Origin: a virus
IMG/VR virus record: IMGVR_UViG_3300032316_000395
Coordinates: 1-32,237 of that record
Direction: 5' to 3' (one strand)
Length of the DNA: 32,237 nt
How positions within the stretch are numbered: the first letter of the stretch is position 1; every line of letters begins with the position of its first letter. Shown piece after piece: positions 1-32,237 of the stretch. The translations under genes and the position numbers were made by a program. The notes below the pieces were generated by a model. The model was not told the DNA's origin, did no database searches, and saw nothing but the letters and a program-made list of their open reading frames with translations.

Positions 1-825
1 TACCAAATTCGTCCGCTGCTCTTCGATCAGCAAGCCCCTTGGCGCAAGCGTTACAGGGTCGTAATCAAAGCGCGGGCCGTAATATGCCGCTGACGTTGTG
101 GCGTTGTATGTGCCGGGTGTGGTCTGGTAGGTTACTGGCTCTAGCTGATAGCCACTGACCTTAAACGTGCGGTTGTTATTGCTGCTGTATTTAAGAACCC
201 CGTTGTTACCTGTTAACGCCCCCGCAGTCACTGAAACAGAAACTCGGTACAGACCTCCGCCAAAATTTGTGACAAGGTATAGCGTTGGATTTATGGCGTC
301 ACCGCCGACAACTAAGGCAAAAGTATTACCGCCGCTGGAGGGGGCGCTGTTTGTAAACGTAGGTGCGTTGCCGTCGTCCATTATGACAAATACGGAAAGC
401 ACCTGTGTCGTGGCTGTTATTGAGCCAGTTTTGTATGCAAAAGTTGATGTCGTTCCGTCGTACCCAAAGGCCAACCCTGTTGTACCAGTTAGGCCGCTAA
501 AGGTCGTGGCTGTCAGCAATCCGCCGCGTGTTGGCGCATCCGTAACCCCGTTGGGGAATTCACTGTTTGTGAACAAATTCGCCGGAGCGTAAGTGATCTT
601 GCCCGTGCTATCCACCAGCGTGGCATTGCTGCCGCGTGTGAACGTAACGCGGCTGTCGAGCGGCGGCGTGAGGAAGTCGAGATACAGCGACGCGCCGCCA
701 AAGGGGCTGCCTCCGCCGAAGCCGTTGATAAGGCCAGCAGCGCCGCCCCACAGGCCGGAGACGTTCTTGTACAGGCCGACGCCAAGGGCCAGCCCAGATA
801 CGCCGCTGTAAAGCCCTACGGCCAT
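1..825 (-). CDS. Phage tail/fibre-like structural protein (3' end outside window)
   Basis: The frame opens at an ATG at 825 and stays open to base 1, giving 275 visible residues with the C-terminus beyond the window. The start lies 3 nt after the stop of the upstream gene, with AGGG about 8 nt before the ATG. The N-terminus is Gly-rich (GLYSGVSGLALGVGLYKNVSG). It is followed by LDSRVTFTRGSNATLVDSTG and, near the visible end, by PRFDYDPVTLAPRGLLIEEQ and RTNL. The DSRVTFTR and LLIEEQRTNL signatures recur in phage particle-surface proteins carrying concanavalin/LamG-like jelly-roll modules. Between the two signatures sits a segment of about 140 residues starting NLFTNSEFPNG, itself like the opening of such a module. 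Last visible member of the late operon. Role at the tail or fibre is inferred from family resemblance. Confidence 0.75.
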   Translation of the reverse strand, partial: MAVGLYSGVSGLALGVGLYKNVSGLWGGAAGLINGFGGGSPFGGASLYLDFLTPPLDSRVTFTRGSNATLVDSTGKITYAPANLFTNSEFPNGVTDAPTRGGLLTATTFSGLTGTTGLAFGYDGTTSTFAYKTGSITATTQVLSVFVIMDDGNAPTFTNSAPSSGGNTFALVVGGDAINPTLYLVTNFGGGLYRVSVSVTAGALTGNNGVLKYSSNNNRTFKVSGYQLEPVTYQTTPGTYNATTSAAYYGPRFDYDPVTLAPRGLLIEEQRTNLV

Positions 826-828
826 CGC

Positions 829-1164
829 TTACGCCCTGTTATCGCCGGACTGGACAATCGTCAGTTTGGCCGATCCGCTGCCGCTGGAAAGCTGCAAACG
901 CACAGCCGCTGGGATGTAGGCGTAGTTGCCTTGCCGAGTGACGGTCTGCGCGACCATGTTCGAGTCGGGATGGTTCACCCAGACGATGGAGCCTGACGCC
1001 GTAGTGAACGGATCGTCGAGGGTCTGCTGGACAGTCCAGTTCACGGTGCCGGTTACGGATACCTGAAGCGAGACGTCGGGACGCCCGTGGATGTCGAGTG
1101 GAATGGGGTTGGAGTTTTTAGCGCCACCGCTGGCGTCGCTCAATGTTACAACAATCTGGCGCAT
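829..1164 (-). CDS. Small structural-cluster protein, unknown function
   Basis: 111 residues starting MRQIVVTLSDASGG. I chose the ATG at 1164 because AAGGA sits 7 nt upstream; a longer in-frame start at 1218 has no such site. The sequence is beta-rich and low in charge (VSLQVSVTGTVNWTVQQTLDD, then AAVRLQLSSGSGSAKLTIVQ), as expected for a small virion or head-surface beta protein. No enzyme motif, signal peptide or membrane segment is visible. It sits between the 147-aa protein and the tail/fibre-like gene, 3 nt from the latter, so it belongs to the late operon. I do not recognise the family. Decoration or head-tail joining role would be a guess from position. Confidence 0.7.
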   Translation of the reverse strand: MRQIVVTLSDASGGAKNSNPIPLDIHGRPDVSLQVSVTGTVNWTVQQTLDDPFTTASGSIVWVNHPDSNMVAQTVTRQGNYAYIPAAVRLQLSSGSGSAKLTIVQSGDNRA

Positions 1165-1229
1165 ATTCTGTTCCTTGATAATCAGGGGCCACCCGAAGGC
1201 GACCCCCTCATATAACACAAGACTAACGC

Positions 1230-1673
1230 TTAGTCATTAGCCGTTGTCTGCACGTACTGGTACGTGACGCGGACTTGTCCGACCGTAGGCTGACCAACGG
1301 ACGTCACTGTCGCAACGACAGTGCCGTTTGTTCCGATGTCGTCCATTGCAGCAAGCTGTGCCGCAGTGAACGTAGGCAGAACGCGCACGCCGGTCTTGGC
1401 GTTGACGCTGCTGGCGTAGGTGGTCGCGCCCGAAGATGTGCCGACAGAGACAGTCGCCGAAGTGGCACTGTCGTACTGCGTAAGCACGTCAACGATGATG
1501 TTCACAATCTGCGAGCCAAAAGGCAAGTTGACTGAGCCGTTCTGCACCAGTGTAGCGTCAAAGTTAATCAACACAGTCTGCGAGAGAACTGCGAGACCGA
1601 TGTTTGGGCCGCCTGCTCTACCGGCGTTAATGTCGCCGGAGGCAAGTGGGCCGCTCCAAGTAGTTCGTGACAT
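1230..1673 (-). CDS. Small virion-type structural protein
   Basis: 147 residues from MSRTTWSGPLASGDINAGRAGG. The start at 1673 is supported by AGGAGA 6 nt upstream. An in-frame extension to 1766 would overlap the capsid gene and lacks a ribosome site. The N-terminal SGPL.SGD..AG pattern, followed by beta-rich repeats (SATVSVGTSSGATTYASSVN, then LPTFTAAQLAAM), resembles small head or spike proteins found downstream of the capsid gene in environmental phages. It lies immediately downstream of the major capsid gene, with a 50-nt gap. Function unproven; virion structural role inferred from position and composition. Confidence 0.65.
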   Translation of the reverse strand: MSRTTWSGPLASGDINAGRAGGPNIGLAVLSQTVLINFDATLVQNGSVNLPFGSQIVNIIVDVLTQYDSATSATVSVGTSSGATTYASSVNAKTGVRVLPTFTAAQLAAMDDIGTNGTVVATVTSVGQPTVGQVRVTYQYVQTTAND

Positions 1674-1723
1674 GTAATTTCTCCTAAATGGATGAGAAGG
1701 GGAGCCGAAGCCCCCCAACCCAA

Positions 1724-2638
1724 TTAGATGCCAGCGGTACCATACACGCCGCGCGGATCGGTCCAACCGAAGTTGTAACGCTCAGTGGCCTTGTAGCGCA
1801 TGCTGTCGGTTTCGAAGTCACCTTCCATGCTCTTCTCAAGACCGCGACGCATAGCGAGCTTCAAGCCTTCTGGCGCGTCGGTCTGCACCCACCATGCGGT
1901 GGTTGAAGTGATACGCGACAAGTTGGCTTGGCCATCGCTAAGTAAACCAAGTGATTGCACTGGGTTGACGTCGTTGTTTGCAGTGCCTGCACGCAATACC
2001 GACTTCAGCAACACTTCAGCTTGGAACACGTTCGAAGGACCGGAAACGATCTTCTTAGGTGTCAAGCGGATGCGCTTGCCGTTGTTGTCCACTGCGTTGC
2101 GGATCTGGATGAGGATCTGCTCGAGTGAAGTCTGCGACAAGTTGGCTGCGGTCGTAAGCTGGTTCGAGAACGTACCAGTTGCGATTGGGTGAGACGTGTT
2201 GACCAACGATACGCCGTCGCCGCCTGCATACGCGCTGTTGAAGGCACGGTTCAGGATGTTGGCACCAAGGGTTTCCTTGGTTTCGATCAGCGACTGTGCA
2301 AGGTGACGAGCATAGGTCTGACCGATACGGATGTGATCGCCATCTTCCACCAGAACCTTTGTCAATGCAAAAGCGAGGCCGTAGACGCGATACACGTAGC
2401 GCTGGATGAACAGCACGCCGCCGGATTGGTACGTGACAGGCATGCCGTCTGGCAATTCTGGCGCGGCACCAAAGCCGAACAGGACAGGCTCTTCGTGGTA
2501 GTTACGGGGAATACCCTTAAACTCTTTGAAGACCTGCGCCCACTCGTCAGCGCGTTGATCGTAGATGCCGTTGAACTCTTCGTTTAGGATCGGTTCAACG
2601 ATTGACCGGAAGTCGGTACTTCTCATTGGGGTAGCCAT
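1724..2638 (-). CDS. Major capsid protein
   Basis: 304 residues, a usual length for a HK97-fold capsid subunit. A strong AGGAGG lies upstream of the ATG at 2638. The N-terminus (FRSIVEPILNEEFNGIYDQR) and the motif VNTSHP at residues 146-151 are typical of Mu gpT-like and related phage major head subunits. A C-terminal TDSMRYKATERYNFGWTDPR fits the P-domain/E-loop end of these proteins. It would form the icosahedral shell. Neighbours agree: scaffold and head-cluster genes lie just upstream and a small structural gene just downstream. No separate protease is visible, so maturation cleavage is uncertain. Confidence 0.85.
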   Translation of the reverse strand: MATPMRSTDFRSIVEPILNEEFNGIYDQRADEWAQVFKEFKGIPRNYHEEPVLFGFGAAPELPDGMPVTYQSGGVLFIQRYVYRVYGLAFALTKVLVEDGDHIRIGQTYARHLAQSLIETKETLGANILNRAFNSAYAGGDGVSLVNTSHPIATGTFSNQLTTAANLSQTSLEQILIQIRNAVDNNGKRIRLTPKKIVSGPSNVFQAEVLLKSVLRAGTANNDVNPVQSLGLLSDGQANLSRITSTTAWWVQTDAPEGLKLAMRRGLEKSMEGDFETDSMRYKATERYNFGWTDPRGVYGTAGI

Positions 2639-2652
2639 TTTTCAAGCCCTCC

Positions 2653-3219
2653 TTAGTACGCGGCGCGATCAGCGACGTTCTGATGCTCAGAAACCTGAAC
2701 TTGAACAATCGTGAAGTTATCGCCGAAATCGTTGTCTGGTGCTGGCGACAGGCCGATGATACGCATTTGCGCATTACCACTGTCAGTCAGCGTGGCGGTG
2801 TCAAGCATCAACGCCGACAGACCGGTGGTGGTCGATCCTGCGCTGATGGCTGTGTAGTCCGCCTGCTTGCCGATGTCCGTCACTGCGATCGAACCATTTG
2901 CCTGAATTTCATAGACAATGGAGGGGTCGAGTGTGACGTAAGCGACGATTTCGGTAGCCGCAAGGGACGCAGTCCACTTGTTGCTGACGCGACGACGGCC
3001 GTCACTGTCGGTGAACTCAACACCTTGGAACGTACCGATGTAGCGTTCGCCGATTGCGGCCGCTTGGATGGTTCCGTTGGTGCCGATCTTTACCGGCTGG
3101 TTTTGCAAAATATTAGCGGCGTAGCCCGTCAAGATCGAGTAGGCGGTAGGCCGAAGCGCACCACTTGGCGAAAATGCAGGACGAAGGCCGAACGGTTGAG
3201 AAACTGTACTCATGTCCAT
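2653..3219 (-). CDS. Capsid-associated (decoration-like) protein
   Basis: 188 residues. Two ATGs, at 3219 and 3213, follow AAAAGG. The second (MSTVSQPFGLRPAFSPSG) has better spacing, about 9 nt, so the true start may be 6 nt inside. The protein starts with the QPFGLRPAF..SG..R pattern and continues as a beta-rich small barrel with motifs such as GTFQGVEFTDSDGRRRVSN. This pattern is common to proteins encoded directly before the capsid gene in environmental podovirus-like genomes. It ends 15 nt before the major capsid gene, so the two are probably co-translated at high level. A head-decoration or stabilising role is inferred from position; no catalytic motif is seen. Confidence 0.65.
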   Translation of the reverse strand: MDMSTVSQPFGLRPAFSPSGALRPTAYSILTGYAANILQNQPVKIGTNGTIQAAAIGERYIGTFQGVEFTDSDGRRRVSNKWTASLAATEIVAYVTLDPSIVYEIQANGSIAVTDIGKQADYTAISAGSTTTGLSALMLDTATLTDSGNAQMRIIGLSPAPDNDFGDNFTIVQVQVSEHQNVADRAAY

Positions 3220-3249
3220 TTACCTTTTGTTAATTGGATGGACCCGCGA

Positions 3250-3789
3250 TTAGTCAAAGAGACCAGTACGCGGGTTGCGTTCACGCATCTCCATCAATCC
3301 GTCGCCTTCGAACAACGTGCTGCCTGAACCCTCCGCCTGTTGCCGCATGATCTCTGCGGTTTCAGTCAGTTTGTTCTCTTCACGCAACGGAGCATCGTGG
3401 TGGGCTTCCTGCATAAACCTTTGATACAAGGTTTCGGGCAACCTAAACGCGATCATCTCGTTGACACCAATCAATCCGGCCCATTCGCCCGTCTTGACTG
3501 AGGCGAACTCCATGCCCGGCACATCTGACGCTTTAATCGGCTCGTATCCGAGCTGAATGCGGCGATGTATCGGATCACGAGGGTTCGTCGTCGTGAGCCA
3601 GCACATGTGATATCCGGGCATGTCCGGTAGATCAGGTAGTGCGTCATTAAATAGCTGCGCCCGGAACATTTCCAGTCGGTCGTCATCAGTCACTTCGCGA
3701 TTTTCTACAACCTTGCGGTCTTCCATTTCGCGTGACTGCCGTCCAACACCGAGTTCCTTCTTCAAACGCTCATCAGTATTACTTGTCAT
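3250..3789 (-). CDS. Conserved head-cluster protein between scaffold and capsid
   Basis: 179 residues. GGAG lies 9 nt before the ATG at 3789. The N-terminal 40 residues are charged and probably helical. The centre carries a striking conserved-looking block, GYHMCWLTTTNPRDPIHRRI, followed by QLGYEPIKASDVPGMEF. The C-terminus is charged (EMRERNPRTGLFD). It is encoded between the scaffold gene (20 nt upstream) and the decoration-like gene, so an assembly role is likely. I have no functional assignment. It could be a minor capsid component or an assembly factor lost from the mature head. No membrane segment or enzyme motif is visible. Confidence 0.65.
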   Translation of the reverse strand: MTSNTDERLKKELGVGRQSREMEDRKVVENREVTDDDRLEMFRAQLFNDALPDLPDMPGYHMCWLTTTNPRDPIHRRIQLGYEPIKASDVPGMEFASVKTGEWAGLIGVNEMIAFRLPETLYQRFMQEAHHDAPLREENKLTETAEIMRQQAEGSGSTLFEGDGLMEMRERNPRTGLFD

Positions 3790-3808
3790 GTTGTCTCACT
3801 CCATTGTT

Positions 3809-4741
3809 TCAGCGAGCCGAACTTTTGTCGTAAGCCTGATAAGCCTTGAGCATTTGGTTGCGACGTGGAACGTCATCCCAAATGCCTGCGTCTATCATAG
3901 CCTGTTTCCGTTCGGGTGTCACGTAGATTTCTTTCTTGGTCGAAACGGGCGCGTGTTCACGCGTCGTTCCGGTCGGGGGTGCCCTACGCTTGCTAGGACT
4001 TGAGCGGGTGTCCGCCTCGTCGTCGCCGATGCGTGAGGCCACGCGGCGGGTCAGCTCGTGCCAGTAGTCGGCGTCCTTGGGGCTGTACCCCTCGGCGGCG
4101 AGCTGGTTGTCGATGGCCTTCGTGATGGCGCTGTCCTCGTCACGGCCGCTGGGGTCGTACCATGGGTTCGCGTTCATCCACTCCTTGGCGTAATTTACTA
4201 CGCGTGGGTCGGGGCCGGGGTTGGCGTGCTGTTGCCGGGCTTGCTCCACCTGCTGCTTGTGTTGCCACAGTTGCTGCGCCTCGTACTGCGCCTCGTCGCG
4301 CAGACGCATCGCCGTCGCCACGTCGTCACCGTTGCCGGCCTCGACTGCGCGTGCGATGATGCTCTCGGCCTGCTTCACGTCGGCCTGAGCCTGCGCAATG
4401 CGTTGGTCGATGGCGTTTACATTGCTGGCAAGCGTGTTGCCCTCAATGGCGGAGACGCGACGCAGTAGCGTGTTGTTCTGCTCACGCAGTTCGGCAAGCT
4501 CGCGATCCGCGTGTTCCTTCGCACGCAGCCGCCGCTCGCGCTGCTTCGCACGCTTGACGTTGCTACGGCTTTTGCGGGCGATTTCCTCGTCACTGTCGTC
4601 CTCGCTGTCGCCAAGCCGCTCGTCGCCATCGTCCTCCTCGTCGTCATCGCTATCGTCGTCTTCCTGTACAGGTTCTTGTACAGGTTCCTCGCCCTCGATG
4701 ATTTCGAAGTCGTCTTCTTCTGTCTGTTGGTTGTCAGCCAT
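3809..4741 (-). CDS. Scaffolding protein
   Basis: 310 residues from MADNQQTEEDDFEIIEGEEP; AGGAG lies 7 nt before the ATG at 4741. The layout is that of a phage scaffold. Residues 1 to about 60 are extremely acidic (runs of D and E). A basic stretch follows (KSRSNVKRAKQRERRLRAKE). Then comes a long Ala/Gln/Glu-rich coiled coil (about residues 80-180), and last a C-terminal region with NPWYDPSGRDEDSAI and IWDDVPRRNQMLKAYQAYD that probably binds the capsid protein. It would template procapsid assembly inside the shell and then leave. Position between portal and capsid genes agrees. Low sequence complexity makes homology weak, so the call rests on architecture and context. Confidence 0.75.
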   Translation of the reverse strand: MADNQQTEEDDFEIIEGEEPVQEPVQEDDDSDDDEEDDGDERLGDSEDDSDEEIARKSRSNVKRAKQRERRLRAKEHADRELAELREQNNTLLRRVSAIEGNTLASNVNAIDQRIAQAQADVKQAESIIARAVEAGNGDDVATAMRLRDEAQYEAQQLWQHKQQVEQARQQHANPGPDPRVVNYAKEWMNANPWYDPSGRDEDSAITKAIDNQLAAEGYSPKDADYWHELTRRVASRIGDDEADTRSSPSKRRAPPTGTTREHAPVSTKKEIYVTPERKQAMIDAGIWDDVPRRNQMLKAYQAYDKSSAR

Positions 4742-4751
4742 ATCTATGCTC

Positions 4752-5177
4752 CTAGAGGAATGCCTTGACGGCAAGCGGGTCACCAGTGACCTTGCCCACC
4801 AAATCAAGATCGTTGAAGATTACGACGATGGCCTCTTCTCCATCTTCGGTCTTTACCGACCAACGGTCGCCGCCGTAGCGGGGCACGCGGACGAAGTCGC
4901 CGACTTCGCACCACGACCCTTCGGGCCAGCTTTCCATTGTGTTGCGGTTCTTGAACGCGAGGCTGCCCATGTCTACGACCTTGGCCACCTGCGTGTTGTA
5001 GTGCTCCGTCTCGCGGACGTCGCCCGTCAGGATGATGCCACCCTTCGTCTTCGTCTTGGGCGTACGGATCTGGCACAGGACGCGCGAGCCGAAGGGCTTC
5101 ACGCCTGCGTCACAGGGTGGGAATGCTTCATCGAGGCCGTCGTAACTAAACTCGACGCTGTTTCCATTTATCTGCAT
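4752..5177 (-). CDS. GroES-like (Cpn10) co-chaperonin
   Basis: 141 residues; AGGAG precedes the ATG at 5177. Residues 28-38 (KPFGSRVLCQI) match the first strand of Cpn10 proteins. Residues 41-51 (KTKTKGGIILT) match the GroEL-binding mobile loop with its GGI(V/I)L tip. Further on come VAKVVDMGS, EVGDFVRVPRYGGDRWSV and EEAIVVIFNDLDLVGKV, which align with the rest of the GroES barrel. Host GroES is about 97 residues; this one adds about 27 residues at the N-terminus and an insert near 72-90. Located between the portal-proximal small genes and scaffold, it probably partners host GroEL to fold the capsid protein, as T4 gp31 does. Substrate is inferred. Confidence 0.8.
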   Translation of the reverse strand: MQINGNSVEFSYDGLDEAFPPCDAGVKPFGSRVLCQIRTPKTKTKGGIILTGDVRETEHYNTQVAKVVDMGSLAFKNRNTMESWPEGSWCEVGDFVRVPRYGGDRWSVKTEDGEEAIVVIFNDLDLVGKVTGDPLAVKAFL

Positions 5178-5185
5178 GTGTGCTC

Positions 5186-5374
5186 CTAAAATTCACGTTT
5201 GTTGTCCTCCGCGACCGTGTCGATCAGGATCTCCTTGGCGCGCTGCAACCCAGCGTAGATGCCAACGATACGTCCATAATCGAACTCAGTCTTGCCGGAC
5301 GGCCTCTCCAACGCCTCAACAGCCATTGCTGCCTGCTCTGTCTCAAGACGTTGGAGAAGGGTCTCTATTCTCAT
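5186..5374 (-). CDS. Small helical protein downstream of portal
   Basis: 62 residues, mostly helical (RIETLLQRLETEQAAMAVEA, then GRIVGIYAGLQRAKEILID). Its ATG overlaps the stop of the preceding 44-aa gene (ATGA), so translation is probably coupled; no strong ribosome site is seen. The heptad-like N-terminus suggests a coiled coil. Comparable short helical proteins are often encoded next to portal genes, but I cannot assign a function. It ends 9 nt before the GroES-like gene. Confidence 0.65.
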   Translation of the reverse strand: MRIETLLQRLETEQAAMAVEALERPSGKTEFDYGRIVGIYAGLQRAKEILIDTVAEDNKREF

Positions 5375-5505
5375 GCCGGTGTCTTGGGTGACTTACCTAC
5401 TGGCGGCATGGTGCCCATCGCCATTTTCTTGTGCATGGGCATGAATTTGTCGCTCGCCTTCGGGCTGGTGCCCTTCGGTGTCGCTGTCTTTGCGTTGTCT
5501 GCCAT
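5371..5505 (-). CDS. 44-aa Lys/Met/Pro-rich peptide
   Basis: ATG at 5505, TGA at 5371-5373. AAGGAA lies 6-7 nt upstream, in the 10-nt gap after the portal stop. The product is basic and low complexity (MADNAKTATPKGTSPKASDK, with a following FMPMHKKMAMGTMPPVGKSP). It is too short for homology. Evidence for a real gene is the ribosome site, the exact fit between portal and the 62-aa gene, and the ATGA overlap with the latter. No function assigned. Confidence 0.6.
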   Translation of the reverse strand: MADNAKTATPKGTSPKASDKFMPMHKKMAMGTMPPVGKSPKTPA

Positions 5506-5515
5506 ATGGATTTCC

Positions 5516-8077
5516 TTACGGGTTCGGATTTATCCCAGTGCCGGTTGACACTGCGATGCGTTCGCCAGACATGATCTCGGCCTGCGCAAGCTGCATGGCC
5601 GTCTGGTTGTCTTGCTGGTTCATGGTCATGCGGGCGTTCAGCTCGGCCGACTTGCGGGCGTCCTCGCGGTCCTGCTTCATCTGCTCAAGCTGCTGCTCAA
5701 TCTGTAGCTTCTGTGCCTGAAGCTGCATCTCGGCTTGGCTCTGCATCGCGGCGGCCTGCATCTTCTGGCCCTCGATCTGCATGGCCGTCTGGTCTTTCTG
5801 CGCCTGCATCTGCATCTGCTGGCCGTCGAGCTGCATCTGCGCCTGATCGCGCTGCTGCTGCGCTGCAAGTTTCTGGCCCTCGATGGCGGTGCGCGGATCT
5901 TGCGGCGGCTGCGGCGCGAACTGCTGCATCATCTGCATGGCCTGCGCAATGACAGGCGGCAGCGACGAGAACACCTCGATCGCGTCGGTGACCACAGACT
6001 GCGACGCCTCGGCCAACATGCGATCGAACGCACGGCGTGCCTCGTCGTCCTTGAGGTTCTTCATGTCCTCGCTGATGTCAATGCCCGACGTATCCTCGGC
6101 CAACTCGAGTACGCTACTGGCGTACCACAAAGCGAGGTGCTCCTTGATGTGGCCCAGCACCACCGGCAGATACGTCGGCGCAATCAGTTGACTGCCACCA
6201 AGCGCGGGGTTCGTCATGTAGGCCAAGTGCGTCTTGAGGTGGGCGATGTGGTCCTGCTCTGGGAATGCGACGATTGGCCGGCCCATTGTGGCCGCGACGT
6301 TCTCGTTGACCGCGTTCTGCTGCTTCGGCTCCATCGGCGGAACCAACAGCTCCTTCGGGTTCGGCACGCGCAGCGTCTCGAGCAGGCGCTCCTCCACCTT
6401 GCGCAAGTTGTACAGTTGCGGCAGTGCGGCGGCGCGTTGCGACACGGCCTGCACCTGCGCGAAGCGTTGCGCCTCGCTGAAGATCGCGGGGTCGGACACC
6501 GGCACGACGTCCATCGGGCCTTCGAAGTCTGCGCGCGTGGCCAGCACCTCGCCGACCTCGTGCTTGACGTCCGCGTCGTCCAGATACATCGCGTTCAGGC
6601 GGTGCAGGATGCGCAGCGTGCGGCCCATCGCGCTGTGCAGACGCGCGTGGATCGACGAGAAGACGGTCATGCCCTCTTGGATCAGGGCCAGCGTCGTGCC
6701 GACTGGCGCGTTCGGGTTCTGGTCGGCGAGGTTGTCCATCGACGTGCGGACGACGCCCTTGCCCGCATCGACCACAAAGCCGAGCAGTTGGAACAAAGTC
6801 GGCGACGGTGGGTTGAACGGTATCGGCATGGCCAGCTTGCGGACGTCGTCCACGTTGAGGCCGCCCTCGATCTCCTCGACCTGCGTCGGCTGGATGTTCA
6901 GCGACTGGCCGCCGCGTGTGCCGCCCTTCAGCTTGAGCATCGTCGGCACGTTCTGGATGTGCGCGCTGTCCATCAGTGCGCGCAGTGCGCCGGTCGCGGC
7001 AGCGGACAGGCCGCCGATCATGTGCGGCAGGCCAATCGGGTAGGCACCGCGCCACGGGATGAACGGGAACTCGACGAACCAGTCGAGCGGCTCGCGACTG
7101 TCGTCCTCCTCGTCCCAGTTGCGGTAGATGGCAAGCACCTTGCTCGACGGCTTGTCGATCGTGATGATGTACGGCGCGTTGCCCTCGCCCTCAACGTCGG
7201 CGATGACGTGGCACTCGAACACGGTGCGCAGTCCATCCTCGTTGTAGCTGGTGTCGGAGCGGCCCTCGATCTTGTCGTTCGCCACGTCGGCCACCGAGCG
7301 TTCAGGCTCTAGGCCGGCCGGCGTCAGGTCAACGTCGCGATACATGCCGCTCTCGACGCGCTGCTCGTAGTCGAGCTGCGTCAGGTACTGCACGTGCGTC
7401 TTGCGTTGCGCGGTGTAGAAGTTGGTCGCCGCGAAGGGCAGGTACATGTCGTCGATCATGACGGCAAGGAAGCCGGGGCGGTTGCGCGCCTCGTCCCACG
7501 ACATCTTCAGGTACTGCGCGCCGCCGAGTGGGACTTGCGTCAGCAGTTGCTCCAGCTCGGAGCGGAACTCTTGGCTCTGGACCGTGAGCTGCCAGTTCAT
7601 CAGCGACGTCTTGCGCTTCGCCTTCTGGATCTTCTTGACCGTGACCTCGCCCTCGATCAGATCTTTCGCTGGGCCTTGCGGCGGGAGCAGCTCCTTGATG
7701 GCGCGCGAGGCGAAGTCGATGCAGGCCTCGGTCATCATCGGGTGGACGACCTTCGACGCGCCGTTGAACTGCGCGCCGCCGGGCGCGTCGTCACCGAGGC
7801 CGGTGCGGCGGATGCCCTCCTCGTACTGTTCGTCGCGCTTCTTGCGCGCCTCCTTGTCGCGGCTGATCAGCTCGAGGAACTTCGAGGCCAGTGACTTTAG
7901 GTCCGGTTCGGCCATAGTCTCGGCGAGGTTGTCGTAGAAGCTGCTCTCGCCGGCGGCTGGTCCGTTCTCGTCGAGCGTGACGATCGCGCCACCGTCGTCC
8001 GTGTCCTCGACGTCGCTCACGTCCTCGCCGTCGAACTCGACCATCTCGCCTTCTGGCATTTCTTCATCTTCGATCAT
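5516..8077 (-). CDS. Portal protein
   Basis: 853 residues; AAGGA lies 7 nt before the ATG at 8077. An acidic N-terminus (1-45) is followed by a body typical of the large portal proteins of podovirus-like phages, with NGASKVVHPMMTEACIDFAS near 105-125, WRGAYPIGLPHMIGGLSAAA and DQNPNAPVGTTLALIQEGM. The body would form the dodecameric ring at the capsid vertex through which DNA is pumped. The last 130 or so residues are Gln/Met-rich with imperfect short repeats (QMQLDGQQMQMQAQKDQ...QIEGQKMQ) and probably make the helical crown. It follows the large terminase by 9 nt, the standard order. The great length compared with siphovirus portals fits the P22-like type. Confidence 0.87.
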   Translation of the reverse strand: MIEDEEMPEGEMVEFDGEDVSDVEDTDDGGAIVTLDENGPAAGESSFYDNLAETMAEPDLKSLASKFLELISRDKEARKKRDEQYEEGIRRTGLGDDAPGGAQFNGASKVVHPMMTEACIDFASRAIKELLPPQGPAKDLIEGEVTVKKIQKAKRKTSLMNWQLTVQSQEFRSELEQLLTQVPLGGAQYLKMSWDEARNRPGFLAVMIDDMYLPFAATNFYTAQRKTHVQYLTQLDYEQRVESGMYRDVDLTPAGLEPERSVADVANDKIEGRSDTSYNEDGLRTVFECHVIADVEGEGNAPYIITIDKPSSKVLAIYRNWDEEDDSREPLDWFVEFPFIPWRGAYPIGLPHMIGGLSAAATGALRALMDSAHIQNVPTMLKLKGGTRGGQSLNIQPTQVEEIEGGLNVDDVRKLAMPIPFNPPSPTLFQLLGFVVDAGKGVVRTSMDNLADQNPNAPVGTTLALIQEGMTVFSSIHARLHSAMGRTLRILHRLNAMYLDDADVKHEVGEVLATRADFEGPMDVVPVSDPAIFSEAQRFAQVQAVSQRAAALPQLYNLRKVEERLLETLRVPNPKELLVPPMEPKQQNAVNENVAATMGRPIVAFPEQDHIAHLKTHLAYMTNPALGGSQLIAPTYLPVVLGHIKEHLALWYASSVLELAEDTSGIDISEDMKNLKDDEARRAFDRMLAEASQSVVTDAIEVFSSLPPVIAQAMQMMQQFAPQPPQDPRTAIEGQKLAAQQQRDQAQMQLDGQQMQMQAQKDQTAMQIEGQKMQAAAMQSQAEMQLQAQKLQIEQQLEQMKQDREDARKSAELNARMTMNQQDNQTAMQLAQAEIMSGERIAVSTGTGINPNP

Positions 8078-8086
8078 GACTTGTCC

Positions 8087-9538
8087 TTACTGCCCGTACG
8101 GGTTCTGTATTATTTTCGGCGGTGACCTGTCGTACTCTTGCTTCTTGTCAACGAGAGAGCCAAGCATGCCCTTGTCCATCATCAGGCGCATGGCCTGCGT
8201 CGTGCTGTCCACGAAGTCGTCGTGCTTGATGCTGCCCTTGCCGGTGAACGAACATAGCTGCGCCACCAGCGGGTCGGCCCAGACGCGTGACTTGCCGGGG
8301 AACTTCTCGCTCTCGGGCAGGAACACCCTGCGCCGTGCGAACACGGGACTGACCACGTGCAGGCGCGCCAGCTTGTCTGCCCGTCCGGGGTTGTAGGCGT
8401 GCGCCAGTACCCCCTCGCGTTCGAGCATCTGTCTCAGGCTGATGCCGCTCCCCTTGTCCTCGATCAGCAGGATGTCTGGCTTGCGCCCCGACGTCAGCGG
8501 CTTCGAGCTGCCGAACATGGGCTTGATCATCGCCACGTCTTGGTCGTCGCCGTATGACGTGTTCATTTCCTTCTTCACGCGCTTGATCAGGTCGGGCATG
8601 CCGAGCTGCTCTTGCCAACAGTCGAGCAGCAGGGCGTAGCCCTTCTCGTCGTGTTGGAACACGCCCCAGACGCTGCACGCCGTGTAGTCGGCGTCGCCGC
8701 TCTTTACGTCGCGCGTCGCCTCGGTGAAGGCGGTGTCGAGCGACATGATGATCCAGTCGAAGGCGGGCAGCGGCTTCTTGGCGGGCCAGAGCTTGAGCCA
8801 GCTACGCTTGATGACGCCGCTCTCTTCGGGGTCAATCATCTCGCCATACAGCTCCTGCCGACCGATGGTCGTGCCCTCGTACTGCTCGAGCTGCTCGAAG
8901 AAGCGGTCGGGCAGGTTCGCCTTGTTGTCGAACGTCGAGCCACTGACCACGACGCGGCCCGGCTTCGGCACCGTCAACTTGCGCACCAGCTCCACGGGGC
9001 GAGGGGTCGTGGTCCACACGACCTGCGGTGCCTTGCCCAGACGCAGGCCCATCATGGCCATGTCCCAAGTCTCGACGGCGTTCTGCCACGCGGCCAGCTC
9101 GTCGCACCAGATGAACTCGTGCTGCGGGCCGCGCAGTCGCGCCGGCTTCTCGGAGGTGAAGCCACGTATCATCGTGCCGCTCTTCAGTTCGAGCACGAGA
9201 TCCGAACTGTTGTATCGCTTGATCAGCGCCTCGGGGATGACGGACAGCAGGCCGCTCTCGCCCTCGAAGGCCGTGTGCTTCACGTCAGAATACGTGGGAC
9301 AGATGACGGCGCAGTAGGTGTCGCCCACCTCGACCGCCTTGGCCCCCAGCCACTCGGCACCGATGCGCGTCTTGCCGAAGCCGCGACCCGCCATGAAGCC
9401 GTACTCGCTGAAGTCTTCCTGCGGGATCTGGTTCGGTCGCGCCGTGGCCGACCAGCGTTCCTGCCAGTCGATGTATACCCGCATCTCTGGCGGCAGCGTC
9501 GCCATCACCGTGGCGTCAATGGCGGCCGCGTCAAGCAT
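8087..9538 (-). CDS. terL: Terminase large subunit
   Basis: 483 residues, the DNA-packaging motor ATPase and headful or cos nuclease. Walker A is at residues 51-57 (GRGFGKT) and Walker B at 143-147 (IWCDE, with the catalytic Glu). A coupling-like TTTPRP is at 175-180. The C-terminal RNase H-like nuclease has its acidic residues in SLDTAF (D267), LLIEDKGSG (D360) and HDDFVD (439-443). The ATG at 9538 overlaps the stop of the 61-aa gene by 8 nt, implying coupled translation. All motifs appear intact. It acts with the small terminase upstream and the portal downstream. Confidence 0.93.
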   Translation of the reverse strand: MLDAAAIDATVMATLPPEMRVYIDWQERWSATARPNQIPQEDFSEYGFMAGRGFGKTRIGAEWLGAKAVEVGDTYCAVICPTYSDVKHTAFEGESGLLSVIPEALIKRYNSSDLVLELKSGTMIRGFTSEKPARLRGPQHEFIWCDELAAWQNAVETWDMAMMGLRLGKAPQVVWTTTPRPVELVRKLTVPKPGRVVVSGSTFDNKANLPDRFFEQLEQYEGTTIGRQELYGEMIDPEESGVIKRSWLKLWPAKKPLPAFDWIIMSLDTAFTEATRDVKSGDADYTACSVWGVFQHDEKGYALLLDCWQEQLGMPDLIKRVKKEMNTSYGDDQDVAMIKPMFGSSKPLTSGRKPDILLIEDKGSGISLRQMLEREGVLAHAYNPGRADKLARLHVVSPVFARRRVFLPESEKFPGKSRVWADPLVAQLCSFTGKGSIKHDDFVDSTTQAMRLMMDKGMLGSLVDKKQEYDRSPPKIIQNPYGQ

Positions 9539-9716
9539 TGCGATACAGCGTCAGCGCTTCGCGCAGCTCGGTGTTGGTCGCGCGGATCTTGTCGTAGCGA
9601 TCGTTCGCCATGCGCAGCGCGTGGTTGAGGGCGTACTTCTCGGTGGCGTGATGCTCGGCCGCAGCCTCGAGCTCGCGGACGCGCCGCCACGGGTTGGTGA
9701 ACAGGCGCGGTGTCAC
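9531..9716 (-). CDS. Small coiled-coil protein between terminase subunits
   Basis: 61 residues with a GTG start that overlaps the TGA of the small terminase (GTGA); its own stop overlaps the terL start. The product is a single charged helix (RVRELEAAAEHHATEKYALN, followed by HALRMANDRYDKIRATNTEL). The tight overlaps on both sides and the coiled-coil pattern support a real gene. It could be a packaging accessory, but there is no direct evidence for that. Confidence 0.6.
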   Translation of the reverse strand: MTPRLFTNPWRRVRELEAAAEHHATEKYALNHALRMANDRYDKIRATNTELREALTLYRNA

Positions 9717-10165
9717 TCGCCGTCTCGCTTCGTGGAGCGGAGGCGTTCACCGATGCGTGAGGCCAGCTCCTGCGCGTCGATTACGTTGATTTCCTTGCCG
9801 TCCTTGCCGGTGATCTCGGTGGTGGTCTTCGTGCCGTACTTGTCCGGCCGCCAGTGGGCGAGCAGCTTCAGGCGATACTCGGCGCGGTTGCGCGCCCAGC
9901 TTATCGAACCGTTGTCGATCTTGCCCTCGTAGCGTTCGGGCGGCGTGTCCACAATCTCCATGACGGCGTCGGCCACGGCGTCCGCGCCGGCGGCTCTAGC
10001 TTTCGCGTGTGCGAGCTTCAAGGTTTCGTCTTCGTCGAGCCACGTACTCCACGACATCGCGCTGAACTTCAAGTCGCGGCTGATCGAAGTCAACGTCTCG
10101 CCAAGCGACAGGCGCTCAAGCACCTCCGCCAACAACTTATCATTCTTCTTTGCCGGGTACGGCAT
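9713..10165 (-). CDS. terS: Terminase small subunit
   Basis: About 150 residues from MPYPAKKNDKL; GGAG lies 10 nt upstream of the ATG at 10165. Another in-frame ATG at 10174 has that GGAG almost touching it, and a TTG at 10216 has no site. Residues 10-45 (VLERLSLGETLTSISRDLKF, then SAMSWSTWLDED) form a helix-turn-helix for DNA recognition. A helical Ala-rich oligomerisation region (KARAAGADAVADAVMEIVDT) follows, and then the motif HWRPDKYGTKTTTE seen near the C-terminus of many phage small terminases. It binds the packaging site and loads the large subunit, encoded 175 nt downstream. Confidence 0.85.
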   Translation of the reverse strand: MPYPAKKNDKLLAEVLERLSLGETLTSISRDLKFSAMSWSTWLDEDETLKLAHAKARAAGADAVADAVMEIVDTPPERYEGKIDNGSISWARNRAEYRLKLLAHWRPDKYGTKTTTEITGKDGKEINVIDAQELASRIGERLRSTKRDGE

Positions 10166-10246
10166 CGTCTGCATGCTCCGTTCGCTTATCACAGTGCTAC
10201 CAGTCACGTCGCCCAAATAACACCAGCCAAGCCGTAACGCAAGGGC

Positions 10247-10519
10247 CTAGAACACAAACAGGTTCCCCCACACCGCGAAGGGCAGCCGGCCCCTGTCACA
10301 CATGTTCTGCAAAGACCGCTCGATGTCGCGGCGACGCAGGTCACGCTTGGGCCTCTCAGGCTTCGGCATCGTCGCCACACAGTGTTCGACGAAGTCAGCG
10401 TGCGTCATGCTCTCCTCGACCAAGCTCAGGGCGTCAGCTTCACGAATGATTATTTTCTCGACGCGATAGGTGAAGTAATCGCGGGGCGCTTTCTCTGGAC
10501 GACCAAAATCAAGTTTCAT
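10247..10519 (-). CDS. 90-aa winged-helix-like protein, paralogue of the helicase C-terminus
   Basis: 90 residues; AGGAG lies 7 nt before the ATG at 10519. Residues 43-72 (FVEHCVATMPKPERPKRDLR and RRDIERSLQN) closely match residues about 636-668 of the primase-helicase at 15599-17659. The 9 residues PKRDLRRRD are identical, and the final strand (WGNLFVF against NGHVIFCI) is similar. The basic helix followed by two strands suggests a small winged-helix DNA-binding fold. It is the first gene of the leftward late operon, facing the repeat-filled control region, so it could regulate that region or interact with replication. Function unproven; the paralogy is seen directly. Confidence 0.7.
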   Translation of the reverse strand: MKLDFGRPEKAPRDYFTYRVEKIIIREADALSLVEESMTHADFVEHCVATMPKPERPKRDLRRRDIERSLQNMCDRGRLPFAVWGNLFVF

Positions 10520-10535
10520 GTTTATCTCCTCATGT

Positions 10536-10835
10536 TGCACCACAGCCCATACACCATGGTGACCCACAGTGCAAATACGGATGTGCACCACGCCTTCAGC
10601 AGATGGTGCAAGTGGTGGTACAGTACGAGGTTCGACTTTTTTACTGACCCATCTCGATCTGCACTACACCACGAAATTTTGGGTGCACCACCCACACCAC
10701 CCCACGGCTACCTACGGTATAGCCCGTGGGTTGGTCGTGATGGAGCAGTATGCACCGTGACCCTTCACTGCACCATGGTGCATCATAGGTCATGGTGTAA
10801 ACGCTTCGGTTGCATGGTGCATTCGAGATGGTGTA
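10536..10835. repeat. Iteron-like array of TGYACCA-type 7-mers
   Basis: Exact TGCACCA or TACACCA on the plus strand begins at 10536, 10550, 10584, 10665, 10684 and 10769. The complement TGGTGCA or TGGTGTA begins at 10604, 10776, 10793, 10815 and 10829. Near misses lie at 10694 and 10751. The pair at 10769-10782 forms a perfect 14-bp palindrome, TGCACCATGGTGCA. Two right-hand copies extend to TGGTGTAAAC. Left copies are mostly in one orientation and right copies mostly in the other. Such clustering is typical of binding sites for a phage regulator or initiator. Confidence 0.8.
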
Positions 10836-10869
10836 AACCACCCAATTGCAAACAAATGTAACATGACGT

Positions 10870-10947
10870 AATTTTTTACGTATAGGGGTTTACATACCCT
10901 CTAAACTGTTTACAGATAATCGGACCAACAACGAAAGGGACTACAAA
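10870..10947 (+). promoter_or_regulatory. Promoter-leader cassette copy 1
   Basis: AATTTTTT at 10870 is followed by TAGGGG, a -35-like TTTACA (10889-10894) set inside a GGGT...ACCC inverted repeat, and a -10-like TACAGATAAT (10911-10920). The leader CCAACAACGAAAGGGA (10925-10940) includes the ribosome site for the ATG at 10948. Shares this order and much sequence with the copies at 12622, 14750 and 17644. Probably the main early promoter. Confidence 0.65.
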
Positions 10948-11175
10948 ATGACTACATTGACCACAGCATCGCAGAGCCTCTTCATCAGCCTCGCATCCGA
11001 CGCCGACAACTGGGGTGGTCAGCCTCTGCTTGACATCAGCGCATCGCAGCGCGGCAACCTGACCGACCTCAAGAAGAACGGCCTGCTCACAACCTTCCGT
11101 GACGAAGGTTGCGACTGGGTGATCTTCACCGACGCGGGCCGCGAATTTGCCGCAGCAAACGGCATCGAGATTTAA
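10948..11175 (+). CDS. First early gene, small winged-helix-like protein
   Basis: 75 residues; AAAGGGA lies 7 nt before the ATG. The second half (RGNLTDLKKNGLLTTFRDEG, then CDWVIFTDAGREFAA) has the helix, charged turn, strand, turn, strand and D-A-G-R helix pattern of MarR-type winged-helix ends, so DNA binding is plausible. As the first gene downstream of the control region it is a candidate early regulator or host-takeover protein. No homologue is recognised with confidence. It is followed directly by a UUCG hairpin. Confidence 0.65.
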   Translation: MTTLTTASQSLFISLASDADNWGGQPLLDISASQRGNLTDLKKNGLLTTFRDEGCDWVIFTDAGREFAAANGIEI

Positions 11176-11180
11176 CCAAC

Positions 11181-11198
11181 TGGGGGCTTCGGCCCCCA
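11181..11198 (+). promoter_or_regulatory. Intergenic UUCG hairpin 1
   Basis: TGGGGGC-TTCG-GCCCCCA: a perfect 7-bp GC-rich stem closed by the very stable cUUCGg tetraloop, starting 5 nt after a stop codon. It is followed by ACCAACCAAAGGGAA, which is the ribosome site for the next gene. No T-run follows, so it is not a standard terminator. The flanks are nearly identical to those of the hairpins at 11435 and 11675. Confidence 0.75.
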
Positions 11199-11219
11199 CC
11201 AACCAAAGGGAACACCAAC

Positions 11220-11429
11220 ATGACCAACTACACCACCCGCATCCGCATCGTGCCTTGCCACAAGGGGGCCAAGGGCTACCAGCCGCTGATCGAGTTCCGC
11301 TACCGCCGCGAGCTGTACTGCTTCGAGGGTAGCATCTACCCGCGCCGCTGGGCTGCCGACAACGAGGCGCAGCGCATGGGTGACCGCATCGACGCCTACG
11401 TCGAGATCATCGCCGCCCAGAATAACTAA
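11220..11429 (+). CDS. 69-aa early protein, unknown
   Basis: MTNYTTRIRIVPCHKGAKGY start at 11220, with AAAGGGAA about 8 nt upstream. A longer in-frame reading from 11109 would pass through the hairpin and the upstream gene and is rejected. The product is basic and aromatic (YQPLIEFRYRRELYCFEGSI) with a C-terminal helix and no recognised motif. It lies between two copies of the UUCG hairpin. Small size and basic charge would suit a nucleic-acid or host-protein binding factor, but that is only a guess. Confidence 0.6.
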   Translation: MTNYTTRIRIVPCHKGAKGYQPLIEFRYRRELYCFEGSIYPRRWAADNEAQRMGDRIDAYVEIIAAQNN

Positions 11430-11434
11430 CCAAC

Positions 11435-11452
11435 TGGGGGCTTCGGCCCCCA
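11435..11452 (+). promoter_or_regulatory. Intergenic UUCG hairpin 2
   Basis: Second copy of TGGGGGC-TTCG-GCCCCCA, 5 nt after the TAA of the 69-aa gene. The surrounding TAACCAAC...ACCAACCAAAGGGAA is identical to copy 1 for more than 35 nt. The repeat therefore covers stop codon, hairpin and ribosome site together. Confidence 0.75.
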
Positions 11453-11473
11453 CCAACCAAAGGGAATTACAAC

Positions 11474-11668
11474 ATGCTTATCGACCTAGAATGTAAATGC
11501 GCAGCCACCCACAAATGGGAGCTAGTCGCCCGCTTCGCCTACGCCACGATGGCCGCAGGTGCCGCCATTGCCCTGAGCGAGCACGAGGGCTGCCCCTACC
11601 GCACCATCGACCGCCGGTGGACTGAGGCTCCTGTCGTCGAGACGTTCGTCAACGGCGCGCAAGTTTAA
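11474..11668 (+). CDS. 64-aa early protein, unknown
   Basis: MLIDLECKCAATHKWELVAR start; AAAGGGAA lies upstream. It holds a central Ala-rich helix (FAYATMAAGAAIALSEHEG) and three cysteines (C7, C9 and C40). The Cys and His residues (ECKC...H, EHEGC) could bind a metal, but no standard zinc-finger spacing is met. It lies between hairpin copies 2 and 3. Function unknown. Confidence 0.6.
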   Translation: MLIDLECKCAATHKWELVARFAYATMAAGAAIALSEHEGCPYRTIDRRWTEAPVVETFVNGAQV

Positions 11669-11674
11669 CCAACC

Positions 11675-11690
11675 GGGGGCTTCGGCCCCC
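11675..11690 (+). promoter_or_regulatory. Intergenic UUCG hairpin 3
   Basis: Third copy: GGGGGC-TTCG-GCCCCC. The outer T-A pair is lost (C at 11674, A at 11691), and flanks TAACCAAC and ACCAACTGAAGGGA are slightly diverged. The retained loop and stem with drifting flanks suggest the RNA structure is what is selected. Confidence 0.7.
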
Positions 11691-11711
11691 ACCAACTGAA
11701 GGGATATTACC

Positions 11712-11939
11712 ATGAACTACAACACTTGCGTCAAAGAGACATTCACCCACACCTACGGCCACGGCGGCATCGTCACCGTGCCGGCCGGTGCCCGCACGAC
11801 GAGCGCCAGCGCACACGGCGGTGACTTCCGCTGGGTCGACCCGTCGATCTTCCACAAGGACAGCATCGAGTACCACGACGCCGAGCACTACGGCATCCGC
11901 GTCTACCCTGACAACCAGACGGAAGGAGCGCTGGCATGA
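11712..11939 (+). CDS. 75-aa early protein, unknown
   Basis: MNYNTCVKETFTHTYGHGGI start at 11712, with GAAGGGA upstream. The sequence is His-, Asp- and Tyr-rich (SIFHKDSIEYHDAEHYGIRV) and low in hydrophobic residues, with no recognised domain. Its stop overlaps the start of the next gene (ATGA at 11936), so the 11712-12333 genes form a coupled trio. Confidence 0.6.
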   Translation: MNYNTCVKETFTHTYGHGGIVTVPAGARTTSASAHGGDFRWVDPSIFHKDSIEYHDAEHYGIRVYPDNQTEGALA

Positions 11940-12142
11940 GCTACCCACCACATGGCGACGACGAGCCGTTCTACTACCTCGGCCGCGCCGACCACGACCG
12001 CGACACCTTCCGACTGGACCGGCCCACCAACTGGACGGCCAAGCAGTGGGCCGCCTACAATGACGGCCTGTACGAGGCGGCCAGTGACGCGAACCCAGAC
12101 ATAACATCGCTCATGAACGAGCAACATTTAGGATCAGTATAA
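11936..12142 (+). CDS. 68-aa early protein, unknown
   Basis: MSYPPHGDDEPFYYLGRADH start; GGAAGGAG lies upstream within the preceding gene. An acidic, aromatic N-terminus is followed by a helix (TAKQWAAYNDGLYEAASDAN). The AKQWAAYNDG segment is amphipathic. The stop overlaps the next start by one base (TAATG). Function unknown; translation is probably coupled with both neighbours. Confidence 0.6.
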   Translation: MSYPPHGDDEPFYYLGRADHDRDTFRLDRPTNWTAKQWAAYNDGLYEAASDANPDITSLMNEQHLGSV

Positions 12143-12333
12143 TGACCGACTTCCACGTACAGGACCACGGCAGCCTCATCATCCTTCTGCCGCAGACCAC
12201 TGCGGCCAAGGACTGGGCCGACGATCACTTCCCCGACGACGCGCAGAACTGGGCCAGCGGCACGGTCATCGAGCGTCGTTACTTCGAACCAATCTACGAC
12301 GGCATCACTGCCGACGGCCTGACCATCAGCTAA
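12142..12333 (+). CDS. 63-aa phage protein, unknown
   Basis: MTDFHVQDHGSLIILLPQTT start. The pattern of a hydrophobic strand SLIILLP, a helix with DWADDHFPDDAQNW and a C-terminal ERRYFEPIYDGITADGL is one I associate with a recurring small protein of phages and prophages with no known function. One-base overlap with the preceding gene indicates coupled translation. No catalytic or metal-binding residues stand out. Confidence 0.65.
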   Translation: MTDFHVQDHGSLIILLPQTTAAKDWADDHFPDDAQNWASGTVIERRYFEPIYDGITADGLTIS

Positions 12334-12346
12334 GGAGCATATTACC

Positions 12347-12631
12347 ATGTCCCCAAGATACGAACTGATCCACCGATCGCCTGTCACCGTCGAGGACGGT
12401 GCCATTATGGGCGACTGGCTGACGCGCTTGGCCGAGGAGCACGCCGCGACCATCACACAGACCACGTCCGACAGGCAGCGTCGTCTGGTGGCCGACCTCT
12501 TCCACATGGCCGCCGACGCCCTCGACAGCGCGGCAGCGTTGGTAGAAGGCGAGGCGCGCGCAGAGCACTACCTCAACCGCATAGGCTGGCTGCGCAGCCG
12601 GGCGGCCAACATCACCGCCCAAATTATTTAA
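12347..12631 (+). CDS. 94-aa helical protein, unknown
   Basis: MSPRYELIHRSPVTVEDGAI start; AAGGAG lies 9 nt upstream. The protein is mainly helical, with an Ala-rich amphipathic middle (RRLVADLFHMAADALDSAAA). Its last codons (IIstop) lie in the AATTATTT that opens promoter-leader copy 2, so gene end and promoter overlap. Function unknown. Confidence 0.6.
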   Translation: MSPRYELIHRSPVTVEDGAIMGDWLTRLAEEHAATITQTTSDRQRRLVADLFHMAADALDSAAALVEGEARAEHYLNRIGWLRSRAANITAQII

Positions 12632-12700
12632 ATAGGGGGGTTGCGTATACCCTCAAACTGTTTACAGACAATCGGACCAACAACGAAAAGGAACACCACC
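12622..12700 (+). promoter_or_regulatory. Promoter-leader cassette copy 2
   Basis: AATTATTT (12622-12629), TAGGGGGG, -35-like TTGCGT (12641-12646) inside a GGGT...ACCC inverted repeat, then CAAACTGTTTACAGACAATC. The leader CCAACAACGAAAAGGA (12677-12692) lies before the ATG at 12701. Nearly identical to copy 1 from the ACCC block to the leader. Starts a new gene block. Confidence 0.65.
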
Positions 12701-12964
12701 ATGATACGACCAACTCTCAACATCAACGGCTCATCCGCCTTTGACCTCATCGACCCACGCCGCACCGCGATGGACCACCTGCTCGACGCCATCGAGGCGC
12801 TGAAGCAGTGCACGCCTAACGGCCGCGACTACCCCGGCGACTACGACCGCTGCGGCGAGGATCGTGGCCTCCACTTCGATCGACTGGCCGCACTGCACAC
12901 GCTGCGCGAGGAGCTGCTCGACGAGGCACTACACGTCCAGCAACAGGAAAGGGTGGCAGCATGA
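12701..12964 (+). CDS. 87-aa early protein, unknown
   Basis: MIRPTLNINGSSAFDLIDPR start at 12701 with AAAAGGA upstream. A longer in-frame start at 12641 lies within the promoter-leader and is rejected. The sequence is helical with acidic and His residues (TAMDHLLDAIEALKQCTPNG; FDRLAALHTLREELLDEALH). No family recognised. The stop overlaps the next ATG (ATGA at 12961). Confidence 0.6.
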   Translation: MIRPTLNINGSSAFDLIDPRRTAMDHLLDAIEALKQCTPNGRDYPGDYDRCGEDRGLHFDRLAALHTLREELLDEALHVQQQERVAA

Positions 12965-13230
12965 CCGCCATCACCGAAGACACGCCAGAGGGCGGACCAG
13001 AGGAGCTTCAGTGGAAGATCGACCGGCTGATCGAGCAGGTCGAGCGCGACAAGGAAGAACTGGAGCGTGCGCGTCGCAGTCACAGGGAGACGGAGAAGAG
13101 CTATTTCGCGCTTCAAGACCGTTACGACACCCTGACATCGCGCCTGACCGTCGGCGTCCTGCGCAAGGCGGGTTACACCGTCCAGATCGAGGAGGACGAG
13201 TTCTGCGACGCCTGCGGCGAAGACTTTTAA
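12961..13230 (+). CDS. 89-aa coiled-coil protein with C-terminal Cys pair
   Basis: Residues 13-55 are a charged coiled coil (LQWKIDRLIEQVERDKEELE and on). A short beta-like segment follows, then the C-terminus EEDEFCDACGEDF, in which CxxC could bind metal, perhaps by pairing between subunits. ATGA overlap with the preceding gene. Function unknown. Confidence 0.6.
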   Translation: MTAITEDTPEGGPEELQWKIDRLIEQVERDKEELERARRSHRETEKSYFALQDRYDTLTSRLTVGVLRKAGYTVQIEEDEFCDACGEDF

Positions 13231-13244
13231 CAAGGAGAAAACTA

Positions 13245-13442
13245 ATGACTAACGTACCTGCATTTCCAATGGCCGTCCCGCAAGACTGGGACAGCTACCA
13301 AGACGGCATGACCCTGCGCGACTACTTCGCGGGACAGGCGCTTGCTGGGCGACTGGCCGATGGCACGGACAGGCGCAAACAAGACGTAGCCGAGCAAGCA
13401 TACGCATTCGCTGACGCTATGCTCGAAGCGCGGGGCGAGTAA
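13245..13442 (+). CDS. 65-aa phage protein with GMTLRDYFA motif
   Basis: MTNVPAFPMAVPQDWDSYQD start at 13245; AAGGAG lies 8 nt upstream. The block PAFP.A...GMTLRDYFAGQAL followed by a helix ending AYAFADAMLEARGE is a pattern I recognise from many small phage and prophage proteins with no assigned function. The stop overlaps the next ATG (TAATG). It is probably cytoplasmic; no membrane segment. Confidence 0.7.
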   Translation: MTNVPAFPMAVPQDWDSYQDGMTLRDYFAGQALAGRLADGTDRRKQDVAEQAYAFADAMLEARGE

Positions 13443-13627
13443 TGGCCAGACCGATGATCTACCCCATGGGGACGCTAGAGATCGGCGAAGTCGCCACCAT
13501 GCCAGCAGACAAGAAAGGCTCACCCCGGCGCACGTCCAAGAACGTCAGCCAGTATGGGGTGCGGCATGGGCGTTCCTTCAAGTGCCGGACGATCGACGGT
13601 GTCACATTTATCACGAGGTTAGGATAA
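13442..13627 (+). CDS. 61-aa basic early protein
   Basis: MARPMIYPMGTLEIGEVATM start; one-base overlap with the preceding gene. The C-terminal half is strongly basic with alternating pattern (RRTSKNVSQYGVRHGRSFKC, then RTIDGVTFITRLG). The NVSQYGxRHGRxFxCRT layout looks like a small nucleic-acid-binding unit (helix, then beta hairpin). Phage proteins with an ISQYGIRHGRKF-like block exist, but I know no function for them. Confidence 0.6.
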   Translation: MARPMIYPMGTLEIGEVATMPADKKGSPRRTSKNVSQYGVRHGRSFKCRTIDGVTFITRLG

Positions 13628-13631
13628 GCAA

Positions 13632-13712
13632 ATGACAATGTTTTTAATGTTCGCCTTCATCATAGGCGCTGCTTACATATTCGGAAAAGATAACGGCACA
13701 CACCCACGTTAA
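13632..13712 (+). CDS. 26-aa single-pass membrane peptide
   Basis: ATG at 13632, TAA at 13710-13712; AGGA lies 8 nt upstream of the ATG. Product MTMFLMFAFIIGAAYIFGKD plus NGTHPR: about 17 hydrophobic residues followed by a short polar tail, fitting one transmembrane helix. Too short for homology, but the ribosome site and placement 4 nt after the previous stop support expression. It could disturb or mark the host membrane; role unknown. Confidence 0.5.
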   Translation: MTMFLMFAFIIGAAYIFGKDNGTHPR

Positions 13713-13735
13713 AGCGTGTCACTTTTCTAACAACA

Positions 13736-13776
13736 ATATCCCGCAAACGGGCGCATGGCTTTGGTTTGCGGGATAT
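13736..13776. promoter_or_regulatory. 13-bp perfect inverted repeat upstream of DnaA-like gene
   Basis: ATATCCCGCAAAC (13736-13748) and GTTTGCGGGATAT (13764-13776) are exact complements separated by 15 nt. No T-run follows on either strand, so an operator or an RNA hairpin in the 5' leader of the gene at 13808 is more likely than a terminator. It lies in the only gap (95 nt) within this gene block. Confidence 0.6.
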
Positions 13777-13807
13777 GTGCTTCAAACAAAAACACCGAAA
13801 GATTACT

Positions 13808-14332
13808 ATGACACCCAGAGAGAAGATAAATGTAGCCATCAGCGACATTGCGCAGGAGCACGGCTACACCGTCGAGGACATCCTCGGCAAGTCGCGGCTG
13901 AAGCATCTGGTGGCCGTGCGCCGCCTGTGCATCATGATGCTGCGCGAGCGCAACTACTCGACCACAGAGATCGGCAGGCTGATGGGTCGCTGCCACAGCA
14001 CCATCGTCCACGCGATAAATAAGCCTGTTGACATGTGCAACGACATGGTTGTAAGGCTACCAGACCAACAACGAAGGGAAACTAAAATGATTGACTGGAC
14101 TAAAGACGAACGCACCGTGGCACTGCTTCCGCAGGTCATCAGGCACGTGGTCGAGTGTGACGAGTTCTCGCTCGAGCACGAGGCGCAGCTTAACCTGATA
14201 CGTGACGAGTATCTGCGCGACCTGCTGAACGACTATCGCGGCGAGAGCGCCGATGACTTCGAGGATTGGCACAACCAGCCGACGATCGAAGATTTCATCG
14301 AGGCGCTGCTCGACGCGGAACCCACACCGTGA
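13808..14332 (+). CDS. DnaA domain IV-like protein, read-through fusion to a second small protein
   Basis: 174 residues from MTPREKINVAISDIAQEHGY. Residues 30-72 (LKHLVAVRRLCIMMLRERNY, then STTEIGRLMGRCHSTIVHAI) match the DnaA C-terminal DNA-binding domain, whose signature is a helix, then EIG..MGR.HSTI.HA. The ATPase domain is absent. After residue 72 the frame runs straight through a leader-like DNA stretch (CCAACAACGAAGGGAAACTA at 14065-14084) into an 81-residue acidic helical protein beginning MIDWTKDERTVALL at 14087. That internal ATG has its own ribosome site, so the second part is probably also, or mainly, made separately. The join may come from a lost stop or frameshift. The start at 13808 has only a weak GAAAGA. 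Confidence 0.65.
   Translation: MTPREKINVAISDIAQEHGYTVEDILGKSRLKHLVAVRRLCIMMLRERNYSTTEIGRLMGRCHSTIVHAINKPVDMCNDMVVRLPDQQRRETKMIDWTKDERTVALLPQVIRHVVECDEFSLEHEAQLNLIRDEYLRDLLNDYRGESADDFEDWHNQPTIEDFIEALLDAEPTP
14087..14332 (+). CDS. Internal-start product: 81-aa acidic helical protein
   Basis: In-frame ATG at 14087, preceded by GAAGGGAAACTAAA, inside the longer frame from 13808. The leader CCAACAACGAAGGGA upstream is the same one that precedes five other plus-strand genes, all of which start just after it. Product: MIDWTKDERTVALLPQVIRH and following acidic helices ending FIEALLDAEPTP. I think this is the real protein unit and that the upstream DnaA-like domain reads into it. Function unknown. 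Its TGA overlaps the next gene's GTG. Confidence 0.55.
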   Translation: MIDWTKDERTVALLPQVIRHVVECDEFSLEHEAQLNLIRDEYLRDLLNDYRGESADDFEDWHNQPTIEDFIEALLDAEPTP

Positions 14333-14538
14333 CGTCGGACACGTGGATGGAGCCGAGGACGGACTACGACATCAGGGTGTCGGCCACCAACGGCTCCAAG
14401 GATCTGTGCGCCGCGATACTGGCCACAGGCAAGACGCACGGCCCCATGACAGAGGCCCAACAGATCGCCGCCATCAAGTACGCGCACCACGTCGAGTACA
14501 ACGGCGGCATCTTGATACACTTGAAGAGAGAGGAATAG
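14329..14538 (+). CDS. 69-aa early protein, unknown
   Basis: GTG start at 14329 overlapping the preceding TGA (GTGA): VTSDTWMEPRTDYDIRVSAT. An in-frame ATG at 14266 lies inside the preceding gene and is less likely. The body has the strand YDIRVSATNGSKDLCAAILA and a C-terminal helix-strand ending GGILIHLKREE. No family recognised. Confidence 0.55.
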   Translation: MTSDTWMEPRTDYDIRVSATNGSKDLCAAILATGKTHGPMTEAQQIAAIKYAHHVEYNGGILIHLKREE

Positions 14539-14540
14539 AC

Positions 14541-14789
14541 ATGACCAAGAAGATAACAGCCGCAGTGGAGGCCGAGAAGGCCGCCGTCATTGACATGCTG
14601 GTAGGCATGCAGGTCAGCATCGACATCGCCCTGCGCGGTGTCGCCGCAGACAACGAGACCCTGCGCTTTGCCAGCGGTTTCTTGGCCGGCATCATTGAGA
14701 GCATACAGGACAACCTACATCGCGGAGAGGCTCCGCAGCCGAAGTCATCAATTATTTTACCGCAGGGGATTGCGCCCGCAATCAACTAG
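14541..14789 (+). CDS. 82-aa helical early protein
   Basis: MTKKITAAVEAEKAAVIDML start at 14541 with AGAGAGGAA upstream, 2 nt after the previous stop. It consists of two amphipathic Ala-rich helices and a C-terminal tail. The last 13 codons (IILPQGIAPAIN) are encoded by the front part of promoter-leader copy 3, so its C-terminus is probably unconstrained. Function unknown. Confidence 0.6.
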   Translation: MTKKITAAVEAEKAAVIDMLVGMQVSIDIALRGVAADNETLRFASGFLAGIIESIQDNLHRGEAPQPKSSIILPQGIAPAIN

Positions 14790-14827
14790 TGTATTGCGGA
14801 CAGGCCAACAACGAAAGGGACAGGCAC
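14750..14827 (+). promoter_or_regulatory. Promoter-leader cassette copy 3
   Basis: AATTATTT (14750-14757), CAGGGG, and -35-like TTGCGC (14770-14775) within GATTGCG-CC-CGCAATC, a perfect 7-bp inverted repeat at 14768-14783. A -10-like TATTGC follows at 14792 and the leader CCAACAACGAAAGGGA at 14805-14820. A further ATTGCG at 14793-14798 can pair with the same CGCAAT, so two alternative hairpins are possible. More diverged than copies 1 and 2, but with the same order of parts. Confidence 0.6.
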
Positions 14828-14995
14828 ATGACTACAGAAGAAATTATTGCCGCAGCGAATACCATCGTGGCGGAAGTTCTCGCAGACGCGGCTGACATAG
14901 TCGCCGAGAGCGAGGTATTTATCAGCATTGACGAGGCCATTGGTCGCGCGGTGATAAATCTCACCTTCGAGCAAGCGAACAACACCAAGCACTGA
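14828..14995 (+). CDS. 55-aa acidic early protein
   Basis: MTTEEIIAAANTIVAEVLAD start at 14828 with AAAGGGA upstream. Entirely helical and acidic (AADIVAESEVFISIDEAIGR), with no Cys or metal sites. It is the first gene behind promoter-leader copy 3. Acidic small helical proteins are common among phage inhibitors of host factors, but nothing here identifies a target. Confidence 0.6.
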   Translation: MTTEEIIAAANTIVAEVLADAADIVAESEVFISIDEAIGRAVINLTFEQANNTKH

Positions 14996-15008
14996 GGGGA
15001 TACACACC

Positions 15009-15095
15009 ATGCTACACACAATTATAACCGTCGCATTTTCTGCGGCATTCTTACTCGCTATTGGCAGCATCTATTACACAGTGAAGGGAAACTAA
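15009..15095 (+). CDS. 28-aa single-pass membrane peptide
   Basis: ATG at 15009, TAA at 15093-15095; GAGGGGA lies upstream. Product MLHTIITVAFSAAFLLAIGS plus IYYTVKGN: one hydrophobic helix of about 20 residues with a basic C-terminal end. The last codons (GTGAAGGGAAAC) also supply the ribosome site for the next gene, an economical overlap that supports translation of both. Resembles the peptide at 13632 in size and type but not in sequence. Confidence 0.5.
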   Translation: MLHTIITVAFSAAFLLAIGSIYYTVKGN

Positions 15096-15096
15096 C

Positions 15097-15303
15097 ATGA
15101 CCGAGGCAGTTGACACCATCCTCACCGACGCGCGCAAGGCCATCATCAAGCGCGAACGTCTGGCCGCCCAGCTTAGGCAGGCCGACCTTGAGATCAGCCA
15201 CCTGACGCAGCGCTACCGCGTCGAGGCCAAGGTCTGGATAACCTCGCCAATCATGCTGCGGCAAGCCGTCGAGGCGCGCATCGGCAGGAAGCTGGCCGCG
15301 TAA
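15097..15303 (+). CDS. 68-aa helical basic protein
   Basis: MTEAVDTILTDARKAIIKRE start with GAAGGGAAAC upstream. Residues 1-45 form a charged coiled-coil-like helix (RERLAAQLRQADLEISHLTQ). The tail SPIMLRQAVEARIGRKLAA is basic. Function unknown. Confidence 0.6.
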   Translation: MTEAVDTILTDARKAIIKRERLAAQLRQADLEISHLTQRYRVEAKVWITSPIMLRQAVEARIGRKLAA

Positions 15304-15314
15304 TAATACTTGAT

Positions 15315-15342
15315 GCCGTCCGGTCTATGCGATACGGACGGC
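15315..15342 (+). promoter_or_regulatory. Inverted repeat before the Cro-like gene (possible operator)
   Basis: GCCGTCCG (15315-15322) and CGGACGGC (15335-15342) are exact complements 12 nt apart. They lie between TAATAATACTTGATG and the CCAACAACGAAGGA leader (15346-15359) of the repressor-like gene at 15366. No T-run follows. A -35-like TTGATG at 15310 lies at its left edge, so binding here would block a promoter. It may be the operator of the adjacent repressor. Confidence 0.5.
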
Positions 15343-15365
15343 ACCCCAACAACGAAGGACACACA

Positions 15366-15572
15366 ATGACAGGCATCAAAAAAGCCATCGAGATGGCCGG
15401 CGGCGCAAACCAGCTCGCCCTCAAGCTCGGCGTCACGCATCAGGCGGTGTACGTCTGGCTGCGGAAGGGTTGGGTGCCGTCCCAGCGCGCCTTGCAGATA
15501 GAGCACCTGTTCGACATCCCACGCGCCGAGTTGTTCAAGCCAGAGCTTGCCGCTCTGTTTGCATCCAACTGA
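15366..15572 (+). CDS. Cro/YdaS-like HTH repressor
   Basis: 68 residues. ATG at 15366, with GAAGGA upstream. Residues 3-50 (GIKKAIEMAGGANQLALKLG and VTHQAVYVWLRKGWVPSQRA) form a lambda Cro/YdaS-type helix-turn-helix, with the recognition helix around VTHQAVYVWL. The tail PRAELFKPELAALFASN fits this family, which counts IEHLF-DIP-R-LRP endings among its common features. It probably binds an operator as a dimer and switches early transcription; the inverted repeat 24 nt upstream is a candidate site. It directly precedes the primase-helicase. Confidence 0.8.
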   Translation: MTGIKKAIEMAGGANQLALKLGVTHQAVYVWLRKGWVPSQRALQIEHLFDIPRAELFKPELAALFASN

Positions 15573-15598
15573 ACGCCGTGGACGAGAAGGGACCGCCC

Positions 15599-17659
15599 GT
15601 GGACAATGTGCAGCCGATCGCGCCACAGAACTTGACTGTGGAAGCGCCCGCCGAACTGCGGGAGCTTCAGGGCTGGTTGATCTGGCGTCTTGAGCCAGAC
15701 CCAATCAACCCCAACGGCAAGCCGCTGAAGGTGCCATACTACGCCGACGGGGGCAAGCGCCACGGCAAGCAGGGCGGCATCGAGGATCGCGGTCGGATGA
15801 CCACCTTCGCCGCCGCCCGTGACGCCGCCGCGCGTCGAGGCTTCACCGGCGTCGGTCTGGCCATGATGCCAGAGTTCGGCGTCACGGCGCTTGACTTTGA
15901 CAACTGCGTTGACGCGCAGGGCAGCCTGCCGCCCGTCGTCAGGGACATCGCCAGCCAGACCTACGCCGAGTATTCGCCCAGCGGTAAGGGCATCCGCGCC
16001 TTCGTGCGTGGCTCCTACGGCAACCACAAGTCGCCGACGGCCGGCAATGACTACGGCTTCGAGGTCTTCACGTCCACAGGGTTCGTGACCTTCACCGGCA
16101 ACGCCATGCCCTACACCGACATCCTCGGCCTCGAGGACACCGTGGCGGATCTCGACCACATCGTCGCGCCACTGTGCGCCGGCCGGTTCACTGCGACATC
16201 GCAGCGCGAGGCAGATCCCGACGACTTCATGATTGGACGCGAGCCGAAGATAGGCCTGTCGGCAACGCAGATGAAGGAGCTGCTGTCTGTGCTCGACGCG
16301 GACATGTATCGCGACGACTGGATTAAGGTTGGCATGGCCCTGCACCACGAGTGCGAGGGTGACGACACCGGCTTTGATATCTGGAACGAGTGGTCGGAGG
16401 GCGGGTCGAAGTACCCCAGCGAGGAGGCGCTGCGGACGCAGTGGGACAGCTTCGAACGCCGCAAGGGCGTCGGGCAACGTCAGGTGACGATGGCGTCCGT
16501 CATGCGCATGGCCAAGGAGGCTGGCGCGTCCGTGCCGCGCCCCGTGGTGGCGGCATCCGTTGACGACTTGCGCACAGCAATGAGCGCGGTTGCCGCCACA
16601 CCTGCCTTGGGCATGTTCACGCCCGAAGAGTACACCGGACGCTTCCCCATCACGTCACTGGCCGTCAGCATCATGCTGGAGCCGGGCGGCTGGCTGATTA
16701 AGAACGTGCTGCCCGACGCCGGTCTGATTGTGTTGTTCGGCGCGTCTGGCTCGGGCAAGACGTTTGTCGCGATCGACCTAGCCTACGCCATAGCGATGGG
16801 CATCCAGTGGCGCGGCAACCGGACCAAGAAGGGCCGCGTGCTGATCATCGCCGCCGAGGGCGGCAAGGGCATGAGCAAGCGCCTGAAGGCGTATTTGAAG
16901 CACCACAAGATTGACCCGAAGGACGTTGACATCGGTCTGCTGACCGTGCCGCCGAACTTCCTGCTGTCCGCAGACGTGACCGAACTGGCTGCGGCCGTGT
17001 CTGCCTCCGGCGGCGCGGACGTCATTATCGTTGACACGATGGCGCAGGTCACACCCGGCGCGAACGAGAACAGCTCCGAGGACGTCGGTCTGGCGCTGGC
17101 CAACGCACGCGCGCTGGAGACCGCCACAGGCGCGACAATCATAATGGTTGACCACAGCGGCAAGGACGCCTCGAAGGGCGTGCGCGGCTGGTCGGGCAAG
17201 CGCGCGGCGGCCGACGCCGAGCTTGAGGTCTTGAAGTATGAGAACGGCACGCGCGAGCTGCGCATCACCAAGATGAAGGACGGCGACGACGGGCTGAAGT
17301 GGGGCTTTCGTCTGGAGATGGTTGTCGTCGGCACCGACGCCGACGGCGACCCAATCACGAGCTGCGTTGCGGTAGAGGCCGACCTGCCTGTGCCTATGGT
17401 TCAGGAGATAGGCCCCAAGGCCCAGCGCTTTGGTCCGAAGGAGCGTCACGTGCTTGAGATTATCGAGAGCGAGTACGAGGGCGTCGAGCGGGTGCCGCTG
17501 ACCGAATTGTTCGACAAGTGCTTGGCCGCCATGACCAAGCCAGAGGCACCGAAGCGCGACCTGCGCCGCCGCGATCTGGAGCGTGCAATCCAGTCGCTGG
17601 CCAAGCGCAAAGATCCGCCGATAGAAATAAAGAACGGACATGTAATTTTTTGCATTTAG
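15599..17659 (+). CDS. Primase-polymerase / replicative helicase fusion
   Basis: 686 residues from a GTG at 15599 (AAGGGA 6 nt upstream; a reading from 15470 would lie inside the repressor gene). Residues 20-190 are an archaeo-eukaryotic primase/PrimPol domain with the catalytic LDFDN (98-102), SPSGKG (126-131) and FEVFTSTGFVTFTG. About 225-300 resembles the PriCT-2 helical domain. Residues 365-600 are a RecA/RepA-like helicase with Walker A GASGSGKT (381-388), Walker B DVIIVDT (474-480) and VDHSGKD (517-523). The last 60 residues are a basic winged-helix-like segment that recurs in the 90-aa protein at 10247. It would prime and unwind at the fork with the family A polymerase encoded downstream. 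The last codon overlaps promoter-leader copy 4. Confidence 0.87.
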   Translation: MDNVQPIAPQNLTVEAPAELRELQGWLIWRLEPDPINPNGKPLKVPYYADGGKRHGKQGGIEDRGRMTTFAAARDAAARRGFTGVGLAMMPEFGVTALDFDNCVDAQGSLPPVVRDIASQTYAEYSPSGKGIRAFVRGSYGNHKSPTAGNDYGFEVFTSTGFVTFTGNAMPYTDILGLEDTVADLDHIVAPLCAGRFTATSQREADPDDFMIGREPKIGLSATQMKELLSVLDADMYRDDWIKVGMALHHECEGDDTGFDIWNEWSEGGSKYPSEEALRTQWDSFERRKGVGQRQVTMASVMRMAKEAGASVPRPVVAASVDDLRTAMSAVAATPALGMFTPEEYTGRFPITSLAVSIMLEPGGWLIKNVLPDAGLIVLFGASGSGKTFVAIDLAYAIAMGIQWRGNRTKKGRVLIIAAEGGKGMSKRLKAYLKHHKIDPKDVDIGLLTVPPNFLLSADVTELAAAVSASGGADVIIVDTMAQVTPGANENSSEDVGLALANARALETATGATIIMVDHSGKDASKGVRGWSGKRAAADAELEVLKYENGTRELRITKMKDGDDGLKWGFRLEMVVVGTDADGDPITSCVAVEADLPVPMVQEIGPKAQRFGPKERHVLEIIESEYEGVERVPLTELFDKCLAAMTKPEAPKRDLRRRDLERAIQSLAKRKDPPIEIKNGHVIFCI

Positions 17660-17723
17660 GGGATTGACCCCTGCAACTAGGCAGTTTAGAGACCGTGTCA
17701 CCAACAACACGAAGGGACAATTT
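17644..17723 (+). promoter_or_regulatory. Promoter-leader cassette copy 4
   Basis: AATTTTTT (17644-17651), TAGGGG, -35-like TTGACC (17664-17669) inside GGGG-ATTGA-CCCC (17659-17671), then -10-like TTTAGAGA. The leader CCAACAACACGAAGGGA (17701-17717) contains a 1-nt longer variant of the shared motif. ATG follows at 17724. Best match of the four to a sigma-70 -35 element. Confidence 0.65.
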
Positions 17724-17894
17724 ATGATAATTGCAGCAGAATACACACGTGCCACCAAGCGCATCTCACCGATGCTTTGGATCACTAAGATTGAGGACGG
17801 TCGGCGTACTTACGTCGGCGGCTTCTCCGTCGCAGGCAAGGTTGAGGCCCGCAAGGTTGCAGCCCAACATAACGCTAAACCGTGGAACTTTTGA
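17724..17894 (+). CDS. 56-aa basic protein, unknown
   Basis: MIIAAEYTRATKRISPMLWI start at 17724 with GAAGGGA upstream. A longer in-frame start at 17664 lies within the leader and is rejected. Beta-rich and basic (TKIEDGRRTYVGGFSVAGKV, then EARKVAAQHNAKPWNF); the single strand-turn-strand plus helix looks like a small nucleic-acid-binding unit such as a DRBM or integrase N-terminal-like fold, without clear motif. First gene behind promoter-leader copy 4. Confidence 0.6.
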   Translation: MIIAAEYTRATKRISPMLWITKIEDGRRTYVGGFSVAGKVEARKVAAQHNAKPWNF

Positions 17895-17895
17895 T

Positions 17896-18189
17896 ATGGA
17901 CCGTAATACATACCGCATGTGCTCCGACAGCTACCTCATTGAAACGGCGCTGTACGCCCCTAACGCAGAGCTGGCCGTTGTGCTGGCCGAGCGTCTGGAG
18001 GAAGTGCAGCTCGAAAACGCGAAAGAGGTCGACGAGTTGCAGGAACGCGCTGACGACTTTGAACGCGACGCGAACAAGCTCGACGACGAGGTCTGCGAGT
18101 TACAACATAAAATCGACGTGCTTGAATTGATGCTTGCCACGCGTGACGATATTATCGCAGAACTGAAAAAGGAACAGAGAAATGATTAA
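17896..18189 (+). CDS. 97-aa coiled-coil protein
   Basis: MDRNTYRMCSDSYLIETALY start at 17896, one base after the previous stop; a longer reading from 17731 overlaps the preceding gene and is rejected. Residues 28-95 are a long acidic coiled coil (VLAERLEEVQLENAKEVDEL and on). The N-terminal SYLIETALYAPNAELAVVLA looks conserved-type. It overlaps the next gene by 8 nt. Possibly a replication accessory, by position only. Confidence 0.6.
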   Translation: MDRNTYRMCSDSYLIETALYAPNAELAVVLAERLEEVQLENAKEVDELQERADDFERDANKLDDEVCELQHKIDVLELMLATRDDIIAELKKEQRND

Positions 18190-18631
18190 GATTGAAGTAA
18201 CAGGAAACAGCATCCCCGAAGTGGCCGACAAGCTATTGGCCATCGGTGCCAGTCTACGTGCCAGCGCGGCGGTTGAGACACCGCGTGGCGCGACCAAAGA
18301 AGAGGCGTCGGCGGGAAACGCCCCGCAGAAGTCGAACACACCCAAGAGTGCGCCGCCTGCGGAAGTTACCGAAAGCCCGCAAACGACGACGGCACCATCT
18401 TCTACCTCTGTCCCTGCGGCATCGGTCTCTGAGGAACTGGAGGTCGTTGACTTGCCGATCGCCGCGCCTGAAGTAAACCTCCGCGACTTGGTTCTGTCGG
18501 TTGTGGAGAAGCGCGGCAAGCCTGTCATGGAAGAGATCCTGTCCCGCTTCGGCGTGCCCAAGGCGTCTATGGTCGGCCCAGAGCGTTTGCCTGAACTGAT
18601 CGCCCTGTGCAACGAGGCCTTGTCCAAGTGA
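18182..18631 (+). CDS. 149-aa protein with Pro/Ser/Thr linker and C-terminal helical domain
   Basis: AAAAAGGAA lies before the ATG at 18182. Residues 1-28 form a small helical start ([20 protein letters not shown]). About 30-95 is a disordered Ala/Pro/Ser/Thr linker. Residues 97-149 ([20 protein letters not shown], then [20 protein letters not shown]) are a compact helical module seen in proteins encoded beside DUF2800/DUF2815 genes in phages and prophages. That layout suits an accessory of ssDNA-binding or annealing proteins. I cannot name it. GTGA overlap with the next gene. Confidence 0.65.
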
Positions 18632-19815
18632 GTGCGCACGCAAAGCTCAGTCCATCCGGCGCACACCGCTGGATGGCCTGCCCCGGCAGCGTGGCCTTAG
18701 AGGCACCGTTTCCCGACACTAGCAGCGAGTTCGCCGCCGAGGGGACACTGGCGCATGAGGTTGCGTCAGAGTGCCTTATCAGCGGCGCAGACCCCGCACT
18801 GTTGCTCGGCCAGCCGGCCACCGTTGACGGTTTCGACTTCACCATCGACCAGTCCATGATTGACCACGTCAAGGACTACATGGCGCTCGTCCAAGATTAC
18901 GCCAAGGGCGGCGAGCTTCTGGTCGAGAAGCGCGTCGGCATCGGGCACCTGACCGGTGAGGAAGGCGCGGGCGGCACGTCCGACGCCATCATCATCAAGG
19001 GCACCGAGATCATCGTCATCGACCTGAAGTACGGCATGGGCGTCAGGGTCGAGGCGAGCGAGAACCCGCAGCTCATGTTGTATGGCCTCGGCGCGTTGAA
19101 CGAGTATGACATCATCGGCGACTTCGACACGGTGACGATGGTCATCCACCAGCCGCGTCTGAACCACGTCAGCGAGTACAGCATTCCGGTGAGTGAATTA
19201 CTTACCTTTGGCGACGACGTTGTCCACGCAGCCGACAAGGTGCGCTGGGAAGATCCTGTCCTCGTGCCGGGCGAGAAGCAGTGCCGCTTCTGTAAGGCGA
19301 AGGCGACATGCCCCGCCTTGCGCGCGGAGATGGCCGAGGTGGTCGGCGGCGTGGCGGACCTCAGTGACTTTGCCGATTTGATACCGAATTCGGTATCATC
19401 CGAGACCAGCGACAATTACCTGCCCGTGGCCATGTCGAAGGTTGACATGATCGAGCAGTGGTGCAAGGCCGTACGTGCCGAGACGGAGCGCCGCCTGCTT
19501 GCGGGTCAGCCTGTCACCGGCTACAAACTGGTCCAAGGTCGCGCGGGCAATCGCGACTGGAAAGACGCAAAGGCCGTCGAGGAGATGATGAAGAAGACCT
19601 TCCGCATGCGTGACGACCAAGTGTACGACTTCAAGTTGATTAGTCCCACCAAGGCCGAGAAGGTATTCAAAGAAAACCCCAAGCGCTGGGCGAACCTGCA
19701 AGAGCAGATCGCACGGAGCGAGGGCAAGCCATCAGTGGCACCCGCCACCGATAGGCGTCCAGCGATGGACGTCAAACCAGTCTTGGATGACTTCCAAGGC
19801 TTAACTGCGAACTGA
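18628..19815 (+). CDS. DUF2800 family PD-(D/E)XK nuclease (Cas4/RecB-like)
   Basis: 395 residues from a GTG at 18628 that overlaps the preceding TGA. The opening [18 protein letters not shown], then [24 protein letters not shown] (D119), [10 protein letters not shown] (D132, K134) and [12 protein letters not shown] (Q148) give the H-D-DxK-Q order of RecB/Cas4-type nucleases. Cysteines C18, C219, C222 and C228 ([10 protein letters not shown]) resemble the split Fe-S site of AddB and Cas4. It probably resects DNA ends for recombination together with the DUF2815 protein next door. The family's activity in phages is little tested; nuclease role is inferred from motifs. A 20-bp palindrome lies inside the gene at 19379. 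Confidence 0.82.
19379..19398. repeat. 20-bp perfect palindrome within DUF2800 gene
   Basis: TGATACCGAATTCGGTATCA is its own reverse complement over all 20 bases, with no spacer. It encodes LIPNSVS in the poorly conserved stretch between the Cys cluster and the C-terminal domain, so codon choice there is free. It could be a dimer-binding site; chance cannot be excluded for one occurrence. Confidence 0.6.
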
Positions 19816-19826
19816 GGAAATGAAAA

Positions 19827-20393
19827 ATGCAAGTTATGCTTAAAAATATCCGTATCGCCTTCCCCGCATTGGGTACGCCGCAATCATACGGCGAGGGCGA
19901 GCCTGCCTACGGTGCCAAGCTGATCGTCGAACCCAAGGGCGAGCACGTGAAGCAGATTAGGGACGCCGTACTGGAGGCAGCCAAGGACAAGTGGAAGGAC
20001 GAGGCGCAGGACGTTATCGACGCCCTGACCGACGACCGGAAGGTCTGCTACGTTGAGGCCGAGTACCGCAACAAGAAGACACGCCAGCCGTATGCGGGTT
20101 TCGAGGGCAAGTTCTACCTGTCCGCGCGCAACGCTGGCACGCAGCCTACAGTCGTTGACCGCCTCGGCAATGAAGTCACCAACACCGCAGAGATTGAGCG
20201 TCTGATCTATTCAGGCTGCTACGTCCACGCGTCGGTTGACATCTGGCCGCAGGACAACAAGTGGGGTCAGCGCATTAACTGCACCCTGCGCGGTGTCATG
20301 TTTGCCAAGGACGGCGAGAACTTCGGCGGCGGATCGACGGCCTCGGCCAGCGAGTTCGCTGACTTCGCCATCGACGCGGAAGACCTGCTGTAA
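19827..20393 (+). CDS. DUF2815 family, ssDNA-binding-like protein
   Basis: 188 residues from MQVMLKNIRIAFPALGTPQS; GAGGAAATGAAAA lies upstream. DUF2815 proteins are OB-fold-like and are thought to act as phage single-stranded DNA-binding proteins, always near DUF2800. Features seen: LKNIRIAFPALGTP start, KLIVEPKGEH, GFEGKFYLSARNAGTQPTVV, YSGCYVHASVDIWPQDNKWG and INCTLRGVMFAKDGENFGGG, then an acidic tail SEFADFAIDAEDLL like the partner-recruiting tail of T7 gp2.5 and SSBs. Probably coats ssDNA at the fork and in recombination. One-base overlap with the next gene (TAATG). Confidence 0.82.
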   Translation: MQVMLKNIRIAFPALGTPQSYGEGEPAYGAKLIVEPKGEHVKQIRDAVLEAAKDKWKDEAQDVIDALTDDRKVCYVEAEYRNKKTRQPYAGFEGKFYLSARNAGTQPTVVDRLGNEVTNTAEIERLIYSGCYVHASVDIWPQDNKWGQRINCTLRGVMFAKDGENFGGGSTASASEFADFAIDAEDLL

Positions 20394-20650
20394 TGTCTGA
20401 CATCGGTCACAACCTCGTCGCCGGCGACGAACTTCAGCTTCTATTCGAGCGTATCGAAAACATGGAGGCGCAGAAGAAGGAAATCGCCGAGGACATCAAG
20501 GACGTGTTTGCCGAGGGCAAGTCTCGCGGCTACGACGTCAAGATCATGCGTCACGTCTTGCGCCTTCGGGCAATGGACGCAGACAAGCGTCAGGAGGAAC
20601 GGTATCTGGTTGATACATACGCCTCAGCTATTGGACTTGACTTAGTTTAA
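20393..20650 (+). CDS. DUF2312 / GapR-like DNA-binding protein
   Basis: 85 residues. MSDIGHN..VAGDELQLLFER is the characteristic start of the family. The coiled-coil IENMEAQKKEIAEDIKDVFA and EGKSRGYDVKIMRHVLRLRA with DADKRQEERYLVDTYASAIG follow, covering the full length of the family. In Caulobacter, GapR binds overtwisted AT-rich DNA ahead of forks and polymerases and stimulates type II topoisomerases. A phage copy placed between the ssDNA-binding protein and the polymerase probably helps relieve torsion during phage replication, or competes with the host protein. Main evidence here for an alphaproteobacterial host. Confidence 0.88.
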   Translation: MSDIGHNLVAGDELQLLFERIENMEAQKKEIAEDIKDVFAEGKSRGYDVKIMRHVLRLRAMDADKRQEERYLVDTYASAIGLDLV

Positions 20651-20661
20651 TGTTACAGGGC

Positions 20662-20693
20662 GGGTGCGGCCTAAATCGCCGCACCCCTCTTTT
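20662..20693 (+). terminator. Terminator-like hairpin after the GapR-like gene
   Basis: GGGTGCGGC (20662-20670), loop CTAAATC and GCCGCACCC (20678-20686) form a perfect 9-bp GC-rich stem, 11 nt after the stop codon. CTCTTTT follows, a modest T-run. Looks like an intrinsic terminator that may be partial, since the genes beyond continue in the same direction. Confidence 0.55.
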
Positions 20694-20773
20694 CTGGCGG
20701 ATCGCGCCGCGCACCGGGTGATCCCTTTCCCGTTGTTGGTAACTAGCGCGGCGCGGTCCACCAGAAAAGAGGG
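20685..20773 (+). promoter_or_regulatory. 28-bp inverted repeat sequestering the polymerase ribosome site
   Basis: The left arm (20685-20712, beginning CCCTCTTTTCTGG) and right arm (20746-20773, ending CCAGAAAAGAGGG) pair over 28 positions. There is one wobble pair (T20702 with G20756) and one mismatch (C20698 with A20760); the loop is 33 nt. The right arm ends in AGAGGG, the ribosome site 5 nt before the polymerase ATG at 20779. In the folded RNA this site would be buried. The left arm also uses the T-run of the terminator hairpin just upstream. Confidence 0.7.
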
Positions 20774-20778
20774 AACAC

Positions 20779-22752
20779 ATGACAACACTCTACCTAGATC
20801 TCGAGACGTTCAGTCCCGTGCCAATCACGCACGGCACGCACCGCTACGCCGAAGAGGCGGAGGTGCTGCTTGTCGCGTGGGCGTGGGACAACGACGCGGT
20901 GACGGTTTGGGACTGCACCGGCGAAGGCGGGAATAGGTGGGACAACATGGCCCCTGTTTTCCAGCAAATGGTCGACATGTCCGAGCATATCGTCATCCAC
21001 AACAGCCACTTCGATCGCACGATCCTGCGCCACCAAGGCGTAAACATTCCTGTGGATAAGATACGCGACACGATGGTGCAGGCGCTGGCGCACAGCCTCC
21101 CCGGCTCTCTGGGCACGCTCTGCGATGTTCTTGGCGTCCCGACCGATAAAGCTAAAGACAAGGCGGGTAAAAAGCTGATACACCTGTTCACGAAGCCGCG
21201 ACCGAAGAATATGAAGTTGAGGAGAGCCGACAGTGCCAGCCACCCCGCCGAATGGGCCGAGTTCATCGAATACGCCCGCCTCGATGTGGACGCGATGCGA
21301 GACGTATATGGACGAGTGCCGAATTGGAACAGTAGTGTCAGTGAGCGGCAACTTTGGCGGATCGACCAGAGAGTTAATGACCGTGGTATCGCCATCGACC
21401 TTGAACTCGCACGCGGAGCCGTTCGAGCTTTTCGAAGAACTTCGGGAACTCTGGCCGCTCGTGCGGCCGACCTAACCAACGGCTACGTACAGAAGCTGAC
21501 GCAGGGTGTGCGCTTTCTACAGTATCTGAAAGACTACCACAATTTCACGCCAAAGGACTTGACCAAGGGCACCGTCGCGGAACTGCTCGCCGGCGACAGC
21601 CTGACGCCCGAAGTGCGCGAGCTGCTTGAGATACGTCAGCAGGCCTCGGCCACGTCACCGGCCAAGTATAAGGTGCTGCTCGCCGCCACGTCGTCCGACG
21701 GGCGTCTGCGCGGCACGCTCCAGTTCTGCGGCGCGTCGCGCACCGGCCGTGACGCGGGGCGTATCTTTCAACCGCAGAACCTACCGCGCCCTACACTGGA
21801 CGCCGACACGATCGAGGCCGGCATCGCCGCCATGAAGCTGGACTGCGAAGACCTGCTGTTCGACAACGTGACCGACCTCTGTTCGTCCGCCGTGCGTGGG
21901 TGCCTCGTGGCCCCTCCCGGCCGCAAGCTGGTCATCGCCGACCTGTCCAACATCGAGGGCCGCGTGCTTGCGTGGCTGGCCGGCGAAGATTGGAAGGTTG
22001 AGGCCTTCTATGCCTTTGATCGTGGCGTCGGGCACGACCTGTACGTCGTGGCATATGCCAAGGGCTTCAACGTCAAACCTGAAGAGGTGGTGGAGAACAA
22101 GAATAACGGCGACGGTTCCATGCGCCAGTACGGCAAGACGATGGAATTGGCGTGCGGCTATCAGGGCGGCGTTGGGGCGTTCCGCGTGATGGGCGGCCCT
22201 GCGGTCGCGGCCATGTCCGACGACGAGATCCAGCCGCTGGTCAGCGCGTGGCGCAAGGCACACCCAAATGTGGTCAAACTGTGGCACGGCGTGGAGCGGG
22301 CCGCCAAGGACGCCATCAGGAAGCCTGACGACATAACCTATTACGACATGCTCCAGTTCGACATGAAGGACGGCTGGCTGCGCATCAAGCTGCCCAGCAA
22401 CCGCTACCTGTCCTACCCGAAGGCGGAGATTGACGACGGGCGCATCACGTTCGACGGCACGAACCAATACACCCGCAAGTGGGAGCGCATTGAGACCTAC
22501 GGCGGCAAGCTGGTTGAGAACATCGTGCAGGCCGTCGCCCGCGACGTCTTCATGACCGGCATGGTCGGCGCAGAGGAGCACGGCTACGGCGTCTGCATCC
22601 GCGTGCATGACGAGCTGATAACCGAGGTGCCTGACACGTCGTGTTACAACGTCGCGGAGTTGTCATCAATTATGTCCACCATCCCGTCGTGGGCCGTCGG
22701 CCTGCCACTGGCTGCGGCTGGGTTTGAGACCCACCGGTACAAGAAGGACTGA
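20779..22752 (+). CDS. Family A DNA polymerase with 3'-5' exonuclease
   Basis: 657 residues, no 5'-3' exonuclease. Exonuclease motifs: YLDLET (D7, E9), IHNSHFD (N75-D79) and YARLDVD (Y165, D169). Polymerase motif A is VIADLSNIEGR (D388), the variant of DYSQIELR found in a phage subfamily. Motif B is RQYGKTMELACGYQGG (R449, K453). Motif C is RVHDE (608-612). All catalytic residues are present. It would be the replicative polymerase, working with the primase-helicase and the ssDNA-binding protein upstream. Expression is probably limited by the hairpin over its ribosome site. Next gene starts 3 nt after its stop. Confidence 0.93.
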   Translation: MTTLYLDLETFSPVPITHGTHRYAEEAEVLLVAWAWDNDAVTVWDCTGEGGNRWDNMAPVFQQMVDMSEHIVIHNSHFDRTILRHQGVNIPVDKIRDTMVQALAHSLPGSLGTLCDVLGVPTDKAKDKAGKKLIHLFTKPRPKNMKLRRADSASHPAEWAEFIEYARLDVDAMRDVYGRVPNWNSSVSERQLWRIDQRVNDRGIAIDLELARGAVRAFRRTSGTLAARAADLTNGYVQKLTQGVRFLQYLKDYHNFTPKDLTKGTVAELLAGDSLTPEVRELLEIRQQASATSPAKYKVLLAATSSDGRLRGTLQFCGASRTGRDAGRIFQPQNLPRPTLDADTIEAGIAAMKLDCEDLLFDNVTDLCSSAVRGCLVAPPGRKLVIADLSNIEGRVLAWLAGEDWKVEAFYAFDRGVGHDLYVVAYAKGFNVKPEEVVENKNNGDGSMRQYGKTMELACGYQGGVGAFRVMGGPAVAAMSDDEIQPLVSAWRKAHPNVVKLWHGVERAAKDAIRKPDDITYYDMLQFDMKDGWLRIKLPSNRYLSYPKAEIDDGRITFDGTNQYTRKWERIETYGGKLVENIVQAVARDVFMTGMVGAEEHGYGVCIRVHDELITEVPDTSCYNVAELSSIMSTIPSWAVGLPLAAAGFETHRYKKD

Positions 22753-22755
22753 GGC

Positions 22756-22965
22756 ATGTTCACGCAACTGAACCCGTCGATACCAATGGACACGACCAAA
22801 GGCCCCGGCCTCGCGCTGGCCGTCATTGACTACGGGCTGGAGCACAGCCTGCTTTGGGTCGTCGCGCTGGACGACAGCGGCGAGATATGGTGCGTGCCGA
22901 ACGGCGAGGTCCGCGCGCAGAAGAACTGGTCGGCTGGGCGGCTTGTGGCGGAAACATCATGCTGA
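22756..22965 (+). CDS. 69-aa conserved phage protein, unknown
   Basis: MFTQLNPSIPMDTTKGPGLA start. The pattern LNPSIP.DT.KG.GLA..VIDYG.EHSLLWVVALDDSGE followed by WCVPNGEVRAQKNW is one I recognise from many phage genomes, commonly beside polymerase or methyltransferase genes, without known function. It is a compact beta-rich fold. Its stop overlaps the start of the methyltransferase gene by 7 nt. Confidence 0.7.
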   Translation: MFTQLNPSIPMDTTKGPGLALAVIDYGLEHSLLWVVALDDSGEIWCVPNGEVRAQKNWSAGRLVAETSC

Positions 22966-23855
22966 CCGTACTCGACCTATTTAGCGGGATCGGCGGCTTC
23001 ACCCTCGGATTGGAGCAGACCGGCGGATTTAAGACGGTGGCGTTCTGCGAACAGGACAAGGCCTGCCAGAAGGTGTTAACCAAGCACTGGCCGACCGTGC
23101 CAATACACAACGACGTTCGCTCGGTTCCGTTCTCTGAACTAGCTGGGGTGGACGTAATCACAGGGGGCTTCCCATGCCAAGACATAAGTATCGGCAGCAG
23201 CACACGAAAGGGGTTAGACGGTGAGAGATCAGGACTTTGGGAATACTACCGGCAGTGTATCGCGGAGTTACGACCCCGCTTTGCGATTGTGGAAAACGTC
23301 TTTGCCCTCCGAGCACGAGGCCTCGACCGTATCCTCGGCGAGCTGGCCAGCATCGGGTACGATGCGACTTGGACGGAACTCGACAGCCAATACTTCGGGG
23401 TGCCCCAGCGCCGACGTCGCATTTACATTGTGGCCGCGCGTGACGGCATCCCCACCGGAGCCGACCTTTTCCAGTTTGCGGAACGTAATGGACCCGACAC
23501 CGCCAAACGGATCGAAACTTACAACCGCGAACTGCAAGACGATTGTGCGTCGCTCGCAGAAGGTGGGGGGCAAGGCATTGCCTTCTTTACTCGCCAGCGC
23601 ACTGATGAATTTGCCATCCGTGGATTGAGCAGCACGCTGACCAAGCGGGACTACAAGAGTTTTACCGACGTCGTCCTCCACACCGACGGCACTCTGCGCC
23701 GCGTCATGCCGCACGAGCGGTTGCGGCTGCAAGGGATCGACGATACACACTTTGACGGGCTGGGCCTGTCCCAAACCGAACAATTCAGAATGAACGGGAT
23801 GACCACACCGGTCGTCCGCCACATAGGGGAGCGCATACTAGATGAACTCGTTTGA
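22959..23855 (+). CDS. DNA (cytosine-5) methyltransferase
   Basis: 298 residues from MLTVLDLFSGIGGFTLGLEQ at 22959; an upstream in-frame start at 22854 lies inside the previous gene. Motif I is DLFSGIGGF (6-14), motif IV GGFPCQDIS with catalytic C73, motif VI VENV (111-114), motif VIII QRRRRIYIVA (150-159). LRRVMPHERLRLQGI follows, and motif X is the weak MNGMTTPVVRHIGERIL. The target-recognition part (about 165-235) is short, so the site cannot be predicted. It probably methylates phage DNA against host restriction. It overlaps the CmoA-like gene by 14 nt. Confidence 0.9.
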   Translation: MLTVLDLFSGIGGFTLGLEQTGGFKTVAFCEQDKACQKVLTKHWPTVPIHNDVRSVPFSELAGVDVITGGFPCQDISIGSSTRKGLDGERSGLWEYYRQCIAELRPRFAIVENVFALRARGLDRILGELASIGYDATWTELDSQYFGVPQRRRRIYIVAARDGIPTGADLFQFAERNGPDTAKRIETYNRELQDDCASLAEGGGQGIAFFTRQRTDEFAIRGLSSTLTKRDYKSFTDVVLHTDGTLRRVMPHERLRLQGIDDTHFDGLGLSQTEQFRMNGMTTPVVRHIGERILDELV

Positions 23856-24471
23856 CTTTTCCGAAGTCAAGGACTTTGACGATCACATCTCGCGGTCGAT
23901 CCCGATGCTGCGGGAGTTGGATACCATCCTGAACCGCGTCATGTTTGACTTCGCACAGGATAACACGTCCGTGATCGACGTTGGCTGTTCCGAGGGTAGG
24001 TTACTGCGGAGCGTTGATAAGCGCGCAGGCGTACACTACGTCGGCATAGACCGCGACATAGAACCTCAACCGGCCGACGACGTTGACTTTATCAAGGGTG
24101 ACGTCAATCAGATGTATTTTGATCCAGCGAGTGTAATCGTTTCGGTCTTCACTGCGCAGTTCATGCCGTATTACAGCCGCGCGCAGTTCTTTGAAACGTG
24201 CCACGACACACTGGTTGTCGGCGGCGTGCTGTTGGTCGCCGAGAAGCTGCACAGCAACGACCGGCGTCTTGACAATAGTCTGTCTGCACAGCTTCTGACG
24301 TTCAAACGCGAAACCTTCACCGATCAGGAGATCGTTGACAAGGCCGTCGCCCTCGCGCCGGTGATGCACCAACAGACCGAGGTGGGCTTGATGGAAGAGC
24401 TGCACATGTTCCGCTCGGTCGATCCGATTTGGCGTTGGGGCAACTTTGGTTGCTACGCGGCGATCAAATGA
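23842..24471 (+). CDS. CmoA-like class I SAM-dependent enzyme
   Basis: 209 residues. The SAM-binding loop is VIDVGCSEGRLL (44-55), with GIDRD at 68-72. The whole-length pattern follows CmoA (carboxy-SAM synthase): FDDHISRSIPM near the start, FTAQFMPYYSRAQFFETCHD, VVGGVLLVAEKLHSND, LTFKRE, and the end WRWGNFGCYAAIK, which parallels CmoA's FQCFNFGSLVALK. In my manual alignment, the E. coli CmoA residues that bind the carboxy-SAM ligand differ: Arg199 becomes A168, Tyr39 becomes L23 and Asn132 becomes V102. So the fold is CmoA-type, but carboxy-SAM synthesis is not assured; it may be a methyltransferase. It is overlapped at both ends by DNA-acting enzymes. Confidence 0.75.
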   Translation: MNSFDFSEVKDFDDHISRSIPMLRELDTILNRVMFDFAQDNTSVIDVGCSEGRLLRSVDKRAGVHYVGIDRDIEPQPADDVDFIKGDVNQMYFDPASVIVSVFTAQFMPYYSRAQFFETCHDTLVVGGVLLVAEKLHSNDRRLDNSLSAQLLTFKRETFTDQEIVDKAVALAPVMHQQTEVGLMEELHMFRSVDPIWRWGNFGCYAAIK

Positions 24472-24767
24472 CGCCCGCAGGCAAGCTACAGGACCGCCTG
24501 AAGCAGAAAGTGCAGAAGAGTGGGGGTCAGTACCGCAAGGTGCGCTGGGAGGGCCGTAACGGCTGCCCTGACTGCCTTGTGTGGTGGGACTGGCCGCACG
24601 TCGCCTTCATCGAAGTAAAGGCGCTCGGCGATCGCGTCAGCACGGTACAGGGCCGCGAGATTGCGCGCATGCAACGCTACGGCATTCCGGTGTACATCGC
24701 GCGGACGAACGAGGACATTGACAATATAGTTGAACAGATACGGAGCGGTAATGACACGGACGTTTAA
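24468..24767 (+). CDS. VRR-NUC domain nuclease
   Basis: 99 residues from an ATG at 24468 overlapping the preceding TGA. The sequence NGCPDCLVWWDWPHVAFIEVK (31-51), followed by Q61 and YGIPVYIARTNEDIDNIVEQ, gives the G.PD...EVK...Q order of VRR-NUC PD-(D/E)XK nucleases: D35, E49, K51. Phage stand-alone VRR-NUC proteins are short, as here, and are usually encoded directly before a SNF2 helicase, which is also the case. Related nucleases cut branched or structured DNA, so a role in processing recombination or replication junctions is likely. It overlaps the helicase start by 17 nt. Confidence 0.88.
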   Translation: MTPAGKLQDRLKQKVQKSGGQYRKVRWEGRNGCPDCLVWWDWPHVAFIEVKALGDRVSTVQGREIARMQRYGIPVYIARTNEDIDNIVEQIRSGNDTDV

Positions 24768-26118
24768 GCCACACGACTATCAGGAGGAGGCCATGCGCTT
24801 CCTGTACGACGTGCCGCGCTGCGCGTTGTGGATGCCGATGGGCGGCGGCAAGACCATCACGACGCTGACGGCGCTGGACAACCTGTCGCTGGTCGAGGAC
24901 ATTTACCCCGTCCTCGTGCTGGCACCGCTGCGCGTCGCGCGGACGACGTGGCCCGACGAGGTCGGCAAGTGGGACCACCTGTCGCACCTGACCGTCAGTG
25001 TCATCACCGGCACGCCGAAGCAGCGCGAGCGTGCGTTGGCCAAAGAGGCCGACATTTACTGCACGAACTACGACAACATCAAGTGGCTACGCGACCAGTT
25101 GGGCGATGCGTGGCCGTTCAAAACGATAGTCGCCGACGAGTTCACCCGCCTAAAGTCCTTCAGGCTGCGTCAGGGCGGCTCTAGGGCACGAATGCTGGGT
25201 CAGGTAGCCCACGGTGCCGGAAGTCGCTTCATCGGCCTCACAGGGACGCCAGCGCCCAATGGCGTCAAGGATCTGTGGGGACAGATATGGTTTCTGGATA
25301 AGGGCGAGCGTCTGGGCAAGACATTCAGTGCCTTCGAGCAACGCTGGTTCCGCAAGGGGTACGACGGCTACAGTCTCGTGCCGTACGAACACACGCAACG
25401 TGAGGTTGAGGATAAGCTGCGCGATGTCTGCCTGACCGTCCGCGCGCTGTCCGTCGATGAACCGAACGTGGTGCCGGTATACACCGACTTCATTCCGTCC
25501 GTGCGCAAGCTGTACACGTCGATGGAGACGGAGATGTTTGCGCAGTTTGCCGACAGCGAGGTCGAGGCGGCCAACGCGGCCGTACGGACGCAGAAGCTAT
25601 TGCAGATCGCCAACGGCGCGATGTACGTGGGCGAGGAAGGGAAGTGGGAGGACATACATAATGCCAAGCTGGACGCACTTGAAAGCATTATCGAAGAGGC
25701 TAACGGCGCGCCCGTCTTGGTGGCCTACAATTTCAAGCACGACCTTCAACGTCTACAGATCCGTTTCCGTCAAGGCAGGGTGCTGGACGCTGACCCTGAT
25801 ACGATCAGGGATTGGAACGCCGGACGGGTGCCGATACTATTCGCTCACCCTGCGTCGGCGGGGCACGGATTGAACTTGGCCGACGGCGGGAACATCCTCG
25901 CCTTCTTTGGCGTTAACTGGAATTTAGAAGAGCACATGCAGATCATCGAGCGCATCGGCCCCATGCGGCAGAAGCAGGCGGGTCACGATCGACCGGTGCT
26001 GGTCTATCCAATCCTCGCCCGCGACACGGTGGACGAGGTCGTCATGGAGCGTTTGTCAAGCAAGTGCAGCGTGCAGGAAGTATTATTAGAGGCAATGAAA
26101 TCACGGAGGAAGAAGTGA
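24751..26118 (+). CDS. SNF2-type DEAD/DEAH-like helicase
   Basis: 455 residues from MTRTFKPHDYQEEAMRFLYD at 24751, with CGGAGCGG upstream. Motif Q/I: PHDYQEEAM and MPMGGGKT (28-35). Motif II is VADEFTRLK (ADEF instead of DEAH), motif III LTGTPAPNG (163-171). Later come VPILFAHPASAGHGLNLADG and motif VI-like IIERIGPMRQKQAG. Both RecA lobes are present. A single-protein helicase of this type next to VRR-NUC is a standard phage recombination pair. It would translocate on dsDNA or branched DNA. GTGA overlap with the next gene. Confidence 0.9.
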   Translation: MTRTFKPHDYQEEAMRFLYDVPRCALWMPMGGGKTITTLTALDNLSLVEDIYPVLVLAPLRVARTTWPDEVGKWDHLSHLTVSVITGTPKQRERALAKEADIYCTNYDNIKWLRDQLGDAWPFKTIVADEFTRLKSFRLRQGGSRARMLGQVAHGAGSRFIGLTGTPAPNGVKDLWGQIWFLDKGERLGKTFSAFEQRWFRKGYDGYSLVPYEHTQREVEDKLRDVCLTVRALSVDEPNVVPVYTDFIPSVRKLYTSMETEMFAQFADSEVEAANAAVRTQKLLQIANGAMYVGEEGKWEDIHNAKLDALESIIEEANGAPVLVAYNFKHDLQRLQIRFRQGRVLDADPDTIRDWNAGRVPILFAHPASAGHGLNLADGGNILAFFGVNWNLEEHMQIIERIGPMRQKQAGHDRPVLVYPILARDTVDEVVMERLSSKCSVQEVLLEAMKSRRKK

Positions 26119-26450
26119 AAAACGATATATGTGAGCACGGCATCTCGATTTATAGTTGTGTCCGCTGTGACTTGGTGCATAACCCAAAACCGAAGCTGAC
26201 CGGCGGATCTTCGAGCTACTACACGGTCGCCGTGACGCGGCCCACGTCCGGCGGCGAGCCGTACATGGCAGAGTGCAATGATATCATTGAGGCGCTGCAC
26301 ATGGAGTACGACGTGGCCAACGCCTTTAAGGCCGCGTGGCGCATCGCCGCGCTGCGTCAGGGCAAGGGCAAACCGGGGCAGGACAACCCCGTATACGACG
26401 CGGAGAAGATTGTCTTCTTCGGTAACCGCATTATTGAGAGGTCGAAATGA
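26115..26450 (+). CDS. 111-aa protein with N-terminal Cys/His cluster
   Basis: GTG start at 26115 (GGAGG upstream) overlapping the helicase stop; reading from 26064 would lie inside the helicase gene. The N-terminus CEHGISIYSCVRC (C6, H8, C15, C18) looks like a zinc-binding knuckle. The rest (YYTVAVTRPTSGGEPYMAEC, then NDIIEALHMEYDVANAFKAA and WRIAALRQGKGKPG) has the D(I)IEAL...N.FK..WR..RKG layout of DUF3310/SaV-like phage proteins. I give that resemblance low weight. Function unknown. Confidence 0.7.
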   Translation: MKNDICEHGISIYSCVRCDLVHNPKPKLTGGSSSYYTVAVTRPTSGGEPYMAECNDIIEALHMEYDVANAFKAAWRIAALRQGKGKPGQDNPVYDAEKIVFFGNRIIERSK

Positions 26451-26602
26451 AACTAGCTAAGGATGTGTGCCCCCACGGTGAGGCGTGGACTACGCCTTGC
26501 GGCTTTTGCGACGAGGACGGGACCGACGTACCGCAAGAGGTGCTGGACGCCGCCGAACAGCGAGACCGCCTTCAGCGTAAGGCTCCTCGCCATACTTCCT
26601 GA
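26447..26602 (+). CDS. 51-aa zinc-ribbon-like peptide
   Basis: ATG at 26447 overlaps the previous stop (ATGA); TGA ends at 26602. MKLAKDVCPHGEAWTTPCGF begins the product, with C8, H10, C18 and C21 (CPHGEAWTTPCGFC) in a zinc-knuckle-like pattern that echoes the CEHG...CVRC of the preceding gene. The last 113 nt overlap, on the opposite strand, the 3' end of the virion gene at 26490. Last gene of the rightward unit. Confidence 0.55.
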   Translation: MKLAKDVCPHGEAWTTPCGFCDEDGTDVPQEVLDAAEQRDRLQRKAPRHTS

Positions 26603-28244
26603 TGTCTTCTAAGTACTTTGAAGTTTCGTCTACCCATTGCTGGTCGAAAGCCTGAACGCGAGGGTCAGACCCAAACGCGTCTTTAACTTCTTTCGGTGTG
26701 CGCTGGAACAGGTACGCTTGGATTTGCACAGGGGTGTAACCCTTGTCGGCAAGTGTTTCCATAGCTCTGAAATAGTCACGAAACATCAACTCGCGCGGCA
26801 ACCCAAATTCTGTGCCCCCCTCGTAAGTTCCTTTCAATTCCTTTGGATAGTTAGGGTGCTCGACTGGGACGGCGTTGCGGTTGCTTGATGCACCGGAAGG
26901 GCTGAGACCTGTTATAGCGCGACCTGACGTGCCTTCAGGGGCGTACAGCAATTCGGGTACGGTTAACGCAACGCGGTTCGACCCGATATCAGGGAAGCCT
27001 TGGTCAAGCGCTGATGCTTTATCAAGAAGTTTTTGAACGGCAGTCCGTTGCGGCATTTTTACTTTGGAAATGTCGTTTAGTTGCGCTGCGGCGGCCATTG
27101 GGTCGACGGCAAAACCCGTGAAGTCCTTGGCGGCTTCTTCCCCAAGTATCTTCCTAACATCCACATCAAAGTTTGATAGATTGTCTTTGGTTACACCCCC
27201 CGCCGCCAACTGCCGACCGAGCAGGTCCATCATCGCGGTGGATTGATCAAGGCCGGTGGCACCCATCGTGGTGTAAACACCAGCTACCGGCTTTCCAAAC
27301 CTGTCTTCGCCGCTTCGCTGCATGTTCTCAAGCGCGCGGATAACAGCGGGCGAACTCTTCCACGCTTCGAGGCCACCAAGCCCTTCGGCGTAGCGCGCAA
27401 AGTCGGGGCCACCCATCGCCAAAGTTTCGCCTACTTGGGGACGGTCGTTGACGCGGCTCGTTGCGGTGCCAGCAATCAATTTGTCGCCGATCAGCGGTAT
27501 ACCAGAACCAAACTTCTTAGCCATATCTTCAGGGGTCGTCACAAATTCAGGCGGTAAATCGACGACGTTACGCACTTCGGTGGTTACACGGTTGGCGGGG
27601 ACGCTCCCCGACAAACCAGAATAGCCTTTATTGCTTTGCGCCATGAACGGACGGCGGCCAACAATCGGCACACGATTGAGAATAGCAAACGATCCACCTA
27701 ACCCTGCGCCTTGTGGAAACTCCACGCCCGCAAGTTCTGGGTGCGGTTCGGCGACCGGCTCGATGGCTTGATATTTTGTTTTTCGCGCGGTTGGTGGCGT
27801 CTCTACCTTTACCGCCAGCTCAGGCAGGCGCAGGTTTTCGCTGATTACTTCTGGGGCTGTCTTCGCCCAGTCTGGCGCGTTGGGCGAGAACAAGTCAAAA
27901 TTGCGGGCGTAGTCGGCGGCCTTAAACCGATCCATGTACTTGCCGCGCTCGTTTACGAAGCCGCGAGAGTTAGCGTCCAGAGATGCTTGGGAACGGACCT
28001 TGGGGTCTGGGATCGCATCAAGCGCGTCAAGATGGGTTGGGCCGGTATATGTCTTCCCGCCGACCCGCACCGCAGACAGCAAGCTAGGTGGTTTGCTTTT
28101 TGGTTTAGGCGTCACCGTCATTTCTGGCGCGGGTGCCTTTGGCTTCGGGTTTACCGCAAGTTTTGCCTTAGCGGCGGCCTTAGCGGCGGCCTTAGCGGCG
28201 GCTTCTCGCGCGGCCTTAGCAGCTAACTTTGACGCGATACCCAT
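26490..28244 (-). CDS. Large virion-type protein A (Ala/Lys-rich N-terminus)
   Basis: 584 residues from MGIASKLAAKAAREAAAKAA at 28244, with AAGGAAG 5 nt upstream. Residues 1-40 are an Ala/Lys/Arg helix ending in VNPKPKAPAPE, nearly the same as the start of the next upstream gene. The middle has no recognised enzyme motif (for example RVGGKTYTGPTHLDALDAIP, and GLGGSFAILNRVPIVGRRPF). The C-terminus is YAEGGLAVRRRPAPLAVRRS and then more Arg/Lys. YAEGG-type ends are common in environmental phage virion proteins. Probably an internal or ejected virion protein; function unproven. The last 113 nt overlap the opposite-strand 51-aa gene. Confidence 0.7.
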   Translation of the reverse strand: MGIASKLAAKAAREAAAKAAAKAAAKAKLAVNPKPKAPAPEMTVTPKPKSKPPSLLSAVRVGGKTYTGPTHLDALDAIPDPKVRSQASLDANSRGFVNERGKYMDRFKAADYARNFDLFSPNAPDWAKTAPEVISENLRLPELAVKVETPPTARKTKYQAIEPVAEPHPELAGVEFPQGAGLGGSFAILNRVPIVGRRPFMAQSNKGYSGLSGSVPANRVTTEVRNVVDLPPEFVTTPEDMAKKFGSGIPLIGDKLIAGTATSRVNDRPQVGETLAMGGPDFARYAEGLGGLEAWKSSPAVIRALENMQRSGEDRFGKPVAGVYTTMGATGLDQSTAMMDLLGRQLAAGGVTKDNLSNFDVDVRKILGEEAAKDFTGFAVDPMAAAAQLNDISKVKMPQRTAVQKLLDKASALDQGFPDIGSNRVALTVPELLYAPEGTSGRAITGLSPSGASSNRNAVPVEHPNYPKELKGTYEGGTEFGLPRELMFRDYFRAMETLADKGYTPVQIQAYLFQRTPKEVKDAFGSDPRVQAFDQQWVDETSKYLEDIRKYGEEPYAEGGLAVRRRPAPLAVRRSRPRRKSRKA

Positions 28245-28246
28245 GC

Positions 28247-30337
28247 TTACTTCCTTGCTTTGTTGACGGCGTATACCGCAGATTTGCCTTTTGAGAAACA
28301 ACGATCTGCGGACACGCGACCACCGACGGCGTAACCTTCAAAGACGGGAGGCAGTTCGATTGGGTTTTCCTTTAAGTACTCGACAGCTTGCAAGGCGCTT
28401 TCGATATTTTCAGCGTCCCACCCGCCGGGGTCTTCTAGGACGCTTAAAATATCGTTTAGGGAATATGAGTTGGTGCCGACGGGGATATCAAGTTTGTTGA
28501 TAAACTTGTCTGCCTCTTTGTAAGCGTCTGTACCGTAACCACCCATTTCCGTCTTATAGAACTTGCGCACGGCTTGCCCGCCCGGACTGTTGCGCATCCA
28601 ATTATAAGCATCGGTAAGAGTTCTATCGTACTCATCGGACGGGATCAAATTGTCGCCCAAACGACGCAAGCCGCTGTTTTCCTCGTCGCCAATTTGCCCC
28701 CACTTACCGCTCTGCACAAAGTCACGGACAAAGGGTAGGTATTCGTCTTTTGGCTTGGCGTTCTGCTTGCCCTTAATCTGAATAATATCGTCGGGCGTGG
28801 GGTTCGCGGCCAGCCATTCACGCTGCTTTAAGCTGAGATTGGTTTGGTACGTCCTAGTCCACCGTGGGTCATCCATACCGATACCCATCGGCCCTGTGAC
28901 TTGATCGGTGTCTGCTTTTGCGGCAGCGGTAATTTCGTCGAGAGCATCACGAGGGATTTCGGAAAGCGCGGTGCGCTGGCGACCCGGGCGTGTCTCAATC
29001 GTCACATGCGGCTCGCCTTTGGCGTCACGCAGTGAGAAGATGCGCGTCCGACCAGACGCGACGTCGTCGCAATAGCCGCCAACGCAGTGGCCCATTGTGT
29101 TGCCCTCGTAATCAAGGGCGTCTTGTAGTTGTTGGGTGCGTTCGCCCCGATTAAGAAGTTTAAGTGTTTCAGCTTCCGTGGCCCCTTGGCTCAAAGTTAC
29201 ACCAGTACGTGGGTCAGTTATTTCAAATCCGTCCCATCCGGGGACGGGGGTGACAGAAGCACCTTCAGGCAATACGGCTTCTGGTGCCTTCAGCTCCGCC
29301 CAACGCAATCCCATGGGGTTGTCATCGGCGTACTCTTTGAACGCCTGCACGGCAGGGCTGTCGAGATTGCTCAGTGCAGCGCGCTCCATCTCCTTAGCGC
29401 GGAACTGGTTGATTAAACCGACGCGTTCGGCCGCCTGCGCCAGACCCATGCGTCCGAGGCTTTCGGGGCGCACGGCCAGATCGCTTGGCAAACCGCTGCG
29501 GGGGTCTATGGCGTTGCGCATCTCGTCGAGCATGTGTCCCATGCCCATCTTATCCTGCAAAGTGTAGGTGTCGCCTATACCGTATAATTCATCTGTAACA
29601 GGAGCTTTTTTAAGCCACGGCATGTTTACCGCGAGGGTCGCGCCGTAATCATATCCCGCCCTTGGGTCTGACCCAGCCGGTGTAAACAGTTGGTCAATGC
29701 CAAGGGCGCTGCCAATCGGCTGTCTGCTGATAACGCTTGACGCGGTATCTGACCACTCGTCGGGCGACAACGCAACGTGTAGCCCACCGCGCTCGGCCAG
29801 CGCGCGCATCGGGTCGTCCGGCGTTCCCATCTCGTTTTTAATGTAACGCGGTGCTGCGCGAAGAAACCAGTTCTGCAATTCGCTTAGGGGACCGGAAGCG
29901 TCGCGGGCGAGGCGCAGACTGTTGTCCGCAATACGGCGCGCTGCGTTTTCTGGCGAGCGGTTCGGGTTAGCTTGATCCACGATACTCTGGGCCTTTGCGC
30001 GAGCCTCGTCCTCGCGGTCAAATATCATCGGGGTTTTATCGTTCATCACTACCCATCTGCCGTCGTCGCCCGGTATTTGTACGACTTTTACACCAAGATC
30101 AGACGCTTTCTGCCCTCCGATGCTTTTGTCCACGAACCACTGCCCACCTTTTGTCTTGACAGCAAAGGGCGGCAGCCCCGGTCCCGGTGCAGGGAGTGCA
30201 AGTGGTTTTTCTGGTGCGGGCAGCGCGGGGCGTGGCTTCGGGTTGACCGTCAGTTTTGCTTTAGCGGCAGCCTTAGCAGCAGCCCTAGCGGCGGCCTCCT
30301 TTGCGGCCTTGGCAGCGAAACGCGACGCGATGCTCAC
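28247..30337 (-). CDS. Large virion-type protein B with PcfJ-like motif
   Basis: 696 residues from a GTG at 30337 (AAGGAAG 8 nt upstream). Residues 1-35 (MSIASRFAAKAAKEAAARAA, then AKAAAKAKLTVNPKP) repeat the Ala/Lys leader of protein A. Residues 409-449 contain DYEGNTMGHCVGGYCDDVAS, GRTRIFSLRDAKGEPHVTIE, matching the PcfJ-like family pattern EG..MxHCVG.Y...V..G...I.SLRD....P..TIE. The C-terminus is EGYAVGGRVSADRCFSKGKS. PcfJ-like proteins are found in conjugative elements and phages and are poorly understood. Co-transcribed with protein A and the upstream gene, so probably a virion or ejection protein. The final codons ARK are also the ribosome site of protein A. Confidence 0.75.
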   Translation of the reverse strand: MSIASRFAAKAAKEAAARAAAKAAAKAKLTVNPKPRPALPAPEKPLALPAPGPGLPPFAVKTKGGQWFVDKSIGGQKASDLGVKVVQIPGDDGRWVVMNDKTPMIFDREDEARAKAQSIVDQANPNRSPENAARRIADNSLRLARDASGPLSELQNWFLRAAPRYIKNEMGTPDDPMRALAERGGLHVALSPDEWSDTASSVISRQPIGSALGIDQLFTPAGSDPRAGYDYGATLAVNMPWLKKAPVTDELYGIGDTYTLQDKMGMGHMLDEMRNAIDPRSGLPSDLAVRPESLGRMGLAQAAERVGLINQFRAKEMERAALSNLDSPAVQAFKEYADDNPMGLRWAELKAPEAVLPEGASVTPVPGWDGFEITDPRTGVTLSQGATEAETLKLLNRGERTQQLQDALDYEGNTMGHCVGGYCDDVASGRTRIFSLRDAKGEPHVTIETRPGRQRTALSEIPRDALDEITAAAKADTDQVTGPMGIGMDDPRWTRTYQTNLSLKQREWLAANPTPDDIIQIKGKQNAKPKDEYLPFVRDFVQSGKWGQIGDEENSGLRRLGDNLIPSDEYDRTLTDAYNWMRNSPGGQAVRKFYKTEMGGYGTDAYKEADKFINKLDIPVGTNSYSLNDILSVLEDPGGWDAENIESALQAVEYLKENPIELPPVFEGYAVGGRVSADRCFSKGKSAVYAVNKARK

Positions 30338-30339
30338 CG

Positions 30340-32237
30340 TTAGCGCTTCCTTGCTACGCGGCGACCCGCCATCCCGCCGCCTAACGGCAGCACCGACAGC
30401 GCGTCAACCATACGCTTGGCATTTGCAGCTTCGGCGTCGTCGCGCACATATGGACTTAATTCACGCGCCCCACCGCGCATCGCAGCGAAGTCGCCCGCGC
30501 TGGCCATTACAGGAAACGCGGGGTACAGGGCGGTGTCAAAAGCCATGCCGTATGGATCTTCTTTGATTGCGTTAACGGCGACAGAACCCGCACGCTGCGC
30601 GTCACGAAGCATAGTCTGCGGTGATGCGCTGGTGATGTAATTGCCTGCGGCCCGAAGTGCTTTAGGTGTCTCGCTGATGACTGCGCGCGGGATGTCTTGA
30701 ACGCGGTATGCTACGTCGCTCATGCGGACAGGCGGCGTAACCATATCCGCCGAACGGGCACCAACGCCGCCCGCATTGCGGAAGCGGGTCTCGTTCGACG
30801 CGGCACCAGCGTTGACAATACCGCGATTGCTCATGCCGCCCAAGTTGCGACGGATTTGGTTGGCTTGCTGCGGCGAGTAGCCAGCGACGTTCTGCGCAAT
30901 CCACGCAGTCGTGTCAGGAACCGTCAATCCGTACTTGTCCGCCAGATCTGCGGCCGCTGCCACGAGGTCATTACTGCGGCGGCTGACCGCCATGATTGCG
31001 TCATCGAAAAAACTTGTCCGCTTTGGGGGCGACTTTGCGTTGCCGCCCTTGTTAAACGCCTGCACGCTGCCGCCACGGTACATGCCCATAGAGACACCTT
31101 CAGCGCTTGAACCATCGTCTACGTAGTAAAGCGCCCCGTCGATCAACTGGGCGTCACGCCCATTTATCGTGACAGTGCCTTCTTGCGGTACGGCAGCTTC
31201 AACGGGTTCCTCTACCACAGGGACTTCTTCCCCGCTGCTGTACGCAAAGCCATCAGCTTCCATCGCCGCATCTTCTTCGGCGGCCTGTGCTTCAGCCGCT
31301 GGGTCTATCTCGGTGGACGGCGCGGGTTCAAAACCACGTTCCGCGAGCAGGGTTGGCACTACAGTGCCCGCAACCGAAGCAGCACGCCCTCCGGCAAAGT
31401 TCTTAACCGAGGTCATGTAGTCGGTGTAGCTCTTGGAGCGGCGCAGCATGTCGAGGACTTCGCGCAGCTCTTCCGGCTTCTGTGCCGAGAGGGCGCGGCT
31501 CAGTTTCGTGTAGACTTGGTCGCCGAACTCCTTGCGGGGATTAAACTTTGCGACAAAGCGGCCGAGGGCAGCCGCTCGGCCCACTGGGCCTGCCATCAGG
31601 AAGTTTACGGCTTCATCCATGTTTCCGTTTTGGATCATGTTATCGAGGGCGTCCAAGCCTTGTATCCGACCTGCGGTTGGTGATCCGCCGGTTATCTTGC
31701 TTGTGCGCTGATATAGTTGGCTTTCCTTCTGCATGACGCGCTCAAAGAACTTTGCCTCTTGCGGCCCCATGATGGTCTTGAGCTTTTGCAGCTTCTCAGG
31801 CGTGCCTGCCAATTTCTTGGCAAGATCGCCACCAGACGAGCCTTCAAGGGTGCGGAAGACAGCCTCCAACCCACCGGACTTAACGGCTTCTCGTTCTGCG
31901 TCAGACATTTCCGCAAGGGTTTTTCGAAACTCTGCGGGGCGTACCTTGCGCGAGAATACATCCAAGCCATAACGTAACGCGTCACGAACTTCGAGGTCAC
32001 CGGCGTACTTGGTACGCGCCGCGCGGTACGCTGGGACAAGCTCATCCAGACGCGACACCATCGCGTTGCGGATTTCTTTAAGCGCAGCCGCTTCTGATTT
32101 ACCTTCGCTGCTTGTGCCCCTAAACCCTTTTTCGATACGGTCATCGAGTGCGCGCTTAAACAGATCAAGTGCCTCAACGTCTGGTATCGCGTTTGGTGTT
32201 GGTGCAAGGCCAACCAAAGCCCCGCCCGCGTCAAGGA
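30340..32237 (-). CDS. Large virion-type protein C (5' part outside window)
   Basis: The frame is open to the right edge (first whole codon at 32235), so its N-terminus is missing; at least 632 residues are visible. The visible start LDAGGALVGLAPTPNAIPD leads into a helical region (ALKEIRNAMVSRLDELVPAY; GDLEVRDALRYGLDVFSRKV; RPAEFRKTLAEMSDAEREAV). This is the kind of segment seen in very large phage internal-core proteins. Next come an acidic linker (EIDPAAEAQAAEEDAAMEAD) and a C-terminal part with GMYRGGSVQAFNKGG and a basic end RRVARKR. The stop lies 2 nt before protein B. An internal virion protein is inferred; no lytic or protease motif is seen in this part. Confidence 0.65.
   Translation of the reverse strand, partial: LDAGGALVGLAPTPNAIPDVEALDLFKRALDDRIEKGFRGTSSEGKSEAAALKEIRNAMVSRLDELVPAYRAARTKYAGDLEVRDALRYGLDVFSRKVRPAEFRKTLAEMSDAEREAVKSGGLEAVFRTLEGSSGGDLAKKLAGTPEKLQKLKTIMGPQEAKFFERVMQKESQLYQRTSKITGGSPTAGRIQGLDALDNMIQNGNMDEAVNFLMAGPVGRAAALGRFVAKFNPRKEFGDQVYTKLSRALSAQKPEELREVLDMLRRSKSYTDYMTSVKNFAGGRAASVAGTVVPTLLAERGFEPAPSTEIDPAAEAQAAEEDAAMEADGFAYSSGEEVPVVEEPVEAAVPQEGTVTINGRDAQLIDGALYYVDDGSSAEGVSMGMYRGGSVQAFNKGGNAKSPPKRTSFFDDAIMAVSRRSNDLVAAAADLADKYGLTVPDTTAWIAQNVAGYSPQQANQIRRNLGGMSNRGIVNAGAASNETRFRNAGGVGARSADMVTPPVRMSDVAYRVQDIPRAVISETPKALRAAGNYITSASPQTMLRDAQRAGSVAVNAIKEDPYGMAFDTALYPAFPVMASAGDFAAMRGGARELSPYVRDDAEAANAKRMVDALSVLPLGGGMAGRRVARKR

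Follow-up and report, generated by a model that had tools for sequence, protein, structure and literature searches.

What is a dense cluster of short repeats doing between two divergent phage genes, and which protein reads it? The cluster lies in a virus record of 32,237 bases, classed as linear and probably a fragment, which we analysed over its whole length and call the window. Its portal region shares 77% DNA identity with the Caulobacter phages RW, KcrB, RLK and GB2A. A preliminary description had reported eleven sites within 300 bp, where fewer than one would be expected by chance. The count holds: positions 10536-10835 contain 11 exact T(G/A)CACCA sites in both orientations, half of the 22 in the entire 32-kb window. 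The motif had been titled TGYACCA, which is wrong; the correct consensus is TRCACCA. It had been set beforehand that the 7-mer should not be equally frequent elsewhere, and within the rest of the window its density is 0.10 per 300 bp, which is also the number expected for the array region. Dinucleotide shuffles of the 300-bp region (n = 2000) gave a mean of 0.48 sites and a maximum of 4, and 100 shuffles of the whole window never placed more than 3 sites in any 300 bp. Such a density is far above what chance would give.

The array occupies the stretch from the ATG of a leftward open reading frame (10519) to that of a rightward one (10948), as had been described, and overlaps the leader of the leftward gene. 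Exact sites start at 10536, 10550, 10584, 10665, 10684 and 10769 on the plus strand and at 10604, 10776, 10793, 10815 and 10829 on the minus strand, with near-matches such as those at 10751 (TGCACCG), 10779 (TGCATCA) and 10533 (TGTTGCA). Other details of the preliminary description were borne out as well. Left copies mostly read TRCACCA and right copies mostly TGGTGYA; a perfect 14-bp palindrome, TGCACCATGGTGCA, at 10769-10782 consists of two abutting iterons; and two right-hand copies, at 10793 and 10829, extend to TGGTGTAAAC. A third, isolated TGGTGTAAAC at 27269-27278, outside the array, is probably due to chance.

Between the two sets of sites lies a G+C-rich hairpin, CCCACGGCTA...TAGCCCGTGGG (10701-10730). 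Since it lacks a T tract, it is not an ordinary terminator. In relatives, its position is kept and its sequence changed. The DNA folding z-score of the window hairpin is -2.5. We treat it as a secondary feature, because a simple gapless hairpin score for it was not above shuffles and many of the best-scoring hairpins in relatives are merely opposed iterons. Array-centre hairpins of separate lineages (L198, L261, L086, L185, L042) have the common form CCCC(T/A-rich loop)GGGG, for example CCCCTAAAGGGG. To the right of the array, an A+T-rich stretch (10844-10885) holds the block TTGCAAACAAATGTAACA, which is conserved in close relatives, and is a candidate unwinding element and/or early promoter. 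A consensus promoter and terminator scan of window positions 10450-11000 returned no match. The first rightward, early gene (10948-11175, plus strand) has no known domain. A leader block around CCAACAACGAAAGG recurs ahead of several early genes (10918-10942, 12660-12690, 14805-14836 and 15348-15366); these genes may share it as an element for translation start or regulation.

Scanning with the large terminase yielded 64 loci. In many of them, sites cluster in the corresponding divergent gap, 1000-1400 bp upstream of where the terminase begins. Conservation in close relatives was the other condition set beforehand, and it holds: arrays occupy this position in L007, L008, L009, L010, L012, L015, L017, L027, L042, L053 and L071. 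The number of exact 7-mers varies among close relatives, down to only 1-3 in L004, L013, L018, L023 and L081. Two repeat types occur among these relatives, the TRCACCA of the window and TGCAGCA/TGCTGCA, and in both the sites flank a G+C-rich hairpin on both sides. KcrB, an isolated phage that is among the closest of the cultured, completely sequenced relatives, shows no clear array; it has Asn at the reading position considered below, which predicts TGCAAC repeats, and we found only scattered copies of these. In KcrB, the terminal repeat, annotated with a length of 2940 bp, has its end within the divergent intergenic region that matches the place of the array (L068/L069; KcrB 2864-3218 and 62291-62367).

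Where the KcrB terminal repeat ends, together with a small terminase subunit (TerS) reading frame about 360 bp from the array, raises the idea of a packaging site (pac or cos) for the TerS encoded alongside. A packaging site should follow its TerS, and it does not. L042 keeps the window-type site with a TerS that is 30% identical, and the arrays of L026 and L032 are 94% identical while their TerS proteins, one encoding MTGRPSTYTEEMGN... and the other MPYPAKKTPELCAQ..., are unrelated. The near-identical arrays next to unrelated TerS genes argue against packaging, which we regard as very improbable. In the terminase region of L026 and L032, one TerS gene has been replaced by another, unrelated one, with near-identical sequence on either side: a clean cassette swap.

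Which protein binds the array? The preliminary description named four candidates: the product of the leftward gene (10247), that of the first early gene (10948), a DnaA-like protein (13808) and a Cro-like protein (15366). Most likely, none of them is the main binder. A domain search found no DNA-binding domain in the product of 10948, and we rejected it. The protein at 13808-14332 (plus strand) is a DnaA domain IV-like helix-turn-helix protein (Bac_DnaA_C, E 1.1e-12) without an ATPase domain. Phages can recruit DnaA-type initiators, and this match would fit an origin served by 13808 or by host DnaA. Such a binder is disfavoured because DnaA-box matches in the window occur at the level of chance, with none near the array. 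TRCACCA is moreover not a DnaA box, and the TGCAGCA-type relatives L029, L034, L037, L046 and L055 gave no DnaA-like match. We give a DnaA-driven origin hardly any credence.

The best-supported binder is a protein that the list of candidates did not include, the phage's own primase-helicase (15554-17659, plus strand; residues are numbered from 15554 and not from an assigned start codon). This single protein joins an AEP-type primase region, PriCT_2, a RecA-fold AAA_25 helicase and a predicted C-terminal DNA-binding domain. PriCT_2 and AAA_25 were identified with Pfam, and the primase region is similar to the solved DNA primases 7ola and 6a9w. Pfam, PHROGs and PDB searches gave no TOPRIM match; the matches were to PriCT_2/AAA_25 and to AEP-type primases. 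AlphaFold2 models residues 605-701 (17366-17659, plus strand) with a mean pLDDT of 79 and the order helix-strand-helix-helix-strand-strand, which predicts a winged helix whose third helix (residues 671-684) would be the recognition helix. Codons 670-684, which cover this helix and the residue preceding it, lie at 17561-17605 on the plus strand (670 at 17561-17563 and 674 at 17573-17575). In a Foldseek search with this domain, winged-helix domains rank first, none of them at E <= 0.001, and a PDB sequence profile search with it returned no significant match.

Scans with relatives of the primase-helicase added phages that share little else with the window. An unbiased search for over-represented 7-mers revealed TGCA-N-C(A/G) arrays in many of these, frequently right behind the stop codon of the primase-helicase. 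Counting as an array any 320 bp with 7 or more T(A/G)CANC(A/G) sites, we examined 129 non-redundant loci with the initiator. Such an array is present in 69 of the 129, where the second-best cluster typically has 3-4 sites. Relative to the primase stop codon, the array starts at -100 to +700 bp in 29 of the 69; another 39 have it 5-11.5 kb upstream, and the remaining locus has it 2.1 kb downstream. The other 60 initiator loci have no cluster that reaches 7 sites, for which truncated contigs or a different repeat are part of the reason. Distant initiators (L171, L172, L287, L289 from Novosphingobium, L290 from Legionella feeleii, and L292-L295) have other tandem or inverted repeats near the gene end, of the types CCCTACTT, TGAAGCA, TGCTACA, GGGAA and CGGTAC, some of them in bacterial genome contigs. 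These repeats likely mark origins of this kind that differ in specificity.

The YdaS/Cro-like helix-turn-helix protein (15366-15572, plus strand) is encoded just upstream of the primase-helicase, and a gene of this kind occupies that place in 40 array loci. YdaS-like proteins are phage regulators, and an array that lies between divergent genes and overlaps the 10247 leader could consist of YdaS operators that switch between early and late transcription from divergent promoters. But in 29 non-redundant array loci the 2.5 kb upstream of the primase contain no YdaS-like gene, and 29 loci carry the array behind the primase stop codon. In the pair L281/L273, the YdaS helix is almost unchanged, whereas the arrays differ (G versus A at base 5) and so does the primase helix. 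Its absence near the primase in those 29 array loci and the L281/L273 contrast disfavour the YdaS/Cro-like protein as the binder, and we consider this reading quite unlikely. It is possible that the protein regulates the replication operon.

If the C-terminal domain of the primase-helicase reads the repeats, protein and repeat should change together. When we sorted the loci by repeat, the residue that follows the conserved KRDxRxQ in this domain followed base 5 of the repeat. We tabulated residue 674 against base 5 in 66 non-redundant rows. His goes with C (11 of 11 rows), Arg or Lys with A (18 of 18), Asn or Leu with A (4 of 4) and Thr with G (2 of 2). Ser is mixed, with G in 18, C in 3 and A in 3 of its 24 rows, and residue 670 resolves most of these: Ile670 with Ser674 has G in 15 of 15 rows, while Thr670 with Gln673 and Ser674 has A or C. 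Taken together, Thr674 or the Ile670-Ser674 combination has G in 17 of 17. The window's own residue, Asp674, is found with C in 5 rows (window clade) and with G in 2 (L086 and L114), so the window is placed by its clade and is not an independent switch. Column 674 has more mutual information with base 5 (1.10 of 1.58 bits) than any other of the roughly 660 in the alignment; the next reaches 0.84. In a contrast of close pairs whose repeats differ against close pairs whose repeats agree, residue 670 ranks first.

Does shared ancestry explain the pattern? Base 5 changes 15 times on a tree from which the C-terminal domain had been left out. Among 11 independent pairs that differ in A, the residue class follows the base in 8, opposes it in 0 and shows no difference in 3 (sign test, p 0.008). 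L170 and L175 carry His and Arg with C and A and are 95% identical outside the domain. L198 and L239 (670/674 Ile-Thr versus Thr-Asn, with G versus A) are 96% identical outside it, and L281 and L273 (Ile-Ser versus Thr-Leu, with G versus A) are 89% identical. Loci outside the 66-row set mostly agree: L209 and L283, with His, have GCACCG-type repeats, and the Arg/Lys loci L162, L165, L174, L203, L204 and L208 have GCAAC-type repeats. Exceptions are the pairs L277/L278 and L266/L247, in which the helices are identical and the majority base differs (A or C), suggesting that other residues matter or that these arrays are in transition. Residue 674 and base 5 change together across dozens of relatives, so that protein and target can be paired from sequence alone. 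These comparisons indicate that the C-terminal domain determines iteron specificity and that the primase-helicase is most likely the array binder.

This identification changes how the leftward gene is read. Gene 10247 (10247-10519, minus strand) encodes a free-standing winged-helix protein of 90 amino acids and starts 17 bp from the array. It is a paralogue of the C-terminal domain of the window's primase-helicase, with identical reading residues (KRDLRRRD), and AlphaFold2 gives it the same fold (pLDDT 84). Counterparts with the same reading residues occur in L071, in L081 and as a fragment in L006; an unrelated gene stands in its place in L008, L018, L035 and L042. As a paralogue of the initiator domain, the protein probably recognises the array sites; most array-bearing relatives lack it, however, and it is most likely not the main binder. 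It may compete with the primase-helicase for the array.

The shared reading residues and the start 17 bp away would also fit an array that serves only as an autoregulatory operator, for 10247 and/or the primase domain, with the origin elsewhere; the divergent promoters that flank the array fit this too. Most array-keeping relatives lack 10247, however, and an array downstream of the primase gene is ill-suited to be a promoter operator. We judge autoregulation alone to be unlikely. The covariation speaks for recognition rather than for the replication role of that recognition, and an added autoregulatory role is possible.

The interpretation in the preliminary description is thus partly supported: of the two functions first proposed, a regulator array or origin iterons, it is the origin that our analysis supports. 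With a probability of roughly 0.8, the array is the iteron part of a replication origin, at which the winged helix of the primase-helicase binds TRCACCA, and the protein loads, opens the duplex and primes. Under this model, the C-terminal winged helix would bind the 7-bp sites through helix 671-684, and several protomers would load in opposite orientations on either side of the central hairpin and so position the helicase rings. The duplex would then open and primers would be laid, giving a bidirectional start; candidate elements for these steps are the hairpin and the A+T-rich stretch at 10844-10885. The product of 10247 would probably compete for the array, limiting initiation or its own promoter. 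The sequences themselves show the array, its conservation, its association with the primase-helicase gene in unrelated genomes and the covariation; from these we infer physical binding, ring loading, opening, priming and a bidirectional start at the array. GC skew has no clear switch at the arrays and is confounded by gene direction.

To our knowledge, replication origins have been located in only a minority of environmental phages. In this case an initiator and its putative origin can be paired from sequence in dozens of phages and in some bacterial genome contigs, and the residue-to-base rule yields a binding prediction for each genome. Origin specificity would be switchable between initiators that are near-identical (95-96%) outside the domain, and a "hypothetical" gene for 90 amino acids, 10247, becomes a testable candidate competitor of initiation. 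A broader proposal, to which we give even odds, is that in a large and mostly uncultured phage lineage the fused AEP primase and RecA-type helicase acts as a self-loading initiator with a simple code between residues 670/674 and base 5, that its specificity has switched repeatedly by few substitutions, and that the duplicated free-standing domain of the window clade is an antagonist with the same specificity.

By analogy, the window system is best read as working like P4 alpha and SaPI Rep, as an initiator-primase-helicase with a C-terminal origin-binding domain. The helicase of P4 alpha is of the SF3 type, and P4 Cnr is a small separate protein that modulates alpha. The primase of P4 alpha is of the TOPRIM type, and its C-terminal winged helix binds origin repeats (PMC4234260). 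The window shares with P4 a winged helix, here predicted, at the C terminus of a primase-helicase that would bind short repeats, and a small separate modulator, a part that 10247 would play by analogy with Cnr. Unlike P4 alpha, the window protein has an AEP-type primase with PriCT_2 and a RecA-fold AAA_25 helicase, and the initiator domain has a true paralogue in 10247. Without TOPRIM homology, the window protein is not a member of the P4 alpha family proper.

SaPI Rep and SCCmec Cch2 are replication helicases whose C-terminal domain reads short iterons, which typically lie immediately downstream of the gene (PMC7581432), and the origins of SaPI and pRN1 are both located downstream of the initiator gene (PMC7581432, PMC4234260). 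Many relatives of the window likewise have iterons directly behind the initiator gene, the layout of 29 of the 69 array-bearing loci. The window does not share it: its clade has the array between divergent genes, 5 kb upstream. The helicase family also differs from that of SaPI Rep and Cch2, and the iteron sequence is unrelated.

ORF904 of pRN1 and the Bordetella phage BIP-1 protein combine an AEP primase, a helicase and a C-terminal winged helix, and BIP-1 also has PriCT_2 (PMC4234260). The window protein has the same combination, with PriCT_2 as in BIP-1. In these two systems the origin lies 3' of the gene with a stem-loop, and in pRN1 the replication protein is preceded by a small repressor gene (PMC4234260). 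Their helicase is SF3, no origin iterons were found, and the recognition motifs were "not yet identified" (PMC4234260). The window differs in having iterons and a helicase that is not SF3, and it provides a recognition motif of the sort that had been missing for winged-helix primase-polymerase initiators such as these. RSF1010 oriV has iterons, small hairpins as priming sites and a RepA-type helicase (PMC4234260). The window resembles it in combining iterons and small hairpins with a RepA-type helicase, but in RSF1010 RepA, RepB' and RepC are separate, and the iteron binder RepC is outside both helicase and primase. What sets the window system apart from these known systems is its RecA-fold helicase, the place of the array in the window clade, the free-standing paralogue of the DNA-binding domain and the residue-to-base rule.

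Follow-up and report, generated by a model that had tools for sequence, protein, structure and literature searches.

The closest described systems are operators of phage replication genes and ribosome-binding sites (RBSs) opened by RNase III. T4 gp32 and gp43 act on their own mRNAs: the gene 32 pseudoknot, located 67 nt upstream, nucleates gp32 on an unstructured A+U-rich RBS, and the gene 43 operator is a hairpin of 18 nt in T4 or 16 nt in RB69, about 40 nt upstream and without a pseudoknot (PMC3014915). Opening of a structure-occluded RBS by RNase III is documented for adhE and lambda cIII (PMC5371410). For phages other than T4, little is known of how much replication polymerase is made and when. 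Here, we describe one RNA family in front of a polymerase operon that is retained while the genes behind it are swapped.

The window analysed is the IMG/VR viral contig IMGVR_UViG_3300032316_000395 (32,237 bases). Its plus strand carries a run of replication genes encoding a DUF2800 exonuclease, a DUF2815/Enc34-type ssDNA-binding protein of the upstream operon (ssb; 19827..20393; Pfam PF10991, E 9.5e-29; phrog_112), a GapR-like DNA-binding protein (gapR; 20393..20650; Pfam PF10073, E 9.5e-27), and a family-A DNA polymerase (pol; 20779..22752; phrog_17, E 6e-118; PF00476). Two plus-strand hairpins, P0 and P1, sit between the GapR-like and polymerase genes. Elsewhere, two large minus-strand open frames without a Pfam match (26490-28301 and 30340-32217) adjoin a PcfJ-like gene (28247-30337).

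P1 consists of two 28-nt arms (20685..20712 and 20746..20773) that are 93% complementary and enclose 33 nt, the terminal loop (20713..20745). Its pairing comprises 26 Watson-Crick pairs, one wobble (T20702-G20756), and one mismatch (C20698/A20760), exactly the 28-bp inverted repeat with one wobble and one mismatch that the earlier note had claimed. The AGAGGG Shine-Dalgarno (SD) sequence of the polymerase gene (20768..20773) lies within the 3' arm, again as claimed, and is followed by a tail (20774..20778) and the polymerase ATG at 20779. The lower part of the 5' arm serves as the anti-SD strand and takes in the U-rich stretch that follows P0, so that the T-run is indeed shared between the two hairpins. 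Across the 32 kb, only four inverted repeats reach 14 nt (within 150 nt), and P1 is the longest of them. The predicted fold of 20640-20800 has a free energy of -77.4 kcal/mol and is far more stable than shuffled sequences (z = -6.85; 0 of 200 equally stable). The predicted cost of opening the SD is 14.9 kcal/mol in the intact leader and 3.5 kcal/mol without the 5' arm.

Relatives were collected by polymerase searches in viral contigs, from 83-87% identity down to distant loci, and a covariance model of the element was built from 25 leaders. With this model, one element was detected in 55 of 61 close loci in addition to the window, and in about 86 viral contigs in total, near-identical genomes being counted separately. 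Among the six close loci without the element, four end at the polymerase start, one has a different upstream gene arrangement (L044), and one retains a P0-like hairpin and, by eye, a weak P1 remnant (L029). All 18 viral records searched whole contained the element at a single place, minus-strand matches falling at the same place as those on the plus strand. Wherever flanking sequence was present, the order ran from ssb and gapR through the element to pol, with at most one gene inserted before pol; in a few loci gapR or ssb gave no match beside the element, and where the flank sufficed, nearly all relatives had a gapR homologue directly upstream of it. Searching viral contigs for the motif yielded 38 new loci for testing, four of which matched the model. 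All four were directly preceded by gapR, and pol followed in the three with enough flank; occurrence of the element outside the pol context was thus rejected.

The element was absent from the nine bacterial pol loci scanned and, in a search of low power, from three whole bacterial genomes, and the Enterobacterial/Acinetobacter-type pol lineages (L064-L083) gave no model match beyond one at E 0.91. A nucleotide search of the leader in phage records returned only a 21-base chance match, and the leader was not found in the literature accessible as open-access text. Against the Rfam 15 covariance models, the window region had no match even at E<=1, while the other members yielded only a tRNA (in L033) at gathering scores.

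P1 is kept as an RNA structure by compensatory mutation in dozens of related aquatic phages. Among 28 distinct elements, 16 of 20 pairs showed two-sided changes and 97.7% of cells were paired; none of 500 shuffles reached any of the P1 covariation measures, and the signal was lost when the partner strand was slid. On the polymerase tree, about 74 compensatory changes were counted, together with 21 one-sided changes that kept pairing and 22 breaks, these counts being approximate (FastTree tree, simple parsimony, one reconstruction). P1 measures 23-31 bp in 56 of 56 elements, and the start codon stays 5-17 nt behind it while the first genes change. The SD lies within the 3' arm in most members; no good SD was found in L032 and L139. 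The covariation that the earlier note had suggested looking for in relatives is therefore strong, and its notion of a structured leader burying the ribosome site is supported by this selection. The unique elements (56) further contained 41 G-U cells and 5 A-C cells in P1, and therefore the plus-strand RNA is what is selected. The element adjoins replication genes and a GapR-like gene, as might a replication origin, a cruciform, or a protein-binding palindrome; the bias is that expected of plus-strand RNA and not of DNA, which leaves such a DNA element very improbable.

P0 (20662..20686) is a stable hairpin abutting P1, either a weak terminator or a 3'-end barrier. In the window it has 9 pairs and a 7-nt loop, followed by CTCTTTTCTG, and its U-tract is weak (6 U within 12 nt, longest run 4). 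When relatives with flank were scanned for stems, 52 of 53 proved to have a hairpin directly against P1 (median 13 bp), and across the family the 12 nt 3' of P0 contain 3-7 U. A terminator scan of the window returned 4 sites, while 3.3 are expected by chance; given this result and the weak U-tract, P0 is no more than a putative terminator. In L099, the GapR-like coding sequence runs straight into P1 and the stem scan yields a poor 6-pair stem alone (L099:3550-3610), apparently a natural deletion of P0 with P1 retained; L100 carries the same element and starts too near the contig end for the absence of P0 to be judged. The partial termination that the earlier note had proposed for P0 accordingly stays conjectural. 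A P0 terminator setting ssb expression over pol expression, with P1 as a by-product or as an inter-operon processing or stability hairpin with no role in translation, would account for the constant abutment, for the presence of a P0-P1 layout before pol at 49 of 288 loci, against 0 of 288 control stretches, and for the same layout in Bordetella phage BPP-1, where the SD lies outside. It fits poorly with the weak U-tracts, with the retention of P1 in the P0-less L099, and with the 5-17 nt between P1 and start that is held despite gene swaps, a spacing that a processing hairpin alone does not need, and we consider it improbable.

Roughly half of the elements have the polymerase as the first gene behind the tail; in the others, this gene is a Mom-like modification gene, a PAPS-reductase-like or nuclease-like gene, or a small unknown gene. 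In the loci read, the polymerase then follows this first gene via overlapping or near-overlapping stop/start codons. The element stays directly before the first open reading frame although that frame differs, and it is therefore an operon leader rather than a pol-specific operator. Hence, the control of polymerase expression proposed in the earlier note stands in so far as the leader hides the SD before the polymerase operon, and falls in so far as it was specific to the polymerase. The varying first gene behind a retained RNA also implies that recombination swaps genes at the start codon while keeping the RNA. In L033, a Mom-like protein is encoded by an open frame that lies immediately after the element (L033:3217-3978) and reads through a tRNA-Gly call (anticodon TCC; L033:3221-3293) at its 5' end, an arrangement that counts against the gate described next.

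We estimate at roughly 75% the probability that the element acts in cis as a conserved RNA leader, keeping the ribosome site at the head of the polymerase operon closed, a figure that covers this gate only and not what opens it. The lower half of P1 would pair the SD with the upstream pyrimidine-rich strand and, in most lineages, a helix between loop and tail would additionally cover the SD-to-AUG spacer and sometimes the AUG itself. From the conserved fold and the buried SD, we infer low default translation of the first gene, which would be off or low until the helix is opened; the polymerase behind it would probably be held off or low as well, by coupling through the overlapping stop/start codons.

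An internal position of P1, corresponding to C20698 (5' side) and A20760 (3' side) in the window, never forms a standard pair (0 of 56 unique elements; C/A in 45, U/U in 9, and C/C in 2), whereas pairing is maintained on either side of it. The model to which the alignment was fitted leaves this position unpaired, but the arms have no indels there. Parsimony suggested six changes from C/A to U/U and one to C/C. The terminal loop holds a pyrimidine-rich UCCCU (20722-20726) and a conserved GUUGYUGRUAAC-type motif (20732-20743), which differs among clades (GUUGUUGGUAAC, GUUGCUGAUAAC, GGUUGUCCCA).

Many elements have 7-11 loop bases that could pair with the tail at the start codon. The earlier note could see neither this second pairing nor the constancy of the mismatch. 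These pairings vary and involve two or more places in the loop; the loop/tail pairs include GCUGAUAA/UUAUCAGC, GCUGAUAC/GUAUCAGC, GCUGAUCCUU/AAGGAUCAGC, GUUGCUGACA/UGUCAGCAAC, GUUGCUCU/AGAGCAAC, GGUGUCCUC/GAGGACACC, and GGUUGUCCCA/UGGGACAACC. The longest loop-tail pairing averaged 7.30 bp, compared with 5.53 bp for swapped tails and 4.50 bp for shuffled tails. The window clade reaches only 3-6 bp, which is not convincing and counts against the gate, and the best pairing in the window (5 bp) is at chance level; read from the sequence, GUGAUCCCU (20718-20726) can also pair with AGGGAACAC (20770-20778) at 8 of 9 positions, overlapping the base of P1. The tails of L021-L027 contain an in-frame UUG (UUGGGACAACCGAUG) nearer the SD than the AUG, possibly the true initiation codon of the first gene.

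A rough reach calculation, assuming 6.2 angstroms per linker nucleotide and 2.8 per base pair, indicated that the linkers of 5 of 24 distinct elements are too short for loop-tail pairing and full P1 together, and that about 6 more are a few angstroms at most from that limit; P1 pairing confined to the part above the mismatch accommodates all 24. These results would fit a two-state switch, in which pairing of the lower half of P1 and formation of the loop-tail helix are mutually exclusive, the mismatch is the hinge, and a ribosome, a cofactor, or the speed of transcription decides which helix forms. The mismatch that stays unpaired in 56 of 56 elements through 7 inferred changes is in line with such a hinge. 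The geometry is simple, however, and its span per nucleotide assumed; there is no ligand, the window clade shows no evident loop-tail pairing, and the long-linker clades (L021-L027, L033, L109) could form both helices. We therefore regard the switch as conceivable but rather unlikely. In its ligand-free or kinetic form, it is a possible opener of the gate.

For the closed gate itself, the most likely opener may be host RNase III, a tentative choice that we rate at somewhat under even odds. RNase III needs a helix of about two turns or more, a length that P1 provides in all 56 elements (23-31 bp). Cleavage in the vicinity of the central mismatch would expose the SD, and the ssb/gapR mRNA would keep P0 at its 3' end as protection. 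RNase III is favoured because P1 is always at least 23 bp long, because such a cut would expose the SD and retain the P0 end, and because of the adhE and lambda cIII precedent (PMC5371410). Opening the SD is predicted to cost a median of 12.3 kcal/mol when the leader is intact, compared with 3.55 kcal/mol for the 3' product of a cut at the mismatch. The intact cost is below 7 in L022, L033, L108, and L139, the values for L022, L033, and L139 resting on a weak or different SD picked by the script. The conserved mismatch and loop motif, on the other hand, exceed the needs of a simple RNase III site.

These same features, together with invariant pairs, resemble recognition features, the mismatch being never paired within a covarying helix, and would suit an autogenous or other phage-protein operator, at which a protein (polymerase, DUF2815 SSB, or GapR-like protein) would recognise the P1 mismatch or the loop motif and lock or open the RBS; the earlier note had thought a polymerase- or SSB-bound switch reasonable. 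The adjacency of ssb and gapR in nearly every relative with enough flank and the T4 precedent also favour this explanation. However, the first gene behind the element changes freely, the loop motif varies between clades, the 24-bp P1 hides the SD without any protein, and the 18-nt hairpin of the T4 gp43 operator is unlike P1 (PMC3014915). A phage protein as opener, the main rival of RNase III, is thus unlikely, and less probable than RNase III. The likelihoods given to these alternatives overlap, because the two-state fold can be combined with either opener. We likewise hold it unlikely, at about the level of the protein operator, that the gate is two-state throughout, an unpaired hinge in a 24-bp helix letting the RNA swap between SD-in-helix and loop-on-start-codon forms, the choice between off and on being made by RNase III or a replication protein; if true, it would be a previously undescribed phage RNA family controlling a replication-polymerase operon. 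The element offers precise mutants (arm, compensating arm, mismatch to pair, and loop-tail), and the mechanism is thus directly testable.

Other polymerase lineages carry comparable layouts. Bordetella phage BPP-1 (L085) and similar contigs (L146, L148, and L302) resemble the element in having a terminator-like hairpin that abuts a hairpin of 16-21 bp or longer before the operon, on the way from ssb to pol, and differ from it in that their hairpins have no mismatch and the SD lies outside; SD masking is therefore not the sole role there. The long hairpin behind a P0-like one, often CGCUUUGG.../...CCAAAGCG and with the SD outside, was also noted in L201 and L070. BPP-1-type contigs gave no significant R1 match, except for a weak one in L302, which has a GGUGAGG/CCUCACC core in common with the element and a U-A pair at the mismatch position. 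In Caulobacter phage RW, the hairpin is shorter and includes the SD, and the model has no match there. Separately, a tRNA-like sequence occurs within a long hairpin upstream of pol in L155 (3636-3779) and in L290.

Among the gated systems, Escherichia coli adhE and lambda cIII share with the element an RBS closed in an RNA structure that cleavage would open (PMC5371410), and the RNase III sites of T7 and T3 share a long helix in a phage polycistronic RNA. The element differs from RNase III-gated RBSs in its extra conserved mismatch, loop motif, and loop-tail pairing and in its position before a polymerase operon; cleavage here is hypothetical. Like most relatives of the window, the T4 gene 32 leader is a replication-protein mRNA with pseudoknot-type loop-tail pairing upstream of the start; unlike that leader, the element holds the RBS itself within a 24-bp helix, and Rfam revealed no sequence relation between the two. 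The element is not a gp32-type pseudoknot operator, its RBS lying in P1 and the window clade having no convincing loop-tail pairing. The T4/RB69 gene 43 operator is likewise an RNA hairpin close to the ribosome site of a DNA polymerase gene in a phage, gp43 of T4 being a family-B enzyme. A gp43-type operator combines a short hairpin, a UAAC-type loop, and a family-B polymerase, and the element instead has a 24-bp helix before a family-A polymerase. Without the features that define gp32 and gp43 control, the element, an RBS-masking leader of a sequence family that has no match in Rfam, resembles both in position and logic (PMC3014915).
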